A stretch of DNA of 64,000 bases from Sphingomonadaceae bacterium. Its GTDB lineage: Bacteria > Pseudomonadota > Alphaproteobacteria > Sphingomonadales > Sphingomonadaceae. The translations under genes were made by a program, and so were the position numbers. Of the stretch, positions 1 to 64,000 are shown piece after piece. Where the stretch lies: the NCBI GenBank assembly GCA_947463325.1, contig CANHQT010000009.1, positions 1 to 64,000 on the forward strand, written 5' to 3'. The notes under the pieces were generated by a model. It was given only the letters and a program-made list of their open reading frames with translations, was not told the DNA's origin and searched no databases. Numbering within the stretch: position 1 is the stretch's first letter; each line of letters begins with the position of its first letter.

Positions 1-129
1 AAACGGACTCGCGTCACGCGGCTCGATCACCAGGGGCACATCGGCCCGGGCCACTGCCGTCCAATCCGATGGCATCACGGTAGGTGGCGGGATGACGATC
101 TCTTCGGGGGAAACCATCGCGACAGTCAT
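1..129 (-). CDS. Unidentified protein, N-terminal part only
   Basis: The first 43 codons of a minus-strand gene lie here and the rest is off the left edge. It starts with ATG at 129, preceded by a good AAGAGG ribosome site. The peptide begins MTVAMVSPEEIVIPPP and goes on to WTAVARADVPLVIEP, with no signal peptide and no motif I recognise. It is divergent from the MerC-type gene and shares with it an intergenic region holding a metalloregulator-like palindrome. That suggests a metal-homeostasis role, but this is inference from position only. Confidence 0.55.
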   Translation of the reverse strand, partial: MTVAMVSPEEIVIPPPTVMPSDWTAVARADVPLVIEPRDASPF

Positions 130-157
130 CAGCCTCTTGAACCTCTCGATCCCAATA

Positions 158-174
158 ATGATATGTTGTATCAT
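158..174. promoter_or_regulatory. Palindromic operator candidate, Fur/Zur type
   Basis: A perfect inverted repeat, ATGATA-TGTTG-TATCAT, sits in an AT-rich patch midway between two divergent genes, 29 bp from one start and 62 bp from the other. Fur-family zinc regulators of alphaproteobacteria bind AT-rich palindromes of this size, and the plus-strand neighbour is a MerC-type membrane protein. Zur is the leading guess; another metalloregulator is possible. Confidence 0.5.
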
Positions 175-236
175 AATGGAGTCGTTGCTGCTCCGTCAAC
201 TGCAACGCCTGTCGCATCTTCCGGAGGAAAAAGGCC

Positions 237-611
237 ATGCCACCCACGCGCGCCGCGCTGCCTGACGCTGTGGCCGGCTCGCTGTCGCTGGCATGCCTGA
301 TCCACTGCCTTGCCCTGCCAGTCGCGGTCGCCACCGTGCCGGCAATGGCGCAATGGTTTGTCATGCCCGAAAGCCTGCACATGATCCTGTTCGCCCTCGC
401 CCTGCCGGTCAGCAGCCTTGCGCTATGGCGCGGTCAGAGCCGGCACGAGCGTGCCTATCCCGCCTCGGTCGGGGCAGCGGGCCTCGCGCTCATGGCAGCC
501 GGCCTGATCATCCATGATTGGGAAACCCCGCTCACAGTGGCGGGGGCGCTGCTTCTTGCCTGGGCGCATCTCGCCAACTGGTTGGCGCGAAAGGCAGACT
601 GTCCGGGCTGA
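237..611 (+). CDS. MerC-domain inner membrane protein
   Basis: A 124-residue membrane protein with about four hydrophobic segments (roughly residues 12-35, 42-62, 76-92 and 97-115). The first helix carries the pair C20-LIH-C24, the metal-binding signature of the MerC family, and another cysteine (C122) lies at the C-terminus. MerC proteins move or sense soft metal ions at the cytoplasmic membrane; chromosomal copies outside mer operons are often tied to zinc homeostasis. Start ATG 237 has a clear GGAGGAAA site at 223-230. No merR, merT or merA is nearby, so mercury resistance is unlikely. The metal is not determined by sequence. Confidence 0.8.
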   Translation: MPPTRAALPDAVAGSLSLACLIHCLALPVAVATVPAMAQWFVMPESLHMILFALALPVSSLALWRGQSRHERAYPASVGAAGLALMAAGLIIHDWETPLTVAGALLLAWAHLANWLARKADCPG

Positions 612-625
612 ATGGCCCGGACGCG

Positions 626-1405
626 TCAGCTACCCTTTTTCTTGCGGTGGCTTTCAAGGTCGAGGACGGCATTGTTGCCATCTTCGGGGAGCAGGCCGAG
701 GCGGCGGGCAACCTCCTGATAGGCCTCTACCTCGCCGCCAAGGTCACGGCGGAACCGGTCCTTGTCCAGCTTTTCGTTTGTCGCCATGTCCCACAGGCGG
801 CAACCGTCCGGGCTGATCTCGTCCGCCAGGATGATGCGGCTCCAGTCACCGTCCCACAGCCGGCCGAACTCCATCTTGAAGTCGACCAGACGGATGCCGA
901 CGCCTGCAAACATGCCGCACAGGAAATCATTCACGCGGATCGCCAGATCCTGCATGTCATTGAGCTCGTCCTGCGAACACCAGTTAAAGCAGGCGATATG
1001 CTCCTCGCTGATCAGCGGATCACCGAGCGCATCATCCTTGTAATAATATTCGATCAGCGTGCGCGGCAGCGGCGTGCCTTCCTCGATGCCGAGGCGCTGA
1101 GAGATGCTGCCCGCGGCAACATTGCGCACCACCACTTCGATCGGCACGATTTCCACCTGCCGCACCAATTGCTCGCGCATGTTGAGGCGGCGGATGAAGT
1201 GGGTCGGCACACCGATGTGGCCGAGCAGCGTGAAGACATGCTCGGAAATGCGGTTGTTGAGCACGCCCTTGCCGTTAATCGTGCCGCGCTTCTGCGCGTT
1301 GAACGCGGTCGCATCATCCTTGAAATACTGGATCAGCGTGCCGGGCTCCGGGCCCTCGTAAAGGATCTTGGCTTTGCCTTCGTAGATCTGGCGGCGACGT
1401 GCCAT
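626..1405 (-). CDS. purC: Phosphoribosylaminoimidazole-succinocarboxamide synthase
   Basis: SAICAR synthetase, which joins aspartate to CAIR with ATP in de novo purine synthesis in the cytoplasm. The 259-residue protein begins [13 protein letters not shown], the standard N-terminal strand of the family, and contains [23 protein letters not shown], a [12 protein letters not shown] substrate loop and [10 protein letters not shown]. The reading frame continues upstream, but ATG 1405 is chosen because family homology starts exactly there and an AGGGG site lies 11-12 bases before it. It is not in a purine operon here: it converges on the MerC gene (14 bp gap), and no purS/purQ/purL is adjacent. 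Confidence 0.95.
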
Positions 1406-1586
1406 CGCAACACTAACCCCTGCTGGCCGCGCGGAATCGCCGCGGCGCGAAAATGATGTGCCCCGGCAACGGCAGCGACTGGAGTCGCAGAACCGGTCCG
1501 GGGCTGCCATGGCAATTAGCGGAAACGGTGCCGAGGCGCAATTGCGGGGACAATGGGGCACTAGATTCGACTGGCCTCATGACAAG

Positions 1587-1691
1587 CGTCATGCTGAACT
1601 TGTTTCCGCATCCCTCGTCCGACATTAAGGCAGAAGGCGTCGTGACCGACTAGGACCGGTCGATGGACCCTGAAACATATTCAGGGTGACG
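1587..1691. repeat. Imperfect inverted repeat (REP-like element)
   Basis: Two 27-base arms, 1587-1613 (CGTCATGCTGAACTTGTTTC...) and 1665-1691 (...AACATATTCAGGGTGACG), are inverted copies matching at 20 of 27 positions and flank a 51-base centre. The element fills most of the 312-bp gap between purC and the crotonase gene, where I see no other gene. Sequences of the form GTCATnCTGAACTTGTTTC are common intergenic palindromes in sphingomonads. The right arm ends 27 bp before the crotonase start. Confidence 0.7.
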
Positions 1692-1717
1692 ACCCAAAAA
1701 TGATGGGGAGAGGAATA

Positions 1718-2632
1718 ATGGCCGAACCGCAGACCCGCACCGCCCGCGAAGGCGCAGCGATGATCGTGACGATTGATCGCCCGACAGCGATGAACGCCTT
1801 TACCGCGCAGATGAAGGACGAGCTGATCGCCGCGCTTGACGAAGCGGATGCCGACGATGCGGTGCGCGCGGTCATTTTCACCGGCGCAGGCGAACGCGCT
1901 TATTGCGCCGGCGCTGACCTTTCTGCCGGTGCAGCCACCTTCGACTATGACAAGCGCGGGCGCGGCGACGCGCGCGATGCCCTATCCTCCCCGGTTGCAG
2001 AGGATGGTAGCATCGACTGGACGCACCCGCTGGTGCGGGATTCGGGTGGCGAGCTCACCATGCGCATCTTCGCCGCGAAAAAACCGGTGATCGGCGCGAT
2101 CAACGGCGCGGCGGTCGGCATCGGCGCGACCATGACGCTACCGATGGACATGCGCCTTGCCAGCACCAACGCCCGCTTCGGCTTTGTGTTTGCACGCCGC
2201 GGCATCGTCCCCGAAGCCGCGTCGAGCTGGTTCCTGCCACGCCTTGTTGGCCTGCCGACAGCGCTCGATTGGTGCATGTCGGGCCGAGTGTTCGATGCAG
2301 GCGAAGCGCACGCCGCCGGCCTTGTCCAGGCCGTTCACGAGCCGGGCGCGCTCCTCGATGCGGCGCTCGCTCTCGCCGCCAAGCTGACCGCTGAAAGCTC
2401 GCCCGTCTCGGTCGCGGTCACGCGCCATATGATGTGGCGCATGGCCGGCGCCGCCCATCCCGTTGAGGCGCACCGCTGGGACAGCCGCATGATCTTCACC
2501 CGCGGCCGCATGGCCGATGCGCGCGAAGGTGTGGTGAGCTTCCTTGAAAAACGCCCCGCCGCATTCACGGACAGCGTGGCAAAGGAATATCCGGCCTTCG
2601 CACCCTGGGATGTCGATCCGGGCTACGAATAA
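1718..2632 (+). CDS. Enoyl-CoA hydratase/isomerase family protein (crotonase)
   Basis: A 304-residue crotonase-fold protein that probably acts on an acyl-CoA thioester. The N-terminal half has FTGAGERAYCAGADLS, the first oxyanion-hole segment. The second, INGAAVGIGATMTLPMD, is followed by ARFGFVFARRGIVPEAASS. The glutamate in GIVPE is at the usual catalytic position, as in hydratases. The start is placed at ATG 1718, which follows GGGGAGAGGA, rather than the in-frame ATG at 1700. Sequence does not fix the substrate; fatty-acid or branched-chain degradation are both possible. No beta-oxidation partner is adjacent. Confidence 0.88.
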   Translation: MAEPQTRTAREGAAMIVTIDRPTAMNAFTAQMKDELIAALDEADADDAVRAVIFTGAGERAYCAGADLSAGAATFDYDKRGRGDARDALSSPVAEDGSIDWTHPLVRDSGGELTMRIFAAKKPVIGAINGAAVGIGATMTLPMDMRLASTNARFGFVFARRGIVPEAASSWFLPRLVGLPTALDWCMSGRVFDAGEAHAAGLVQAVHEPGALLDAALALAAKLTAESSPVSVAVTRHMMWRMAGAAHPVEAHRWDSRMIFTRGRMADAREGVVSFLEKRPAAFTDSVAKEYPAFAPWDVDPGYE

Positions 2633-2645
2633 TCCTCAAAACGCC

Positions 2646-3365
2646 TTACTCTGCCCCGTCGCACACCCGGATGTCGCCCGGTGCGGGACGGGTGCGGGCG
2701 CGGACGAAACGGGCGAAATAGCCGCCGGCATTGGGCTTCTCGACAAATTCGAGCGGGCGGAATCCGACCGCCTGGAATTCGCAGATCAGAAGGGGCAGCG
2801 GCGTGCCATGCTGTTCGATCGGGCGATTGCCATCGACCACGATCACCTGCCCTTCGCCGCGCAGCGCCGGCCACAGCCGCCACAGAAAGGCGTAAGGCTC
2901 CTCAATCTCGTGGTACATGTGGACCAGGAAGACCCGGTCGAAACTGTTGGCGGGGAGACCGGGATCGTCCGGCGCGCCGAGCTTCACGGCAACATTGTCC
3001 AGCCTTTCGCGCGCCACGCGCACACCCAGCCGTTCAATCACCTGCGGCATCACATCCTGCGCCAGAACCCGCCCGCTTTCGCCGACCCGTTCGCTCAGGC
3101 GGACCGTATAATAGCCGTCTCCTGCGCCGATATCCGCCACGGTCATGCCGGGTGCGATGCCGGCGCGGTCCATAACCTCTTCGGCTTCGCCCAGCCGGTC
3201 ACGCGTATCCTCGTCTGACCAGCGGGTGGAAACAGTCGGTGCCACCGGGCGGTTGGCGCGCGGAAACTCGACAGATGTCTGCGGCCGGTCGCTGCCCGGT
3301 GCCAGCATGTCGCACCCGGCGAGGCCGAGGGCGGCAAGCAGCGCCAGTGCGGCGGGCGGGCGCAT
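2646..3365 (-). CDS. Lipoprotein with SAM-dependent methyltransferase domain
   Basis: A 239-residue protein starting [18 protein letters not shown], a lipoprotein signal with lipobox LAGC and Cys18. A class I methyltransferase fold follows: VADIGAGDGYYTVRLSE is motif I (SAM binding), and VFLVHMYHEIEEPY and GQVIVVDGN are later motifs. A Rossmann methyltransferase anchored at the cell envelope is unusual, but this type recurs in alpha- and gammaproteobacteria; the substrate is unknown. Its ATG overlaps the prfB stop (TGATG), so translation is probably coupled to prfB. It is convergent with the crotonase gene, 13 bp apart. Confidence 0.82.
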   Translation of the reverse strand: MRPPAALALLAALGLAGCDMLAPGSDRPQTSVEFPRANRPVAPTVSTRWSDEDTRDRLGEAEEVMDRAGIAPGMTVADIGAGDGYYTVRLSERVGESGRVLAQDVMPQVIERLGVRVARERLDNVAVKLGAPDDPGLPANSFDRVFLVHMYHEIEEPYAFLWRLWPALRGEGQVIVVDGNRPIEQHGTPLPLLICEFQAVGFRPLEFVEKPNAGGYFARFVRARTRPAPGDIRVCDGAE

Positions 3366-4492
3366 CAATCCACGTCCTCCACCTCGACCTTTTCGCCGGT
3401 GACGCGCTGGGCCAGCGCGGCAGCCATGAACGGGTCGAGCGCGCCGTCGAGCACATCCGAAGGCGTCGGGCTGGTCACGCCGGTGCGCAGGTCCTTCACC
3501 ATCTGATAGGGTTGCAGCACATAGGACCGGATCTGGTGGCCCCAGCCGATCTCGGTCTTGGCGGCATATTCGCCGAGCGCAGCTTCCTCGCGCTTGCGCA
3601 ATTCCGCTTCGTAAAGCCGCGCTTTCAACATGCTCATCGCTTCGGCGCGGTTCTTGTGCTGGCTGCGTTGCGTCTGGCAGGCAACGATAACCCCGCTCGG
3701 CACGTGGGTGATACGCACCGCGCTGTCTGTCGTGTTGACGTGCTGGCCGCCCGCGCCTGATGCGCGATAGGTATCGATCTTGAGGTCGCTCTCGTTGATC
3801 TCGATGTCGATATTGTCGTCGACCACCGGATAGACCCAGACGCTGGAGAAACTGGTGTGCCGCCGTGCCGAGCTGTCGTACGGGCTGATGCGCACCAGGC
3901 GGTGCACGCCGCTCTCGGTCTTGGCATAGCCATAGGCGTTCTCGCCTTTCATCAGCAGCGTCGCGGATTTGATGCCCGCCTGCTCGCCCGCGCTGTGCTC
4001 GACCAGTTCGACCTTGAAACCACGGCGTTCGGCCCAGCGCTGATACATGCGCAACAGCATTTCGGCCCAATCCTGGCTCTCGGTGCCGCCGGCCCCTGCG
4101 TGAATTTCGAGATAGGTGTCGTTGCTGTCGGCCTCTCCGGCGAGCAGCGCCTTGACCTTGTCGGCATCGGCACGCTCGGCCAGTGCAGCGAGGCTCGCGA
4201 CGCCTTCATCGGCGAGCGCCTCATCGCCTTCCATGTCGGCAAGCTCGATCAGCTCGACCGTGCCTTCCATCTCGCTTTCGATCGCGCGCGTCGCCGAAAT
4301 CGCCTCATCGAGGCGGCGGCGCTCGCGCATCACATCCTGCGCGGCCTTGGGGTCATTCCACAGGGCGGGGTCTTCGACGCGGGCATTGAGTTCGTCGAGC
4401 CGCACCAGCGCCCGGTCCCAGTCGAGGAAGCGGCGGAGCAGCGCGGTGGCCGCCTTGATACGATCGACATGGGATTGCGCTTCGGCGCGCAT
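3365..4492 (-). CDS. prfB: Peptide chain release factor 2
   Basis: RF2 reads UGA/UAA stop codons and triggers peptide release on the ribosome. The 375-residue protein has the SGAGGQHVN loop, whose GGQ reaches the peptidyl-transferase centre, and the [21 protein letters not shown] anticodon-like region. The stop-reading tripeptide is SPY here instead of the enterobacterial SPF, a variant seen in alphaproteobacteria. The gene is one continuous frame from ATG 4492, without the programmed +1 frameshift of E. coli prfB, so that autoregulation is absent. It is co-transcribed with the downstream lipoprotein methyltransferase. Confidence 0.96.
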
Positions 4493-4595
4493 GGGACAAC
4501 TCCGGATATTATGTCTGTCTGCGATTCAATGTTGGGCGAGATAGGCGGCGCTGCCGCGCCTGTCGAGCGGGGCTGCCAAGGCAACACCCGCCCCG

Positions 4596-7208
4596 TCAGT
4601 AGATGCCGCCGCCACCCTGCCGTTCAACGAAATCGCCTTGCGCTTGGCTCTGCGAGCGGCGGGCGGCAGCATTGCCATTGGTCGCCTGCGTCGTTGCTGT
4701 GGACCGCTCCTCCGGCACTTCGTCGCTGCGGACACTGCGGCGCGGCTCAGTCTCGGCCTTGAAGGCTTCCCAAATCACCGGCGACATAGGATCATTGCCC
4801 GGCCATGCGCCATAAACGCGGCGGCCCGATCGGCGCTCGATGCGGACCATGCGAATGCCTTCGGGCGCAATGAACGGCAGCGGCGCCGTGCCGCGCATGG
4901 CCACGCGCGCGAAATCCTTGAACACAGGAGCCGCCAGCGTGCCGCCGAAGGCCGCGCCGCCCAGCGGACGTGGCTGGTCATAGCCCAGATAGACCCCCGC
5001 CACCCATTGCGGCGTGCCGCCGATGAACCAGACGTCGGTCGGGCCTGTTGTGGTGCCGGTCTTGCCGAAAATCGGGCGATTGAGATCACGCAACATGGTT
5101 GCCGTGCCGCGCTGGATCACGCCTTCGAGCATATGCACCACCTGATAGGCGGTCAGCGGATCCATCAGCTGCCGTCCACCTTGGCGGAAACGCGGCATCG
5201 GCCGACCGTCCCAATCATCCATGTTGCAGTCATCGCACGGCCGCCAGCGTTCCGGGAAAATCACCCGGCCGTTGCGATCCTGCACATAATCGATCAGGCG
5301 CGGGGTCAGCTCGCGCCCATGATTGACCAGCATGGCATAGGCGTTGGTCAGCTTTGCCACTGTCGTTTCGCCGGCGCCGAGCGCGTTGGCGAGATAGGCG
5401 GGATATTCCCCGATCCCCATCTGGCGATATGTGGCGACGACATTCTGCATGCCCGCCTGGCTCGCGGCGCGCACTGTCATCAGGTTACGCGACTGTTCGA
5501 GGCCCCAGCGCAGCGTCTGCGGCCCAGCCGCACCGCCGGTTGAATTGCGGAAGCATTTCTGCCCTCCGTCGGCGGTCTGGTCATCGACGCAAAAGGCGCC
5601 GTCGACCAGCACCGTGGCCGGCGTCATCCCGCTGTCGAGCGCGGCGGCATAAACAAATGGCTTGATCGTCGATCCCGGCTGGCGCTGCGCCTGCATCGCA
5701 CGATTGAATGGCGAAAGATTGGAATCAAACCCGCCTTGCATCGCATAGACACGGCCCGACGTCGGGCTCTGCGCAATGAAGCCGCCGGAAATGCCGGGCG
5801 TGGTGCGCAGCGCATATCCGTTGCCGCCTGTCGATTTGACGAGGATGATGTCACCCGGCTTCATCGCGGCAAAAGCGGTACCACCGCCCCGCGCCGCCAT
5901 GGATGCTGCGCCCGAAGGAAGCACGCCTTCGTCACCATTGGGGAATCCGATACGCGCGCGCCCGTCCGCCTTGGCCAGCACCACCGCCACGCGCCAATCG
6001 TCATAATCGATGGTGATGAAGGTAGATCGCAGCCGGCTCGCCCACTGGTCGTCCACCGGAATGGTGCCGAGCGGCCCGGTCCAGCCACGACCGCCATGAA
6101 AGCGCAGCATCGCCCGGCGCATCGCCGCTTGCGCCGCTTCTTGCATGTCACCGTCAAAGGCGGTCCGCACCCACAGGCCTCCGCCATAGACGCTGTGCGG
6201 ACCATCCTCCGCCTCGTCACCGAAACGGTCAATCAGCTGGCGGCGCACTTCTTCCATATAATAGCCGCCGACGTCGCGGAATTGGGCGCCCCGACGCGGT
6301 GCAAGGCCGAGCGGCATGGCATTGGCCGCGGCACGCTGCGCCGGCGTGATCCAGCCAGCCCGCTCCATCTCGCGCAGCACATAGCCGCGCCGGTTGATCG
6401 CAGCGCGTTCCTGCCCGCGCCGGCCATAGCGTTCGGGCGCCTTCGGCAATGTCGCGAGAAACGCCATTTCATGCAGCGCGAGATCGCCCACATCCTTGTC
6501 AAAATAGGCACGCGCCGCTGCCTGCACGCCGAAAGACTGGCGGCCGAGCGGGATCTCGTTGAGATAGAGTTCGAGGATCTGCTCCTTGGTCAGCACATCC
6601 TCGATGCGCGTCGCCAACAGCATCTCGCGCAGCTTGCGCGTGATCGAATATTCGTCGCCGAGCAGGATGTTCTTCGCCACCTGCTGCGTGATGGTGGAAC
6701 CGCCACGCGCGCGCTCACCGGAACCAAGTTTGGAGACATAATCGGCCACCGCCCCGAAAAAGCCGGGAACATCCACCCCGCCATGCTCGAAGAAGGTCCG
6801 GTCCTCCGCCGCCAGGAAAGCCCGGATCAGCAGCGGGGGGAATTCATCATAGGCCAGTTGCACCCGCCGTTCGCGGGCAAAACTGTGCGTCGGCATGCCC
6901 GAAACATCACGCACGATGCTGGGCAGCGGCGGCTCATATTCGAGAAGACTGTCAGCGTCGGGGAGCCCGCGGGCGAGGAACAGCCACAGCGCGAACAGGG
7001 TGAGCAGGCCCGCTCCGACAACATAGGTCAAGCGGCGGAACCAGCGCTTCGGCCATTGGCTTTCAAACCAGGCGCTTACCTTCGCCCATATCAGCGACAA
7101 GCGCTCACGGCCGGGAAAGGCTACCGCGCCGCGCTCATCACGACGCAGCCTCAAACGCTGGATGCCACCACGCGGGTTAGAGGCGGAAGGAGTATCGGGA
7201 TCGGCCAT
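4596..7208 (-). CDS. mrcA: Bifunctional penicillin-binding protein 1A
   Basis: A class A PBP that polymerises and cross-links peptidoglycan. Of 870 residues, a basic cytoplasmic tail (1-58) is followed by one membrane helix (about 60-80). The glycosyltransferase domain has catalytic E135 in AAEDRTFFEHGGVD and the GGSTITQQ motif (169-176). The transpeptidase domain has S513-T-I-K516 as nucleophile motif, S573-R-N575 and K716-T-G718. All catalytic residues are present. An OB-like insert (about 320-450) lies between the two domains, as in other PBP1A proteins. The C-terminal 70 residues are low-complexity, rich in Gln, Arg and Ala. It lies 63 bp downstream of the amidase gene on the same strand, a unit for wall synthesis and cleavage. 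Confidence 0.95.
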   Translation of the reverse strand: MADPDTPSASNPRGGIQRLRLRRDERGAVAFPGRERLSLIWAKVSAWFESQWPKRWFRRLTYVVGAGLLTLFALWLFLARGLPDADSLLEYEPPLPSIVRDVSGMPTHSFARERRVQLAYDEFPPLLIRAFLAAEDRTFFEHGGVDVPGFFGAVADYVSKLGSGERARGGSTITQQVAKNILLGDEYSITRKLREMLLATRIEDVLTKEQILELYLNEIPLGRQSFGVQAAARAYFDKDVGDLALHEMAFLATLPKAPERYGRRGQERAAINRRGYVLREMERAGWITPAQRAAANAMPLGLAPRRGAQFRDVGGYYMEEVRRQLIDRFGDEAEDGPHSVYGGGLWVRTAFDGDMQEAAQAAMRRAMLRFHGGRGWTGPLGTIPVDDQWASRLRSTFITIDYDDWRVAVVLAKADGRARIGFPNGDEGVLPSGAASMAARGGGTAFAAMKPGDIILVKSTGGNGYALRTTPGISGGFIAQSPTSGRVYAMQGGFDSNLSPFNRAMQAQRQPGSTIKPFVYAAALDSGMTPATVLVDGAFCVDDQTADGGQKCFRNSTGGAAGPQTLRWGLEQSRNLMTVRAASQAGMQNVVATYRQMGIGEYPAYLANALGAGETTVAKLTNAYAMLVNHGRELTPRLIDYVQDRNGRVIFPERWRPCDDCNMDDWDGRPMPRFRQGGRQLMDPLTAYQVVHMLEGVIQRGTATMLRDLNRPIFGKTGTTTGPTDVWFIGGTPQWVAGVYLGYDQPRPLGGAAFGGTLAAPVFKDFARVAMRGTAPLPFIAPEGIRMVRIERRSGRRVYGAWPGNDPMSPVIWEAFKAETEPRRSVRSDEVPEERSTATTQATNGNAAARRSQSQAQGDFVERQGGGGIY

Positions 7209-7271
7209 CGCGGCCGTCCTCTAGCACGAATTCGGCGCGCTGCCAGCGGGGCTATCGTTCCCCGCCCATGC

Positions 7272-8555
7272 TTATCGCGCTGTGCGCGAAGCGGCCCCGG
7301 ATTCGCCGTCGGCAGTCTCGCGACCGGCATCGCGCCGATTCTCGCGCCGCGCAAAGTGGGTCAGCACGGCATTGCGCATGCCCCGTGCGATGGCCTGCTG
7401 GCCAGCGCGGCTGGCGATACGCTCGGCATCACGCGCATTGCTGATGAAACCCGTTTCCAGAAGGATCGAAGGCATGTCGGGTGCCTTGAGCACAGCGAAA
7501 CCTGCAAAGCGGTGGGATGTTGTACGGAACGGGATGTCGTCTGCCGCTGTACGCTGCAATGTCCGCGCAAAATCAGCGGAAAGGTTCATCGTTTCACGCT
7601 GGGTCAGATCAATCAGGATGGAGCGCACTTCATTCGGCTGCCCCCCAAGGTCGACGCCGTTGAGGATATTGGCACGATTCTCACGCGCAGCGAGCCTCTG
7701 GGCCTCACGGTCCGACGCCACTTCGGAGAGGGTGAAGATCGACGCACCGGTAGCCTCGGGGTTTTCCGCTGCATCGGCGTGGATCGAAACGAACAGGTCG
7801 GCACCGAGCCGGCGGGCGATCCCATAGCGTTCTTCCAGCACCAGAAATTCATCGCGGTCGCGCGTCAGAGCCACCCGGACCCGGCCTGTCGCGACCAGAT
7901 CGTCGCGGATCGCGCGGGCGATGGCGAGCGTAATATCTTCTTCATGATGCCGCCCGTCAGGGGAAATCGCACCAGGATCATGCCCGCCATGGCCGGCATC
8001 AATCACCACCAGCGGCAGCCGTGGATCGGCGGCGCCATGGATAACCGGCAGGGGAAGGCCGCGCCGCGCCGGGCCGATCGGCACCGAAACCTGATAACGG
8101 CGGCCTTCGCGCAGCGCCATGGCGAGCGTCGGCGCGCCGGCGACCATCGCGGCGAAGCTCCGCCGACCGGATTGCACAAAGCGCTGCCACTGTTGCGCAG
8201 AGGCGCTGGCAAAAGTTACCGTCACACCCCGCCCATCGGCAGAATGGCGCACGCCAGTCACCGTCATGGGCTGGGCAAGGTCGAGCACAAAGCGCGCGGC
8301 ATCACCGGCCAGTCGGCCCTGACGCATGCGCTGAACATTGGCGTCGCTGATCGGCGCGGCCGAACCCGGTTCGGCGCCGGCGACATCAATGGCGATCCGC
8401 TGAGGGCCATCGAGCGCTGAAACCTGCGCTTCACCAACGGTTTCGCGGAACCGCAGCTGCAGTTCACCATCCTGAAGTCGGGCGCTCTCGAGCGGCCCGG
8501 CTTGAGCAGGCGCGACCCAAAAGCATGCGAAAAGGGCGATCAAAAGATCGAACAT
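7272..8555 (-). CDS. amiC: N-acetylmuramoyl-L-alanine amidase (AmiC type)
   Basis: A periplasmic zinc amidase that removes stem peptides from peptidoglycan during cell separation. ATG 8555 gives a signal peptide (MFDLLIALFACFWVAPAQA, cut after residue 19); longer in-frame starts would bury it. Residues 20-150 form an AMIN domain, which localises such amidases. The Amidase_3 domain runs from about 180 to 410: zinc ligands H189 (VIDAGHGGHDPGA), a glutamate at 205-206 and H259 (VSIHADA), with catalytic Glu in LLETGFISN. The insert SDREAQRLAARENRANI matches the regulatory helix region of AmiC-type enzymes. The C-terminal 25 residues are charged and disordered. Confidence 0.92.
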   Translation of the reverse strand: MFDLLIALFACFWVAPAQAGPLESARLQDGELQLRFRETVGEAQVSALDGPQRIAIDVAGAEPGSAAPISDANVQRMRQGRLAGDAARFVLDLAQPMTVTGVRHSADGRGVTVTFASASAQQWQRFVQSGRRSFAAMVAGAPTLAMALREGRRYQVSVPIGPARRGLPLPVIHGAADPRLPLVVIDAGHGGHDPGAISPDGRHHEEDITLAIARAIRDDLVATGRVRVALTRDRDEFLVLEERYGIARRLGADLFVSIHADAAENPEATGASIFTLSEVASDREAQRLAARENRANILNGVDLGGQPNEVRSILIDLTQRETMNLSADFARTLQRTAADDIPFRTTSHRFAGFAVLKAPDMPSILLETGFISNARDAERIASRAGQQAIARGMRNAVLTHFARRENRRDAGRETADGESGAASRTAR

Positions 8556-9112
8556 TCGCCCCTTATGCCGTGGCTTATTGCGACTGGTCCAGCCGTTCAT
8601 GCACCCGCTCCACCCGCGGCGCACAATGCTCCGCGACGGTGGAACAGTTAACCTGTTGGTATAAAGTCCGTTTCAAGGAAGGCGGTTAACGGCCTGTCAG
8701 CCTTGTTTGGATACCGTGACTGAGCACCATCTCTTCGTAGGTGCGTTAACAAATGGCGTGTTGCCCCCATCCTTGGCGGGTGCTAGCACCTTTGCATCGA
8801 AGCAAGAGCTTGCCCGTCAGGCAGAGCCGCTGCCTTTCGATAACAGACAGCCGGGAGGGGGCGATGGCGGCAATGCCGCGGTTCACCGGACCGGCTATGA
8901 CCAGGTTGAATGCCGCATGACGATGACGCTTACCTTCTGCGAACGCCCGATGACGGCGCACGCGGCAGGCGTTTTCGCGCGTCGCCCCGGCATTGACGAT
9001 TTTCCATCCACCGGATCGCGCGGCGCGCCATGCATTTCATGGCAGCGCGCGGCCCTTCAATATCGCGCGGCGACAGGGGTGACGCCCCGCCGCCGCGCCC
9101 GGAGTAAAATAA
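8556..9112 (+). promoter_or_regulatory. Long leader and promoter region of the RNase E gene
   Basis: This 557-bp gap separates divergent amiC and rne and contains no convincing full gene. Near the amiC side is an inverted repeat AACAG-TTAAC-CTGTT (8643-8657). Further on are a GGCAG-AGCCG-CTGCC hairpin (about 8820-8834), an 18-codon reading frame with a strong ribosome site (8864-8920), and GC-rich stems up to the rne start. RNase E genes often have long leaders through which the enzyme destabilises its own mRNA; that such feedback occurs here is inference. I could not place a promoter with confidence. Confidence 0.5.
8864..8920 (+). CDS. Candidate upstream ORF (leader peptide) of rne
   Basis: An 18-codon frame starting ATG 8864 behind a near-ideal GGGAGGGG site (8853-8860) and ending TGA 8920. 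It encodes MAAMPRFTGPAMTRLNAA. Another ATG overlaps its stop (ATGA at 8917). It sits 192 bp upstream of the rne start, inside the probable leader. It is too short to judge by composition, so it may be regulatory translation or chance. No family is known to me. Confidence 0.3.
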   Translation: MAAMPRFTGPAMTRLNAA

Positions 9113-11767
9113 ATGACAACGCGCATGTTGATCGACGCGCGGCACCGGGAGGAAACCCGGGTCGCGGTCATCACGGGAAACCGTATCGAGGAGTTTGATT
9201 TCGAGTCCGCCGAGCACAAGCAGCTCAAAGGCAATATCTATCTGGCGAAAGTAACCCGCGTCGAACCGTCTCTCCAGGCGGCGTTCGTGGAATATGGCGG
9301 CAACCGCCACGGCTTCCTCGCCTTTTCCGAAATCCACCCCGATTATTACCAGATCCCCAAGGAAGATCGCGAAGCCCTGCTGCGTGAGGAGGCTGAAGCC
9401 GCCGCCGCAGAGGCCGCCATGCGCGCCGAAGAGGATATGGACACCCTCGAAGGTGACATTGACGATATGGAACCCCCCGCCGCGCTCGGCGAGGATGGCG
9501 ATGACGGTTACGCCGATAACGACGACGACCATGGCGGCGAAGATGCCGATGAGGGCGCTGACGCCTCGGGTGACGCTGAAACGGGCAATGGCAATCGCGG
9601 CCGCCGCGACCGCGGCCGCAAGCGCGGCCGTGGCCGTTCGCGTGATCGCTCGGACCGCGACGAAGCCGCTGATTTCCGGCGCTCGCTGCACCGCCGCTAC
9701 AAGATTCAGGACGTTATCCGGCGGCGCCAGGTGCTGCTGGTCCAGGTCGTCAAGGAAGAGCGTGGCACCAAGGGCGCAGCGCTGACCACCTATCTCAGCC
9801 TGGCCGGCCGCTATTGCGTGCTGATGCCCAATTCGAGCCATGGTGGCGGCATCAGCCGCAAGATTTCCAATGGTGCCGACCGCAAGCGGCTGAAGAGCGT
9901 TATCGATGAACTGGGCCTGCCGCCCAGCATGGGCTGCATTGTCCGCACGGCAGGGCTGGAACGCACCAAGACCGAGATCAAGCGCGACTTCGACTACCTC
10001 GCCCGCCTGTGGGACGAGATCCGCGAAAAGACGCTGGGCAGCGAAGCGCCCGCCCTGATCCATTCGGACAGCGACCTCATCAAGCGAGCGATCCGCGACA
10101 TCTACAACAGCGGTATCGACGAAGTCGCGGTCGAGGGCGACGAAGGCTATCGAGCGGCCAAGGATTTCATGAAGCTGCTGATGCCGAGCCATGCGCGGCG
10201 CGTGAAGCAATATGCTGATCCGGTGTCACTGTTCCAGCGCTACGGGGTCGAAGATCAGCTCGCGGCAATGTACCAGCCGCTGGTTCCGCTGAAGTCCGGC
10301 GGCTATCTGGTGATCAACCCGACCGAGGCGCTGGTCTCGATCGACATCAACTCCGGCCGCTCGACGCGCGAACATAATATCGAGCAGACGGCGGTGAGCA
10401 CGAACCTCGAAGCCGCCTATGAGATCGCCCGCCAGCTGCGCCTGCGCGATATGGCTGGTCTGGTCGTCATCGACTTCATCGACATGGAATCGGGCAGCAA
10501 TGTCCGCAAGGTCGAACGGGCGATGAAGGACGCGCTCAAGAATGACCGGGCACGGATCCAGGTCGGCCGCATCTCGGGCTTCGGCCTCATGGAGATGAGC
10601 CGCCAGCGTCTGCGCACCGGGGTATTGGAAGCGTCGACCAAGGTCTGCCCGCATTGCGAGGGCACGGGCCTTGTCCGCACCGCATCCTCGGCCGGCCTTA
10701 GCGCCCTGCGCTTGCTCGAAGAAGAAGCCGCCCGTGGCAAGGGTTCGCGCCTTGTGCTGCGCGCCAGCCAGGAAGCGGCCTTCTATGTGCTCAACAACAA
10801 GCGCGCCGAACTGTCGCAGATCGAGCAACGCTATGGCGTCACCATCGAAGTGTTGTCCGACGGCGAAACCGAAGGCGCGCGCATGGCCGTCGAAGCCAGC
10901 GGGCCGCCGCCAGCCAACCTGCCGCGCTTCCTTCCCATCATTGACGAAGATGAGGACGAAGACGCCGCCATCATCGAGGATGGTGACGAGGAAGAAGAGC
11001 GGGAAGCCGACGCACGCGAAGATCGTGGCGAGCGTGGCGAACGCGGTCGGCGTCGCCGGGGTCGCCGTCGGCGCGGTCGCCGCGACGGCGAGCGACGCGA
11101 CGGTGAAGCCGGCGAAACGGACACCGAACGCGCCGAATCCGACGCAGACACAGCCGGTCAGGACGATGACGGTGACGGCGAAGATCGCTCGACTGCCGAC
11201 ACTGCAGGCGACAGCGAGGGTGGCGAAGGCCAGCGTCGCCGTCGGCGCGGCCGCCGTGGTGGTCGCAACCGCTCACGCGGCGATGCTCCGCGCCATGCCG
11301 ATGACGCAGCAGCCGAGAGTGATGCCGCACCGGAAGCAATAGTGGCCGTCGCCGAAGCGTCAGCTGCTGAGCCGGTCGCTGAGGATGCTCCTGCCAAGCC
11401 GAAGCGGACATCGCGCCGCAAGGCCGCTGCCGATCCCGAGCCGGTCGCAGAACAAGCGCCCGCCGCAGAACCGGAAGCTGAAGCCGAAAAGCCGAAGCGG
11501 CGCCGGGCGACAAAGGCGAAGGCCGATGATAGCCCTGCTGCCGAGGCCCCTGTCGAAGAGGCCGCCGTTGAAACGGCGCAGTCCGAGACAGCAGCCAAAC
11601 CGAAGCGCGCTCCGCGCCGCAAGGCCGCTGCCGCTGCAACGGACGCCGAACCGACCAAAAGCTCCGCCAAGGCCTCGGCCGAGGATTTGGCCACCGCCGG
11701 TGATGGTGATGATGCCGGAACCGGCGAGCGCCGGCGCGGCTGGTGGCAGCGCACCTTCGGCGCGTGA
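9113..11767 (+). CDS. rne: Ribonuclease E
   Basis: Endoribonuclease that starts mRNA decay and processes rRNA and tRNA; scaffold of the degradosome. The 884-residue protein begins with the split S1 RNA-binding domain. Between its halves (about residues 95-185) lies a long insert, first acidic (Glu/Asp) and then Arg/Gly-rich, typical of alphaproteobacteria. The catalytic metal residues are D411 (VSIDINSGRS) and D454 (VVIDFIDME), 43 apart as in E. coli D303/D346. The zinc link is C512-PH-C515. The C-terminal 260 residues are disordered: acidic tracts, (RG/RR) blocks, and repeated KPKR-x-xRRKAA segments, ending WWQRTFGA. The start ATG 9113 matches the conserved MTTRMLIDARH opening. The long leader hints at autoregulation. 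Confidence 0.96.
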   Translation: MTTRMLIDARHREETRVAVITGNRIEEFDFESAEHKQLKGNIYLAKVTRVEPSLQAAFVEYGGNRHGFLAFSEIHPDYYQIPKEDREALLREEAEAAAAEAAMRAEEDMDTLEGDIDDMEPPAALGEDGDDGYADNDDDHGGEDADEGADASGDAETGNGNRGRRDRGRKRGRGRSRDRSDRDEAADFRRSLHRRYKIQDVIRRRQVLLVQVVKEERGTKGAALTTYLSLAGRYCVLMPNSSHGGGISRKISNGADRKRLKSVIDELGLPPSMGCIVRTAGLERTKTEIKRDFDYLARLWDEIREKTLGSEAPALIHSDSDLIKRAIRDIYNSGIDEVAVEGDEGYRAAKDFMKLLMPSHARRVKQYADPVSLFQRYGVEDQLAAMYQPLVPLKSGGYLVINPTEALVSIDINSGRSTREHNIEQTAVSTNLEAAYEIARQLRLRDMAGLVVIDFIDMESGSNVRKVERAMKDALKNDRARIQVGRISGFGLMEMSRQRLRTGVLEASTKVCPHCEGTGLVRTASSAGLSALRLLEEEAARGKGSRLVLRASQEAAFYVLNNKRAELSQIEQRYGVTIEVLSDGETEGARMAVEASGPPPANLPRFLPIIDEDEDEDAAIIEDGDEEEEREADAREDRGERGERGRRRRGRRRRGRRDGERRDGEAGETDTERAESDADTAGQDDDGDGEDRSTADTAGDSEGGEGQRRRRRGRRGGRNRSRGDAPRHADDAAAESDAAPEAIVAVAEASAAEPVAEDAPAKPKRTSRRKAAADPEPVAEQAPAAEPEAEAEKPKRRRATKAKADDSPAAEAPVEEAAVETAQSETAAKPKRAPRRKAAAAATDAEPTKSSAKASAEDLATAGDGDDAGTGERRRGWWQRTFGA

Positions 11768-11856
11768 GATGACATGGGCCGCGCGCCGCAAACCCTTCGC
11801 GGGTGGCGCGCGGCTTCATCTTCCGTTCAAGTCCGGACGGAGATAGGCTGGCACCA

Positions 11857-13263
11857 ATGACCGCATCAGCCATCCGCATTCCATCCCTGCTGCACCGGCT
11901 GATCGGTGGGCTGGTGATCCTTGCGGTTTTATCGTCGCTGCTCGCAACGCCGGCCCGCGCCCAATCGATCCTGCGGGATGCGGAAACAGAAGCATTGCTT
12001 CAGGAAATGTCCGCACCGCTCGTGCGCGCATCGGGTCTGCGCCCTGCCGACGTGCGCTTTGTGCTGGTCGGCAGCCGCAGCATCAACGCCTTCGTCGCTG
12101 GCGGCCAAATTGTTTATATCCACGCTGGCCTCATCGAAAATGCCGACAATGCCAATCAGGTCCAGGGGGTGATCGCGCATGAGCTCGGCCATGTCGCCGG
12201 CGGGCATGTGGTCAACACCACGGGTCAGGAACGCGCGACCAACATCGCGCTTCTCTCGCTGCTGCTCGGTGCGGCGGCAATGGCTGCCGGCGCGGGAGAG
12301 GCTGGAATGGGCATATTGTCCGCCGGCCAGCAGGCCGCGCTCGGCAGCTATCTGGCCTACAGCCGCGTCCAGGAATCGACCGCCGATGCCGCCGCTGCCC
12401 GTTATCTGTCGGCAGCCGGCATCTCTGGCAGGGGTTTTGTCGACTTCTTCTTGAAGCTTCAGAACCTCGAATTCCGCTATGCCATCCCGCAGGATGACGA
12501 ACAGCAATATGGCCGCACCCATCCGCTCTCGGGCGACCGGGTCCGTTTCTTACGTGACGCGCTGTCCGCAGACCCTGCCTGGGATCGCCCGAATGACCCC
12601 GCGCTTGAGGCCCGCTTCGAGCGGGTGAAGGCCAAGCTCGTCGGCTTTCTGCAGGAACCGGCACAAACACTGCGCCAGTTCCCGGCGAGCGATACATCGG
12701 TCGGCGCGCGCTACGCCCGCGCCTACGCCTGGCACAAGGATGCGCACCCGGAACGCGCGCTTGCGGAGGTGGAAGCGCTGCTCGCAACCGCGCCGGACGA
12801 CCCCTATTTCCTTGAGTTAAAGGGCCAGATCCTGCTCGAATCCGGGCGCCCGCGCGAAGCGCTGCCCCCGCTCCGTCAGGCGGTACAGGCCACCGGTGCC
12901 GAACCGCTGATCGCCGCCTTGTTCGGCCATGCACTCATCGCGACCGAGGATCCGGCCAATTATGCCGAGGCCGAAAGCGTGCTGCGCGCTGCCGTCAATC
13001 GCGACAATGTGAACCCCTTCGCCTGGTATCAGCTCGGCGTCGTCTATGCCCACAATGGCGATGAGGCGCGCGCATCGCTGGCGACTGCGGAGCGTTATGT
13101 GCTGACAGGCCAAGCGGGACTGGCGCTCGCCAGCGCAGAAAATGCCATGGGCGGCCTATCCCAAGGCACGCCGGACTGGCTGCGCGCTCAGGATATCGCG
13201 TTGGTCGCGCGTGCACGCTTGGAGGAGGAGCGCAGGCGCGGTAGAGGGAACAGCCGAGGCTGA
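11857..13263 (+). CDS. M48 family periplasmic metalloprotease with TPR repeats (BepA-like)
   Basis: A 468-residue exported protease. ATG 11857 gives a signal peptide ending in ATPARAQS (cut about residue 35). The peptidase domain has zinc motif H108-ELGH-112 and the downstream glutamate in QESTADAAAARYL. From about residue 285 the protein is helical with TPR-like repeats, for example YFLELKGQILLESGRPREAL and NPFAWYQLGVVYAHNGDEA. This is the architecture of BepA/YfgC, which helps assemble or clears misfolded outer-membrane proteins such as LptD. It precedes the DsbA-like gene by 57 bp on the same strand; BepA action on LptD is linked to disulfide formation, so the pairing makes sense (inference). 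Confidence 0.88.
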   Translation: MTASAIRIPSLLHRLIGGLVILAVLSSLLATPARAQSILRDAETEALLQEMSAPLVRASGLRPADVRFVLVGSRSINAFVAGGQIVYIHAGLIENADNANQVQGVIAHELGHVAGGHVVNTTGQERATNIALLSLLLGAAAMAAGAGEAGMGILSAGQQAALGSYLAYSRVQESTADAAAARYLSAAGISGRGFVDFFLKLQNLEFRYAIPQDDEQQYGRTHPLSGDRVRFLRDALSADPAWDRPNDPALEARFERVKAKLVGFLQEPAQTLRQFPASDTSVGARYARAYAWHKDAHPERALAEVEALLATAPDDPYFLELKGQILLESGRPREALPPLRQAVQATGAEPLIAALFGHALIATEDPANYAEAESVLRAAVNRDNVNPFAWYQLGVVYAHNGDEARASLATAERYVLTGQAGLALASAENAMGGLSQGTPDWLRAQDIALVARARLEEERRRGRGNSRG

Positions 13264-13320
13264 CCATCGCTTGCCAAGCGCGGCAAAAAGACGGCGCCCA
13301 GCTGCACCAACGGGGAACGC

Positions 13321-15000
13321 ATGACTGACAAGCGTGGCACCGGCGATCCCGCCGGCGGATCTGATCTTCCCGATCGTGGGGACCATTATCAGCCATGGCT
13401 TCGCAACCAGGCTGCCCCTGGTGAGCCCGCGCGCCCGGAGCCTTTGGCGACCCGTCCAGTGGCGGGTGCCCAAGCCCCGGAGCCGCCGGCTGACACCGCC
13501 CACGCGCGGGACATGTCGGCAGATGATCTGCTGGCCCGGCCCATTGCCCGACCCGCCGAAAGCGAGCGCACCGCGCCCGCCGTCACGGCTCAACTTGCAG
13601 AGGGCGCGAGAGCGACCCTCGACTGGATCGGACGGGTCAACCGGCAGATCGACCTTCCCCGACGGATAGAGGCGCTGGAATTGCCGCGCCGCAGCCGCGC
13701 CCTTGGCGCATGGCTAGGCCGGATGAGCCGGAAGACCGCTGATAAAGTGGCGCACACCACACGGTCCGGCATTGATGCCGCCGCCCCGCGCCTCGAACAG
13801 GCGTCGCGCGCGGCACAGGATGCATTGGCCAAAGGCGCCAGCCGCACAAAAGCAGGCATCGACAGCGGGGCGAGCAAGATCGGCAAGGCCACGCGCACCT
13901 TGATCGCATCCGCCCCCCTGCCGTCTCGCGACACCAAGGCCGAAGCACCCGAATCCCAGCTCGACCGGTTGCTGGCCGAAAGTGAACCGGCCACGCAGCC
14001 GCAAAGCCCGACACGGACGGAGGGGCTACCTCTGTTTGCTCCGGCACCGGCAGCCGAAGCGCCGCCCGCTGCCGCCACAGACAGCGATGTGCCACCAATT
14101 CCGGCCCCGGCTGCCGCCGCAGCGCAACCCATGGACACTCCAGCCCCTGCGCAACCGGCTCCGACCCCGCCACCTGCTGCCATGCCACAGCCGGCTGCGG
14201 CCGGTGACGAGCCAGCAGCTCCGGCCCCACCCAATGCCGGTTATCGCGCCTCCCCGCCCGCTGCTTCGGACGGCGGCAGGCCATGGCATCGTCATCCGGG
14301 CACGCTTGCCTTGGGCGGCGCGCTGCTGCTCGCATCTGGTTTTGCCGCCGGCCTTTACTGGACCGGTCCGGGCGTTGACCGGGCGACGACAGAGCGGGTG
14401 ATCCGCGATTATCTTCTCAACAATCCCGAAATCCTGCCGCAGGCCATGGAGCGGCTGGAACGCACCCGGATCGCCGAAACTGTCGAGCGTAATCGCGAGC
14501 GTATTGAGCGCCCCTTCTCCGGCGCATGGGCAGGCGCGGCAGACGGGAATGTGACCATGACCGTCTTCACCGACTATGCCTGCACCTTCTGCCGCGCGAG
14601 CCTCGCCGACGTCGATCGGCTGCTGCGTGAGGATCGCAACCTCAAGGTCGTATTCCGCGAACTGCCGATAATCTCGCCCGACAGCGAGCCGGCGGCACGG
14701 TTGGCGCTCGCCGCGGCGAGGCGCGGGCGCTATATGCCGATGCACCGCGCCCTGTTCGAAACCGGCACGCCAGACGCCAATGCGCGCCGTGATGCCGCGG
14801 TCAATCTCGATGTCGCCAATGACAGCGCAGCGCTCGGCGATGCGGCCATCACGCGGGAGCTTGAAAGCAATATCGCGCTGGCCCGCGATCTCGGCGTCAA
14901 TGGAACGCCGAGCTGGGTGATCGGTGACCGGATGCTGACCGGCGCGGTTGGGTATGACCAGTTGCGTGCAGCGATCAGCGCGGCGCGCTCAGCACAATAG
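13321..15000 (+). CDS. DsbA-family thioredoxin-fold protein with long N-terminal extension
   Basis: A 559-residue protein, about twice the usual size of this family. Residues 1-325 are predicted cytoplasmic: a Pro/Ala-rich start, a helical stretch of about 85-200 with Arg and Lys, then a Pro/Ala-rich linker (about 225-320). One membrane helix follows (about 327-347). The periplasmic part has the DsbA/Com1-like module: a helix with YLLNNPEILPQAMERLE, then VFTDYA-C421-TF-C424 as redox motif, and VNGTPSWVIG with the cis-proline. The catalytic part probably forms or isomerises disulfides in envelope proteins. The start ATG 13321 follows a GGGGAA site; shorter starts would remove part of the extension. 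It follows the M48 protease gene. Confidence 0.85.
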   Translation: MTDKRGTGDPAGGSDLPDRGDHYQPWLRNQAAPGEPARPEPLATRPVAGAQAPEPPADTAHARDMSADDLLARPIARPAESERTAPAVTAQLAEGARATLDWIGRVNRQIDLPRRIEALELPRRSRALGAWLGRMSRKTADKVAHTTRSGIDAAAPRLEQASRAAQDALAKGASRTKAGIDSGASKIGKATRTLIASAPLPSRDTKAEAPESQLDRLLAESEPATQPQSPTRTEGLPLFAPAPAAEAPPAAATDSDVPPIPAPAAAAAQPMDTPAPAQPAPTPPPAAMPQPAAAGDEPAAPAPPNAGYRASPPAASDGGRPWHRHPGTLALGGALLLASGFAAGLYWTGPGVDRATTERVIRDYLLNNPEILPQAMERLERTRIAETVERNRERIERPFSGAWAGAADGNVTMTVFTDYACTFCRASLADVDRLLREDRNLKVVFRELPIISPDSEPAARLALAAARRGRYMPMHRALFETGTPDANARRDAAVNLDVANDSAALGDAAITRELESNIALARDLGVNGTPSWVIGDRMLTGAVGYDQLRAAISAARSAQ

Positions 15001-15007
15001 GCCCCGA

Positions 15008-15667
15008 CTACTTCCGGCCCTGAGCCACCACGAACAATTCCGGGCTGCCTTTGCGGCTTGATGGCGGCTTGACGTGTTTGACCGTCGCAAACGCCTGCTT
15101 CAGCCGGACAAGCAGATCACGGTCAGTGCCGCCCTGGAATACCTTGGCGACGAAACTGCCTCCGGGTGCCAGCACCTCGATCGCGAATTCCGCTGCCGCC
15201 TCCGCCAGCGCGAGCGTTCGCAAATGGTCAGTCTGGGGATGGCCGACAGTGTTGGCCGCCATGTCGGACATGACGAGATCGGGTGCGCGGCCGCCCAATG
15301 CCTCCATCAGCAATGCCGGTGCCTCATCCGCCATGAAATCCATCTGCAGGATGGTAACGCCCTCGATCGGATCGACCGGCAACAGGTCGATGCCGGCGAT
15401 GGCAGCAGCCGGCACCTTGCGCCGCACCACTTGCGCCCAGCCGCCGGGTGCGATGCCAAGATCCACCACCGCCCGCACACCCTTTAGGATGCCGGTCTTC
15501 TCGTCGATCTCGATCAGCTTATAGGCGGCGCGGCTGCGATAGCCCTCGGCCTTTGCGCGCTTCACATAGGGATCGTTGAGCTGCCGCGCGAGCCAGCGCG
15601 TCGATTGCGCGCTTCGGTTGCGCGCCGTCTTGACGCGGACATGCCCGCCGCCGCGTCCGCTCGTCAT
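15008..15667 (-). CDS. rlmE: 23S rRNA (uridine-2'-O)-methyltransferase
   Basis: RlmE (FtsJ/RrmJ) methylates the 2'-hydroxyl of U2552 in the A loop of 23S rRNA, a late step of 50S assembly. The 219-residue protein has the K-D-K-E tetrad: K50 (RAAYKL), D135 (SDMAANTVGHPQTDH), K175 (FVAKVFQGG) and E210 (SPELFVVA). The SAM-binding motif is DLGIAPGGWAQV (69-80). The first 25 residues form a basic tail that likely contacts RNA. Its ATG overlaps the end of the Ppx/GppA gene by 4 bp, so the two are translationally coupled. Confidence 0.95.
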   Translation of the reverse strand: MTSGRGGGHVRVKTARNRSAQSTRWLARQLNDPYVKRAKAEGYRSRAAYKLIEIDEKTGILKGVRAVVDLGIAPGGWAQVVRRKVPAAAIAGIDLLPVDPIEGVTILQMDFMADEAPALLMEALGGRAPDLVMSDMAANTVGHPQTDHLRTLALAEAAAEFAIEVLAPGGSFVAKVFQGGTDRDLLVRLKQAFATVKHVKPPSSRKGSPELFVVAQGRK

Positions 15668-16755
15668 TGCAGCCTCTCCATCGGCGCTGCGCCGCGCCCG
15701 TGCATGAGCAGGCGCAGAACCCCTTCACGGATACCCCGGTCAGCGACATCGAGGCGTTCGGCAGGCCATGCTACCGCAATTTCTTCCAGCACCGCGCATC
15801 CCGCCACCACCAGATCGGCACGCTCGCGCCCGATACAGGGGATCAATTCACGCTCGGCAACCGAACGGTCGGCGAGGTCATGGCATATGGCAAGCATGTC
15901 CGATGTATCGACAGTCAGCCCGTCGACCTGTGAACGGTCATAGCTGGAAAGCCCCAGATAAAGGCTGGCCAGTGTCGTCACTGTTCCGCTGGTGCCGAGC
16001 AGGCGCGGGCCGTGACCGTCAAAACCCCCCAGCCGCTTGGCAATCCGTTCACTGAAGGCGCGGATGTCGCCGCGCACGGTGGCTCGCATCGCTTCATAGG
16101 CCGCCGCGCGCGCGACTGCGTCGGCACTGTCATGACGGCAATGTTCGGTCAGGCTGACGACCCCCCAGGGGACGCTCGCCCAGTCGAGTATTTCGGGCTC
16201 GCCATCGCGGTCGTCGATCAGGACCAATTCGGTCGAACCGCCACCGATATCGAAAATCAGAGCCGGGCCTGGTCCCGGCGAAAGCAGCTGATGACAGCCG
16301 AGCACGGCCAGCCGTGCCTCTTCGCGCGGGCTGATGATATCGAGCGCGATGCCCGTCGCCTCACGCACACGCGCAATGAATTCGGGCCCGTTGCTGGCGC
16401 GCCTGCACGCCTCTGTCGCAACGGCGCGAGACAGGGCGACACGGCGCCGGCGCAACTTGTCCGCACAAATGCCGAGCGCGTCGATCGCCCGTTGCATCGC
16501 AATGTCACTGATGCGGCCGCTGGCCATCAGGCCCTCGCCAAGCCGGACTATACGCGAATAGGCGTCAATGATGACAAAGCCATCGCCATCGGGGCGGGCG
16601 ATCAACAGGCGACAATTGTTGGTGCCAAGGTCAAGCGCGCCATAGGCAGGTCGCAGCTGGTGATAAGGGGCGCGGGCGGGCACCATGCCTGCGCCACCTG
16701 ACCCCGCCCCACTTCGGGGATAGACTGGATCGGGCCTGTCCCCGTCCGCCATCAT
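15664..16755 (-). CDS. Ppx/GppA family phosphatase
   Basis: Exopolyphosphatase or pppGpp phosphohydrolase of the ASKHA fold, 363 residues. The first phosphate loop is ALDLGTNNCRLL, the second FDIGGGSTELVLID, and GTSGTVTTLASLYLGL is the adenosine-like loop. It is of the short alphaproteobacterial type that lacks the C-terminal HD domain of E. coli Ppx. The start is ATG 16755 (or 16752, the adjacent codon); the frame is open further upstream but without a site. It is coupled to rlmE by a 4-bp overlap. With Rsh at 23 kb it could lower pppGpp or polyphosphate; sequence does not separate the two. Confidence 0.88.
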   Translation of the reverse strand: MMADGDRPDPVYPRSGAGSGGAGMVPARAPYHQLRPAYGALDLGTNNCRLLIARPDGDGFVIIDAYSRIVRLGEGLMASGRISDIAMQRAIDALGICADKLRRRRVALSRAVATEACRRASNGPEFIARVREATGIALDIISPREEARLAVLGCHQLLSPGPGPALIFDIGGGSTELVLIDDRDGEPEILDWASVPWGVVSLTEHCRHDSADAVARAAAYEAMRATVRGDIRAFSERIAKRLGGFDGHGPRLLGTSGTVTTLASLYLGLSSYDRSQVDGLTVDTSDMLAICHDLADRSVAERELIPCIGRERADLVVAGCAVLEEIAVAWPAERLDVADRGIREGVLRLLMHGRGAAPMERLQ

Positions 16756-16871
16756 CAATTCTCGCCGTCTTATATTCTCCGCCACGCCGTACGCATGCCG
16801 GTACTTGCCGGTGATGCTAGCAGGGGATTGGCGAAGCGCAAGGCGGACCCCGCAGGATGGCCGAAAAGTGA

Positions 16872-16904
16872 GGGACCGGCCGCGCATGAAACGCGACCGG
16901 TCCC
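16872..16904 (-). terminator. Hairpin after the glycine-zipper gene
   Basis: Arms GGGACCGG (16872-16879) and CCGGTCCC (16897-16904) pair perfectly, with an inner CGCG/CGCG stem and loop CATGAAA. It lies about 50 bp after the stop of the minus-strand glycine-zipper gene, and the minus strand continues TCACTTTTCGG, a weak T-run. Probable intrinsic terminator. Confidence 0.6.
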
Positions 16905-16954
16905 CAGGTCAGGCGAACGTCGAGAGGGGCATGGTACGCCCGCCTGCTCAAGCC

Positions 16955-17386
16955 TTAACGGCGGCAGCGGTCATCACTGCGGTCGATGGCGCGGCCTGCC
17001 AGAGCGCCAACGGCCCCGCCGATGATGGCACCAGCTGTCCGGTCACCCCGGCGTCCGGCGATCTCGCGACCAGCCAATCCACCGGCAATCGCGCCAATGA
17101 TGGTGCCGCCCGAGCCATTGTCGCAGCGGTTGCGGTAATAGCGGTCGTCGTAGCGGTTGTCGTAGCGGCGGTCATCGTAGCGCCGGTCATAACGGCGGTC
17201 CTGGCGACGGTCATATCGGCGGTCGTAGCGCCGGTCCGCGCGCCGGTCGTACCGGCGATCATAGCGGCTGTCCTGATGCTCATAATAGCCGTCGCCATAA
17301 TCATAATATTGGGCGGCAGCCGGAACGGCGCCAAAACTGGTGAGCGCAGCAGCCGCAGTGGCGAGGGCCAGCATGGTCTTGTTCAT
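16955..17386 (-). CDS. Secreted glycine-zipper 2TM protein with Arg/Tyr/Asp repeats
   Basis: A 143-residue exported protein. ATG 17386, behind a strong GAAGGAG site, gives a signal peptide ending VPAAAQ (cut about residue 26). Residues 45-95 are a run of RYDRR, DRRYD and YDNRYD repeats. The C-terminal part has two glycine-zipper helices, GTIIGAIAGGLAGREIAG and TAGAIIGGAVGALAGRAI, the 2TM pattern of outer-membrane-associated proteins such as SlyB and Rickettsia 17-kDa antigen. The 2TM region probably inserts in or spans an envelope membrane. Function is unknown. Confidence 0.85.
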   Translation of the reverse strand: MNKTMLALATAAAALTSFGAVPAAAQYYDYGDGYYEHQDSRYDRRYDRRADRRYDRRYDRRQDRRYDRRYDDRRYDNRYDDRYYRNRCDNGSGGTIIGAIAGGLAGREIAGRRGDRTAGAIIGGAVGALAGRAIDRSDDRCRR

Positions 17387-17524
17387 GAGTCGTCTCCTTC
17401 GTCTCAGGGCCGTTGCTCCCGATGACGATGGTCTAGGTGATTCGGGCTGATCGCATCCTGAATGAGATTGTTGCCTGCCGTTCAGCTTGCGGCGCTCCAT
17501 CCGCCTGCCTATCGCCACAGGGCC

Positions 17525-18532
17525 ATGCGCCGCCTTTGCCTATCTCTGTTGCTTGCTGCGCTGCTGCTACCGCAGACCTGGGCGGGCAGGATCGTCCCGC
17601 CGCAAGACACGCGCCCGATCATCATCGCGACCCCGGTTGCGCTGGATGGCACGGACCATGTCATCGGTCCGCTGCGCGTTGCAGAAGCATGGGCCATCTC
17701 CTCCCCCAATGGGCGGCTCGGTGGCCTGTCCGGCCTCGCGCTTACGGGCGATCGACGCTTTCTGATTACCGGGGACCGGGGCAGCCTGACCGGCTTTACG
17801 CTGGATCGGGATGGTAGCAGCCGAAATACATTCATCCGCCCGCTGCTGCCGCGCTGGCAGGGCATCGACAGCGAATCGATCGCGGTTGCAGGCGACACGG
17901 TGTGGATCGCCACCGAACAGCGGCACGATATTCTGCGCCTGTCAGCCGCTCGCGGCGAAGTTGAAGATCGCGTCCGACCGATCGCCATGCGTCGCTGGCC
18001 CGGCAATGGCGGAGCAGAGGCGATGCTGCGCCTCCCCGATGGCCGGTTCCTGATCCTCGCGGAGCGCGCGCGCGGCAAGGCCGGCGGCACGGCAGCACTG
18101 CTGTTTGCAGGCGATCCATTGGTCTGTCCGAACGCCGCCACCGCCTTCGATTATGACGCGCAGGGCATGGGCAATGTGACCGATTCTGCCCAGTTGCCCG
18201 ACGGGCGCATCCTTCTGCTCCATCGCAAGATCGGCCCGTTGCGCGGCTGGCGTACAACCCTCGCGATCGCTGACCCGGCCACCATAAGGCCGAATGCGAT
18301 GTGGCGGAGTGAACCGCTCGCGCGCATCGCCAACCACCCTCTTGCGGAAAATTACGAAGGCGTGGCTGTCAGCGGCAGTGGGCCGGAAACGCGTATCTGG
18401 CTGCTGTCCGATGACAATTTCAACGGGCTGCAACGCACCCTGTTGCTGGGGCTCGATTGGCCACAGGCGCCGGCCCGGACAAGCGAAAGGCCCCGCGCAC
18501 TCGACGTGCCGGGGCCTTCACAGTGCCGCTAA
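17525..18532 (+). CDS. Phytase-like esterase domain protein, secreted
   Basis: A 335-residue exported protein. ATG 17525 gives a signal peptide of about 21 residues (MRRLCLSLLLAALLLPQTWA). The body has the beta-propeller pattern of the 'esterase-like activity of phytase' family: GGLSGLAL, RFLITGDRGSL, WQGIDSESIAV, NGGAEAMLRLPDGRFL and LAENYEGVAV with RIWLLSDDNFNGLQRTLL near the end. Substrate is not known; the family name does not prove phytase activity. Its last codons run through the terminator hairpin of the convergent rpmB gene, and its stop is 9 bp from the rpmB stop. Confidence 0.85.
   Translation: MRRLCLSLLLAALLLPQTWAGRIVPPQDTRPIIIATPVALDGTDHVIGPLRVAEAWAISSPNGRLGGLSGLALTGDRRFLITGDRGSLTGFTLDRDGSSRNTFIRPLLPRWQGIDSESIAVAGDTVWIATEQRHDILRLSAARGEVEDRVRPIAMRRWPGNGGAEAMLRLPDGRFLILAERARGKAGGTAALLFAGDPLVCPNAATAFDYDAQGMGNVTDSAQLPDGRILLLHRKIGPLRGWRTTLAIADPATIRPNAMWRSEPLARIANHPLAENYEGVAVSGSGPETRIWLLSDDNFNGLQRTLLLGLDWPQAPARTSERPRALDVPGPSQCR
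18487..18518 (-). terminator. Intrinsic terminator of rpmB, within the end of the phytase-like gene
   Basis: Arms AAGGCCCCG (18487-18495) and CGGGGCCTT (18510-18518) plus an inner GCAC/GTGC stem make a strong hairpin. On the minus strand it is followed by TCGCTTG after CCTT, and it lies 23 bp beyond the rpmB stop. It also falls within the last 15 codons of the plus-strand neighbour. Confidence 0.75.
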
Positions 18533-18540
18533 CGGCTTGA

Positions 18541-18834
18541 TTAGGCGGCGGTTGCGGCCTGCTTCTTGGCGATGTCGCGCTTCAGGCGACGGGCCTTGAG
18601 CGACAGCAGCTCGTCCTTGGTCTTCAGCAGCCAGTTGTCGAGACCGCCATTATGCTCGACCGAACGCAGACCGTGGGTCGACACGCGCAGCTTGTAGCTC
18701 TGACCCATGGTATCGGAGATCAGAGTCACATTGTGCAGGTTCGGCAGGAACGTGCGCTTGGTCTTGTTGTTGGCGTGGGACACATTGTGGCCCGTCTGGC
18801 GGCCCTTGCCGGTAAGTTCGCAAACGCGCGACAT
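18541..18834 (-). CDS. rpmB: 50S ribosomal protein L28
   Basis: A 97-residue L28 protein of the large ribosomal subunit. It begins [27 protein letters not shown], the conserved L28 start, and has [12 protein letters not shown] and the alphaproteobacterial C-terminal extension with [17 protein letters not shown]. The zinc-binding cysteine pairs of the C+ form are absent. It is a single-gene unit, divergent from tadA. Confidence 0.97.
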
Positions 18835-18935
18835 GATCTTGGAACCCTTGGTCTTGCTGATACGGGAAAGGCTGCGCGCCTAGCGGTGCAGGAGAGATTC
18901 GTCAAGCGGCGCGGGGCACGCTAGGGGCTGGCGGA

Positions 18936-19394
18936 ATGTCCGGCTTTCCATCCTCCCCCTTCATGGCACGCGCACTGGAGCTTGCAAGGGCCGCCGCCGC
19001 GGCCGGCGAGGTGCCGGTCGGCGCGGTGGTGGTGCGGGACGGGCAGATCATCGGCGAAGGGGCCAATGCGCCGCGCACCCAGCATGATCCGACAGCGCAT
19101 GCAGAAATCGCGGCGATTCGCGCAGCTTCCGTTGCCATCAACAGCGAACGGCTGACCGGATGCGACCTGTGGGTGACGCTGGAACCCTGCGCGATGTGCG
19201 CCGGCGCGATTGCCCATGCCCGCATCGCCCGCCTCTACTGGGCGGCCGATGATCCCAAGGGAGGGGCGGTGGCGCATGGGCCGGCATTGTTCGGCCAGCC
19301 AACCATCCACCATGCGCCCGAATGCTATGGCGGCATCATGGCCGGCGAATCCGCCGAACTGTTGCGCGCATTCTTTGCCAGCCGCAGGGGCTGA
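18936..19394 (+). CDS. tadA: tRNA-specific adenosine deaminase
   Basis: TadA converts adenosine 34 to inosine in the anticodon of tRNA-Arg(ACG). The 152-residue protein has the cytidine-deaminase zinc site: H55-A-E57 (TAHAEI), with E57 as proton shuttle, and P84-CAMC-88 with C85 and C88 as ligands. The loop NSERLTGCDLWVTLEPCAMC is typical. Start ATG 18936 gives the usual length; no site is strong. It converges on the YkvA-type gene 6 bp away. Confidence 0.94.
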   Translation: MSGFPSSPFMARALELARAAAAAGEVPVGAVVVRDGQIIGEGANAPRTQHDPTAHAEIAAIRAASVAINSERLTGCDLWVTLEPCAMCAGAIAHARIARLYWAADDPKGGAVAHGPALFGQPTIHHAPECYGGIMAGESAELLRAFFASRRG

Positions 19395-19400
19395 TTCCGC

Positions 19401-19781
19401 TCAGACGTATTTCAGCGCTTCCCAGCTGATCCAGACAATCACCGCCAGCCACAGCGCGATGATCGCCAGCGCACCGATGACGCTGCTCGGCTGGTGCGAC
19501 CATTCCTCCGCCTCGGCGCGATACCGGTCGATCAGATCATCGGGCATCAGCCGCAGCGCGATGGCAATGCCCAAAGGAACGATGACAATATCGTCGAGCA
19601 TCCCCAGCACCGGTATGAAATCGGGAATGAGGTCGATGGGGCTGAAAGCATAGGCAGCCACTGCCGCTGCAAGCAGTTTCGCACCGAGCGGCGTTTCTGG
19701 CGAACGGGCGGCAATCCACATCGCCAGCGCATCACGCCGCATACGGTGTGCCCAGTCCCTGATCCTGCCGAACATTGTCAT
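19401..19781 (-). CDS. YkvA family (DUF1232) membrane protein
   Basis: A 126-residue protein with the DUF1232 core AAYAFSPIDLIPDFIPVLG followed by MLDDIVIVPLGIAIAL (about residues 42-78), and another membrane helix near the C-terminus (about 100-120). The core motif is typical of the family, whose function is unknown. It is the last gene of a probable minus-strand operon: HxlR regulator, histidine kinase, LytTR regulator, then this gene 39 bp on. The position suggests it may be an effector or a target of that system (inference). Confidence 0.85.
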   Translation of the reverse strand: MTMFGRIRDWAHRMRRDALAMWIAARSPETPLGAKLLAAAVAAYAFSPIDLIPDFIPVLGMLDDIVIVPLGIAIALRLMPDDLIDRYRAEAEEWSHQPSSVIGALAIIALWLAVIVWISWEALKYV

Positions 19782-19820
19782 GCGCCAAGGCTAAGCTGTC
19801 GCCCGCCGGTCACGCAAGGC

Positions 19821-20624
19821 TCAGTGAACGAAGCGCGCCACCACATCGCGATAGCTGCGGCTCACTTTCACGTCCGCGCCCGATTCGAGGACTAGGAAAC
19901 ATTCGCCATTGGTATGCGGCTTCACCTGGCGCACGAGGCCGAGATTGACGATCCATGAGCGGTGGACGCGCTGGAACACGCGCGGGTCCAGCCGCTTTTC
20001 GAGATCCTTCATCGTTTCCCTGAGGATCAGCGAATTGTCCGCCGTATAGATGCACATATAGTCGCCGGCCGCCTCGATCCGCTCGATCGTATCGACATCA
20101 ACACGGAAAATCTGGCCGCGGTCCTTGATGTTGATGAGCTTCTCGAAACGGCTGGAACTGACCAGTTCGCTGTCGTCGCCGGAGACCTGCTCGGCCGCCT
20201 CAGGGGCCACCTCGGCCAACACTTCCTTCAGCCGCTCAGCCTCCTCGCCAGCCTTTTTCTCGGACAGACGACGGCGCACACGATCAAGCGCATCGGCCAA
20301 ACGCTGGGGATCGACCGGCTTCAGCAGATAATCCATCGCCTGCGCTTCGAACGCCTTGATCGCATGATCGGCATAGGCGGTGACAAACACGAACAGCGGC
20401 GGCTCGACATCCATCAGGCCCTGCACGACCGAAAATCCGTCAAACCCCGGCATCTGGATGTCGAGAAAGACAAGATCGGGCTTGTGGGTCTTGATCTTGC
20501 GGATGGCTTCGCGCCCGTTTTGCGCGGTGTCGATGATCTCGACGTCGGCAAAGGGTTCGAGCCGCAGGGTCAGGCCCTGGATGGCGAGGCTTTCATCGTC
20601 GACGAGGATGGTGCGGATGGTCAT
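19821..20624 (-). CDS. LytTR-family response regulator
   Basis: A 267-residue two-component regulator. The N-terminal receiver domain has acidic residues D9/D10, phosphoacceptor D55 (VFLDIQMPG), T at VTAY and K in YLLKPVDP. A helical linker (about 120-165) leads to a LytTR DNA-binding domain (about 168-265: RVDVDTIERIEAAGDYMCIYT, RVHRSWIVNL, VSRSYRDVV). LytTR domains bind direct repeats in promoters. Its ATG overlaps the kinase stop by 4 bp, so kinase and regulator form a pair. The target genes are not evident in this window. Confidence 0.93.
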   Translation of the reverse strand: MTIRTILVDDESLAIQGLTLRLEPFADVEIIDTAQNGREAIRKIKTHKPDLVFLDIQMPGFDGFSVVQGLMDVEPPLFVFVTAYADHAIKAFEAQAMDYLLKPVDPQRLADALDRVRRRLSEKKAGEEAERLKEVLAEVAPEAAEQVSGDDSELVSSSRFEKLINIKDRGQIFRVDVDTIERIEAAGDYMCIYTADNSLILRETMKDLEKRLDPRVFQRVHRSWIVNLGLVRQVKPHTNGECFLVLESGADVKVSRSYRDVVARFVH

Positions 20625-21787
20625 GCCGTCAGGCTGGCTTTCTGTTCGGCCTCGGACGACGGGGCAATCGCCCGCGGCGCCACAAAGGGCATTTCGATCG
20701 TCACGGTAAAGCCACCACCCGATGCATGGCGTGCATCGAAACTGGCCGCCTCACCATAAGCTTGTGTCAGCCGGTCGCGAATGTTGGCGAGGCCGACACC
20801 TGTTGAACTGGTGGGAACGGACATGTCCGGATTCAACCCGCCGCCCGAATCGGACACGACGATACGGACATTTTGGCCGACCAGATGCGCGGTGAGGATG
20901 ATGTCGGCGCCTTCTTCGGACGGGGTCACCGCATATTTGATCGCATTTTCGATCAGCGGCTGGAGCAGCAGCGAGGGCAGCCGCGCCTGCGCAACGCGCG
21001 GATCGACATCGAACCGCACACGCAGCCGGTCCTCAAAGCGCATCTTCTCGATCTCGAGATAGAGTTTGAGCGTTTCCACCTCCTGCTCGAGCGTCACCTC
21101 AGCAGTCGGTTCATTGACCAGTGTGTAGCGCAGGAACGCGGACAGCTTGGAAAGCATCGCATTGGCGGGCTCGGTTTGCTTCAGCAGCACCAGCGTCGAT
21201 ATGCTGTTGAGCGTATTGAACAGGAAATGCGGATTGATCTGGTAACGCAGCATGGCGAGCGTGCTGGCCGTCGCCTGCCCTTCCAGCCGCTCCAGCTGGT
21301 CCGCCTGCTGCTCCACGCGCAGGAAATAATTGATCGCGAAATAGAGCGAAGACCAGGCGCCGAGCGTCACCGCATCAAGATAGAATGGCACCAGAAACAG
21401 GGTCGTGAACGGCAGATCCTCCGCCCCGGGTTGGATCGCCACCATCGACGCATCGATGAAGCTGTAAACGATCGTTGCCAGAAGCACCGCGCCCACCACC
21501 AACGGCCACATCACCAAAGGACGTCTGTGGAGCAGCGTGCGGAACACGACTGCCAGCAGCAGGGTCAGCGAAAATCCGGTGATGCCGGAAATCAGCAACG
21601 GCGCCAGCAGCGTGATCGGCTGGCCGTTGGCGAGGCCAGAGATCGCACGCAGCACGAACCAGGCCGTCCACCCGGCCAGCTGAAGCGTCCAGAAGGCGCG
21701 GATCTTGTCCTCGAAAAAGGGCTGCGGCTTGCGCGGTCTCGGCGGTTCTGCCGTCGCAGAAGTCGGCGATGAGGAGAAAAAACGCAT
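20621..21787 (-). CDS. Sensor histidine kinase, LytS/YehU type
   Basis: A 388-residue kinase with about four membrane helices (about 33-52, 57-84, 91-115 and 128-156) and no obvious periplasmic sensor domain. The His_kinase domain has H187 in RYQINPHFLFNTLNSIS, the phosphorylation site. The ATPase part has the N box LLLQPLIENAIKYAV (N281), the G1 box VSDSGGG (313-317) and a G2-like GVGLANIRDRL. This is the family that partners LytTR regulators, and the gene overlaps that regulator by 4 bp. The signal sensed is unknown. Confidence 0.93.
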   Translation of the reverse strand: MRFFSSSPTSATAEPPRPRKPQPFFEDKIRAFWTLQLAGWTAWFVLRAISGLANGQPITLLAPLLISGITGFSLTLLLAVVFRTLLHRRPLVMWPLVVGAVLLATIVYSFIDASMVAIQPGAEDLPFTTLFLVPFYLDAVTLGAWSSLYFAINYFLRVEQQADQLERLEGQATASTLAMLRYQINPHFLFNTLNSISTLVLLKQTEPANAMLSKLSAFLRYTLVNEPTAEVTLEQEVETLKLYLEIEKMRFEDRLRVRFDVDPRVAQARLPSLLLQPLIENAIKYAVTPSEEGADIILTAHLVGQNVRIVVSDSGGGLNPDMSVPTSSTGVGLANIRDRLTQAYGEAASFDARHASGGGFTVTIEMPFVAPRAIAPSSEAEQKASLTA

Positions 21788-21802
21788 GCAAATACCGCCG
21801 GT

Positions 21803-22315
21803 TCAGCCCGCCAGCGCCACGGCCGGCTCGCCCGACTGGCCATCGCGCAGCGGGCGCACTTCATGCGCGTGCATCCAGCACAGATCATGGATGCCCAGCG
21901 GCCGCCCGTCATGCGCCTGCAGGACGATGGCACGGACCGGCTGAAGATCGCGTTCGTCCACCAGCACCGGCGTGGAGGGAATACCCGAGCCCCAGCGTTC
22001 GCCCCATTGGCGCAGCGCGACCATCGTCGGCAACAGATCGATGCCCTTGGCCGTCAGCCGATAATGGACCTTGCGCCGATCGCATTCCATCACACGGCGT
22101 TCCATGATGCCGTGGCCGACCAGCCGTTGCAGCCGGTTAGACAGGATGTTGCGGGCGATACCGAGCTCGGTCTGGAATTCCTCGAAATGGTGGATGCCGT
22201 TGAACGCGGCACGCAAGATCATGAAAGACCAGCGTTCGCCCATCGCTTCCAGTGCGGCAGGCAGGCCACATTCCATTCCTTCGGCCAGCGGCTCACGCAG
22301 CATTTTGTTTCCCAT
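21803..22315 (-). CDS. HxlR-family transcriptional regulator
   Basis: A 170-residue winged-helix regulator. The signature CGLPAALEAMGERWSFMILRAAF begins with C16 and is followed by FNGIHHFEEFQTELGIARNILSNRLQRL, the recognition region, and KVHYRLTAKGIDLLPTM, the wing. Start ATG 22315 is preferred; ATG 22303 is an alternative. It ends 15 bp before the kinase gene, so it likely heads the kinase/LytTR/YkvA operon. Upstream it faces a small secreted protein gene across a 168-bp region with CCTA-containing repeats. HxlR proteins often respond to aldehydes or other reactive molecules, but the ligand is not known here. Confidence 0.9.
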   Translation of the reverse strand: MGNKMLREPLAEGMECGLPAALEAMGERWSFMILRAAFNGIHHFEEFQTELGIARNILSNRLQRLVGHGIMERRVMECDRRKVHYRLTAKGIDLLPTMVALRQWGERWGSGIPSTPVLVDERDLQPVRAIVLQAHDGRPLGIHDLCWMHAHEVRPLRDGQSGEPAVALAG

Positions 22316-22380
22316 CCCCACAGTCTGCCTTCCTTTACGGCGCATCCCAAGCATTTTCTATCACAAGAGTTGCAGAGCGA

Positions 22381-22415
22381 AACCTATTAGGATAAGTAGC
22401 ATTTCGCAACCTAAT
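22381..22415. promoter_or_regulatory. Candidate operator between HxlR gene and CC_3452-type gene
   Basis: An AT-rich patch contains the palindrome CCTATTAGG (22383-22391). The hexamer AACCTA occurs at 22381 and again at 22408, 27 bp apart. It lies in the divergent gap, 66 bp upstream of the HxlR start. Repeated short sites by a regulator gene suggest autoregulation; this is inference. Confidence 0.35.
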
Positions 22416-22483
22416 GGCTGCACCCTTGGCGACTGTCAGCAAACAAGACTGCCAGCGACCTACCCTACAAAAAGGCTCTCCCC

Positions 22484-22843
22484 ATGACCAACCTCTCCAA
22501 CCCCGCGCGCTTGTCTGCGGGCCAGCGCATCGGCTCCTTCGCGGCCGCAGCCATATTTGGCCTGCTGCTAGTAACCGGTGCCTCCACCGCTCAGGCGCAA
22601 ACCCGCACCGGCGCTTATTACACCGCGACGCTCAGCGAAGCGCCAGCGGCGACACGCACGGTTTCAGGCGGCCTCGTCTGGAACTGCGCCGGCACGGCCT
22701 GCACCGCCCCGCGTGGCACCAGCCGCCCGGCCATAGTGTGCGCCCGTCTGGTCCGTGAACTGGGCCCGATCACCGCCTTTTCAGCCGGTGGCAGCGCCCT
22801 CGCAGCCGCCGATATCGAGCGCTGCAACGCCAACGCACGCTGA
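22484..22843 (+). CDS. Small secreted protein, CC_3452 family
   Basis: A 119-residue protein with a signal peptide cleaved near residue 38 (GASTAQAQ). The mature part begins TRTGAYYTATLSEAP and contains VWNCAGTACTAPRGTSRPAIVCARLVREL and an ending with AAADIERCNANAR. The four cysteines suggest two disulfides. This pattern fits the alphaproteobacterial CC_3452 family of unknown function. The ATG lies behind an AAAGG site. It is divergent from the HxlR gene and is followed by a hairpin, so it is probably a single-gene unit. Confidence 0.75.
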   Translation: MTNLSNPARLSAGQRIGSFAAAAIFGLLLVTGASTAQAQTRTGAYYTATLSEAPAATRTVSGGLVWNCAGTACTAPRGTSRPAIVCARLVRELGPITAFSAGGSALAAADIERCNANAR

Positions 22844-22865
22844 CCCGATCTTGCGCGGAAACGCC

Positions 22866-22893
22866 GCGCCGTCTGCCCTTCAGCGGACGGCGC
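22866..22893 (+). terminator. Hairpin after the CC_3452-type gene
   Basis: An 11-bp stem (22866-22876 with 22883-22893, one G-T pair) closes loop CCTTCA, 23 bp after the stop codon. There is no T-run, so termination is probable rather than certain. Confidence 0.5.
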
Positions 22894-22953
22894 GATGCTT
22901 CGCATATGCACAAAGCGGTTGCATGACCGCAGTTTTGCGCCACATCTAGAGGC

Positions 22954-25059
22954 ATGTTGAGGCAATTCCAGTTGGTTGAGAAGGTGCGGGACTATGACCC
23001 GCAAGCGGATGAGGACGCGCTGAACCGCGCCTATGTCTTCACCGTGCAAAAGCATGGCAGCCAAAAACGCGCCAGCGGCGACCCCTATTTCAGCCATCCG
23101 ATCGAAGTCGCCGGCATCCTGACCGACCTCAAGCTCGACGAACAGACCATCATCACCGCGATGCTCCACGACACGCTGGAGGATACGCTCACCACCCATG
23201 CGGAGATTGAGCGACTGTTCGGGCCAGAGGTCGCGCGCCTCGTCGATGGTGTCACCAAGCTGAGCCAGATCGAGCAGAAAGAAATCGCCGCTGAAACCGA
23301 GCGCGAGCGGGCGGCGGAGAATTTGCGCAAATTCCTGCTCGCCATGTCGGATGACATCCGCGTGCTGCTCGTCAAACTCGCTGACCGGCTGCACAATATG
23401 CGCACGCTGCATCATATCCCGAAGCCGGAAAAGCGCCGCCGCATCGCCCGCGAAACGATGGATATTTACGCCCCGCTCGCAGAGCGGATCGGCATGTATG
23501 AATTCATGCGCGAAATGCAGCTGCTGGCCTTCCGCGAGCTTGAACCGGATGCCTATGCCACCATCACCGGCCAGCTCGACAAGCTGACGCGCGGCGGCAT
23601 CGACCGTGTGCAGATGATCAGTGAGGAAATCGCCGCGCTGCTCAAGGCGGAGGGCATCGAAGCCGATGTGACCGGGCGGGCCAAACATCCCTATTCGGTG
23701 TGGCGCAAGATGCAGGAACGCCACGTCAGCTTCGAACAGGTCACCGACATCATGGCGTTCCGCGTCATCACCGAGAGTGCGGACGACTGCTATCGTGCGC
23801 TCGGCATCATCCATCGCAAATGGAAATTGGTGCCCGGCCGGTTCAAGGATTTCGTCTCGACGCCCAAGCGCAATGGGTATCAGTCGCTCCACACCACCGT
23901 GATGCGCGGCGAAAATATGCGCGTCGAAATCCAGATCCGCAGCCGCGACATGCACCGTCAGGGCGAATTCGGCCTCGCCGCGCACTGGGCCTACAAACAG
24001 GGAACCTTGCCCGACGGACAGGCCGGCTGGATCCGCGACCTCGTCGAGATTCTCGATCAGGCGCAGGATGCCGACGAGCTGCTCGAACACACCCGCATGG
24101 CGATGTATCAGGATCGGATCTTCGCCTTCACGCCCAAGGGCGCGCTGCATCAGCTGCCCAAGGGCGCAACCCCGGTCGACTTCGCCTATGCCGTGCACAC
24201 GCGCCTGGGTGACCGCACCGTGGGGGCAAAGGTCAATGGCCGGCTCGTGCCGCTGCGCACCCAACTCGCCAATGGCGATACGGTCGAAGTCCTGACCTCT
24301 GAAAAGCAGAGCCCGGAACCGGCCTGGATGGGGTTCGTCGCGACCGGCAAGGCACGCGCGGCGATCCGCCGGCATGTCCGCCACAAGGAACGCGACGAGA
24401 CTGTCGCCTTGGGCAAGACCTTGTTTGAGGAAATCGTCCGCCGCCTTCCGGTCAAGATCGGGGACAAGGCAATCAAGGCCGCGGTGGAACGCCTCAAACT
24501 CGCCGACGTTGCCGATCTCCATTATGCGGTCGGGCGACAACGCCTGCGCGACAGCGAGGTGATGGAAGCGCTCGTTCCCGGTGTGGTCGCGGACATGAAG
24601 CGTGCCGGCGTCCGCATCGACCCGGCCCGCCCGATCAGTATCGAAGGGCTCACGCCCGGCGTCGCTTACCAGTTGGCCGAATGCTGCCACCCGGTGCCGG
24701 GCGACCGCATCGTCGGCCTTGCCCGGCCCGACAAGGGCATAGAAATCCATGCCATTGACTGCGATTCCCTCGCCAGCGGCGAGGATGCAGACTGGATTGA
24801 CGTGCGCTGGCAGCGCGACAGTGAAGGCGGCACCGCCCGGCTGACGGTCACTGTCCGCAACGAACCGGGCACGCTTTCGGAAATGACCGGCATCATCGCC
24901 CGTGCCGGTGCCAATATCGTCAACCTCAGGCTGTCATCCCGCGAAGGCGGCTTTCATGCCTTCGACCTGTCGCTAGAGGTAAAGGATGTGCAGCATCTGA
25001 TGAGCATATTGTCATCGCTGCGCGCCTCGGATGCCGTGGTCAGCGCTGACCGGAGTTAA
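22954..25059 (+). CDS. rsh: Bifunctional (p)ppGpp synthetase/hydrolase (Rsh)
   Basis: The stringent-response enzyme that makes and breaks (p)ppGpp. The 701-residue protein has an N-terminal HD hydrolase domain with H72-D73 (LHDTLEDT) and LVKLADRLHNMRTL, both intact. The synthetase domain has GRFKDFVSTPKRNGYQSLHTTV and IQIRSRDMH. TGS follows (FTPKGALHQLPKGATPVDFAYAVH), then a zinc-finger-like Cys/His stretch (ECCHPVPGD) and a C-terminal ACT domain (VRNEPGTLSEMTGIIARAGANI). Full length and both sites conserved point to a bifunctional enzyme, as expected for alphaproteobacteria. Its stop overlaps the stop of the convergent DUF2807 gene by 4 bp. Confidence 0.96.
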   Translation: MLRQFQLVEKVRDYDPQADEDALNRAYVFTVQKHGSQKRASGDPYFSHPIEVAGILTDLKLDEQTIITAMLHDTLEDTLTTHAEIERLFGPEVARLVDGVTKLSQIEQKEIAAETERERAAENLRKFLLAMSDDIRVLLVKLADRLHNMRTLHHIPKPEKRRRIARETMDIYAPLAERIGMYEFMREMQLLAFRELEPDAYATITGQLDKLTRGGIDRVQMISEEIAALLKAEGIEADVTGRAKHPYSVWRKMQERHVSFEQVTDIMAFRVITESADDCYRALGIIHRKWKLVPGRFKDFVSTPKRNGYQSLHTTVMRGENMRVEIQIRSRDMHRQGEFGLAAHWAYKQGTLPDGQAGWIRDLVEILDQAQDADELLEHTRMAMYQDRIFAFTPKGALHQLPKGATPVDFAYAVHTRLGDRTVGAKVNGRLVPLRTQLANGDTVEVLTSEKQSPEPAWMGFVATGKARAAIRRHVRHKERDETVALGKTLFEEIVRRLPVKIGDKAIKAAVERLKLADVADLHYAVGRQRLRDSEVMEALVPGVVADMKRAGVRIDPARPISIEGLTPGVAYQLAECCHPVPGDRIVGLARPDKGIEIHAIDCDSLASGEDADWIDVRWQRDSEGGTARLTVTVRNEPGTLSEMTGIIARAGANIVNLRLSSREGGFHAFDLSLEVKDVQHLMSILSSLRASDAVVSADRS

Positions 25060-25778
25060 CGGGGGGCAGGCGGCCCGACGCAGACGACCGTTCCTGCACC
25101 GCCATTGGTGACCGAACAGCGCGGCCTGCCCGCCACCGCAACATTGGCTTCGCCCATGGCGGAAATGCTCGCCCGCCCGCTGGCGGCAAAGCTGCTGCTG
25201 CCCGTGCCACCGGCGCGGACATCCAGATCGCGCACCGCAAGCTGGCCTGCATCCACCGCTGCCGATCCGGCGATGATCGCCTGCAAACTCTGCGCCCGTC
25301 CGCTCAACCGGATACTGCCGCTGCCGCTGGCGCGGGTCGCAACAGCGCGCCCGGCCGGAATTTCGGCCTCGATCCGGCCCGGTCCGTCAAGGCGGACAAT
25401 GACCTGGGGGCCACGCAATCCGCGGGCGGTTATCTGCCCTGAACCGCGCAGCACGACAGAGGAAACATTCTGGCCGGTCAGGGTCAGGCGCGCTGGCCCA
25501 TCCTCGGCCCGGCGAGGGCCATACCGTCCCTCGATCGCCTGCCGGATGATGAGCGTGCGCCCTTCCATTTCCAGCGTCAGCGTCTCGATCGCCTCGCGTG
25601 ATCCTTCGGCGCGGGCCGTAATGCGATGGCCAGGCACCAGATCGACGATAGTGTCGCCACGAACCTCGATCGCATCAAAGCTGGTGATGCCAAAGCTGCG
25701 CGTCTCCGCAGATGCCGGAACGACCAACCCGCCCAGCATGGCGAGGGCGATGGCGAGGGAGGCTGTGGGCGTGGTCAT
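25056..25778 (-). CDS. Secreted DUF2807 (head-GIN domain) protein
   Basis: A 240-residue exported protein. ATG 25778 gives a signal peptide ending VVPASAET (about residue 25). The rest is a DUF2807 domain, a parallel beta-helix of short turns, with SFDAIEVRGDTIVDL at the start and turns such as SSVVLRGSGQI and ASGSGSIRLSGRA. It ends with a cysteine pair in RCSVTNGGAGTVVC, as does the gene upstream. The pair at 25.0-26.6 kb is probably one duplication, and both may be expressed together (43 bp gap). Function is unknown; DUF2807 is common in cell-surface proteins. Confidence 0.85.
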   Translation of the reverse strand: MTTPTASLAIALAMLGGLVVPASAETRSFGITSFDAIEVRGDTIVDLVPGHRITARAEGSREAIETLTLEMEGRTLIIRQAIEGRYGPRRAEDGPARLTLTGQNVSSVVLRGSGQITARGLRGPQVIVRLDGPGRIEAEIPAGRAVATRASGSGSIRLSGRAQSLQAIIAGSAAVDAGQLAVRDLDVRAGGTGSSSFAASGRASISAMGEANVAVAGRPRCSVTNGGAGTVVCVGPPAPR

Positions 25779-25821
25779 GCCCGCGCTTGTGCGCGCATGC
25801 CCCGCCCCTGTCCAGTTACGC

Positions 25822-26565
25822 TCAGCTGCAGCGGACGTCGCCAGATCCCATCTCGTTGGTGGTGCAACGCGCCCCGCCCGTAATCTCGACGTCACCGGAA
25901 CCGATGATTTCGATGTTGGCCGTCTGCGTGACCTTCAGACGCACATTACCCGAACCGGCGATGGAAACCTCCCCGGTCTCCGCCGTGAGCTCGGGTGCAG
26001 CGACATCGCCGCTGCCAGCGATGGAAACTTCTGCCGAGCGTGCCGTCCCGGTGCCGGAAAAATCCCCCGCGCCAGCAATGGCGAGTTCCAATTTGGTGAC
26101 CGCTATATTGGTGATCGCGGCATTGCCGCTGCCGGCGATGGCCACTTCGGCGGCTTCGCCGGTCAATGTGTCGGCCGTAACATCCCCGCTTCCCGCGATG
26201 GCAATGTCCGACAAGGCCGGCATGGTGACCGTGATCGTTGCCTCACCGTCAACAGAGCTGCCACGCTGGCGACGCACTTCCAGCTTGCCGTCGCGGACCT
26301 GCAGCACCAGCACATCCAGCACCGCCTGCGGCCCGCTGGCCGTCACCGAAAAGCTATCGCCGCGCGTGACGACGACATTGTCGGCACCAGCCAGCTCAAT
26401 GCCGGTGAAGCCGGAGAGCTGGTAACGCTGTGTCGGCGTTTCCGCACCGGCCACGGGCGTGCCGGGGGCGCCGGGGTTCTCGCGCTCCGCCTCTTCACCA
26501 TCGGGCAGCCAGCAGGCGGACAGGGTCAGCGCCGCAAAGGGCACCAGCATCAGCGACTTTAACAT
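25822..26565 (-). CDS. DUF2807 (head-GIN domain) lipoprotein
   Basis: A 247-residue protein with lipoprotein signal MLKSLMLVPFAALTLSAC (lipobox LSAC), so it is anchored by lipid. After a short linker, the DUF2807 domain shows at least six beta-helix turns of about 19-22 residues with the motif IAGSGDV or IAGSGN. The C-terminus carries ARCTTNEMGSGDVRCS, a cysteine pair like that of its neighbour. Start ATG 26565 has a good promoter upstream with a leader of about 20 bases. It may form a surface or periplasmic partner of the next gene. Confidence 0.87.
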   Translation of the reverse strand: MLKSLMLVPFAALTLSACWLPDGEEAERENPGAPGTPVAGAETPTQRYQLSGFTGIELAGADNVVVTRGDSFSVTASGPQAVLDVLVLQVRDGKLEVRRQRGSSVDGEATITVTMPALSDIAIAGSGDVTADTLTGEAAEVAIAGSGNAAITNIAVTKLELAIAGAGDFSGTGTARSAEVSIAGSGDVAAPELTAETGEVSIAGSGNVRLKVTQTANIEIIGSGDVEITGGARCTTNEMGSGDVRCS

Positions 26566-26594
26566 TCGCGCAACTCCCAAGCTGTATTGCCGAT

Positions 26595-26622
26595 ATAATA
26601 CGCTAGAAGAGGCAGCGGTCAA
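26595..26622 (-). promoter_or_regulatory. Promoter of the DUF2807 pair
   Basis: On the minus strand TTGACC (26622-26617), a 16-bp spacer and TATTAT (26600-26595) form a good housekeeping promoter. A start near 26588 would leave a leader of about 22 bases before ATG 26565. Confidence 0.6.
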
Positions 26623-26643
26623 GCCCGCAGGGCGCACAATGAA

Positions 26644-26669
26644 AAAGGGCCGCATTGCTGCGGCCCTTT
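26644..26669 (-). terminator. Intrinsic terminator of carD
   Basis: A perfect 10-bp stem, AAAGGGCCGC (26644-26653) with GCGGCCCTTT (26660-26669), loop ATTGCT. On the minus strand it ends CCCTTTTTC, and it begins 27 bp after the carD stop. Confidence 0.9.
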
Positions 26670-26695
26670 GTCTGTTTCGTTGCGCCTCGCAGCGA

Positions 26696-27226
26696 TCAGG
26701 CGTTCACCGGCGGGTGAAACTGCGGTGCATATTTGTTGAGGATTTCGAGGATCTTGGCCTGTGCGGCCTTCTCGTCAATTTCCTCCATAGCGGCAATCTC
26801 GCGCGCCAGGCGGCTCGATGCAGCTTCGAAAATCTGCCGCTCGGAATAGCTCTGCTCGGGCTGGTCGTCCGGGCGGAACAGGTCACGGGTGACCTCCGCA
26901 ATCGACACGAGATCACCGGAGTTGATCTTCGCCTCATATTCCTGCGCGCGGCGCGACCACATGGTGCGCTTCACCTTGGGCTTGGTCTTGAGGATGTCGA
27001 GCGCTTCCTTGAGCGTCTTGTCGGAGGACAGCTTGCGCATCCCCACGCTCTCGACCTTGTTGACCGGAACGCGCAGCGTCATCTTTTCCTTCTCGAACCG
27101 CAACACATAGAGTTCGAGCGACATGCCGGCGATCTCCTGGTTGAGGAGTTCGATTACCCGGCCGACACCATGCTTGGGATAGACGACATAATCACCAACG
27201 TCGAAGGCGTGCGCCTTAGCAGTCAT
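26696..27226 (-). CDS. carD: CarD-family transcriptional regulator
   Basis: CarD/CdnL proteins bind the RNA polymerase beta subunit and stabilise open complexes, mainly at growth-related promoters. The 176-residue protein starts MTAKAHAFDVGDYVVYPKHG and has GRVIELLNQEIAGMSLELYVL (Tudor-like RNAP-interaction domain, about 5-65) and a helical C-terminal DNA-binding half with MWSRRAQEYEAKI. Start ATG 27226 lies 6 bases after AAAGGA; ATG 27232 is an in-frame alternative. A 25-bp palindrome stands about 230 bp upstream. fdxA precedes it on the same strand, 442 bp away. Confidence 0.95.
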   Translation of the reverse strand: MTAKAHAFDVGDYVVYPKHGVGRVIELLNQEIAGMSLELYVLRFEKEKMTLRVPVNKVESVGMRKLSSDKTLKEALDILKTKPKVKRTMWSRRAQEYEAKINSGDLVSIAEVTRDLFRPDDQPEQSYSERQIFEAASSRLAREIAAMEEIDEKAAQAKILEILNKYAPQFHPPVNA

Positions 27227-27667
27227 TGTCATTCCTTTCCGTGCTGCCCGCCGAGTGCAGCAGGAGGACGAGCGACCTTGCATCGCGATCAGGGGCCGGA
27301 GCGGTCGGGCCGTCGGGATGATGCGCTGGCAGCTAAGCCGGCGGCCGACGGTGGCTCCGATGGGCGATGCGGGTGGTTGCAGTCCTGCTGTTTGTTCCGA
27401 ACGGGCTCAGCCGATTCGCTTTTCTGAAGCGATTCCGCACTGTTGATCCGCGCTTTAGCACAAATGTCACATTTGCGCTAGTGCGGTGCACCATGACCAG
27501 CGGGGCAGCCCGCAGTGCCCTCCGGGCGGGGCGCCGCCACCCAACCGCATATCGGCCAGATTCGCCGAAGGCGGCCAAACCCAAGGGCTTGGCCTTACCA
27601 ACTGCGCAACAACATATTGATTTTGGCTAATCTTTCAGCGCGGACGCAGCCGAGCCGGGCGCTGGCG
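27227..27667 (-). other. Intergenic region upstream of carD
   Basis: A 441-bp stretch between fdxA and carD with no convincing gene. It holds the 25-bp palindrome listed separately and a GC-rich hairpin (27573-27594, arms GGCCAA...TTGGCC) about 75 bp after fdxA that could end its transcript although it lacks a T-run. The rest should hold the carD promoter, which I could not place. Confidence 0.4.
27456..27480. promoter_or_regulatory. 25-bp near-perfect palindrome upstream of carD
   Basis: The arms TAGCaCAAATGT (27456-27467) and ACATTTGcGCTA (27469-27480) flank a single C at 27468 and match at 11 of 12 positions. This is a typical size for a dimeric repressor site (TetR, MarR or ArsR type). 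Which regulator binds is unknown. It is AT-richer than the surrounding DNA. Confidence 0.5.
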
Positions 27668-28006
27668 TCAGTCGCCCTCGCCAGGTTCGGCCGAGAAGAA
27701 TTTCTCGAACTTGCCTTCCACGCCCTTAAATTCATCGGCGTCAGCCGGGCTGTCCTTCTTGGACGTGATGTTCGGCCATTGGGCAGAATAGGTGTTGTTG
27801 AGTTCCAGCCACTTTTCGAGGCCGCTCTCGGTATCGGGCAGAATCGCCTCGGCCGGGCACTCAGGCTCACACACGCCGCAGTCGATGCACTCGCTGGGGT
27901 TGATCACCAGCATATTCTCGCCCTCGTAGAAACAGTCGACGGGGCACACCTCGACGCAGTCCATATATTTGCATTTGATGCAGGCGTCGGTGACGACATA
28001 AGTCAT
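27668..28006 (-). CDS. fdxA: Seven-iron ferredoxin FdxA
   Basis: A 112-residue ferredoxin carrying one 3Fe-4S and one 4Fe-4S cluster. Cysteines are at 9, 12, 17, 21 and 25 in [17 protein letters not shown], and at 40, 43, 46 and 50 in [11 protein letters not shown]. The Azotobacter-type FdxA has the same layout and a long C-terminal tail. It is an electron carrier; the partner is not stated by sequence. It is downstream of the S4/helicase pair on the same strand, a conserved alphaproteobacterial neighbourhood. Confidence 0.94.
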
Positions 28007-28062
28007 AAGTGCAGGCTCCCGTTTGGCACTGTCCCCCTGCTATGCGCAGCGGGGCGCGCCCG

Positions 28063-28380
28063 TCAAGCTGGCCCGTGTACCGATTGTATTTGCTGCCCTT
28101 CCTCGACATCACCCATGTCGATGTAACAGGCCGATGCTTCGGCAGGCGGACCCCGCCTGACAGGCAGGCTGACAATCCTGAGAACGCGGATCCGCGGTGG
28201 CCCCGGCAGGACGATCAGACTGCCTTCGCGGATGCTTGTGCTCGCCCGGTCAACCCTGCGCCCGTCGACACGGATATGCCCGGCTGCGATCATCGCCTGC
28301 GCAATGCCGCGCGTGCGGGCAAGCCGCAGATACCACAAAGCCTTGTCGAGCCGCATTGCGGCATCGCCGGCTGCGCTCAT
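28063..28380 (-). CDS. S4-domain RNA-binding protein (Hsp15-like)
   Basis: A 105-residue protein with an S4 domain (about residues 9-70: MRLDKALWYLRLARTRGIAQAMIAAGHIRVDGRRVDRAST). This RNA-binding fold occurs in Hsp15, which recycles 50S subunits with blocked nascent chains, so a role in ribosome rescue is plausible. Its ATG overlaps the helicase stop by 4 bp, indicating coupled translation. Confidence 0.88.
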   Translation of the reverse strand: MSAAGDAAMRLDKALWYLRLARTRGIAQAMIAAGHIRVDGRRVDRASTSIREGSLIVLPGPPRIRVLRIVSLPVRRGPPAEASACYIDMGDVEEGQQIQSVHGPA

Positions 28381-31310
28381 TCGCGCTCCCCGCTGCCGAA
28401 CAGGCCAGCGAGCACGCCGAACGGATTATTGGGCTCGGACCGTTCACGCGGCCGATTGGGCTCAGGCGCTTTGCCGCCTCCGGATGTGAAGCCGCGAGCC
28501 GCCGCGCCTTTGAGCGCCTGGCCCGCACCGCGCGCATGATCCTTGCGCCGGCTTGGCTGCCCGCCCGCGTCCCCCGCTCGCCGCGGACGAGCCACATGGC
28601 CCGCGCCTTCGCCCGAACGCTGGCGCGGCGCTGGTCGCTGGTCGGCCCGCCGCCCGCGCCACGACCAGAGCAGCGAAGGCTCCTCCTCGACGGTGATGTC
28701 GCGCGGTGGCTGGACGGTGCGAAAACCAAGCAAGCGGTAAAGATAGAGACGCGATTCGAGCGGGAGCCCGATGGATCGCGCCAGCTCGGGGTCGATGGCG
28801 AAATGGTGCGCGCGATGGGGTTGGCCCTCTGCGGCCTTGGCCTCCGCCGGCACGCCATCGCCTGCGGCAGCTGCAGGATCGGGGGTGACTGGCACCTCCT
28901 CAGGCACCTGCTCCACCGCCTGCGCGATCGCCTCTTGCGCAGCCTCTGCCTGCTTCGGTTTGCGGCGCTTGGCCTCAAAACCGTTGCGCGCATTATGCGC
29001 ATGCTGGGCAACACGCTCGACCAGATCGATCCGCAGCCAATAGTCGCCGATTTCGCGATAGCAGGCCGCAACCGGCACCATCGCGCTAGATTTCGGAAAC
29101 AGGCCTTGCCCCGGTGTCGGTGGCTCATGCCCGGCACCGCCCCGCCAGGCTGCGTCCAGTGCCGCCAGCCAGCGCATCGGTGCGGGCTTCAGCAAGGCGG
29201 GGTTGAAGATATCGAGCGACCCTATCCGCACGCCGAGCGCCCGCAATTCGCCCCGCGCTGCCGGGTCCATCTGTGCCAGAGAGGATGCCACGTCATCGCG
29301 CGCCACGGCGCCGCCCGCATCGGCAATGTGCGCTAGCACGGCGCGCACCGGCGCCGGTGCCTCGGGGTCCCGCGCCCGTGCCGCAATCGTCACAAGCGGA
29401 CGCAGATGATGGGCGATACCGCTGTCGCACCACAATTCGATCCGAGCGCGCGCGGCGGCAACAATATGGGCATCAAGCGCGGCCAGCGCGGGATCGAGCC
29501 TGATCTTGGGCGACAGCCGTGTGCGGCCCCGCTCGATCGTGGCGACAGGCTGGCCATGCCACAACAGCGTGGGCGGCTGCTCGCCATTGAGCATCAAGGA
29601 CAAAGCTTCTTCGGGCGACGCCGCAAGAGCACCAGCACGCCGCGCCAGTTCCACCGCGAGATGCTTTTCCGCCGCCGCCAGCAGCATCCGGCGGTCGGCT
29701 GCCCGCGCGGCAGGATCGACATGAAAGGTAAAGCCCTCCAGCCGGCCGATCGCCTCTCCATCGACCCGCACAACGCCGTCGACATCGACCGCAACCGGCA
29801 GCATCCCGGCATCCTGCCCAATGGCGCGCAGCAGCACCGATGTCCGCCGGTCGACGAACCGCGCGGTCAGCGCATTGTGCAGCGCATCGGACAGGCGCGT
29901 TTCCACGCCGCGCGCCACTTCGGCCATGCCAGCCGGATCAGCCAGCCAGTCCGGCCGGTGCGCGATATAGCACCAGGTGCGGACCTTCGCGATCCGTTCG
30001 GCCAGCACTTCGACCGCCCCTTCGGTGACGTCGAGCGCCTTCAATTGCCCGGCAAACCAGTCCGCATCGATATGGCCTTTGCCCTGGCCAAGGTCCCGCC
30101 ACAGCCGCGCCACCATCCGGCCATGCGCCTCGGGCCCGGCTTTCAGAAAATCGGGCAGCGAACAGGCCGACCACAGGCGACGGACGTGCGCCGCATCCGT
30201 CACCAGCTCCATCGCTTCGGCATCGCCGGCCATGCGCTTCAGCACGGCAAGGTCGGTTGCCTCGGGTGCGGGGCGCAACGCCGCATGGGGCGCCGGCAGT
30301 TCCAGGCTATCGATCAGGCCCACGACATCATTGAATGCGGGGTCCGGATTGCGCCAGTGGAGCCAGTCGATCGGCTGGAACCGGTGCTCTTCCAGCGCCG
30401 TAATTTCCTCTTCGGCAAAGGCCGCTTCCGCGCCAACCGAACCGAATGTCCCGTCACGCTGGTACCGGCCGGCCCGCCCGGCGATCTGGGCCATTTCAGC
30501 GATGGTCAGGCGCCGCTGCCGCTGCCCGTCAAACTTGTTGAGGCTCGCAAAAGCGACATGGGCGATATCGAGGTTGAGGCCCATACCGATCGCGTCGGTC
30601 GCGACCAGATAATCGACCTCTCCGGCCTGGAACATGGCCACCTGCGCATTGCGGGTGCGCGGGGACAAAGCGCCCATCACCACGGCAGCACCGCCGGAAA
30701 AACGCCGCAACGCTTCGGCAATGGCGTAAACTTCCTCCACGGAGAAAGCGACAATGGCGCTCCGTGGCGGCAACCGCGAAAGCTTGCGCGGGCCATCATA
30801 GCTGAGGGTCGAGAACCGCGGCCGGGCGACGATCTCGGCTTCCGGCAGCAACGACCGCACGACCGGAGCCAAGGCGCCCGATCCTAGGATCATCGTCTCT
30901 TCGCGGCCCCGCGCATGGAGGAGGCGAGAGGTGAAGATATGCCCGCGTTCGCGGTCCTGCCCGATCTGCGCCTCGTCGATCGCGACAAAGGCAACATCGC
31001 CTGCCTGCGCCCCCTGGCTCGGCTGGCCTGAACCGCCGGCATTGGGCCGTGTCATCGGCATGGCCTCTGCCGTGCACAGAATATAGCGGGCGGTTTCCGG
31101 CCAGATACGCTCCTCGCCAGTGACGAGCGCGACAGCCGCTTCGCCTTTGGCTGCGACCACCCGGTCATAGATTTCGCGCGCAATCAGACGCAGCGGAAAG
31201 CCCATGATACCGCTGCTGTGGCCCAGCATCCGCTCGACCGCCAAATGGGTCTTCCCGGTATTGGTGGGTCCAAGGACTGCCGTAAGCGGCGAACGGGCGA
31301 AACGCGACAT
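28377..31310 (-). CDS. SUV3-like helicase
   Basis: A 977-residue DExH-type helicase related to the mitochondrial RNA helicase SUV3. Walker A is GPTNTGKTH (14-22), the DEAQ box is IDEAQIGQDRERGH (about 111-124), and VATDAIGMGLNLDIAHV plus QIAGRAGRYQRDG are motifs V and VI. The C-terminal third is helical, then a charged low-complexity tail (about 780-977) with Ala/Pro/Arg-rich blocks. Bacterial copies are found mostly in alphaproteobacteria. It is divergent from the M23 gene and coupled to the S4 gene. RNA as substrate is inferred from SUV3; not shown here. Confidence 0.9.
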   Translation of the reverse strand: MSRFARSPLTAVLGPTNTGKTHLAVERMLGHSSGIMGFPLRLIAREIYDRVVAAKGEAAVALVTGEERIWPETARYILCTAEAMPMTRPNAGGSGQPSQGAQAGDVAFVAIDEAQIGQDRERGHIFTSRLLHARGREETMILGSGALAPVVRSLLPEAEIVARPRFSTLSYDGPRKLSRLPPRSAIVAFSVEEVYAIAEALRRFSGGAAVVMGALSPRTRNAQVAMFQAGEVDYLVATDAIGMGLNLDIAHVAFASLNKFDGQRQRRLTIAEMAQIAGRAGRYQRDGTFGSVGAEAAFAEEEITALEEHRFQPIDWLHWRNPDPAFNDVVGLIDSLELPAPHAALRPAPEATDLAVLKRMAGDAEAMELVTDAAHVRRLWSACSLPDFLKAGPEAHGRMVARLWRDLGQGKGHIDADWFAGQLKALDVTEGAVEVLAERIAKVRTWCYIAHRPDWLADPAGMAEVARGVETRLSDALHNALTARFVDRRTSVLLRAIGQDAGMLPVAVDVDGVVRVDGEAIGRLEGFTFHVDPAARAADRRMLLAAAEKHLAVELARRAGALAASPEEALSLMLNGEQPPTLLWHGQPVATIERGRTRLSPKIRLDPALAALDAHIVAAARARIELWCDSGIAHHLRPLVTIAARARDPEAPAPVRAVLAHIADAGGAVARDDVASSLAQMDPAARGELRALGVRIGSLDIFNPALLKPAPMRWLAALDAAWRGGAGHEPPTPGQGLFPKSSAMVPVAACYREIGDYWLRIDLVERVAQHAHNARNGFEAKRRKPKQAEAAQEAIAQAVEQVPEEVPVTPDPAAAAGDGVPAEAKAAEGQPHRAHHFAIDPELARSIGLPLESRLYLYRLLGFRTVQPPRDITVEEEPSLLWSWRGRRADQRPAPRQRSGEGAGHVARPRRAGDAGGQPSRRKDHARGAGQALKGAAARGFTSGGGKAPEPNRPRERSEPNNPFGVLAGLFGSGERE

Positions 31311-31426
31311 GCCTCATCCCTCGCGTTTCGCATCGCGTGGGGCAAGCAAAAAGCTTCGGCAAAATGGAACAGTTCACCGCGTATTTGCGCAGGACTGCCG
31401 CACCATCAGTTCACTCCACCATGGAC

Positions 31427-31445
31427 TTAAATTGACATTAACCAT
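31427..31445 (+). promoter_or_regulatory. CtrA binding site upstream of the M23 peptidase gene
   Basis: The sequence TTAA (31427-31430), 7 bases (ATTGACA), then TTAACCAT (31438-31445) is an exact match to the CtrA consensus TTAA-N7-TTAAC with its extended half-site. The N7 and flanking base contain TTGACA (31432-31437), a possible -35 element. It lies about 92 bp before the M23 start. CtrA is the cell-cycle master regulator of alphaproteobacteria. Confidence 0.7.
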
Positions 31446-31536
31446 GGCGCATTACACAGGGCCGACGCGCAGGCGCTGATAACGGCAGCTGCAACCAGAT
31501 GTCGCACGATGCCGTTTTGCGGGGGATCGCAAGAAG

Positions 31537-33111
31537 TTGTTCGTCACGCCTCACCAAGCGGAACCTGGTTTGCCGAATCCTGCGGGCGGGGCCGCGCTGT
31601 CCATGGGGCAAGCCGTCCCGCATGAGGATGACCGTCCCGGCTGGCGTGAGCGTATTGCAGAAATCGACTGGGCGCCGGACCTCGGGCAGGACATCGGATC
31701 GCGCACCTGGTGGCGCGGTTTCACCACCCTCATTCTTCTGTGCGGCACCGCGATTGCCGCATGGCCGGGCCTCAAGCCGGTTGATGCCATGGCCGCCCCG
31801 CTCGACCCTCGCGATGTCGAAGAAAGCCGGGCCCTCATCATCACACCGCTTGCCTGGGGTGCCGACACCGGCCGCCGCATGGCGCCGACCGATGTGGTCC
31901 AGCCGCTCGCCGTCGCACCGGAACGCCCGCGCATAGAGCTCACAGCCACGCTCGGACAGGGTGACAGCTTTATCCGCGTGCTCGAACGCTCGGGCGTCAG
32001 CGCCTCGGAGGCACGCCGGGTTGCGGATATGGTTGCCGCCGCTATCCCGCCGTCGGACATTGCCTCTGGAACAAAGCTCGACATCGTCCTCGGCCGCCGC
32101 GCGGTCCGCACCGATCCTCGGCCGCTCGAAACGCTCGCCTTCCGCGCTGCACTCGACTTGCGCCTTGAATTTCTGCGGGAAAATGGCGCGCTGCGGATGG
32201 AACGCATCGCCATTGCTGTCGATGATACGCCGCTTCGCATCCGTGGCCGGGTTGGCAACAGCCTCTACCGGTCGGCACGCGCCGCAGGGGCGCCGCCCAG
32301 CGCCATCCAATCCTATCTGCGCGTGATCGCCGGCCAGCTTTCGGTCAGCCGTGATATTCGTGCCGACGACCAATTCGACATCATTGTCGCCCACCGCCGC
32401 GCTGAAACCGGCGAAACCGAGGTCGGTGAGCTCATCTATGCCGGGCTGGTTCGCAATGGGGAGCCGCGCCTCAGAATGCTGCCCTGGACCATCGATGGCG
32501 AACGCCAATGGTATGAAGCCTCGGGCGTCGGGCAACAGCGCACTGGCCTCGCATGGCCGGTGGCGGGCCGGATAACATCCAACTTCGGTATGCGCCGGCA
32601 TCCCATTCTCGGCTATCGCCGGATGCACGCCGGCATGGATTTTGGCGCACCCCACGGCGCGCCCATCTATGCAGTGACTGACGGCGTGGTCAGCTTTGCC
32701 GGCTATAATGGCGGCTATGGCCGGTTCGTGAAACTCAACCATGCCGAAGGGCTGGCATCGGGCTATGCGCATATGAGCCGCATTGCCGTGCGCAACGGCC
32801 AGCGTGTCCGGCGCGGCCAGGTGATCGGCTATGTCGGGTCAACCGGCCTGTCGACCGGCCCGCACCTCCATTATGAGCTTCATCGCAACGGCCGGGCTAT
32901 TGATCCGCGGACAGTGCGTTTCACCACCCGCGCCGCTCTGTCGGGCCGTGAGCTTGCCGCTTTCCGCGCCCGGCTTGCGGAAATGGCGGCTGTACCGGTC
33001 GGCGCTGCGCTGCGCGCGCCGGTCCGCAATGCGGAAACGGCGCCGCCACCGCTGCCGCCCGGCCAGCCCGGCGCACCCGCCTCAGCCCCGGCGGCCCGCG
33101 TTGCGCGCTAA
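31537..33111 (+). CDS. M23 family metallopeptidase (LytM-type)
   Basis: A 524-residue membrane-anchored peptidase. The start is probably TTG 31537 (ATG 31603 is possible), which gives a cytoplasmic part and one membrane helix (about 60-77). The periplasmic part has an OapA/LysM-like region (about 110-190), then the LytM domain: FGMRRHPILGYRRMHAGMDFGAPHGAPI holds the first zinc histidine and aspartate, and GPHLHYELH the second histidine pair. All zinc residues look intact, so it may be an active endopeptidase. An exact CtrA site upstream suggests cell-cycle timing. The C-terminus is Pro/Ala-rich. Confidence 0.92.
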   Translation: MFVTPHQAEPGLPNPAGGAALSMGQAVPHEDDRPGWRERIAEIDWAPDLGQDIGSRTWWRGFTTLILLCGTAIAAWPGLKPVDAMAAPLDPRDVEESRALIITPLAWGADTGRRMAPTDVVQPLAVAPERPRIELTATLGQGDSFIRVLERSGVSASEARRVADMVAAAIPPSDIASGTKLDIVLGRRAVRTDPRPLETLAFRAALDLRLEFLRENGALRMERIAIAVDDTPLRIRGRVGNSLYRSARAAGAPPSAIQSYLRVIAGQLSVSRDIRADDQFDIIVAHRRAETGETEVGELIYAGLVRNGEPRLRMLPWTIDGERQWYEASGVGQQRTGLAWPVAGRITSNFGMRRHPILGYRRMHAGMDFGAPHGAPIYAVTDGVVSFAGYNGGYGRFVKLNHAEGLASGYAHMSRIAVRNGQRVRRGQVIGYVGSTGLSTGPHLHYELHRNGRAIDPRTVRFTTRAALSGRELAAFRARLAEMAAVPVGAALRAPVRNAETAPPPLPPGQPGAPASAPAARVAR

Positions 33112-33170
33112 ATCATTGCCGGCTCGAAAGGCTTGCCGCTGTTTCCGCTTTGCGCGATAGCCCTTTGCCT

Positions 33171-34160
33171 ATGAGCGCCTATCCTGACACCCGCCTGCGC
33201 CGCACGCGCGCCACCGGCTGGAGCCGCGCGCTCCACCGCGAACGCACAGTGACGCCCGCTGATCTCATCTGGCCCTTGTTTGTCGGATCCGGTGACGCGG
33301 AAGAACCCATCGCCACCCTGCCCGGCGTGTCACGCTGGCCCGTGGCCGTCATTGTCGAACGCGCGCGCGAAGCCGTGGCTCTCGGCATCCCTGCCGTCGC
33401 CCTGTTTCCCAATACCCCGCCGGAACTGCGCAGCGCCGACGGGGCAGAGGCGCTCAATAGCGCCAACCTCGCTTGCCGAGCTATCGCCGCGGTCAAGGAT
33501 GCGCTGGGCGACAGCATCGGCGTGATCGCCGATGTCGCGCTCGATCCCTATACCAGCCACGGACAGGACGGGCTTGTGGATGCCACGGGCTATGTCCTCA
33601 ACGATGCGACAGTGGATGTCCTCGCCCGCCAAGCGCTGGTGCTGGCAAATGCCGGCGCGGATATTCTCGCGCCGTCAGACATGATGGACGGGCGCATCGG
33701 CGCCATCCGGACCGCGCTCGAAAGCGAAGGCCATGTCAATGTTCAGCTGATGAGCTACGCCGCCAAATATGCGAGCGCCTTCTACGGGCCATTCCGCGAT
33801 GCGGTGGGCTCACGCGGCCTGCTCAAGGGCGACAAGCGCAGCTACCAGATGGACCCCGCCAATGCCGAAGAGGCGCTGCGCGAGGTCGAACAGGATCTGG
33901 CAGAAGGGGCGGACAGCGTCATCGTCAAGCCGGGCCTCGCCTATCTCGACATCGTCACCCGCGTCCGGGAAACCTTTGGCGTGCCGGTGTTCGCTTATCA
34001 GGTGTCAGGCGAATATGCGATGATCGAAGCCGCGGCCGCCGCCGGAATGGGGGATCGCGATGCGCTGGTGCTCGAAACGCTGACCAGCTTCAAGCGCGCC
34101 GGATGCACGGGGGTATGGACCTATCATGCCGCCCACGCCGCACGCCTCCTCAATGGCTGA
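33171..34160 (+). CDS. hemB: Porphobilinogen synthase (delta-aminolevulinic acid dehydratase)
   Basis: HemB condenses two 5-aminolevulinate molecules to porphobilinogen in heme synthesis. The 329-residue protein has both Schiff-base lysines: K199 (SYAAKYASAFYGPFRDA) and K253 (SVIVKPGLAYLDIV). The metal-site segment DVALDPYTSHGQDG has Asp where zinc enzymes have Cys, consistent with a magnesium- or potassium-type alphaproteobacterial enzyme. The start at ATG 33171 matches the MSAYPDTRLRRTRA opening; 33150 is an in-frame alternative. It leads a five-gene plus-strand operon; the acetyltransferase start overlaps its end by 8 bp. Confidence 0.95.
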   Translation: MSAYPDTRLRRTRATGWSRALHRERTVTPADLIWPLFVGSGDAEEPIATLPGVSRWPVAVIVERAREAVALGIPAVALFPNTPPELRSADGAEALNSANLACRAIAAVKDALGDSIGVIADVALDPYTSHGQDGLVDATGYVLNDATVDVLARQALVLANAGADILAPSDMMDGRIGAIRTALESEGHVNVQLMSYAAKYASAFYGPFRDAVGSRGLLKGDKRSYQMDPANAEEALREVEQDLAEGADSVIVKPGLAYLDIVTRVRETFGVPVFAYQVSGEYAMIEAAAAAGMGDRDALVLETLTSFKRAGCTGVWTYHAAHAARLLNG

Positions 34161-34701
34161 AACCATCGCCGAAACGGCGCGTCTACGGCTTCGGACTTGG
34201 GATGAGGCGGATATTGCGCCCTTCATGGCCGGGCTCGATACGCCCGCGGTGCTGCGCTGGCTTGGCCCGGGCGGAGAGGCCGTTCACCGCCGCCTGTACG
34301 AACGCAGCGTCGCCTGTCAGGCGGAGCATGGCTATTGCTTCTGGATCGTCGAACGCTTGGCCGACGCCGCGACACTTGGCTTTTGCGGCCTTTATGTCAC
34401 CAACCGGCCGGATACGCCGGTGCATGGCCTGACCGAGATCGGCTGGCGCCTGCGTGAAGACGCATGGGGACAGGGCTATGCACGCGAAGCAGCGGAGGCC
34501 AGCCTCGGCCTTGCCTTCCACCGTTTTGGCCTGCCGTCGGTCACCGCGCTGACCGTGCGTGGCAATGTCGCGTCTTGGGGGCTGATGCAGCGCCTCGGCA
34601 TGACCCGCGCGCCCGAACTCGACCATAGCCTGCCCGGCATTCCGCCGGAATTTTCGGACCATATCGTTTATCACATCGCTAGGGGGGACTGGACCCAGTG
34701 A
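34153..34701 (+). CDS. GNAT-family N-acetyltransferase
   Basis: A 182-residue acetyltransferase of the RimJ/RimL-like subgroup. It has RLRLRTWDEADIAPF at the start, the acetyl-CoA loop region WGQGYAREAAEASLGLAF, and VTALTVRGNVASWGLMQRLGM, the typical strand-helix end. Substrate is not known: ribosomal protein N-termini or a small molecule are possible. It begins 8 bp inside hemB and its stop overlaps the GTG start of the next gene by 3 bp, so translation is coupled. Confidence 0.88.
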   Translation: MAETIAETARLRLRTWDEADIAPFMAGLDTPAVLRWLGPGGEAVHRRLYERSVACQAEHGYCFWIVERLADAATLGFCGLYVTNRPDTPVHGLTEIGWRLREDAWGQGYAREAAEASLGLAFHRFGLPSVTALTVRGNVASWGLMQRLGMTRAPELDHSLPGIPPEFSDHIVYHIARGDWTQ

Positions 34702-36974
34702 CCGCAACAACCGCGAATTCCACGCCGATTTACGGCAATGTCCCGCCACGCTGGCTGTTCACGGTCACGATCCTTGTCGGGTCGTTCCTGTTGTTCATGG
34801 TCCAGCCGATGGTCGCGCGCATGACGCTGCCCAAGCTGGGCGGTGCGCCGGCGGTGTGGAACAGCGCGATGCTGGTCTATCAGGCGCTGCTGCTTGGCGG
34901 CTATGCCTGGGCCCATTGGCTGGGGCGATTTCCGGTGCAGCGCCAGCTGTGGCTGCACGGCACGCTGCTCCTGTTTGCGGCCTTCTTCCTGCCGGTCGGC
35001 CTTGCCGCGCTGACGCCGCCGTCGGACGATAACGTCTTCTTGTTCGTGCCGATGTTGCTGCTCGCCTCCGTCGGGCCGATCCTGTTTGCGGTGTCAGCAC
35101 AGGCACCGTTGATCCAGCGCTGGTTTGCCACCGGTGCGCCGGGTGCAAACCCCTATGCCCTTTATGCGGCCTCCAACCTCGGCAGCTTCGGCGGCCTGAT
35201 CGCTTATCCGCTGATCGTCGAACCGACGCTCGAACTCTCTTCGCAGAGCTGGGGCTGGACAGGCCTTTATGTGCTGCTGGTGGCGCTCACCATCACCTGC
35301 GGCTGGCTGGTCAGCCGCGCTGCCCCGGCCGTGGCCAGCGCCGGGGATGCGGCTGCCGCAGCAACCGCTCCGCGCCCCGCCTGGAGCCGCATAGCCATGT
35401 GGATTGCACTCAGTGCCGTCCCCTCGGGCCTGATGCTCTCGACAACGACGCACCTGACCACTGACATTATGGCGATGCCGCTGATGTGGGCGATCCCGCT
35501 CGGCCTTTATCTGCTCAGCTTCACTATCGCCTTCGCGGATAACCGCAGCCTCGCCGGCACCATCACGCTGATGGCGCCCGCGATGCTGCTCATATCCGGC
35601 GGCATTTCCCTGATGTCGCAGGGCGGAGGCGGCGTCGCCATCGCGGCGAGCAGCCTCGTCATGCTGTTCACAGTCGCCATTGCGCTGCACTCGCGCCTCT
35701 ATCATCTGCGGCCCGAACCGTCGCAGCTCACCCTCTTCTATCTGATGATGTCCGTGGGTGGCGCGCTCGGCGGTCTGTTCTGCGCGCTGATCGCTCCGCT
35801 GCTGTTCGACTGGGTCTATGAACATCCGCTGCTGGTCATCGCCGCAGCACTGCTGCTGCCGTTGCCGCCGCTGATCCCTTGGGCCGACTGGCTGAAACTC
35901 TCGCCAGACGGGCGGCGCATCGTCAATTTCCTGCTCACCGCCCTTGCGGTAGCGATTGGCGGATGGCTCACCCAGAATTGGACGGGCTATTTTGAACAGG
36001 GTGAATTGATCGCCATCGGTGCCCTGTTCGCGATCGGCATCCTCTCCATTGGCTGGCGGCCGACCTTCGTCGCTGTGCTGATAGCGCTGATGATCGGCAT
36101 GGGCGGTCGCACCACGATCGAAACCTCGTTGAGCGGGGATCGCACGCGCAGTTATTTTGGCATCTACACCATCCGCGAGCGGCCGGATCTGGGCACTCGC
36201 ACATTGGCCCACGGCACCACCTTGCATGGCACGCAGATCACCGCGGCCGAACAATCACGCACGGCGACCAGCTATTACGGGCCAAATTCCGGCGTCGGCC
36301 TCGCCTTCGAACGCGCCAGTGAACTCTATGGCCCTGATGCCTCTCTCGGCGTCGTCGGGCTCGGAACCGGCACCCTCGCTTGCTATCGTCGCCCGGGACA
36401 GCAGTGGATGTTCTTCGAAATCGATCCCGCCATGGTCGATATCGCGCAGGACAACAGCCGCTTCACCTTCCTCTCGCAATGCGCGCCGGATGCCCCGATC
36501 CTGGTCGGTGATGCCCGGCTGAAGTTGCAGGATGTCCCCCGCGAAAGCTTCGATCTGCTCGCCATTGACGCCTTCTCGTCGGATGCGATCCCGCTCCACC
36601 TGCTGACGCGAGAGGCCTTCGATGTCTATGACAGCGCGGTGCAGCCGGACGGTATCGTGCTGGTCCACATCTCGAACCGCTTCATCGACTTGGAACCGGT
36701 CTTGCTGGCTCTGACCGAACGGGCCGGATGGCATGCGCGGCTGCGCCATGACGAACCGGATTCGGCGGATCAGGCACTGTCGCGCACGGGCTCCATCTGG
36801 GTCGCGATGGCGCGCAGCGAAGCCCCGCTAGAGCGGCTCGCCATCGCCACGGAAAATGTGCCGAACGGGCGCGGTCTGTGGCGGCCGCTGGATAGCAACC
36901 GCGAACCCAAGCTGTGGACGGACAGCTATGCTTCCTTCCTGCCGCTCCTCATGATCCCGGGTTTTGGAGACTGA
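34698..36974 (+). CDS. Fused MFS-type transporter/spermidine synthase-like protein
   Basis: A 758-residue protein with a membrane half (about residues 15-470, twelve or more helices, e.g. LFTVTILVGSFLLFMVQPM) and a cytoplasmic spermidine-synthase-fold half. The latter has a nucleotide-binding stretch VVGLGTGTLACY (about 551-562), EIDPAMVDIAQ and LLAIDAFSSDAIP (about 618-630). The start is GTG 34698 (TGA of the previous gene overlaps). The family is widespread but its reaction is not established: aminopropyl transfer or methylation are guesses. Its sits inside the hemB operon without other polyamine genes. Confidence 0.85.
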   Translation: MTATTANSTPIYGNVPPRWLFTVTILVGSFLLFMVQPMVARMTLPKLGGAPAVWNSAMLVYQALLLGGYAWAHWLGRFPVQRQLWLHGTLLLFAAFFLPVGLAALTPPSDDNVFLFVPMLLLASVGPILFAVSAQAPLIQRWFATGAPGANPYALYAASNLGSFGGLIAYPLIVEPTLELSSQSWGWTGLYVLLVALTITCGWLVSRAAPAVASAGDAAAAATAPRPAWSRIAMWIALSAVPSGLMLSTTTHLTTDIMAMPLMWAIPLGLYLLSFTIAFADNRSLAGTITLMAPAMLLISGGISLMSQGGGGVAIAASSLVMLFTVAIALHSRLYHLRPEPSQLTLFYLMMSVGGALGGLFCALIAPLLFDWVYEHPLLVIAAALLLPLPPLIPWADWLKLSPDGRRIVNFLLTALAVAIGGWLTQNWTGYFEQGELIAIGALFAIGILSIGWRPTFVAVLIALMIGMGGRTTIETSLSGDRTRSYFGIYTIRERPDLGTRTLAHGTTLHGTQITAAEQSRTATSYYGPNSGVGLAFERASELYGPDASLGVVGLGTGTLACYRRPGQQWMFFEIDPAMVDIAQDNSRFTFLSQCAPDAPILVGDARLKLQDVPRESFDLLAIDAFSSDAIPLHLLTREAFDVYDSAVQPDGIVLVHISNRFIDLEPVLLALTERAGWHARLRHDEPDSADQALSRTGSIWVAMARSEAPLERLAIATENVPNGRGLWRPLDSNREPKLWTDSYASFLPLLMIPGFGD

Positions 36975-36976
36975 TC

Positions 36977-37507
36977 ATGCACCTACCTGACGTCACTCTG
37001 GTCACCATTGACGGCAAATCGCCCCAGATCGCGGACAGCGCCTTTGTGGCGCCCGGATGCCGCATCATCGGTGATGTGACGATCGGCGAAGGCGCCAGTA
37101 TCTGGTATAATTGCGTGATCCGGGCCGATGTCGACCGGGTGGTGATCGGCGCGCGCAGCAACATCCAGGACGGCAGCGTCATTCACTGCGATGCCGGCGT
37201 GCCGACGATCATCGGAGAAGATGTGCTGATCGGCCATATGGCGATGCTCCACGGCTGCACGCTCCATGATCGCGCTTTTGTCGGCCTTGGCGCCATCGTC
37301 ATGAACCATTGCGTGATCGAAGGGGATGCGATGCTCGCCGCCGGCGCGATGCTGACCGAACGCAAGCACATGCTGGCTGGAGAGCTATGGGGCGGCCGCC
37401 CCGCCGTGAAGATGCGCGACCTGCCTGAAAAGGCGATCATGGGCATGCGCATGGGCACGGCGCATTATGTCGAAAATGCCAAGCGCCACCGCGCCGCACT
37501 GGGCTGA
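36977..37507 (+). CDS. Gamma-class carbonic anhydrase family protein
   Basis: A 176-residue left-handed beta-helix protein built of hexapeptide repeats (for example VIGARS, IIGEDV, LIGHMA). The metal triad of gamma carbonic anhydrases is present: H70 (SVIHCD), H87 (LIGHMA) and H92 (MLHGC). It may hydrate CO2 or bind a metal in another role, as many members (YrdA, PaaY) are not proven enzymes. The start ATG 36977 is 2 bp past the previous stop. It belongs to the hemB operon. Confidence 0.9.
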   Translation: MHLPDVTLVTIDGKSPQIADSAFVAPGCRIIGDVTIGEGASIWYNCVIRADVDRVVIGARSNIQDGSVIHCDAGVPTIIGEDVLIGHMAMLHGCTLHDRAFVGLGAIVMNHCVIEGDAMLAAGAMLTERKHMLAGELWGGRPAVKMRDLPEKAIMGMRMGTAHYVENAKRHRAALG

Positions 37508-37519
37508 GGAGGAACGCGT

Positions 37520-37864
37520 ATGAAAGCGACCATCTGGCACAATCCGGCCTGCGGCACATCGCGCAAGACGCTGGCGATCCTTGAGGAGACGCCGGGGATC
37601 GATCTCACTATCATCCGCTATCTCGATCAACCTTATGCCCGCGCCCAGCTCGCCGCCTTGATCAAGGATGCAGGGCTCACTCCGCGCGAAGCGCTGCGTC
37701 TGCGCGGCACTGATGCGCTAGAACGCGGCCTCCCCGATGCGGACGCCAATGCCATCATCGATGCGATGGTCGCCAATCCCGCCTATGTCGAACGGCCCTT
37801 CGTTCGCACGGATAAGGGCGCGCGCCTGTGTCGGCCGCAGGATAAGGTGCGCGATATTCTCTAA
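37520..37864 (+). CDS. ArsC-family reductase (glutaredoxin-type arsenate reductase-like)
   Basis: A 114-residue protein of the ArsC/Spx/YffB family. The active cysteine is C11 in NPACGTSRKTL, and the C-terminal part has RGTDALERGLPDADAN and YVERPFVRTDKGARLCRPQ. Such proteins reduce arsenate with glutathione and glutaredoxin, but without arsB, arsR or acr3 nearby the true substrate is uncertain. Last gene of the hemB operon, with an RBS GGAGGAACG ahead. It converges on recF, 13 bp away. Confidence 0.82.
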   Translation: MKATIWHNPACGTSRKTLAILEETPGIDLTIIRYLDQPYARAQLAALIKDAGLTPREALRLRGTDALERGLPDADANAIIDAMVANPAYVERPFVRTDKGARLCRPQDKVRDIL

Positions 37865-37877
37865 AGCGCCCGCAGCT

Positions 37878-38999
37878 TCAGCGGGCACCCGTCCCTTCCG
37901 CCACACTGCCCGCCTGCACCGCTATGCGCGTTGCCCCGGCAGGGACGGCATCGAACAGAGCCATTTCCGTTCCCGTCATCCAGACCTGACCGCCGCCTGT
38001 TGCCAGCCGGTCGAACAAGGCCGCGCGACGTGCCGGGTCGAGATGCGCGGCCACTTCGTCCAGCAACAGGATCGGGCGAGTGCCGCGCGCAGCGGCGATC
38101 AATTCACCATGGCCGATGATGATGGAAAGCAGGAGCGCCTTCTGCTCGCCAGTTGAACACAGCGCCGCCGCCTGGCCTTGATCGGCATGGATGACGGAGA
38201 GATCGGTCCGGTGCGGTCCGGTCAGCGTGCGCCCGGCACGCCGGTCCAAAGCCCGCCCGGCACGCAGCGCGTCAGCAAGCGCCGCCGTCTCCCACTTCAG
38301 CGCCTGGGCACCATCGCCATCGGCCAGCATGATTGCGGGTCGCGGGAAACCGTCTGCCGGTGCGGAACTCTCCAAAACAGCCGCCAGCGCCGCCGTCAGC
38401 CGGTGGCGCGCGGCATCAACCGCTGCACCATGCTGCGCCATCTGCTCCTCCAGCGCGGCGAGCCATGCCGGATCGGCGGGCCTGTCATCGGCGAGCAGCC
38501 GGTTACGCGCGCGCATCGCCGCTTCGTAGCGGCTGGCATGGTGGCCATGTGATGGCTCCAGCGCCAGCGTCATCCGGTCGAGAAACCGTCGGCGACCGCT
38601 GGCACTCTCGACGAACAGTCGGTCCATCGCGGGCGTCAGCCACAGCAGCGACAGCCATTCGCCGAGGGCCGCTGCGCTGGCATCCGCGCCATTGATCCTC
38701 ACTTTGCGCCGTGCCGATCCCGCTTCGATCGCGGTGCCGAGCGCGACTGGCGCAGACGCCTCTGCACCCGGACCTTTCAAATCGGCGCTCACCACACCGC
38801 GCGCCGCGCCCTGCCGCACCATGGAATCAAGCGCAGCCCCACGAAGCCCGCGGCCCGGGGCAAGCAGTGACACCGCCTCAAGGATATTGGTCTTGCCCGA
38901 CCCATTCGGCCCGGCGAGCACGACGAGACCTGGCCCGGCATCAATCCGCGTCGCCGGATGATTGCGGAAATCAGTCAGGGAAAGCTGCGCCAGCGCCAT
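37878..38999 (-). CDS. recF: DNA repair protein RecF
   Basis: RecF helps load RecA on gapped DNA with RecO and RecR. The 373-residue SMC-like ATPase has Walker [10 protein letters not shown] (30-38), the signature [10 protein letters not shown] and Walker [23 protein letters not shown] is typical. It begins [14 protein letters not shown], the usual start. It is not beside dnaA, dnaN or gyrB as in many bacteria. It is divergent from the sigma-54-controlled unit. Confidence 0.95.
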
Positions 39000-39046
39000 G
39001 GTTCATCCCTAGGCGGGCAAGCGGCCCCGCGCCACACCTGCGTTAT

Positions 39047-39135
39047 TGGCGAAATACGCGCCACTGGTCAGGAAAAATTCCCAACCCTCGGCATTTCTTT
39101 GGCGCATTAAGCGCAGTAGCGATGGCGGATTGGCG
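39047..39135 (+). promoter_or_regulatory. Candidate enhancer (UAS) half-sites upstream of the sigma-54 promoter
   Basis: The pentamer TGGCG occurs four times in the same orientation: at 39047, 39100, 39123 and 39131. The first two are parts of inverted repeats, TGGCG-AAATACG-CGCCA (39047-39063) and TGGCG-CATTAAG-CGCAg (39100-39116). They sit 20-115 bp upstream of the -24 element, where enhancer proteins of the PspF type usually bind. Meaning is inferred from position and repetition. Confidence 0.4.
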
Positions 39136-39156
39136 GAAATCTGCGGTTTCTTCAAA

Positions 39157-39173
39157 CTGGCACGGCTCCTGCA
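39157..39173 (+). promoter_or_regulatory. Sigma-54 (RpoN) promoter
   Basis: TGGCACG (39158-39164), four bases, then CTGC (39169-39172) match the consensus TGGCACG-N4-TTGC at 10 of 11 defined positions, with GG (39159-39160) and GC (39171-39172) 12 bp apart, first base to first base. A start near 39184 gives a leader of about 40 bases to the small gene at 39225. Proteobacterial phage-shock promoters are classically of this type and the second gene of the unit encodes PspC, which supports the call. Confidence 0.82.
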
Positions 39174-39224
39174 AAACAACTGGCATCCCCGGAAATGGTC
39201 CAGACACATGACAGGAGCTTACCA

Positions 39225-39356
39225 ATGACCCGCTTCGACACCCGTTCGCTTGGCAGCTATGTTGCCGCCGTCGCCATCGCCGTCTGGTCGACAACCATGC
39301 TGTTCGCAGCCACTGCCGTCCCCTCGGTCGCCGCTGTCAGCGCTCTGGCTGCCTGA
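39225..39356 (+). CDS. 43-residue single-pass membrane or exported peptide
   Basis: An unusually short gene directly downstream of the sigma-54 promoter. ATG 39225 has an AGGAG site (39213-39217) and the frame ends TGA 39356, 2 bp before pspC. The peptide opens MTRFDTRSLGSYVAAVAIAV and continues WSTTMLFAATAVPSV to end ALAA. Arg and Asp residues stand before one hydrophobic helix of about 25 residues; AVPSVAA or SALAA could be signal cleavage sites. I know no function. A small transmembrane peptide with PspC resembles PspB/PspD-like partners in size, not in sequence. Confidence 0.65.
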   Translation: MTRFDTRSLGSYVAAVAIAVWSTTMLFAATAVPSVAAVSALAA

Positions 39357-39358
39357 TC

Positions 39359-39571
39359 ATGGCAAACCGCAACCTTATGAAAGGCAATAGTGTGGCCAAC
39401 AAGTTCATGCTCGATCGCACCAATGGCAAGTTTCTCGGCGTCTGCGCCGGTCTCGCCAACAGCTTCGGTATCGATGCCCTGTTCATCCGCATCGCTTTCG
39501 TGGCGAGCGTGCTGCTCGGCTTCGGCCTGCCGCTGATCATCTATTTCGCCATCGCCTTGCTCGCCGACTGA
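39359..39571 (+). CDS. pspC: PspC-domain protein (phage shock protein C-like)
   Basis: A 70-residue protein made of little more than one PspC domain: FMLDRTNGKFLGVCAGLANSFGID then ALFIRIAFVASVLLGFGLP and a second hydrophobic stretch. PspC of E. coli is 119 residues and, with PspB, senses inner-membrane damage and recruits PspA. This short form lacks the C-terminal periplasmic part. Start ATG 39359 is used; GTG 39392 and ATG 39377 are alternatives. It is 2 bp after the 43-residue gene and followed by a terminator, so the unit is just two genes; pspA, pspB and pspF are not here. Confidence 0.88.
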   Translation: MANRNLMKGNSVANKFMLDRTNGKFLGVCAGLANSFGIDALFIRIAFVASVLLGFGLPLIIYFAIALLAD

Positions 39572-39656
39572 TGCTGGCATTCACCGGCCTCAGCGGCCTT
39601 CCCCCGCCCGGCGATGGCGGAACGCGGACCGGTCGGCACCTGCCACCGGCCATACG

Positions 39657-39696
39657 GAAAAAGCCCCACCGGGGATGAACCCGGCGGGGCTTTTTC
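39657..39696. terminator. Bidirectional intrinsic terminator between pspC and rpoC
   Basis: The stem AAAAAGCCCC (39658-39667) pairs with GGGGCTTTTT (39686-39695), with an inner CCGGG/CCCGG stem around loop GATGAA. T-runs stand on both strands, so it can end transcription of pspC (86 bp upstream) and rpoC (50 bp the other way). Confidence 0.92.
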
Positions 39697-39745
39697 ATGT
39701 CTGCGGCCCGACACCGTCTAGCGGCGGGCCACCCGTCCGCTGATC

Positions 39746-42700
39746 TCAGCTGTCTGCGGCATCCTCATCCGTGCCATGGCCCGAAGGCACGACATCGGCG
39801 AGCGGATCGGCGTGGATGGCGGCTTCCGGGCCCTGCGCCAGTTCGGCTGCATGCTCTTCTGCCGCACTGGCCGGAGCCACCAGATGCGCTTCGTTCGCGG
39901 CACGCATCGAAGCGCGCAGCGCCGCATCACGGCTGGAGGCGGTGACGCGGACGCGGTTCATCGCCGCGCCGGTACCGGCGGGGATGAGGCGGCCAACGAT
40001 CACATTCTCCTTGAGGCCCATCAGCGTGTCGACCTTGCCCTGCACCGATGCTTCGGTGAGCACGCGGGTCGTTTCCTGGAACGACGCGGCAGAGATGAAG
40101 CTGCGCGTCTGCAGGCTGGCCTTGGTGATGCCGAGCAGGACGGGCTTGCCTTCCGCCTTTGACTGGTTCGGAGCCAGCTTGGCGTTGAGCTCGTCCATCT
40201 CTTCGCGGTCAACCTGCTCGCCCGGCAGCAGCGTGGTGTCACCACCCGCCGTGATCTCGACCTTCTGCAGCATCTGGCGAACGATCACCTCGATGTGCTT
40301 GTCGTTGATCTTCACGCCCTGCAAGCGATAGACTTCCTGGATCTCGCTGACGAGATAGGCCGCCAGCGCCTCGATGCCGAGCACCTCGAGGATGTCGTGC
40401 GGATCGGGGCTGCCGGAGATGATCGTGTCGCCCTTCTTGACGAAGTCGCCTTCCTGGACCTCGATCACCTTCGACTTGGGCACCAGATATTCGACTGCAT
40501 CACCTTCCTCGGGAACAATGGCGAACTTACGCTTCGCCTTGTAATCCTTAAGGAATTCGACCTTGCCGCTGATCTTGGCGATCACCGCATTGTCCTTCGG
40601 CTTACGCGCTTCGAACAGTTCGGCAACGCGCGGCAGACCGCCCGTGATGTCACGGGTCTTCGCAGCTTCGCGGCTGACACGGGCAAGCACGTCACCGGCT
40701 GCCACCTTCTGGCCATCCTCGACCGAGATGGTCGTGCCAGGGGCGAGCAGATAGCGAGCGGCTTCACCCGAAGCTTCATCGAGCAGCGTCAGACGCGGCT
40801 GGAGGTCTTCCTTCTTGCCGCGGCTGGTGGCGCGATATTCGGTCACCACGCGCTGCGCGATGCCGGTTGCTTCGTCGACCACTTCGGTCAGCGTCTTGCC
40901 GTCGAGCAGGTCCTGATAACGCACAACGCCCGGCTGTTCGGTGATCACCGGCATGGTGAACGGATCCCATTCGGCAATCCGCTCGCCCAGAGCCACCGTC
41001 GCGCCATCGGCGACGAGGATGTTCGAACCATAAGGCAGCTTGTGCACCGCGCGCTCGCGACCCTCATTGTCGATCAGCGCCAGCTCGCCACCGCGGGCGA
41101 GGCTGAGGCGACGACCGCGTGAGTCGGTGATGGTCGGCATGTCGCGATACTGGACCGTGCCGTCAGTCACCGATTCAAGGTGCGACTGTTCGTTGAGCTG
41201 CGCCGCACCACCGATGTGGAAGGTACGCATGGTCAGCTGCGTGCCCGGCTCGCCGATCGACTGGGCGGCAATGACGCCCACCGCTTCGCCGATGTTCACC
41301 GGCGTACCGCGAGCAAGGTCGCGGCCATAGCAGGTGCCGCACACGCCGGTCTTGGCTTCGCAGACCAGCGGCGAACGGATGTTCGCGGACTGGATGCCCA
41401 GCGCTTCGATCGTCGTGATGTGCGCTTCGTCGAGCAGCGTGCCGGCCGCAACCACGACATCGCCCGACTTGGCGTCGACAATGTCTTCGGCCAGCGTGCG
41501 GCCGAGGATGCGCTCGCCAAGCGAGGCGATGGTCGAGCCACCCTGCACGATCGAACGCATTTCGAGGAAGCGTTCCGTGCCGCAATCATCCTCGACGATG
41601 GTGCAATCCTGGCTGACGTCGACCAGACGGCGGGTCAGGTAACCCGAGTTCGCCGTCTTGAGCGCGGTATCAGCCAGACCCTTACGGGCACCGTGGGTCG
41701 AGTTGAAATACTCGAGAACCGTCAGGCCTTCCTTGAAGTTCGAGATGATCGGCGTTTCGATGATCTCGCCCGACGGCTTGGCCATCAGGCCGCGCATCCC
41801 GGCGAGCTGCTTCATCTGGGTCTGCGAACCACGGGCACCGGAATTAGCCATCATGAAGATGGAATTGACCGGCTTCAGGCGGCCGTCGTCGCCGCGCGGC
41901 GTGGCCTTGATCTCGTCCATCATCGCGTTGGCGACCTTGTCGCCACAGCTCGACCAGGCGTCGATCACCTTGTTGTACTTTTCCTGCTGCGTGATCAGGC
42001 CGTCCTGATACTGCTGCTCGAAGTCCTTGACCGTCCGCTTGGCGTCTTCGACCAGCGCCACCTTCGATGCCGGGATGATCATGTCATCCTTGCCGAAGGA
42101 AATGCCCGCCTTGAACGCGTTGCGGAAACCGAGCGCCATGATGGCGTCGGCGAACAGCACCGTCTCTTTCTGGCCGGTGTGGCGATACACCTGGTCGATG
42201 ACGTCGCCGATTTCCTTCTTGGTGAGAAGGCGGTTGACGACATCGAACGGCACGGTGTGCGACTTGGGCAGGCATTCGCCGATCAGCATACGGCCCGGCG
42301 TGGTTTCGAACCGCTTGAGATACTGGTTGCCGGCCTCATCGGTCTGCGGAACGCGGGCGATGATCTTGGTGTGCAGCGTCACCGCACCGATGTTCAGCGC
42401 ATGGTGCACTTCCGCCATGTCGGCGAGCAGCATGCCTTCACCCGGCTCACCCTCACGCTCGAGGCTGAGGTAATAGAGACCAAGCACCATGTCCTGCGAA
42501 GGCACGATGATCGGCTTGCCGTTGGCGGGCGACAGGATGTTGTTGGTCGACATCATCAGGACGCGCGCTTCCAGCTGGGCCTCGAGGCTCAGCGGAACGT
42601 GCACGGCCATCTGGTCACCGTCGAAGTCGGCGTTGAACGCCGAGCAGACCAGCGGGTGAAGCTGGATCGCCTTGCCTTCGATCAGCACCGGCTCGAACGC

Positions 42701-44008
42701 CTGGATGCCGAGGCGGTGGAGCGTCGGCGCGCGGTTCAGCAACACGGGATGCTCGCGGATCACCTCGTCGAGGATGTCCCACACCTCGCGGCGTTCCTTT
42801 TCGACCCACTTCTTCGCCTGCTTGAGGGTCATCGACAGACCCTTGGCGTCGAGGCGCGCGTAGATGAACGGCTTGAACAGCTCGAGCGCCATCTTCTTCG
42901 GCAGGCCGCACTGGTGCAGCTTGAGTTCGGGACCGGTCACGATCACCGAACGGCCCGAATAGTCGACGCGCTTGCCGAGCAGGTTCTGACGGAACCGGCC
43001 CTGCTTGCCCTTCAGCATGTCGGACAGCGACTTCAGCGGACGCTTGTTGGCACCGGTGATGACGCGGCCGCGGCGGCCATTGTCGAACAGCGCGTCAACG
43101 GCTTCCTGGAGCATGCGCTTTTCGTTGCGGACGATGATGTCCGGCGCACGCAATTCCATCAGCCGCTTCAGACGATTGTTGCGGTTGATCACACGGCGGT
43201 AGAGGTCGTTGAGGTCCGACGTCGCAAAACGGCCACCATCGAGCGGAACCAGCGGGCGCAGTTCCGGCGGGATGACCGGCACGACCGTCAGGATCATCCA
43301 TTCGGGGCGGTTGCCTGAATCGATGAAGCTTTCGACGACCTTCAGTCGCTTGATGATCTTCTTGGGCTTCAGCTCCGACTTGGTCGTCGCCAGCTCTTCG
43401 AGCAGCGCTTCGCGCTCGCCTTCGAGATCGAGATTTTCGAGGAGCACGCGGATCGCCTCGGCACCGATGCCGGCGGAGAAAGCGTCCTCGCCATATTCAT
43501 CCTGCGCGTCGAGCAGTTCGTCCTCGGTCAGCAGCTGGAACTTTTCCAGCGGCGTGAGGCCCGGTTCGAGCACGATATACTGCTCGAAATAGAGCACGCG
43601 CTCGAGCTGCTTGAGCTGCATGTCGAGCAACAGGCCGATGCGGCTCGGCAGCGACTTCAGGAACCAGATGTGCGCGACCGGTGCTGCCAGTTCGATATGG
43701 CCCATGCGCTCGCGGCGGACCTTGGTAACGGTCACTTCCACGCCGCACTTTTCGCACACGATGCCCTTGTACTTCATGCGCTTGTACTTGCCGCACAGGC
43801 ACTCATAATCCTTGATCGGACCAAAGATGCGCGCGCAGAACAGGCCGTCACGCTCGGGCTTGAACGTGCGGTAGTTGATCGTTTCCGGCTTCTTGATCTC
43901 GCCGAAGGACCAGCTGCGGATGCGGTCCGGGCTGGCGATGCCGATCTTGATCTGGTCGAACGTCTCGGGCTTGGCGACCGGGTTCATGAAGTTGGTGATC
44001 TGGTTCAT
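39746..44008 (-). CDS. rpoC: DNA-directed RNA polymerase subunit beta'
   Basis: The 1420-residue beta-prime subunit. It begins [11 protein letters not shown] and has the zinc site [19 protein letters not shown], the catalytic motif [16 protein letters not shown], and trigger-loop region [19 protein letters not shown]. The C-terminus ends with a short acidic tail. It lies 79 bp after rpoB and is followed by a bidirectional terminator. No insertions beyond the alphaproteobacterial norm are seen. Confidence 0.98.
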
Positions 44009-44087
44009 GTCTTGTCCTCGAAACTGAGGGAAATTCGTTCAGCGGCAACAGCGGCCGGCACCCGATGGGCGCCGGCCCGACTGTCGC

Positions 44088-47000
44088 TTATTCGGCGGCT
44101 TCCGGCAGCGCTTCGCCACCGTCCTCGTCGCCGAGCTCCTCGATGCTCTTCAGCTCGACGTTGAGGCCGAGCGAGCGCATTTCCTTGACGAGCACGTTGA
44201 ACGATTCCGGAATGCCGGCCTCGAACGTGTCGTCACCCTTGACGATCGCCTCATAGACCTTGGTGCGACCGACCACGTCGTCGGACTTCACCGTCAGCAT
44301 TTCCTGCAGCGTGTAAGCGGCGCCATAGGCCTGGAGCGCCCAGACCTCCATTTCGCCGAAGCGCTGGCCACCGAACTGCGCCTTACCGCCCAGCGGCTGC
44401 TGGGTGACGAGGCTGTACGGACCGATCGAACGGGCGTGGATCTTGTCGTCGACCAAGTGGTGGAGCTTCAACATATAAATGTAGCCCACGGTCACCTTGC
44501 GGTCGAAACAATCGCCGGTGCGGCCGTCGAAAAGATCGACCTGACCCGAAGTGTCGAGCCCGGCAAGGCTCAGCATCTCGGACACGTCGGCTTCACGGGC
44601 ACCGTCGAACACCGGCGTCGCCATCGGCACGCCGCCGCGCAGATTCTCGGCCAGCTCGACGACCTGGTCGGCCGAACGCGCGTCGATCTCGGCGACATAA
44701 TTGTCGCCATAGACACGCTTCAGCGTCTCCACGACCGCAGCCGGCGGAGTGCCGCCAGTCACGCCCGGGTTGGCATCGCGCCAGCTGTCCAGAGCTTCGC
44801 CGATCTGTTTGCCGAGGCCGCGTGCGGCCCAGCCCAGATGCGTTTCGAAGATCTGGCCGACGTTCATGCGGCTCGGCACGCCCAACGGGTTGAGCACGAT
44901 GTCGACCGGCGTCCCGTCGGCGAGGAACGGCATGTCCTCTTCCGGCAGGATGCGGCTGATGACGCCCTTGTTACCGTGACGGCCGGCCATCTTGTCGCCC
45001 GGCTGCAGCTTGCGCTTCACCGCGACGAACACCTTGACCATCTTGAGTACGCCCGGAGCCAGCTCGTCGCCGCGCTGCAGCTTCTCGACCCGGTCTTCGA
45101 ACTTGTCGTTGATGACCTTGACGGCCTCGTCATACTGGGCGCGCACCGCTTCGAGGTCCGACTGGACCTTGTCGTCGGCAACCGCGAACTTCCACCAGTC
45201 GGCCTTATCGGACTCGTCCAGCAGGGCCGGCGTGATCTCGCTGCCCTTCTTGACGCCCTTCGGCGCGGAGGTCGCGACCTGGCCCGACAGCATTTCGGCC
45301 AGTCGTGCATAGGTGGCGCGATTGAGGATGCCGCGCTCGTCGTCGGCGTCCTTCTTCAGCCGCTCGATTTCCTCACGCTCGATCGCCATCGCGCGCTCGT
45401 CCTTGTCGATGCCGTGGCGGTTGAACACGCGCACCTCGACGATCGTACCGGCAACGCCCGGCGGCAGACGCAGCGATGTATCGCGCACGTCGCTCGCCTT
45501 TTCGCCGAAGATGGCGCGCAGCAGCTTTTCTTCCGGGGTCATCGGCGATTCACCCTTGGGGGTGATCTTGCCGACCAGAATGTCGCCCGGCTCCACTTCG
45601 GCACCGATGTAAACGATGCCCGCCTCGTCGAGGTTGCGCAGCGCTTCCTCGCCGACGTTCGGGATGTCGCGGGTGATGTCCTCCGGCCCGAGCTTGGTGT
45701 CGCGGGCCATGACTTCGAATTCCTCGATGTGGATCGAGGTGAACACGTCGTCCTTGACGATGCGTTCGCTGATCAGGATCGAGTCTTCGTAGTTGTAGCC
45801 ATTCCAGGGCATGAAGGCGACGAGCGCGTTGCGGCCCAGTGCCAGTTCGCCCAGCTCGGTCGAAGGACCGTCGGCGATAATGTCGCCGCCATTCACCATG
45901 TCGCCCACCTTCACCAGCGGACGCTGGTTGATGCAGGTGTTCTGGTTGGAACGCTGGAACTTCATCAGGCGATAGATGTCGACGCCCGACTTGCCGGCTT
46001 CGACCTCACCGGTCGCGCGCACCACGATACGGGTCGCGTCAACCTGGTCGACGATGCCTGCGCGGCGAGCGGCGATGGCCGCGCCGGAATCGCGTGCCAC
46101 AGTCGCTTCCATGCCGGTGCCGACAAACGGCGCCTCGGCACGGACCAGCGGCACGGCCTGACGCTGCATGTTCGAACCCATCAGCGCGCGGTTGGCGTCA
46201 TCGTTCTCCAGGAACGGGATCAGCGAAGCCGCGACCGAGACGAGCTGCTTGGGCGAAACGTCCATCAGCGTCACGGTGTCGCGCGGTGCCATCACGAATT
46301 CGCCGGCTTCACGCGCAGACACCAGTTCCTCGACAAAGCTGCCGTCGGCATTGGTCTCGGCCGAAGCCTGTGCAACCGTGTGCTTCTGCTCTTCCATCGC
46401 CGAGAGATAGACCACCTCGTCGGTGACCTTGCCGTCGATGACCTTGCGATACGGCGTCTCGATGAAGCCATACTTGTTGACGCGGGCAAAGGTCGACAGC
46501 GAGTTGATCAGGCCGATGTTCGGGCCTTCCGGCGTTTCAATCGGGCAGATGCGGCCATAGTGCGTCGGGTGAACGTCGCGCACTTCGAAGCCTGCACGCT
46601 CGCGGGTCAGACCACCCGGCCCGAGCGCCGAAACGCGGCGCTTGTGGGTGACTTCCGAAAGCGGATTGGTCTGGTCCATGAACTGCGAGAGCTGCGAGGA
46701 GCCGAAGAATTCACGCACCGCAGCGACAGCAGGCTTCGCGTTGATGAGGTCGTTCGGCATCACGGTCGAGACATCGACCGAGCTCATGCGCTCCTTCACC
46801 GCGCGTTCCATGCGCAGCAGGCCGACGCGATACTGGTTCTCGAGCAATTCGCCGACCGAACGGACACGGCGGTTGCCGAGGTTGTCGATGTCGTCGATCT
46901 CGCCCTTGCCGTCCTTCAGATTCACCAGCTCCTTGACGACGGCGAGGATGTCCTCGCGGCGCAGGGTGGTGAGATCGTCCGGCGCATCGAGGCCGAGGCG

Positions 47001-48269
47001 CATGTTGAGCTTGACGCGGCCCACGGCCGACAGGTCATAGCGGTCGCCGTCAAAGAACAGGCCTTCGAACAGCGCTTCGGCGGTTTCGCGGGTCGGCGGT
47101 TCGCCGGGGCGCATGACGCGATAGATATCGCTCAGTGCCTGGTCGCGGTCCTCGGCCTTGTCGACCTTCAGCGTGTTGCGCATCCACGGACCGGTGGTGA
47201 CATGGTCGATGTCGAGCAGGTCGATGCGGTCGATGCCCGCCTTGTCGAGCTTCTCGAGATTTTCGGCGCTCACTTCGTCACCGGCTTCGATGTAAATCTC
47301 GCCGGTCGCCTCGTTGACGAGGTCATAGGCCGAATAGCGGCCGAAGATTTCCTCGGTCGGGATCATCAGCGTGGTGAGGCCGTCCTTCGCCGCCTTGTTG
47401 GCAAGGCGCGGGCTGATCTTCTGACCAGCAGCGAACACGACTTCGCCGGTCGCGGCGTCGACCACGTCGAACGACGGCTTCACGCCGCGCCATGCTTCGG
47501 CGACGAACGGGATCTTCCAGCCGTCACCCGCACGCTCGAACGTCGCGGTCGAATAGAAATGGTTGAGGATTTCCTCACCGTTCAGACCCAGCCCGTACAG
47601 CAGGCTGGTGACGGGAAGCTTGCGCTTGCGGTCGATGCGGACGTTGACGATGTCCTTGGCGTCGAACTCGAAATCGAGCCACGAGCCGCGATAGGGGATG
47701 ACGCGCGCTGCGAACAGGAACTTGCCCGACGCATGGGTCTTGCCGCGGTCGTGGTCAAACAGGACGCCCGGGCTACGGTGCATCTGGCTGACGATAACGC
47801 GCTCGGTGCCGTTGATGATGAAGGTGCCGTTGTCGGTCATGAGCGGCATGTCGCCCATGTAGACGTCCTGCTCCTTGATATCCAAAACGGAACGGGTCTC
47901 GGTTTCGCTGTCGACCTCGAAGACGATCAGGCGCAGCGTCACCTTCATCGGGGCGGCATAGGTCAGGCCCCGCTGGCGGCATTCCTCGGTGTCATACTTC
48001 GGATCTTCGAGCTCATAATGCACGAAGTCGAGCTCGGCGGTGCCGGCGAAGTCGCGGATCGGGAAAACGCTGCGCAGCGTCTTTTCAAGGCCCGAAACAT
48101 AGCCCGTTGACGGGTCCGACCGCAGGAACTGTTCGTAGCTTTCCCGCTGCACCTCGATGAGGTTGGGCATGTGGATCGCTTCGTGGATGTTGCCGAACAG
48201 CTTGCGGATGCGCTTGCTCGCCGTTGCGGTGAGTGCGCTTGCGGTGTTCGCCGGAGCCTTGGTTGCCAT
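44088..48269 (-). CDS. rpoB: DNA-directed RNA polymerase subunit beta
   Basis: The 1393-residue beta subunit. ATG 48269 ([20 protein letters not shown]) is chosen over the longer open frame since homology begins there. The rifampicin region [19 protein letters not shown] followed by [11 protein letters not shown] has the sensitive-type residues at D, H and S positions. The C-terminus ends [17 protein letters not shown]. It forms a unit with rpoC. Upstream, rplJ/rplL are absent within 16 kb on this side, unlike the usual rplKAJL-rpoBC cluster, and a promoter of its own lies about 180 bp ahead. Confidence 0.98.
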
Positions 48270-48460
48270 GGGTCGGGATCGCCTTCGATTCGAAAAACCG
48301 GATAAAGATGACGCAAAAAAGCGACACGCAAAGCGCCCGCACCCTTCCCCTATGCTGGAAAGGCCCGGACGTTGGCGGTCGCTGAAGTCCTTGGCTCCTG
48401 CCCCATGCGATGGCCCGCTGCGCGACGGCGAGCCTGTCCCGGACAAGATTGGACGAGGCC

Positions 48461-48489
48461 GCTGTAGGAGATTCGCCCTCCACTGTCAA
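48461..48489 (-). promoter_or_regulatory. Candidate promoter of rpoBC
   Basis: On the minus strand TTGACA (48489-48484), a 17-bp spacer and TACAGC (48466-48461) form a fair promoter, about 190 bp before rpoB. The -35 is perfect and the -10 weak. Confidence 0.45.
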
Positions 48490-48535
48490 AGGGGGCAGGG
48501 CAGCCAATCCGCTCCGGCAGCCACTGCACAACCCA

Positions 48536-48616
48536 CGTCACCCCGGGCTTGATCCGGGATCCAGCTTGTCTGCTCTGGCCGGTAGAGCGGGCGCCCGGGT
48601 CAAGCCCGGGGTGACG
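48536..48616. repeat. Intergenic palindromic repeat (GTCACCCCGGGCTTGA type)
   Basis: Arms CGTCACCCCGGGCTTGATCC (48536-48555, extending to 48562) and the inverted copy at 48591-48616 match at all but one of the first 23 bases. This is a widespread mobile-like palindrome of alphaproteobacterial intergenic regions. The right arm overlaps the last codons and stop of the nucleosidase gene. Confidence 0.8.
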
Positions 48617-49301
48617 GATGCAATCCATCCGCCAACATCCCCACCAGTCGCTCCGCCGCCTCGCCCGCACGACGTGCCGCTGCGGCAAGGTTGATGGCAA
48701 AATCGTCTGCGCTGGCGCCATCTGCCCCGTCGGTCGTCGCACGGATCGCGGCCCAGGGGGCGCTTATCAGCGCACATGCCTGTGCCATCGCCGCTGTCTC
48801 CATATCGACCAGCTCGGCGGCCAGACCCTCATGGAGGGATCGTGCCTGATCAGGGCAGGCGACGAACATGTCGCCGCTGGCAATGCGCGCGTGGGGCAAG
48901 CCGACGCCCGGATCGGGCATGGCGCGAAATGGCTCGACCGTCGCCGGCCCCATCGGCCAGCTGCCCGCGGTATAGGGCAGGAACCCATCGGGATTCGCGG
49001 CGCCATAATCATGCTGCACCGCGCTTTCGAGCCAGAAGCAATCGCCCGGCGCACGACCGATCTTGCCCGCTGTTCCGATGCTGACGAATAGCCGTGGCGA
49101 AAACCGCTCCGCCAGCGCCATCGTCGCGGCGGCGGCATGGACCTTGCCGATACCGTGCGTCGCGACAATGCAGGTGATGGCGCCCGCACGGATTGTCCGC
49201 AGCGGCATCCAGCCACGCGCATCATGCGCGCCCTCATCGGGAAAGAAAGCGTCGGCCTCTTGCGGAAGCGCGGCGAGCACGGCGACAACATGGTCAGTCA
49301 T
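48600..49301 (-). CDS. 5'-methylthioadenosine/S-adenosylhomocysteine nucleosidase family protein
   Basis: A 233-residue purine-nucleoside hydrolase-like protein. It has VVAVLAALPQEADAFFP (start), VSIGTAGKIGRAPGD, ELVDMETAAMAQAC (substrate-binding Glu region) and IRATTDGADGA with the catalytic Asp in TTDGAD. It likely cleaves MTA or SAH to adenine in methionine salvage. The start ATG 49301 is used; 49313 is in frame. Its stop TGA (48602-48600) and last codons SPRA lie in the palindromic repeat, so the protein end was probably set by insertion of that element. Confidence 0.88.
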   Translation of the reverse strand: MTDHVVAVLAALPQEADAFFPDEGAHDARGWMPLRTIRAGAITCIVATHGIGKVHAAAATMALAERFSPRLFVSIGTAGKIGRAPGDCFWLESAVQHDYGAANPDGFLPYTAGSWPMGPATVEPFRAMPDPGVGLPHARIASGDMFVACPDQARSLHEGLAAELVDMETAAMAQACALISAPWAAIRATTDGADGASADDFAINLAAAARRAGEAAERLVGMLADGLHPSPRA

Positions 49302-49383
49302 CGCCGTTCCCATACGGCCCGCCTCTCGCGGATCAACCCTTGGCAGCCGTGGCGGCCCGCTTATCCGGTTCCCTGATGAGGCC

Positions 49384-50313
49384 TCACAGCACCCGCGCGG
49401 CGAACGTATCGCATTGTGCCGGATCGCCCGTTTCCAGCCCGCGCCGCAGCCAGCGCATGCGCTGTTCGCTGGTGCCGTGGGTAAAGCTTTCGGGGACAGG
49501 GCGCTGCCCGGCGTTGCGCATCAGCGTATCGTCACCAATCGCTTGCGCGGCGCGCATCGCTTCCTCGAAGTCGCCGGGTTCGATCACGCTTTGCCCGTCA
49601 TTGGTGCGCGCGCGGGCCGCCCATACGCCGGCGTAGCAATCCGCCTGCAATTCCATGCGGACCTGCAACGCATTGCCCTCCGCCTCGCTGGCGCGGGCCT
49701 GTGCCTGACGCACCTGATTGGATGTGCCGGTGATGGTCTGGATGTGGTGCCCCACCTCATGCGCGACGACATAGGCCTGCGCCGCGTCGCCGCCCGCACC
49801 AAGCTGGGTTTCCAGCTCCCGGAAAAAGGTCGTGTCGAGATAGATGCCATTGTCCGCCGGGCAATAAAATGGCCCCATCGCCGCCTGCGCGGTGCCGCAT
49901 CCCGACTGGTTCTGCTGGTCAAAGAAATTGAGCGTCGGGCGCTGATATTGCGCGCCTTGCGCGCGGAACAATTCGCCCCACACTTCATGCGTATCGCCGA
50001 ACACGTTGCAGGCCCAACGCTCGGCCGGCGTATCGCAGGCGACATTGGCAGAGGCACCCGGCACCGCCTGACTGCCACTGCCGCCCGTCGGCGCGCTTAC
50101 CGATAGCATTCCGGAATTGAGCAGAAAGAAGCCCACGACCGCGATGATGAGGAGCGTGCCGCATCCCATCCGCCGGCCGAGCAGCATGGGGAGAAGGCCG
50201 ATCAACAGGCCGCCCATGCCCCCGCCACCGCCACCATCAAAACCGCCCATCCCGCCGCCACCGCGGCCAAGATCACGGATATCATCACCGGCGTTATAAT
50301 CGTCGAGCCGCAT
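49384..50313 (-). CDS. Neutral zinc metallopeptidase, YpfJ family
   Basis: A 309-residue protein with a glycine-rich cytoplasmic start (residues 14-36), one membrane helix (about 52-70) and a periplasmic domain with zinc motif H185-EVGHH-190 and ELQADCYAGVWA (third ligand). Cysteines such as those in NQSGCGTAQ, PFYCPADNGIYLD and QADCYAG are family features. The substrate is not known. It is 70 bp upstream of the nucleosidase gene on the same strand. Confidence 0.9.
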   Translation of the reverse strand: MRLDDYNAGDDIRDLGRGGGGMGGFDGGGGGGMGGLLIGLLPMLLGRRMGCGTLLIIAVVGFFLLNSGMLSVSAPTGGSGSQAVPGASANVACDTPAERWACNVFGDTHEVWGELFRAQGAQYQRPTLNFFDQQNQSGCGTAQAAMGPFYCPADNGIYLDTTFFRELETQLGAGGDAAQAYVVAHEVGHHIQTITGTSNQVRQAQARASEAEGNALQVRMELQADCYAGVWAARARTNDGQSVIEPGDFEEAMRAAQAIGDDTLMRNAGQRPVPESFTHGTSEQRMRWLRRGLETGDPAQCDTFAARVL

Positions 50314-50487
50314 CGCTGTCCCTCACCTGCGGCCAGGCTGCCCTGGTCCGTGCATCCCCCAAGGCACGGCATACCGCAGCATCAGGCGAAAGAGAACCAT
50401 CGGCCGCGCGATATTGGCGATTGACGGGAGGAGCCCCTGCGCGGCAACGCAAGGGCCAGAGACTCCCGCCCGAAAGGACTGCACATC

Positions 50488-51276
50488 ATGGCATCGCTCA
50501 CCGGCCGCACCGCCCTCATCACCGGATCGACCAGCGGCATCGGCCTCGGCTTTGCCCATGCCCTCGCCGCCCAGGGCGCGGCGGTGATGATCAACGGTTT
50601 CGGCGATGCCGCCGCGATCGCCGCGGAGGTGGAGGCGCTCAAGACGAAAAGCAGCGCAGGCGCGGCTTATTGCCCCGCTGACATGACCCGGCCGGAGGAT
50701 ATCCGCGCGATGGTCGCCGACTGCACGGCACAGTTCGGCGCGCCGGATATCCTCATCAACAATGCCGGCATCCAGCATGTCGCCCCGGTCGATGAGTTTC
50801 CGGAGGACAAATGGGATGCCATCCTCGCGATCATCCTCTCATCGGCCTTTCACGCGACCAAGGCGGCACTGCCGGGGATGAAGGCAAAGGGCTGGGGCCG
50901 CGTCATCAACACGGGCTCGATGCACAGCCTCGTCGCCAGCCCCTACAAGTCGGCCTATAATGCCGCGAAACACGGCATCGCCGGCTTCACCAAGACCGTC
51001 GCGCTCGAAGTCGCGACGCAAGGGATCACCGTCAACTGTATCTGCCCCGGCTATGTCTGGACGCCGCTCGTCGAAAACCAGATCCCGGACACGATGAAGG
51101 CGCGCGGCCTCACCTATGATCAGGTCGTCAATGACGTGCTGCTCGACAAACAGCCGCAAAAACAGTTCGTGCAGGTGGAACAGCTCGCCAGCCTGATGAT
51201 GTATCTGGTCAGCGACGGCGCCGCCGCCATCACCGGCGCGACCCTCTCCATGGACGGCGGCTGGACCGCGCAGTAA
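50488..51276 (+). CDS. bdhA: 3-hydroxybutyrate dehydrogenase
   Basis: An NAD-dependent short-chain dehydrogenase of 262 residues. Cofactor loop TGSTSGIGLGFA (12-23), NNAG (91-94), catalytic S144 (NTGSMHS) and Y157-x3-K161 (SAYNAAKHG). The stretch NNAGIQHVAPVDEFP matches the substrate loop of hydroxybutyrate dehydrogenases, which convert 3-hydroxybutyrate to acetoacetate in polyhydroxybutyrate use. The ATG has an AAAGGA site. It is a lone gene, so a wider PHB role is inferred. Confidence 0.88.
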   Translation: MASLTGRTALITGSTSGIGLGFAHALAAQGAAVMINGFGDAAAIAAEVEALKTKSSAGAAYCPADMTRPEDIRAMVADCTAQFGAPDILINNAGIQHVAPVDEFPEDKWDAILAIILSSAFHATKAALPGMKAKGWGRVINTGSMHSLVASPYKSAYNAAKHGIAGFTKTVALEVATQGITVNCICPGYVWTPLVENQIPDTMKARGLTYDQVVNDVLLDKQPQKQFVQVEQLASLMMYLVSDGAAAITGATLSMDGGWTAQ

Positions 51277-51304
51277 TCCGTCAGACCGGGCTCCGGCGCA
51301 AAGC

Positions 51305-52435
51305 CTAAACCGCGCCCCACCACCACACGCCGTCCTGCGTCTCGCGCTTGACCCGCCCGGTCACCTCGAGCTGGCGCAGGTGCGCGAGCGTCTCTCCGGT
51401 GGCGAGGCCGATATGGTCGGGGCCGATGGTGCGGCGGAACAGCAGCGGGAAACAGTCGGTCGCGCGCCGCGGTTCTTCCGCCAGCGCGGTGGCCAGCGCG
51501 TCGAGCCGGTCATGATGTTCGTCGCGCAGCGCCTTCAGCCGCACGTGGAGGCCGCGGAACGGCTCGCCATGCGCGGGGCAGACGATGAGGTCGTCGGGCA
51601 GGGTGAGCAGCTTGTCGATCGACGCCAGCCATTCGCCCAGCGGATCGCCATCAGGCTCGCTGCTGCTCATGGAGACATTGGAACTGATGCGCGGCAGCAC
51701 CTGATCGCCGGAGATGAGCACGCCATCGGCTTCGTTGAGCAGGCACGCATGTTCCGGGCTGTGGCCCGAACCCACCACCACGCGCCAGTCATGCCCGCCG
51801 ATGTCCAGCCGCTGCCCGTCGATGAGGCGGCGGTATCCATAGGGCAGGCGGAACACCATCCGGCCGAACCGGCTCCACCCCTGCGCGCGGGCGCGCTCGA
51901 TCGCCTCCTCATCCCAGCCCGCGCCGCGCTGCATCGCGCTGACTTCAGCGGGCGGCTCCTCGCGCACGTCGGCGATCATGAAGCGCGCGGTCAGCCATTC
52001 GCCGCGCGTCATGTAAAGCGGCGCTTCGAACCGCTTCACCAGCCATCCGGCCAGGCCGATATGGTCGGGGTGGAGGTGGGTACAGATCACGCGGGTAATC
52101 GCGGTGTCCGCCAGATCGCCTTCGAACAGCGCCTTCCACGCATCGCTGCACGGGGTCAGCATCAGGCCGGTGTCGACCGCCGCGACCCCGCCCTCATCAT
52201 CGAGCAGCCAGCTGTTGATATGCCCCAGGCTGCCGGGCATCGGAATGCGCACCCAGCGGACCGATGGCGTGATACGGATCGCCTCGCCCGCCCCCGGCGC
52301 ACGCTCGCCCCACGGATAGGTGAGGCCGGCGGCGCTGGTCGGAACCAGCCCTTCGTCAGCGGTCAGCGATGCATCGGGCGACAGTGTCTGGTGGCCAAGC
52401 GACGCATCCGCCCGGCTCGCCGCGTCGCCGCCCAT
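51305..52435 (-). CDS. MBL-fold metallo-hydrolase
   Basis: A 376-residue metallo-beta-lactamase-fold protein with THLHPDH (119-125), the zinc motif, plus VVGSGHSPEHACL, LISGDQVLPRISSNV and VCPAHGEPF, the other metal residues. The C-terminal winged-helix-like end (HLRQLEVTGRVKRE) is typical of the LACTB2-like branch, which includes RNA-binding nucleases. The substrate is not known. It follows trcR by 6 bp on the same strand, so they are one operon. Confidence 0.9.
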   Translation of the reverse strand: MGGDAASRADASLGHQTLSPDASLTADEGLVPTSAAGLTYPWGERAPGAGEAIRITPSVRWVRIPMPGSLGHINSWLLDDEGGVAAVDTGLMLTPCSDAWKALFEGDLADTAITRVICTHLHPDHIGLAGWLVKRFEAPLYMTRGEWLTARFMIADVREEPPAEVSAMQRGAGWDEEAIERARAQGWSRFGRMVFRLPYGYRRLIDGQRLDIGGHDWRVVVGSGHSPEHACLLNEADGVLISGDQVLPRISSNVSMSSSEPDGDPLGEWLASIDKLLTLPDDLIVCPAHGEPFRGLHVRLKALRDEHHDRLDALATALAEEPRRATDCFPLLFRRTIGPDHIGLATGETLAHLRQLEVTGRVKRETQDGVWWWGAV

Positions 52436-52441
52436 GCCCCC

Positions 52442-53104
52442 TCAGGCCTCGGCGCTGTCTTGCGCGGCGGCCTCTGCGGCTGCAGCCTGCTCGGCGGCGC
52501 GGACATTCGCCTCGCGCTCGGCCTTCAGCTCTTCGATCAGCGCCTCACGGTCGCCTTCCAGACGCGAATCGACCGGTGCGGCAATGCCTGCCTTCTTCGC
52601 GGCCTTGGCGACCAGCGCATCAAGTTCGCGCTGCGAACACAGGCCCAGCGTCACCGGGTCTTTCGGAACGATGTTGGCGATGTTCCAATGGCTGCGGTCG
52701 CGGATCGCCTCGATGGTGGTGCGCGTGGTGCCAATCAGCTTGCCGATCGCCGCGTCCGAGACTTCGGGATGGTTCTTGATCAGCCAGGCGATGCCGTCGG
52801 GCTTGTCCTGCCGCTTGGATACCGGCGTGTAGCGCGGGCCCTTGGTGCGGCGCACCGGCTCCGGGCCTTTCAGCATCTGCAAGCGGTAGGCCGGGTCGGC
52901 CTGCCCCTTTTCGATCTCGTCCATGGTGAGCTCGTGCGCGCGCACCGGATCACGGCCGGTCAGCTTGGTCCCGGCGGTGTCATCCGCGATCGCCTGCACT
53001 TCCAGAATGTGGAGGCCACAGAAATCGGCGATCTGCTGGAAAGTCAGCGCGGTATTGTCGACCAGCCAGGCGGCGGTCGCATGCGGCATCAGCGGCTGGG
53101 CCAT
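52442..53104 (-). CDS. trcR: Cell cycle regulator TrcR (DUF1013)
   Basis: A 220-residue DUF1013 protein. It begins MAQPLMPHATAAWLVDNTAL with TFQQIADFCGLHILEVQAIADD as a helix-turn-helix-like region and a second at HPEVSDAAIGKLIGTTRTTIEAIRDR. A helical Ala/Glu-rich tail follows. TrcR was described as a cell-cycle transcription regulator in alphaproteobacteria. ATG 53104 is chosen over 53137 as it fits the family start and follows GGGAGA. A hairpin lies just upstream. Confidence 0.9.
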   Translation of the reverse strand: MAQPLMPHATAAWLVDNTALTFQQIADFCGLHILEVQAIADDTAGTKLTGRDPVRAHELTMDEIEKGQADPAYRLQMLKGPEPVRRTKGPRYTPVSKRQDKPDGIAWLIKNHPEVSDAAIGKLIGTTRTTIEAIRDRSHWNIANIVPKDPVTLGLCSQRELDALVAKAAKKAGIAAPVDSRLEGDREALIEELKAEREANVRAAEQAAAAEAAAQDSAEA

Positions 53105-53126
53105 GCCCTGTCTCCCGAATAAATAG

Positions 53127-53148
53127 GGCCGCCCCATCGGGAGCGGCC
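53127..53148 (-). terminator. Hairpin upstream of trcR
   Basis: Arms GGCCGCTCC and GGGGCGGCC on the minus strand (one G-T pair) close a CGAT loop and are followed by CTATTTATTC. It is 66 bp after the quinone oxidoreductase gene and only 22 bp before the trcR start, so it could end the former or shape the leader of the latter. Confidence 0.5.
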
Positions 53149-53213
53149 GGACAATGACCCAACGCCCTAGCGCGTGGCGGACTTCGGGGCAAGAGAGGGG
53201 TGGAACACCCCCC

Positions 53214-54212
53214 TCAAACGATCAGCACAATCTTCCCCACATGCGCCCCCGCCTCCATGCGGCGGTGCGCCTCCGCAGCCTCAGCCAGCGGATAGGCCTT
53301 GTCGAGCACGGGCCTGAGGCGCCCGTCTGTAACATGCGGCCATACGGTGCGGTTCAGCTCGTCCGCGACCAGCCCCTTGAAGGATGTCGATCGCGGGCGC
53401 AGCGTCGATCCGGTCAGCGTCAACCGCTTGCGCATCACCAGCATCACATTGACCTCCGCCACCATTCCGCGCTGGAAGGCGATGGAAACATGGCGGCCAT
53501 CATCGGCGAGGCAGGCGAGGTTCCGCGGCACATAATCGCCGCCGACCATGTCGAGCACCGCCGCGACTCCTTGCCCGTCAGTGATCCGCGCCACCTCCGC
53601 CACGAAATCGCTTTGGCTGTAATCGATGGCATGTGCCGCCCCCAGCGCCAGCGCCGCCTTGCATTTCTCCGCGCTGCCGCAGGTGACGATGACAGTGAGG
53701 CCGAACAGCTGGCCCAGCGCGATTGCCATGGTGCCGATGCCGCTCGTCCCCCCGTGGACCAGGACAGTATCGCCCTCGGTCGCATAGGCGCGCTCGAACA
53801 AATTGGTCCACACGGTGAACAGCGTTTCCGGCATCGCCGCCGCTTCAGCCATGGAAAGCCCCGGCGGCACGGGCAGACAGGTGGCAACAGGCGCGGTCGC
53901 ATATTCGGCATAGCCGCCGCCCGCGACCAGCGCGCACATTTTTTGGCCTAAGAGTTCGCGGCCCACGCCCTCGCCAACCGCGACCACTTCGCCCGCGATC
54001 TCGAGGCCGGGGATAGGCGAAGCGCCCGGCGGCGGCGGGTAATGGCCCATGCGCTGGAGCACGTCCGGGCGGTTCACACCGGCCGCAGCGACGCGGATCA
54101 GCACCTCTCCCGGCGCAGGCTGCGGCACGGGGATGCGCACCGGCACCAACGCCTCCGGCCCGCCGGGGGTGGAGCAGTCGATAGCCGTCATCTCGGCGGG
54201 AATCATGCTCAT
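53214..54212 (-). CDS. NAD(P)H-quinone oxidoreductase, zeta-crystallin type
   Basis: A 332-residue medium-chain reductase without the zinc ligands. It has PGLEIAGEVVAVGEGV, the Rossmann loop VHGGTSGIGTMAIAL (about 152-166), and SGSTLRPRS-like GSTLRPRST typical of PIG3/zeta-crystallin quinone reductases. It probably reduces quinones in detoxification. ATG 54212 and ATG 54206 are alternatives. It is divergent from DUF1192. Confidence 0.9.
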   Translation of the reverse strand: MSMIPAEMTAIDCSTPGGPEALVPVRIPVPQPAPGEVLIRVAAAGVNRPDVLQRMGHYPPPPGASPIPGLEIAGEVVAVGEGVGRELLGQKMCALVAGGGYAEYATAPVATCLPVPPGLSMAEAAAMPETLFTVWTNLFERAYATEGDTVLVHGGTSGIGTMAIALGQLFGLTVIVTCGSAEKCKAALALGAAHAIDYSQSDFVAEVARITDGQGVAAVLDMVGGDYVPRNLACLADDGRHVSIAFQRGMVAEVNVMLVMRKRLTLTGSTLRPRSTSFKGLVADELNRTVWPHVTDGRLRPVLDKAYPLAEAAEAHRRMEAGAHVGKIVLIV

Positions 54213-54286
54213 GGTGTCACTGGTCCCCTGGTTGCCCTTGCGCAGCTTATTGACAGGCCCGCCGCCTCGCGGTCAACATCTCCCCC

Positions 54287-54484
54287 ATGGACGCAGACGA
54301 GCTTTTCCCGAACCGTCCCGCTGATCCGCTGGCGTTGCTGGCGAAGCAGGATATCGAGCCGCTATCGGTTGAGGAGCTCGACGCCCGCGTTGCCGCGCTC
54401 GAGGCAGAAATCGTCCGAACGAAGGCGAGGCGTGAATTCGCCGTTAACCATAAGGCAAGCGCCGAGGCGTTATTCAAACGCTGA
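54287..54484 (+). CDS. DUF1192 family small protein
   Basis: A 65-residue protein: MDADELFPNRPADPLALLAKQ then IEPLSVEELDARVAALEAEIVRTKAR, a coiled-coil helix, and KASAEALFKR. This is DUF1192, alphaproteobacterial, function unknown. The gene precedes clpA by 150 bp on the same strand. A TTGACA at 54250 with no good -10 could be part of its promoter. Confidence 0.88.
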   Translation: MDADELFPNRPADPLALLAKQDIEPLSVEELDARVAALEAEIVRTKARREFAVNHKASAEALFKR

Positions 54485-54634
54485 AGGCGATATGCCCCTT
54501 GCCAATCGGCCCAATGCTGCCGACATTGCATGCGGGACAAGGGAGAAGAACGACAGACGACGCCGCACCGGATGGTCCGGGCAATGCGGCGGGGCGACAC
54601 GACCGGCTTGGCCCTCCGGAATGGAGTGACTGGC

Positions 54635-56968
54635 ATGCCGTCCTTTGCGGAAAGCCTTGAGAAAACCCTGCACAACGCCCTGCGCCATGCCGGCGAGCGC
54701 GACCATGAATATGCGGCGCTGGAGCATCTGCTGCTCGCGCTGATTGACGATCAGCATGCCGCCGAAGTGATGACCGCGTGCGGCGTCAACCTCGGCGAAC
54801 TCAAGTCCACCGTCACCCACTATCTCGATACAGAGCTCGACAGCCTGAAGACCGGAGAGCCCGGCGATCCCACGCCGACCAGCGGTTTCCAACGCGTGAT
54901 CCAGCGCGCCATCCTCCACGTCCAGTCCTCGGGCAAGGATGAGGTGACTGGCGCCAACGTGCTCGTCGCGCTGTTTTCCGAGCGCGAAAGCTATGCCGTC
55001 TATTTCCTGCAGCAGCAGGACATGAGCCGCCTCGACGCCGTCTCCTACCTCAGCCACGGCGTGGGTAAGGGCGGCAAGCCGTCCGGCACCGCCATCGAGC
55101 CGCGGACGGATGATGCGAAGGGCGAAGCCAAGGCGGAAAAGGCCCCGAAAAAGGAATCGGCGCTCGCGCAATATACGGTCAACCTCAACGAGAAAGCCTC
55201 GGAAGGCCGCGTCGATCCACTGATCGGGCGCAGTGCAGAGGTTGACCGCACGATCCAGATCCTCTGCCGCCGCAGCAAGAACAACCCGCTCTATGTGGGC
55301 GATCCCGGCGTCGGCAAAACCGCGATTGCAGAGGGGCTGGCGCGCAAGATCATCGAAGGCGACGTGCCGGAGGTGCTGCTCCCCGCGGTCATCTACTCGC
55401 TCGACATGGGCGCCCTGCTCGCCGGCACGCGCTACCGCGGCGATTTCGAAGAACGGCTGAAACAGGTCGTCTCCGAACTGGAGGCGCTGCCGCACGCCAT
55501 TCTCTTTATCGATGAAATCCACACCGTGATCGGTGCCGGTGCGACCTCGGGTGGCGCTATGGATGCCTCGAACCTGCTGAAACCGGCACTGTCGGGCGGG
55601 CAGATCCGCTGCATCGGTTCGACCACCTACAAGGAATTCCGCAACCATTTCGAAAAGGACCGCGCCCTGCTGCGCCGGTTCCAGAAAATCGACGTCACCG
55701 AACCGACCATAGAGGATACGGTCAAGATCCTCACCGGCCTGCGCTCGGCGTTCGAAAGCCACCACAGCGTCAAATACACGCCCGATGCCATCAAGGCCGC
55801 GGTCGAACTCAGCGCACGCTACATCAATGACCGCAAGCTCCCCGACAAGGCGATCGACGTGATCGACGAAGTCGGCGCGATGCAGATGCTGGTGCCGCCC
55901 TCAAAGCGGCGCAAGACGATCACCACCAAGGAGATCGAAGCAGTCATTGCCACCATGGCACGCATCCCGCCCAAGACGGTGTCGAGCGATGACAAGCGCG
56001 TCCTTGAAACGCTGGAAACCGATCTGAAGCGCGTTGTCTTCGGGCAGGACAAGGCGATCGAAGTGCTGTCGTCGGCGATCAAGCTCAGCCGTGCAGGGCT
56101 TCGCGACCCCGAAAAGCCGATCGGCAACTATCTCTTCTCCGGCCCCACCGGTGTCGGCAAGACAGAGGTGGCCAAACAGCTGGCGCATATCATGGGCATC
56201 CCCATGCAGCGTTTCGACATGTCGGAATATATGGAACGCCACTCGGTCAGCCGCCTGATCGGCGCGCCTCCGGGCTATGTCGGCTATGATCAGGGCGGCC
56301 TGCTTACCGACGCGATCGACCAGAGCCCGCATTGCGTGCTCCTGCTCGACGAGATTGAGAAAGCGCACCCGGACCTGTTCAACATCCTGCTGCAGGTGAT
56401 GGACAATGGCCGGCTCACCGACCACCACGGCAAAACCGTCGATTTCCGCAACGTGATCCTGATCATGACCACCAATGCCGGTGCGTCGGACATGGCGCGC
56501 GAAGGCATCGGCTTCGGCAATCAGAGCCGCGAGGATGCACAGGAAGATGCGGTGAAGAAACTCTTCACCCCGGAATTCCGCAACCGCCTCGATGCCATTG
56601 TGCCGTTCAGCTACCTGCCGCCCGAAGTGGTCAGCCGCGTCGTCGACAAATTCATCCTGCAGCTCGAACTGCAGCTGGCGGACCGCAACGTCCACATCCA
56701 GCTTGATGAGGCCGCGCGCGACTGGCTGACATCAAAGGGCTATGACAAGCTCTATGGCGCAAGGCCGATGGGCCGCCTGATCCAGGAAAAGATCAAGCAG
56801 CCGCTCGCCGAGGAACTGCTCTTCGGCAAGCTCGTCCACGGCGGCGAGGTCAAGGTGAAGCTGAAGGAGGGCGAAGACGGCCCCGCCCTCACCTTCGAAA
56901 TCACCCCCGCCCCGCCCAAGGCCCCCAAGGGCGGCAAGGCGAAAAAGGCCGAGACAGGCGCGGAGTAG
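54635..56968 (+). CDS. clpA: ATP-dependent Clp protease ATP-binding subunit ClpA
   Basis: ClpA unfolds substrates and passes them to ClpP. The 777-residue protein has the N-terminal repeat domain (1-145: FAESLEKTLHNALRHA, EHLLLALIDD), a charged Lys/Ala linker (about 145-175), AAA+ module 1 with Walker A GDPGVGKT (222-229) and module 2 with GPTGVGKT (about 503-510). FDMSEYMERHSVSRLIGAPPGYVGYD is typical. ATG 54635 is used, behind GGAG. The C-terminal 25 residues are low-complexity. clpS, the adaptor gene that often precedes clpA, is not present. Confidence 0.95.
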   Translation: MPSFAESLEKTLHNALRHAGERDHEYAALEHLLLALIDDQHAAEVMTACGVNLGELKSTVTHYLDTELDSLKTGEPGDPTPTSGFQRVIQRAILHVQSSGKDEVTGANVLVALFSERESYAVYFLQQQDMSRLDAVSYLSHGVGKGGKPSGTAIEPRTDDAKGEAKAEKAPKKESALAQYTVNLNEKASEGRVDPLIGRSAEVDRTIQILCRRSKNNPLYVGDPGVGKTAIAEGLARKIIEGDVPEVLLPAVIYSLDMGALLAGTRYRGDFEERLKQVVSELEALPHAILFIDEIHTVIGAGATSGGAMDASNLLKPALSGGQIRCIGSTTYKEFRNHFEKDRALLRRFQKIDVTEPTIEDTVKILTGLRSAFESHHSVKYTPDAIKAAVELSARYINDRKLPDKAIDVIDEVGAMQMLVPPSKRRKTITTKEIEAVIATMARIPPKTVSSDDKRVLETLETDLKRVVFGQDKAIEVLSSAIKLSRAGLRDPEKPIGNYLFSGPTGVGKTEVAKQLAHIMGIPMQRFDMSEYMERHSVSRLIGAPPGYVGYDQGGLLTDAIDQSPHCVLLLDEIEKAHPDLFNILLQVMDNGRLTDHHGKTVDFRNVILIMTTNAGASDMAREGIGFGNQSREDAQEDAVKKLFTPEFRNRLDAIVPFSYLPPEVVSRVVDKFILQLELQLADRNVHIQLDEAARDWLTSKGYDKLYGARPMGRLIQEKIKQPLAEELLFGKLVHGGEVKVKLKEGEDGPALTFEITPAPPKAPKGGKAKKAETGAE

Positions 56969-56996
56969 TCCGCACGCTGCAACTACCGAAAAAACG

Positions 56997-57023
56997 AGGC
57001 CCCGGTGAAAGCCGGGGCCTTTT
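56997..57023 (+). terminator. Intrinsic terminator of clpA
   Basis: A 9-bp stem AGGCCCCGG (56997-57005) with CCGGGGCCT (57012-57020), loop TGAAAG, then TTTT. It begins 28 bp after the clpA stop. Confidence 0.92.
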
Positions 57024-57092
57024 CCATGCGGGCGGTTCTGCCCGCATCCGGCGCTTTGGCGCTCTTCGCTCGTGGAACGGCCCGGCCCTGCT

Positions 57093-57137
57093 AAGTTTAC
57101 AAAAGCGGGTGGGTTATCGGTATAACTTTGTAAACTT
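57093..57137. promoter_or_regulatory. Nested palindromes in the convergent gap after clpA
   Basis: Outer arms AAGTTTACAAA (57093-57103) and TTTGTAAACTT (57127-57137) are perfect 11-bp inverted repeats. Inside, GTTAT-CGGT-ATAAC (57113-57126) is another palindrome, flush with the right arm. The patch is AT-rich in GC-rich surroundings. Operators usually stand before genes, but both neighbours here point inward. TATAAC (57121-57126) could be a -10 on the plus strand. The role is unknown. Confidence 0.45.
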
Positions 57138-57175
57138 GACGCACCACACAGGGGGGCTGGCCGGCCGCTCGGCGT

Positions 57176-57997
57176 TCAGCCCCGCTTGGGTGGCAAGGGA
57201 AAGAATCCACTGGTCCGCGCCACATAGTCGGCATAGCCCGGCCGGGTCTTGTTGAGCCCCTTTTCAAGGATCGGCGCACCTGACCAGCGCATCAGCATCC
57301 AAGTGATGAGGATAGGCGAAGCGATGGTCCATGCGCCAACGCCTGTCTCTGCGCTGACCAGCCAGATGCCCCACCAGGCGGTGGCATCGCCGAAATAATT
57401 GGGGTGCCGCGTGTAACGCCACAGCCCCTTGTCCATCACCTGCCCCTTGCTCGCGGGATCTTTGCGGAACGCCTCAAGCTGCGCGTCACCGATGGTTTCA
57501 AAGGCAATGCCGGTCAGCGCGACGGCGACGCCGATCCAGCCCAGCACGCCGAGCGGATCACTGTCGCCATCGCCCAATATGCCGACCTGAGCCGGCAGGC
57601 TGACGAACCACAGCAAAGGCCCCTGCAGCAGGAAGACGATCAGCAAGGATGCAACCGCAAAGCTCCACCCGTTGCGTTCCATCGCGCCGCCCAGGATGCG
57701 CTCGTAGCGCGGATCGCGGCCCAGCCGCCGCCACCTCAGGATGAGGTGCGTGCCCAGTCGCATCCCCCACAGAGCGGTGAGGATCAGGAGAACCCAGCCA
57801 TGTGGCGTAATGCCGCCCTCACCCGCACCGGGCCACACCTGCCAGGCGCTGAAGGCAGCCAGGCCGACCATGCCATAGGCCCATACCGCATCAATAAAGC
57901 TGACATCGCGGATCGCGACCGCGACCTGCCACAGGATCAGCAGCGCCACCATCAGCACCGCAAGGTTGAGGAGAAGGGGAAGCAGGATCGTCATCAT
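57176..57997 (-). CDS. DUF1295 membrane protein (steroid 5-alpha-reductase/ICMT fold)
   Basis: A 273-residue protein with about seven membrane helices and the DUF1295 signature WRYTRHPNYFGDATAWWGIWL (about 193-213), shared by isoprenylcysteine methyltransferases and steroid reductases. It probably uses NADPH or SAM on a lipid; the substrate is unknown. Its ATG overlaps the acyltransferase stop (ATGA), so both are translated together. A lipid-related role for the pair is inferred from this coupling. Confidence 0.85.
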   Translation of the reverse strand: MMTILLPLLLNLAVLMVALLILWQVAVAIRDVSFIDAVWAYGMVGLAAFSAWQVWPGAGEGGITPHGWVLLILTALWGMRLGTHLILRWRRLGRDPRYERILGGAMERNGWSFAVASLLIVFLLQGPLLWFVSLPAQVGILGDGDSDPLGVLGWIGVAVALTGIAFETIGDAQLEAFRKDPASKGQVMDKGLWRYTRHPNYFGDATAWWGIWLVSAETGVGAWTIASPILITWMLMRWSGAPILEKGLNKTRPGYADYVARTSGFFPLPPKRG

Positions 57998-58665
57998 GCA
58001 GCATCCAGATGATTAAGGGCCCCTGGCATTGCTGCCGGATCGGGGCCGATGATGTCGGCCAGGCTCTTGGTCGCGAGCTCAGGGTTTCGTGGGGTGCAGT
58101 CCCGATAGATTTCCCACACCTTGGCCATGTCGGCGGCATAATCCCCCGTCGGCCAGATGGTGATGGTCAGCCCTCCGGTCTTGCGGCCATAATCCATCAG
58201 GCCGACGACCAGGGGCACCTTCGCCGCCATCGCGATCTGATAGAAACCGGTCTTCCACTTGCCGGATTTGCTGCGCGTGCCTTCAGGCGCGATCGTCAGC
58301 ATGAATTCGTCGCGCGTCTCAAATTCGCGGACCATCGCCTCGACCATATTGTGCCGCGCTGAACGGTCAACAGATATGCCGCCCATTTCACGCATGAACC
58401 GACCCATCGGCCAGCGGAACAGCGAATTCTTGGCCATGAAATGCGCATCGACGCCCAGATCCTGGGTCAGACCCAGAAAATAGAGAAAGTCCCAGTTGGA
58501 GGTATGCGGCGCGGCGATGATGACGAACTTGCGTGGCTCGGGCACGATGCCCACTGCACGCCAGCCGTAGCGCCGGTACATCAGCATCAGCACCGCCTTC
58601 GCCAGCCGCGACAGCAGCCCCACTTTACCCGCACGACCATCACCGACCTTGGCAGGCCCGTCCAT
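57994..58665 (-). CDS. 1-acyl-sn-glycerol-3-phosphate acyltransferase family protein (PlsC-like)
   Basis: A 223-residue acyltransferase with H54-TSNWD59 (HX4D motif), then FMAKNSLFRWPMGRFMREMGG and APEGTRSKSGKWKTGFYQIA (the third motif, EGTR). These proteins transfer acyl chains to lysophosphatidate or related lipids. The start ATG 58665 follows GGAGGGTAGAGGA; the in-frame ATG at 58728 has less support. It overlaps the DUF1295 gene. Whether it is the main PlsC is not known. Confidence 0.88.
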   Translation of the reverse strand: MDGPAKVGDGRAGKVGLLSRLAKAVLMLMYRRYGWRAVGIVPEPRKFVIIAAPHTSNWDFLYFLGLTQDLGVDAHFMAKNSLFRWPMGRFMREMGGISVDRSARHNMVEAMVREFETRDEFMLTIAPEGTRSKSGKWKTGFYQIAMAAKVPLVVGLMDYGRKTGGLTITIWPTGDYAADMAKVWEIYRDCTPRNPELATKSLADIIGPDPAAMPGALNHLDAA

Positions 58666-58805
58666 TCCTCTACCCTCCCGCTCCACCGACAAACCTCTTT
58701 CTCGGGTCAGTCCGGCGACGCGCACCATCCTATGCGTTTATTGCAAGGATGCCAGCAAAACTCGCTACAGTATCAAGATGGTAGGGCCCCGGGGAGGCCT
58801 CAACG

Positions 58806-58834
58806 AAAAAGGGGGAGGCACTGCCTCCCCCTTT
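58806..58834 (-). terminator. Intrinsic terminator of the TonB-dependent receptor gene
   Basis: A 12-bp perfect stem, AAAGGGGGAGGC (58808-58819) with GCCTCCCCCTTT (58823-58834), loop ACT. On the minus strand it ends in TTTTTCG, 23 bp after the receptor stop. Confidence 0.92.
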
Positions 58835-58857
58835 CGGAAACGGGTTACGGAACGCGA

Positions 58858-61443
58858 TCAGAAGCTGACGCTGACCCGTCCGTAGAGATAGCGGCCATTG
58901 AAACCGAACGGCGTGAAGCTGCTGTACGGAATGAAATAGCCGTTCTGGCCATAGTTCTGGCCGTTGACGATGCCGGCTCGCACGGTGTCCGGATACTGGT
59001 CGAACAGATTGTTGGCACCGATCGCCACTTCGATCGCATCGAGTGCCTTCGCGCGCAGCTCGAGGTCGAACAGCCACTCTGCGCCCAGCACCTGGTCACG
59101 CGGCGCATCAACGCCCGGTGCCAGCACCTCACCATAGCGGTTGCCGCGGAAGCTGGCAGAGAAGATGCCAGCTTCCCAATCGATCCCGAAGTTGATCTTG
59201 TCCTGCGGCTGGCCGTCGGTCAGGCGCAGCGATTCCTGCCGCCCGAACAGGGTCAGCCCGGGGAGCGTCGGCAGGACCGCACGGTCAGTGATCTTGGTAT
59301 TGGTGACATTGTAGCCCGCATTAAGGCGGATATTGCCAAGACCCAGATCCGGCACGCGCCAGCTCGCCACAATGTCCAGACCTTCGGTCTTGGTGTCGAT
59401 GCCGTTGATGAAGAAGCGTGCCGAGGTGATGTTATTGAAACCGGCACCCTGCAGCAGCGCAACGACAGCCGTACCCTGCAGATTTTCCGTCACCACAACG
59501 CGGTTGTCGATGTCGATATTGTAATAGTCGGCGGTCAACGTCACCCCGTCGATCAGCGACAAGGTGATGCCGCCGGCGAAGTTGAGCGACTCTTCCGGCT
59601 CGAGCGGCCGCGAACCCAGCGCGCGGGCGACAGCGCTTTCGACCGGGAATGTTCCGATCTCGAGCAGGACACCGTTCACGTTGTTCGTGCTGGTCGTCGC
59701 ATAATTCTGCTGGTGCAGCGACGGGGCACGGAAGCCAGTCGAGATCGACCCGCGAAGCCCGACGCCTTCGATCGGCTCGAACCGCGCCGCCAGCTTGCCG
59801 TTCCAGGTGCTGCCGAAGTCCGAGAAATGCTCGTAACGGCCGGCCGCCTGCAGCGTGAAGCCTTCGGTGAGGTCAGTCTCAAGCTCGAGATAGGCTGCCC
59901 AGCTGTCACGGCTCGTATCCACCTCGTTGGCGGGGCGGAAACCCGGGAACACCTGCGCGCCGGCCGGTGCGCCGAACGTCGGGGCGGCAAAGGGGCCTCC
60001 CTGCCAGCTCTGCACATCGCCTGCCAGGATACGGTAGTTCTCGTTGCGATATTCGCCGCCGAAGGCGACCGACAGGCCGTCACCGATGCCGACATCGAAC
60101 TCCCGCTGGAGGTCGAGGTTGATGGTGGTCTGGCCGAAACGCAGACCGCCCGAATCGAACCTGCGGGCGCTGTTGGCGCCGCCGAAGCTCACGTTGAAGC
60201 TGTTCTGGACGCCGAACTGGAAGCTGTTGTGGCCGTAAACGGCGCTGAGGTCGTACTTCCAGTCGGAAACCTCACCGCGCACACCACCGGCAACAGCGAC
60301 GTCCTCGATCGTCGAAACGATCAGCGGAAGGAAGCCGTTGGGATAGAAAGGCACGAAGCTGGTGGTCGATGCCGAGAAATCCCGGTTACGCGCGTCGTTA
60401 GCACGGCGATAGAAACCGGCGCTTTCGGCATCGCGAACATTGTAGCTGGCAAAGGTGTAGAGTTCCGCCGATGGCGAAATCTCGTAACCGGCGTTCAGGA
60501 ACAATGTGTAATCCACCGTCGCGGCATCGCCAAAGCGGTGGTTGAAACGATCGAAGGTCAGCTCGCGCGGATCAACATTGCCCGCGATGCGCGGATATTG
60601 AAGGCGCGGGTCTGGGCCCGACCGGTTGGTCGCACCGCGATCCTGGAACTGCGCGGTCAGGTTGACATAGCCACCCGGTCCGATCGGCAGGCCATAGTTC
60701 ATCGCCATGGTCAGCGTGCCGCCGTCGCTGCGGGTCTGGTTGCCCGTGCTGTTGAGCAGGAACACATCGCCCGCACCCGCTGCGGTGTTGAGCAGCGGCT
60801 GGCCATTCGCGCCGGTTTGCACGCCCGTGAAGTTCGGCACACCATCCATCGTGGTTTCATAACGGCCGTAGGTCACCTGCGCGCGACCGCCTTCGCTGCG
60901 GCGCAGCTGGACGTTGATAACGCCGGCGATAGCATCCGAACCATATTGCGAGGCGGCACCGTCGCGCAGCACCTCGATCCGCTCGATGGCGAGCGGCGGA
61001 ATGGTGTTGAGGTCGACCGCTGCCGAGCCGCGACCCACGGAACCGTTGATGTTGAGCAGCGCCGAGGTGTGGCGACGCTTGCCGTTGACCAGCACCAGCG
61101 TCTGGTCGGGCGAAAGGCCGCGCAGGGTGGCCGGGCGCAGCGCGTCCGTGCCGTCGGTGATCGACGGTTGCGGGAAGTTGAACGAGGGAACGAGCTGGTT
61201 CAGCAGGCGATTGGTTTCGGTGAAGCCGCTGTCGGCCAGCGCGTCACCGCCGATGACGTCGATCGGCACCGGGGAGTCCTCGACAGAGCGGTCGGCACGG
61301 CGGCTGCCGATGACGACCAGGTCGATGCTGTCCTCTTCCTCGGCGGCGGGGCCGCTGTCCTGGGCAAAGGCGGGGGTGCCGATCGCAATGGCGAGTGCCG
61401 GCAGCGCAATGGCCGCAGCAAAGCGGCTGGATGTGCGGATCAT
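58858..61443 (-). CDS. TonB-dependent outer membrane receptor
   Basis: An 861-residue outer-membrane beta-barrel transporter powered by TonB. ATG 61443, with CAGGAG ahead, gives a signal peptide ending GTPAFAQD (about residue 22). The plug domain has IDLVVIGSRRADRSVEDSPVPIDVI, TLRGLSPDQTLVLVNGKRRH and IERIEVLRDGAASQYGSDAIAGVINV. The barrel ends with GRYLYGRVSVSF, a C-terminal Phe as needed for BAM assembly. The ligand is unknown: no siderophore, vitamin or sugar genes lie nearby. It is a single-gene unit with its own terminator, divergent from parC. Confidence 0.93.
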   Translation of the reverse strand: MIRTSSRFAAAIALPALAIAIGTPAFAQDSGPAAEEEDSIDLVVIGSRRADRSVEDSPVPIDVIGGDALADSGFTETNRLLNQLVPSFNFPQPSITDGTDALRPATLRGLSPDQTLVLVNGKRRHTSALLNINGSVGRGSAAVDLNTIPPLAIERIEVLRDGAASQYGSDAIAGVINVQLRRSEGGRAQVTYGRYETTMDGVPNFTGVQTGANGQPLLNTAAGAGDVFLLNSTGNQTRSDGGTLTMAMNYGLPIGPGGYVNLTAQFQDRGATNRSGPDPRLQYPRIAGNVDPRELTFDRFNHRFGDAATVDYTLFLNAGYEISPSAELYTFASYNVRDAESAGFYRRANDARNRDFSASTTSFVPFYPNGFLPLIVSTIEDVAVAGGVRGEVSDWKYDLSAVYGHNSFQFGVQNSFNVSFGGANSARRFDSGGLRFGQTTINLDLQREFDVGIGDGLSVAFGGEYRNENYRILAGDVQSWQGGPFAAPTFGAPAGAQVFPGFRPANEVDTSRDSWAAYLELETDLTEGFTLQAAGRYEHFSDFGSTWNGKLAARFEPIEGVGLRGSISTGFRAPSLHQQNYATTSTNNVNGVLLEIGTFPVESAVARALGSRPLEPEESLNFAGGITLSLIDGVTLTADYYNIDIDNRVVVTENLQGTAVVALLQGAGFNNITSARFFINGIDTKTEGLDIVASWRVPDLGLGNIRLNAGYNVTNTKITDRAVLPTLPGLTLFGRQESLRLTDGQPQDKINFGIDWEAGIFSASFRGNRYGEVLAPGVDAPRDQVLGAEWLFDLELRAKALDAIEVAIGANNLFDQYPDTVRAGIVNGQNYGQNGYFIPYSSFTPFGFNGRYLYGRVSVSF

Positions 61444-61666
61444 GTCAAAGCATCTCCTGAAACGGTCACCGTCACGAAAGGGGAGTGAAGAGGACGGTGG
61501 GAAGGCGCTTCTTATGGCCGGTGCGGGGATGATTCCACGGGACGAAGGTCTATGCGGCACATTTTGTCGCGCGCTGTAGCATTCCCGCAACATCATGCCA
61601 GCGAAGCAGAATGGCCCCGGCCCCCTTGGCAATTTGGAAACGACGCTGCTATCGCCGCCGTCACCC

Positions 61667-63934
61667 ATGGCCAGCATAGACGACAAACCGCCGACACCGA
61701 TCCTCGACACGCCGTTCGACAGCGCGCTGGCCGACCGCTATCTCGTATACGCCCTGTCGACGATTACCGCACGGTCGCTGCCCGATTTACGCGATGGCCT
61801 TAAACCGGTGCACCGGCGTCTCCTTTGGGCGATGCGCCAACTGCGGCTCGATCCTGCACAGGCCCATAAAAAGTCGGCGCGCGTCGTCGGCGACGTCATC
61901 GGTAAATTCCATCCGCACGGCGATACGGCCGTCTATGACGCGATGGTTCGCCTCGCTCAGGATTTTGCACTTCGCTACCCGCTGGTCGACGGTCAGGGCA
62001 ATTTTGGGAATATCGACGGCGATAACGCCGCCGCTTATCGTTACACTGAAGCCCGCCTGACCCGCGTCGCCATCGACCTCATGGCAGGTCTCGACGAAGG
62101 CACCGTCGATTTCCGTCCCACCTATAATGGTGAGGAACAGGAACCAGAGGTGATGCCGGGCCTATTTCCGAACCTGCTCGCCAATGGCGCACAGGGCATC
62201 GCGGTCGGCATGGCGACCAGCATTCCACCGCACAATGCTGCCGAGATCATCGACGCCGCGACCCTCCTGATCGACAAGCCGGAAGCCCCGCTCGAAGCTT
62301 TGCTGGAACATGTGCAGGGGCCCGACCTGCCGACCGGTGGCCTGATCGTTGACAGCGCCGAGACGATCCGCTCGGCTTATGAAAGCGGGCGCGGCTCCTT
62401 CCGAGTGCGCGCGCGGTTCACCGACACGCCGGAAAAGGGCGATGGGCCGGGCGCATGGCAGCTGGTCGTCACGCAAATCCCCTATGGTGTCGCCAAATCC
62501 AAACTGATCGAACAGATCGCGCAGCTCATCGCAGACAAAAAACTGCCGATCCTCGAAGATGTGCGCGATGAATCGGCGGAGGATGTGCGCATCGTCCTCG
62601 TGCCGCGCAGCCGCAACATCGATCCTGAAGTCCTCAAGGAAAGCCTTTACCGGCTGACCGATCTCGAAACGCGCCTGTCCCTTAACATGAACGTGCTTGA
62701 TGCCACGCGCACCCCGCGCGTCATGGGTCTCAAGGACGTCCTCCAAGGCTGGCTCACGCACCAGTTCGATGTGCTCGTGCGCCGCACCCAGCACCGGCTT
62801 GATCGCATCGCTGAACGGCTGGAACTGGTTGACGGCTACATTATCGCTTTCCTCAACCTGGATCGCATCATCGCCATCATCCGCACTGAGGATGAACCGC
62901 GCCCGGTAATGATGGCAGAATTCGGCCTCACCGAGCGCCAGGCCGAAGCCATCCTCAACATGCGCCTGCGGTCTTTGCGCAGGCTTGAGGAAATGGAGCT
63001 GCGCCGCGAGAAGGAGGCACTCGAAAAGGAACGCGCAGACCTTCAGGCGCTGCTCGATAGTCCGGCTCGGCAACGCACGCGCATGAAGCGCGACCTCGCT
63101 AAGCTGCGTGAAGCCTATGCGCCCGAAACCGCCATCGGCGCGCGCCGCACCACCGTCGCAGAGGCCGCACCGGCACGCGAAATCTCGATTGAAGCCTTCA
63201 TCGAGCGGGAGCCGGTTACGGTCATCCTTTCCCAACGCGGCTGGATCCGGGCAATGAAGGGGCACGTCGATCTTGCGCGGACGGATGATCTCAAGTTCAA
63301 GGAAGGCGATGCTTTTGCGCTCGCGCTTCACGCACAGACAACAGACCGCGTGATCCTGGCTGCGGCCAACGGTCGTTTCTATACGCTCGCAGCGGACAAG
63401 CTGCCTGGCGGGCGTGGCTTCGGCGAACCCGTCCGATTGATGGCCGACATTGATGGCGAAGGGGATATTGTCGCAATGCTGGTCTCGGCGCCGACAGCCA
63501 AGTTGCTGGTCGCGCAATCGAGCGGGCATGGCTTTGTCGTGGCCGCATCCGAGTTGGTGGCGGAAACCCGCAAGGGCAAGCAAATCGTCAACTTGCGCAG
63601 CAACAGCAGCCTGTCTGCCGTCCGCCCAATCGCGCCGGATGATGATGCCGTCGCCGTGGTCGGCGACAATCGAAAGCTGGTCGTCTTCCCGCTCGCCGAT
63701 CTGCCAGAAATGGGCCGCGGCCAGGGCGTTATGCTGCAACGCTATCGCGACGGCGGCCTCGCCGACGCGCGGACATTGAAGATGAGTGACGGCCTATCTT
63801 GGCCAATGGGCGGCGACACCGGGCGGACACGCACTGAAAGCGACCTCACCCCCTGGCGCACGGCCCGTGGCGCGGCAGGACGCATGGCACCCGGCGGCTT
63901 CCCCAGAGACAACCGGTTTTTCCCAATAGGCTGA
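61667..63934 (+). CDS. parC: DNA topoisomerase IV subunit A
   Basis: ParC cuts and rejoins DNA to unlink daughter chromosomes, with ParE. The 755-residue protein has catalytic Y126 ([12 protein letters not shown]). The quinolone region [17 protein letters not shown] has T87 and D91 at the positions of E. coli Ser80 and Glu84. The C-terminal half has beta-pinwheel blades such as [24 protein letters not shown] and [18 protein letters not shown] 61667 (MASIDDKPP) is used; 61595 is in frame. The 66 bases after its stop show only a CTGTCCC-C-GGGACAG palindrome with no T-run. Confidence 0.95.
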
Positions 63935-64000
63935 ACTGTCCCCGGGACAGGGCGTGCGCGGCAGCGACGGCCGTTGGTCCTCTCAGTCCCGCTGCCCTGC

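Follow-up and report, generated by a model that had tools for sequence, protein, structure and literature searches.

A membrane-tethered DsbA/ScsC-like oxidoreductase with selectively constrained motifs in a long N-terminal extension in one genus of the Sphingomonadaceae

The characterised DsbA- and ScsC-type enzymes compared here act in the periplasm. The DNA stretch analysed (hereafter the window; 64,000 nucleotides of contig CANHQT010000009.1 from a Sphingomonadaceae genome) encodes a relative of these enzymes in which some 326 residues precede a membrane helix, and this raises the questions of whether so long an N-terminal part is translated, whether it is maintained by selection, and what it could do on the other side of the membrane from the catalytic domain. 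A literature search for a DsbA with a cytoplasmic extension in Sphingomonas-like bacteria, or for this operon, returned nothing relevant among the records listed. Here we address these questions computationally.

Architecture of the extended protein

The reading frame at 13321–15000 (+ strand) is open from an ATG over 559 amino acids and encodes a membrane-tethered DsbA/ScsC-like oxidoreductase. It begins 57 nt after the stop codon of an upstream M48 metalloprotease gene and is preceded by a probable ribosome-binding site, GGGGA, at 13312–13316 (+). The sole strong hydrophobic stretch of the protein is a single transmembrane helix at residues 327–347 (14299–14361, +), assigned from hydrophobicity and predicted structure; the best 19-residue Kyte-Doolittle mean, 1.64, is found at residue 327, and the highest window start within residues 1–300 reaches only 0.64. 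A membrane helix in this position does not resemble a normal signal peptide, although the chain may still be cleaved behind the helix. The single helix and the basic residues before it point to an N-in/C-out topology, which would place the extension in the cytoplasm and the catalytic domain in the periplasm.

Behind the membrane helix lies an ScsC_N-type helical segment at residues 358–381 (14392–14463, +; PF18312, E 3.9e-9, 36.5 bits against a cut-off of 25.8), equivalent to the trimerisation region described for trimeric ScsC proteins (PMC8900818, PMC5524982). It is followed by a DsbA-type thioredoxin domain at residues 402–553 (14524–14979, +), identified by Pfam, PDB sequence matches and fold. 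Membership of the DsbA family is supported by the Pfam DSBA match at 414–552 (E 5.5e-17; 62.6 bits against a cut-off of 25.6), and Thioredoxin_4 matches across 402–553. The CTFC active site at residues 421–424 (14581–14592, +) holds the only cysteines of the protein, and Thr529-Pro530 (14905–14910, +) is read as the Thr-cis-Pro loop, its cis configuration being taken from the fold. A CXXC motif and a Thr-Pro pair are present in all 37 extended proteins aligned (CGFC in 29, CTFC in four and CGYC in four). The initial annotation had described a DsbA-like protein at 13321–15000 with a membrane helix at about 327–347 ahead of a CTFC domain, and Pfam and hydrophobicity confirm both the coordinates and the anatomy.

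Its description of a Pro/Ala-rich region with an Arg/Lys-rich helical part is likewise borne out by composition. The linker immediately before the membrane helix (residues 242–326; 14044–14298, +) is rich in proline and alanine (30% and 31%, respectively, over 246–326), and an amphipathic Ala/Arg/Lys-rich region occupies residues 126–200 (13696–13920, +), for which helix is predicted at low confidence. Low-confidence helices are predicted at 87–131, 137–172 and 177–196, and the net charge over residues 98–200 is +11. In the full-length AlphaFold model (3 sequences), ten-residue mean pLDDT values are 67–89 over the catalytic domain, except at 481–500 (44 and 52), and fall below 50 across residues 1–370. 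A model of residues 84–244 alone gave a mean pLDDT of 48.3 and a pTM of 0.22, with ten-residue means of 56 or less. On these models, the extension is a low-confidence region that is probably disordered.

Distribution, conservation and translation of the extension

The initial annotation regarded the length of this protein as unusual for its family, and the comparison of orthologue lengths and extensions that it called for shows this to be true outside the genus of the window (g1) and not within it, where the long form is the rule. With the window's own genome included, 59 of the 60 genus genomes searched carry the long form, which is every genome with a match; the remaining one, G009, is 88% complete and in 550 contigs. 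The alignment begins at or before residue 20 in 56 of the 59, and the other three are also extended: the protein of G046 (L193) is longer and has the same motifs, the extended gene of G031 is split over contig ends, and the contig of G021 (L196) begins inside the extension, the later part of which is visible. A match is present in 147 of 149 family genomes (none in G076 and G081). The family loci examined outside the genus number 143, excluding the genomes without a match and G192, which has a weak match only; 135 of them are short, seven are long (L039, L040, L046, L052, L061, L080 and L085) and one (L048) is ended by the end of its contig and stands outside the short and long counts. Four loci (L084, L110, L153 and L189), for which the computed M48 stop was misplaced, were classed as short by their own reading frames. 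The long form is a trait of the genus and is rare elsewhere in the family. At L045 (G094), the frame of a short-form DsbA ends after 143 codons, soon past its CGYC motif, as a broken gene, a frameshift or an assembly error would produce.

A profile of the extension matched 13 of 246 genomes of the order, once each and in two of 71 genera, and at all 13 loci a CXXC domain follows the extension in the same frame; across 385 genomes of the class, the own genome alone matched. No stand-alone homologue was detected among the candidates scored (up to 11 per genome in the order and up to seven in the class), a depth at which distant copies may escape. One apparent stand-alone copy, G031:C17, proved to be the same gene interrupted at a contig end.

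On a tree of the catalytic domain (quick search, LG+G4), the extension label changes five times over 175 labelled rows, and well supported branches force only two of these changes. The genus and the sister group g44 form one group, all of it extended, with an SH-aLRT of 94, and the genus alone has a support of 0; g12, g30, g75 and g84, which also contain extended proteins, are placed elsewhere. A profile built from the genus only picks up the two g44 extensions (E 3e-29 and 3e-23) and, weakly, one of the two g75 proteins (E 7e-5); it does not recognise the extensions of g12, g30 or g84 (the best of 160 shuffled controls scored E 4.2). As the long extensions of these last three groups are missed by the genus profile, these data suggest that N-terminal growth occurred more than once. 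Inspection by eye finds PLF-type motifs in the g30, g75 and g84 extensions. In L039 (G070, g12), whose long extension is among those missed, an extra hydrophobic segment precedes the DsbA domain, also by eye.

Alignment of 36 extensions (32 from the genus, two from g44 and two from g75) reveals four conserved islands; L039 was left out of the conservation count, and L031 was dropped as a duplicate of L003. Island A, at residues 21–28 (13381–13404, +), reads DHYQPWLR in the window and DYYQPWLR in the genus consensus, and a back-translation of YQPWL occurs once in the own genome. Island B, at residues 98–125 (13612–13695, +), has the motif DIPxRVExxEIPRR and contains, in DLPRRIEALELPRR, two elements of the form [DE][IL]P[AR]R at a spacing of nine residues; it terminates in ADIPARVEAMEIPRR. 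Island C, at residues 209–221 (13945–13983, +), reads APESQLDRLLAES (consensus PPSGLEQLLARE) and has the motif SxLxxLLxxE, with the consensus stretch SGLEQLLARE. Island D, at residues 235–240 (14023–14040, +), is GLPLFA, with the consensus DLPLFA. Pro25, Asp111, Arg115, Ser212, Leu214, Leu217 and the LPLF of residues 236–239 are invariant in all 36 extensions. The extension of the window's protein has no match in Pfam, the extension profile has none in the PDB, and a Pfam search with all 36 extensions returned five families, each matching weakly in one to three members (best E 0.017). The beta-clamp consensus is QL[SD]LF, and a beta-clamp-like role for LPLF was set aside, the first position not being Q in the aligned rows inspected. 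The arm of the window's protein contains no cysteine, which rules out a thiol relay through it; a cysteine is present in the extension of two of the 37 extended proteins (L010 and L017).

The strength of selection was estimated as dN/dS by the Nei-Gojobori method, pooled over 14 disjoint pairs of close species, with 95% ranges obtained by resampling pairs. One genus row is unpaired, and the pairs exclude L001–L003, the window's own subgroup, as too diverged. The islands gave values of 0.059 for A (residues 21–31; 95% 0.018–0.110), 0.102 for B (0.056–0.167), 0.046 for C (residues 209–222; 0.019–0.082) and 0.065 for D (residues 233–241; 0.022–0.129), each from only 126–392 codon comparisons. Their ranges overlap that of the catalytic domain (0.075; 0.050–0.097) and lie below those of the Pro/Ala-rich linker (0.323; 0.260–0.397) and the membrane helix (0.294; 0.224–0.381); the amphipathic region at 126–200 is intermediate, at 0.202. 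The lineage of the window itself shows clear constraint on island A and weak constraint on island B: when the window's protein (L001) is compared with L002, its nearest relative, 10 of 11 residues are identical in island A, 11 of 28 in B, 9 of 14 in C and 5 of 9 in D, with 149 of 207 identical in the catalytic domain.

These values bear on the proposal that the arm is a largely tolerated, drifting spacer, produced by growth of the reading frame into the interval between the M48 and dsbA genes. The relaxed linker, the poor match of the window's island B to that of L002, and the repeated growth suggested by the unrecognised g12, g30 and g84 extensions would all be expected of such a spacer. Against it stand the constraint on the islands, which between close species resembles that on the catalytic domain, and the recognisable extension of g44; we consider a mere spacer improbable.

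Selection at the protein level also bears on whether the extension is translated at all. The start codon is GTG in 29 of 32 genus members and ATG in three, and a stop codon stands immediately 5' of the GTG in six of the 32. A G-rich stretch precedes this distal start in 31 of the 32 members; the ribosome-binding-site position reads AGGGC in 28, is a run of G in L002 and AAGGA in L003, and differs in L013. The initial annotation had raised the prospect of an internal start near the membrane helix, with translation beginning just before it. An ATG does occur at residue 288 of the window's protein; by eye, however, no convincing ribosome-binding site precedes codon 257, 271, 288 or 331, and the islands are under protein-level selection throughout; an internal start is rejected. 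Given this selection, the G-rich stretch before the distal start and a GTG that directly follows a stop codon in six of 32 members, an untranslated extension is very unlikely, to the point that we give it hardly any credence.

Catalytic type and redox partners

The nearest PDB entries by sequence are 7rgv (2e-28), 3gyk (1.7e-26), 6mhh (5e-22) and 4xvw (2e-21). By fold they are 3gyk (Z 23.5, rmsd 2.1 over 168 aligned residues), 7rgv (Z 22.3, 5.4 over 211) and 6eez (Z 22.3, 2.4 over 178), the scores of which lie within about 1.2 Z of one another; monomeric Salmonella ScsC (4gxz) follows with a Z of 22.1 (rmsd 2.5 over 165). The ScsC of Proteus (PmScsC) is also among the nearest solved structures. 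Judged by sequence and by the modelled fold, the catalytic part is nearest to the ScsC/alpha-DsbA2 proteins, most of which are trimeric isomerases, with the qualification that 3gyk and the monomeric 4gxz score alike in fold. NCBIfam does not name the protein, as its match to NF041057 (49.6 bits) is below the cut-off of 190.

The ScsC proteins of this group are reported to differ in activity. CcScsC and PmScsC are trimeric isomerases joined by N-terminal helices and ScsB keeps ScsC reduced, and the Salmonella protein is a monomer that is neither an oxidase nor an isomerase (PMC8900818). The best sequence match, the ScsC of Caulobacter crescentus (7rgv), shares the N-terminal helical segment, the CXXC motif and the Thr-cis-Pro loop with the window's protein; it is described as periplasmic, with a signal sequence and ScsB as its reductant (PMC8900818), whereas the domain encoded in the window follows a transmembrane helix and about 326 residues, with no DsbD_TM homologue detected in its genome. 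The alpha-DsbA2 of Wolbachia pipientis (6eez) is also a DsbA-like protein with additional N-terminal residues, and is reported to be trimeric; the source describes only about 50 such residues and, in the parts that bear on this protein, no long cytoplasmic arm (PMC6450060). The Silicibacter pomeroyi thioredoxin-like oxidoreductase (3gyk) has the top fold score, but its solved chain of 175 residues comprises the catalytic domain only. The nearest named record is a short form, from Sphingomonas sp. AX6, with 44% identity. Short orthologues of other genera in the family (for example L032, Sphingomonas sp. AX6) have the same domain at the equivalent position behind the M48 gene, and where the M48 stop is correctly placed, about 20–82 codons separate that stop from the domain, compared with at least 330 in the long form. 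Since 135 of 143 family orthologues have no arm, the core reaction can proceed without one.

The own genome (2.29 Mb in 57 contigs, 99.99% complete) encodes DsbB. A search of this one genome with DsbD_TM (PF02683, covering DsbD, ScsB and CcdA) gave no match, while 10 of 14 control genomes matched; with no ScsB partner of the DsbD superfamily detected, the protein is not assigned to an ScsB-ScsC system. Thioredoxin_4 is found at three places in the genome. The two besides the window's protein are DsbA-like matches that stand side by side on contig 1 (L197/L198, G000:C1:185998-187328), in stretches that also hold mutY-like and SMC-like reading frames, as named by eye.

An isomerase in this genome would lack the usual reductant, as no DsbD or ScsB was detected, and the enzyme may be either an isomerase with no known reductant or a DsbB-linked oxidase. 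The latter would be an ordinary thiol oxidase coupled to DsbB, with an ScsC_N-like segment that does not trimerise and an arm that serves as a minor localisation tag. The presence of DsbB with no detected DsbD_TM homologue fits this account, as does the report that PmScsC, once deprived of its trimerisation part, turns from an isomerase into an oxidase (PMC5524982). On the other hand, trimeric isomerases make up the majority of the closest relatives that have been characterised, and the two further DsbA-like genes could serve DsbB. Wolbachia wMel resembles the own genome in having a DsbB and no obvious DsbD, and its alpha-DsbA2 is nevertheless reported to be a trimeric isomerase that does not interact with its DsbB (PMC6450060). 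An ordinary oxidase is a substantial possibility, although not the one that we favour; it concerns the catalytic role and is compatible with docking of the arm.

Possible roles of the arm at this locus

Taken together, these results lead us to a reading to which we assign a probability of roughly 0.6. In it, the protein is an enzyme of the ScsC/alpha-DsbA2 type that is tethered to the membrane and is probably a trimer, and its arms reach into the cytoplasm and dock there to at least one partner. The periplasmic thioredoxin domain, behind its ScsC_N helix and on a single membrane helix, would probably form a trimer at the inner membrane. The cytoplasmic N-terminus, grown to about 320 residues in the genus and its sister group g44, would present the four islands, short and constrained, on an Ala/Pro-rich arm that is partly helical and modelled at low confidence, and the islands would most likely bind the partner or partners. 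If the enzyme is a trimer, its three arms may bind together and so hold it at the sites of emergence or assembly of its periplasmic substrates. The weakness of island B in the lineage of the window does not shift our estimate, because it leaves islands A, C and D, and the result for the genus as a whole, intact. A link to a cytoplasmic partner had been proposed in the initial annotation and is partly supported: the conserved islands (dN/dS of 0.05–0.10) and a GTG after a stop codon in 6/32 favour a genuine extension that is translated and has a function, and docking is the most likely reading of the constrained motifs, but no partner was found.

The charge of the arm invites a different explanation, in which it binds the membrane surface or itself and its helices at 87–196 lie on the inner leaflet, clustering or positioning the enzyme. 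Amphipathic moments of up to about 0.6, the net charge of +11 over 98–200 and weak matches to the Senescence domain in three of the 36 extensions (best E 0.017) are consistent with such binding. The arm helices have a low mean hydrophobicity, however, and the amphipathic region is less constrained (0.202) than the islands (0.046–0.102), and we judge this explanation unlikely.

Docking to a cytoplasmic partner, our preferred reading, may be narrowed by the gene neighbourhood. The M48 metalloprotease gene (11803–13263, +), whose product has TPRs and is BepA-like, lies upstream on the same strand at all 32 aligned genus loci and at 142 of 143 other family loci. Its product scores 134.8 bits against NCBIfam M48_BAM_BepA, below the cut-off of 570, and it may work like BepA. 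The distance from the M48 stop to the dsbA start, usually 53–74 nt, was computed as 322 and 297 nt in L013 and L028, respectively, owing to extra sequence or a misplaced stop. Upstream of the M48 frame, at a distance of 35 nt, is the gene for RNase E (9113–11767, +), and a gene for an FtsJ-family methyltransferase, whose size and family make it RlmE-like, converges on the dsbA gene from the other side (15008–15667, −). A division or cell-wall complex had been suggested as an example of such a partner, and nothing points there; the RNase E, BepA-like and FtsJ-family neighbours would instead suggest a connection with RNA metabolism or with the quality control of outer-membrane proteins.

BepA of E. 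coli is reported to promote the maturation of LptD, which involves disulfide rearrangement (PMC8423444). The own genome encodes an LptD with three cysteines in an open frame, which makes LptD a candidate substrate and no more; the tethered enzyme and the BepA-like protease could act jointly on outer-membrane proteins of this kind. More speculatively, the protein might be a lineage-specific transmembrane adaptor, a trimeric isomerase with three arms of four docking motifs each that couples a cytoplasmic machine to disulfide editing of outer-membrane proteins that the BepA-like protease handles. We hold this only tentatively, and the candidates for the machine, the RNase E/RNA-degradation machinery or the translation/secretion apparatus, are drawn from the neighbourhood alone. 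If the adaptor reading is true, the arm is a new, uncharacterised protein region. Selection on the islands close to that on the active domain between close species suggests that one genus places or controls its disulfide handling from the cytoplasmic side. Pull-downs and point mutants can be aimed at four defined islands, with the short-form relatives as natural controls.

Two further features of the neighbourhood were observed. The RNase E carries a long low-complexity insert, acidic and then Arg-rich, at approximately residues 95–190, before its RNase_E_G domain. The product of the reading frame at 16955–17518 (−) is small, has a glycine-rich C-terminus and is densely packed with Arg/Asp/Tyr repeats (RYDRRYDRR).

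Follow-up and report, generated by a model that had tools for sequence, protein, structure and literature searches.

A probable PspF-driven satellite operon of a 43-residue peptide and a tail-less PspC in a Sphingomonadaceae genome

Results and Discussion

A two-gene unit in the genome of a Sphingomonadaceae bacterium (assembly GCA_947463325.1) probably belongs to the Psp envelope-stress regulon as a satellite effector operon driven by PspF. The unit, which encodes a 43-aa hydrophobic peptide and a 70-aa PspC, lies in the 64,000-nucleotide stretch of contig CANHQT010000009.1 that we analyzed (positions 1 to 64,000; hereafter the window). Its promoter, an activator site shared with canonical psp promoters, its conservation among relatives, protein-level selection on the peptide and a complete psp locus elsewhere in the same genome were computed directly.

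Organization of the unit

The -24/-12 promoter, the two open reading frames and the strong terminator proposed in a first-pass annotation of this DNA were all confirmed in the sequence. The parts of the unit are as follows.

39046..39063, no strand assigned: possible second, distal activator palindrome TTGGCGAAATACGCGCCA, read directly from the sequence
39068..39083, plus strand: PspF-type upstream activator site (UAS) TCAGGAAAAATTCCCA, 90 bp 5' of the -24 element, matrix score 13.5
39131..39146, no strand assigned: promoter-proximal palindrome TGGCGGAAATCTGCGG, its -27 position kept in 37 of 51 satellites (defined below)
39158..39173, plus strand: sigma-54 -24/-12 promoter TGGCACGGCTCCTGCA, from a direct sequence match and conservation among satellites
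39184..39224, plus strand: predicted 5' UTR, its start placed from the promoter by the -12 rule
39213-39217, plus strand: Shine-Dalgarno AGGAG of the 43-aa ORF, inside the predicted 5' UTR
39225..39356, plus strand: gene for the 43-aa hydrophobic peptide of a previously unnamed Psp-associated family, from ORF, profile and selection evidence
39359..39571, plus strand: gene for a 70-aa PspC that is missing the C-terminal half of the canonical protein, from Pfam and NCBIfam profiles
about 39655..39697, plus strand: intrinsic terminator hairpin, nearly symmetrical, from folding energy

The distal palindrome has a spacing unlike that of the main motif; tandem sites are seen in relatives and in E. 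coli. The terminator hairpin folds with an energy of -32.8 kcal/mol (z = -5.6), and with its near-symmetry it may serve both directions. Its arms, AAAAAGCCCC and GGGGCTTTTT, lie between the convergent pspC and rpoC genes.

A complete Psp system elsewhere in the genome

The 2.29-Mb assembly (57 contigs) also contains rpoN and, on contig 20, a complete psp locus with pspF, a divergent pspA, pspB and a 124-aa pspC. The PspF encoded there scored 475.9 bits against a cut-off of 443.55 and the PspC 118.1 against the TIGR02978 equivalog cut-off of 104, and PspA and PspB likewise exceeded their equivalog cut-offs. Because this locus is complete, the window unit is an addition to the Psp system. A separate pspFABC locus had been raised as something to look for in the first-pass annotation, and this is it; the annotation was also right that the classical psp set is absent beside the unit, but its description of a detached or simplified output holds only for "detached", since the full set is present on contig 20. 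An absent or simplified Psp system was rejected for the same reason.

Past pspC, the canonical operon (L003 6228-7772; G000 contig 20) continues with four to five consecutive small membrane or coiled-coil ORFs, and the small ORFs there resemble PspB or the PspC tail. PspB duplicates and variants of the pspFABC operon are described in the passages found of a Psp survey (PMC11237479), and the extra PspB-like genes of this canonical operon are like those variants.

A sigma-54 promoter conserved in satellite units

We examined 86 loci, mostly best matches to the window PspC and hence enriched for satellites. A short-tail PspC was present in 61 of them, and a sigma-54 site near the maximum score lay upstream of 53 of these 61 (51 distinct; hereafter satellites), the short-PspC loci that lacked one being mainly those in which the short PspC sits inside a canonical operon. 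Between promoter and pspC, 49 of the 51 distinct satellites had hydrophobic ORFs of 33-48 aa, either one or up to three in tandem, the first of which begins 62-96 nt from the -24 element, with one exception. The same arrangement with clearly related peptides occurs in five relatives from the genus, and in the nearest relative (G225) the unit is tandemly duplicated in the same place, beside the 3' end of rpoC. The initial GGCATC of the predicted 5' UTR is conserved among satellites. Of 49 satellites, 34 have a short mRNA hairpin after GGCATC (17% of shuffled sequences do), for example L055 and L048; a structured 5' leader was also looked for in the window, where the unit's own hairpin has just 3 bp and is not clear, so that it carries no weight in our reading.

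Within the window, TGGCACGGCTCCTGCA is the sole exact match to TGGCAYNNNNNYTGCW. Genome-wide, the -24/-12 pattern alone was not above chance (six matches, against four for a reversed-pattern control), and the activator site was therefore added to the search. The promoter pattern together with a half-site of the activator gave four matches and none in the control. One of the four is the window unit, another is the canonical psp promoter, and the other two fall within long ORFs. No activator site was found at any of the seven non-psp matches checked, namely five other -24/-12 matches and the two non-psp matches to the combined pattern, and long open frames overlie six of these seven. The sigma-54 control proposed in the first-pass annotation gains support from the exact promoter and from its retention upstream of short-PspC loci.

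The activator site

The window unit and canonical pspA promoters have in common a palindrome, TGGYGAAAATTCCCA, which lies some 90 bp before the -24 element. When a motif sampler was run separately on satellite and canonical promoters, it returned the same palindrome in both, roughly TTGGYGAAAATTCCCAA and about 90 bp 5' of -24, and in both the site stands at -90/-91. A matrix was built from 17 canonical psp sites, leaving out the genome's own, and with it 44 of the 51 satellites scored above 95% of the null and 36 above 99%; the best position was -90 or -91 in 40 of the 51. The window site scored 13.5 (null P about 0.006) and the canonical psp promoter of the same genome 17.1; the window site is less regular than most, with TCAG in place of TTGG in its left half.

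The matrix was also applied to E. coli, whose pspA and pspG are known PspF targets according to the passages found of a second Psp survey (PMC9239133). On the 4-kb pspF-pspA locus the intergenic sites TTAGTGTAATTCGCTA and ATGATGAAATTCGCCA ranked highest on the coding strand, and at the pspG locus the top site was GTAGTCAAATTCACCA, upstream of pspG. Because a matrix made from canonical sphingomonad sites recovers these E. coli regions, the shared palindrome at 39068-39083 is very probably a PspF site. With a sigma-54 promoter, a PspF-type UAS, and pspF and rpoN in the genome, regulation of the window unit by PspF and sigma-54 is strongly supported at the level of sequence.

The genome encodes six strong sigma-54 activator ATPase domains, and an activator other than PspF, such as an NtrC-type protein, might in principle drive the unit independently of the Psp response. 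We consider this highly improbable, as the activator site matches those of pspA promoters in both sequence and position and is similar to the regions upstream of psp in E. coli, and the peptide was not found in PspA-less genomes that retain rpoN. PspC was found in 282 of 299 genomes of the same family, mostly in two copies; 14 of 14 PspC-less relatives also lacked PspA, and all kept rpoN. The peptide was absent from all seven PspC-less genomes within the peptide-profile search, and PspA was present in six of the six satellite-bearing genomes tested.

A further palindrome, TGGCnGAAwTynGCCA, lies just 5' of the -24 element in satellites and in the canonical psp promoters of relatives. Its -27 start in satellites is accompanied by a mean of 12.1 of 16 matches, against 9.9 in shuffled sequence.

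A family of small peptides under protein-level selection

The window peptide had no Pfam or NCBIfam match, and together with four relatives it matched no Pfam family at E values up to 1. Searches with the single peptide (tblastn) gave only weak scattered matches, and the family was recovered through PspC loci and a profile. The profile matched 65 of 100 family genomes; outside Sphingomonadaceae, it gave two marginal matches in about 187 genomes, both from other alphaproteobacterial families and situated either across a stop or within a long frame. From profile searches the peptides appear to be confined to Sphingomonadaceae. These proteins are short, alanine-rich and hydrophobic, which makes E-values soft and homology statistics weak. 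A profile built without the window's genus scored the window peptide at only E = 0.9, and its place in the family seems to depend mainly on relatives within the genus.

Pooled over 23 related pairs, pN/pS of the peptide was 0.31, whereas the two alternative frames gave 1.26 and 2.09, and we therefore conclude that the peptide is a real protein; pspC gave 0.17 in the same analysis.

The first-pass annotation proposed the peptide as a partner of PspC and asked whether it always sits before pspC. The association is conserved in the 49 satellites noted above, with as many as three copies ahead of pspC, but the family is not restricted to this position. In most of the loci that were inspected a peptide leads the canonical pspABC operon, and the profile made from satellite peptides recovers several of these leading peptides (L098, 3.7e-6; L091, 1.5e-5; L100, 1.5e-3; L074, 1.2e-3). 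The family also occurs in related genomes in peptide-only operons of one to four genes, which have the same promoter, mostly the same UAS, and no psp gene in the stretch. L011, L175, L176 and L177 have arrays of three to four tandem peptides of 27-35 aa, which are preceded by sigma-54 and PspF-type sites and have no psp gene in the same stretch; two genomes have two such arrays each.

Two other roles for the small ORF were considered. It might be a leader that couples or tunes pspC translation, its peptide having no function of its own: in relatives the ATG of pspC often overlaps the stop of the small ORF (ATGA), whose last codons contain the Shine-Dalgarno, and in the window pspC starts 2 nt past the peptide stop and has no clear Shine-Dalgarno. 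A leader would be expected to show no selection and always to precede a regulated gene, yet the amino-acid sequence is under purifying selection, tandem copies are separated by spacers, peptide-only operons exist, and the copies that head pspABC often stand well before pspA, which makes this explanation improbable. We give equally little credence to an exported or toxin-like peptide whose hydrophobic stretch is a signal peptide. In many relatives the hydrophobic stretch is indeed followed by a small-residue motif (APAS or GPA), and the tails are 5-15 residues long, but the window copy lacks a conserved A-x-A motif, tails are nearly absent from some members, and the peptide has no immunity-type partner.

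The tail-less PspC

The 70-aa protein belongs to the PspC domain family (PF04024; 57 bits against a cut-off of 25) and falls short of the full-length equivalog (TIGR02978; 51.9 bits against 104, aligned over positions 3-59 of 121) because it ends after the membrane domain. The invariant GK..GVC.G core is retained, as are the conserved R, G and Y positions. No solved structure was similar to it by sequence, and an AlphaFold model (mean pLDDT 64) indicates only two helices, at residues 24-36 and 40-69. In Sandarakinorhabdus-type genomes (L057, L074, L075, L120, L123) the short-tail PspC is found within the canonical psp operon, which suggests tail loss or exchange between loci.

Since the segment it lacks belongs to the signalling protein, the short PspC is more likely to act at the membrane than as a sensor that communicates with PspA and PspF. 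Together with the peptide it could also form a feedback brake, the two proteins binding PspB or full-length PspC and so weakening what is signalled to PspA and PspF. The short PspC would resemble a dominant-negative form, keeping the membrane-domain motifs while the C-terminal segment is gone, and its predicted inducer is the very regulon to be damped; peptide-only operons, however, have no PspC to serve as a decoy, and we regard such a brake as rather unlikely. We favor an effector rather than a sensor role for the unit, which we infer from the missing C-terminal segment, the peptide-only operons and analogy.

Proposed mechanism and relation to known Psp systems

Under the satellite-effector reading, envelope stress would free PspF, encoded on contig 20, from PspA; PspF would then bind near 39068-39083 and activate sigma-54 polymerase at 39158-39173. 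The transcript would give a single-pass membrane peptide and the tail-less PspC, the latter probably through translational coupling. Both products would insert into the inner membrane, where the PspC domain and hydropathy predict them to be, and serve there as effectors or accessories. We infer the effector role, the insertion into the membrane and the induction by stress from these sequences. More broadly, and more tentatively, Sphingomonadaceae may possess an extra Psp effector arm, in which tiny lineage-specific membrane proteins lead PspF-driven operons (pspABC, satellite pspC and peptide-only arrays) and might act with tail-less PspC or PspA to keep the membrane stable, so that its protection would be separate from signalling through PspB/PspC.

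The closest known parallel is pspG of E. coli and Yersinia, which the passages found of PMC9239133 present as a detached, PspF-controlled sigma-54 unit for a small membrane protein outside pspABC. The window unit likewise has a separate PspF-type promoter and a small protein that is hydrophobic by hydropathy only. Unlike pspG, the peptides have no Pfam match to PspG and are not members of that family, and the unit comes with a tail-less PspC and also exists in forms with tandem peptides or with peptides only. The short PspC carries the PspC domain like canonical PspC (TIGR02978/PF04024) and differs in lacking the C-terminal segment. The peptide is also like E. coli PspD in being a small protein from a psp operon, but it has no sequence match to PspD and comes first in the operon, whereas PspD follows pspC. 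In the passages found of the two Psp surveys (PMC9239133, PMC11237479) there is neither a leading peptide nor a separate sigma-54 peptide-pspC unit, and a partial literature search found no relevant paper on Psp in sphingomonads, which is weak evidence of novelty.

Given a promoter design and a peptide family that recur across Sphingomonadaceae, this ecologically important alphaproteobacterial family seems to have an arm of a known stress system that has gone undescribed. The small proteins of this arm belong to a family without a Pfam or NCBIfam model and are likely to be missed by ordinary annotation. It has long been asked what roles PspC and the small Psp proteins play beyond signalling, and here evolution seems to have split the parts, leaving a PspC without the post-membrane segment and a tiny peptide that also stands alone in the regulon. 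The satellites thus offer natural separation-of-function constructs, together with a defined and testable PspF regulon.
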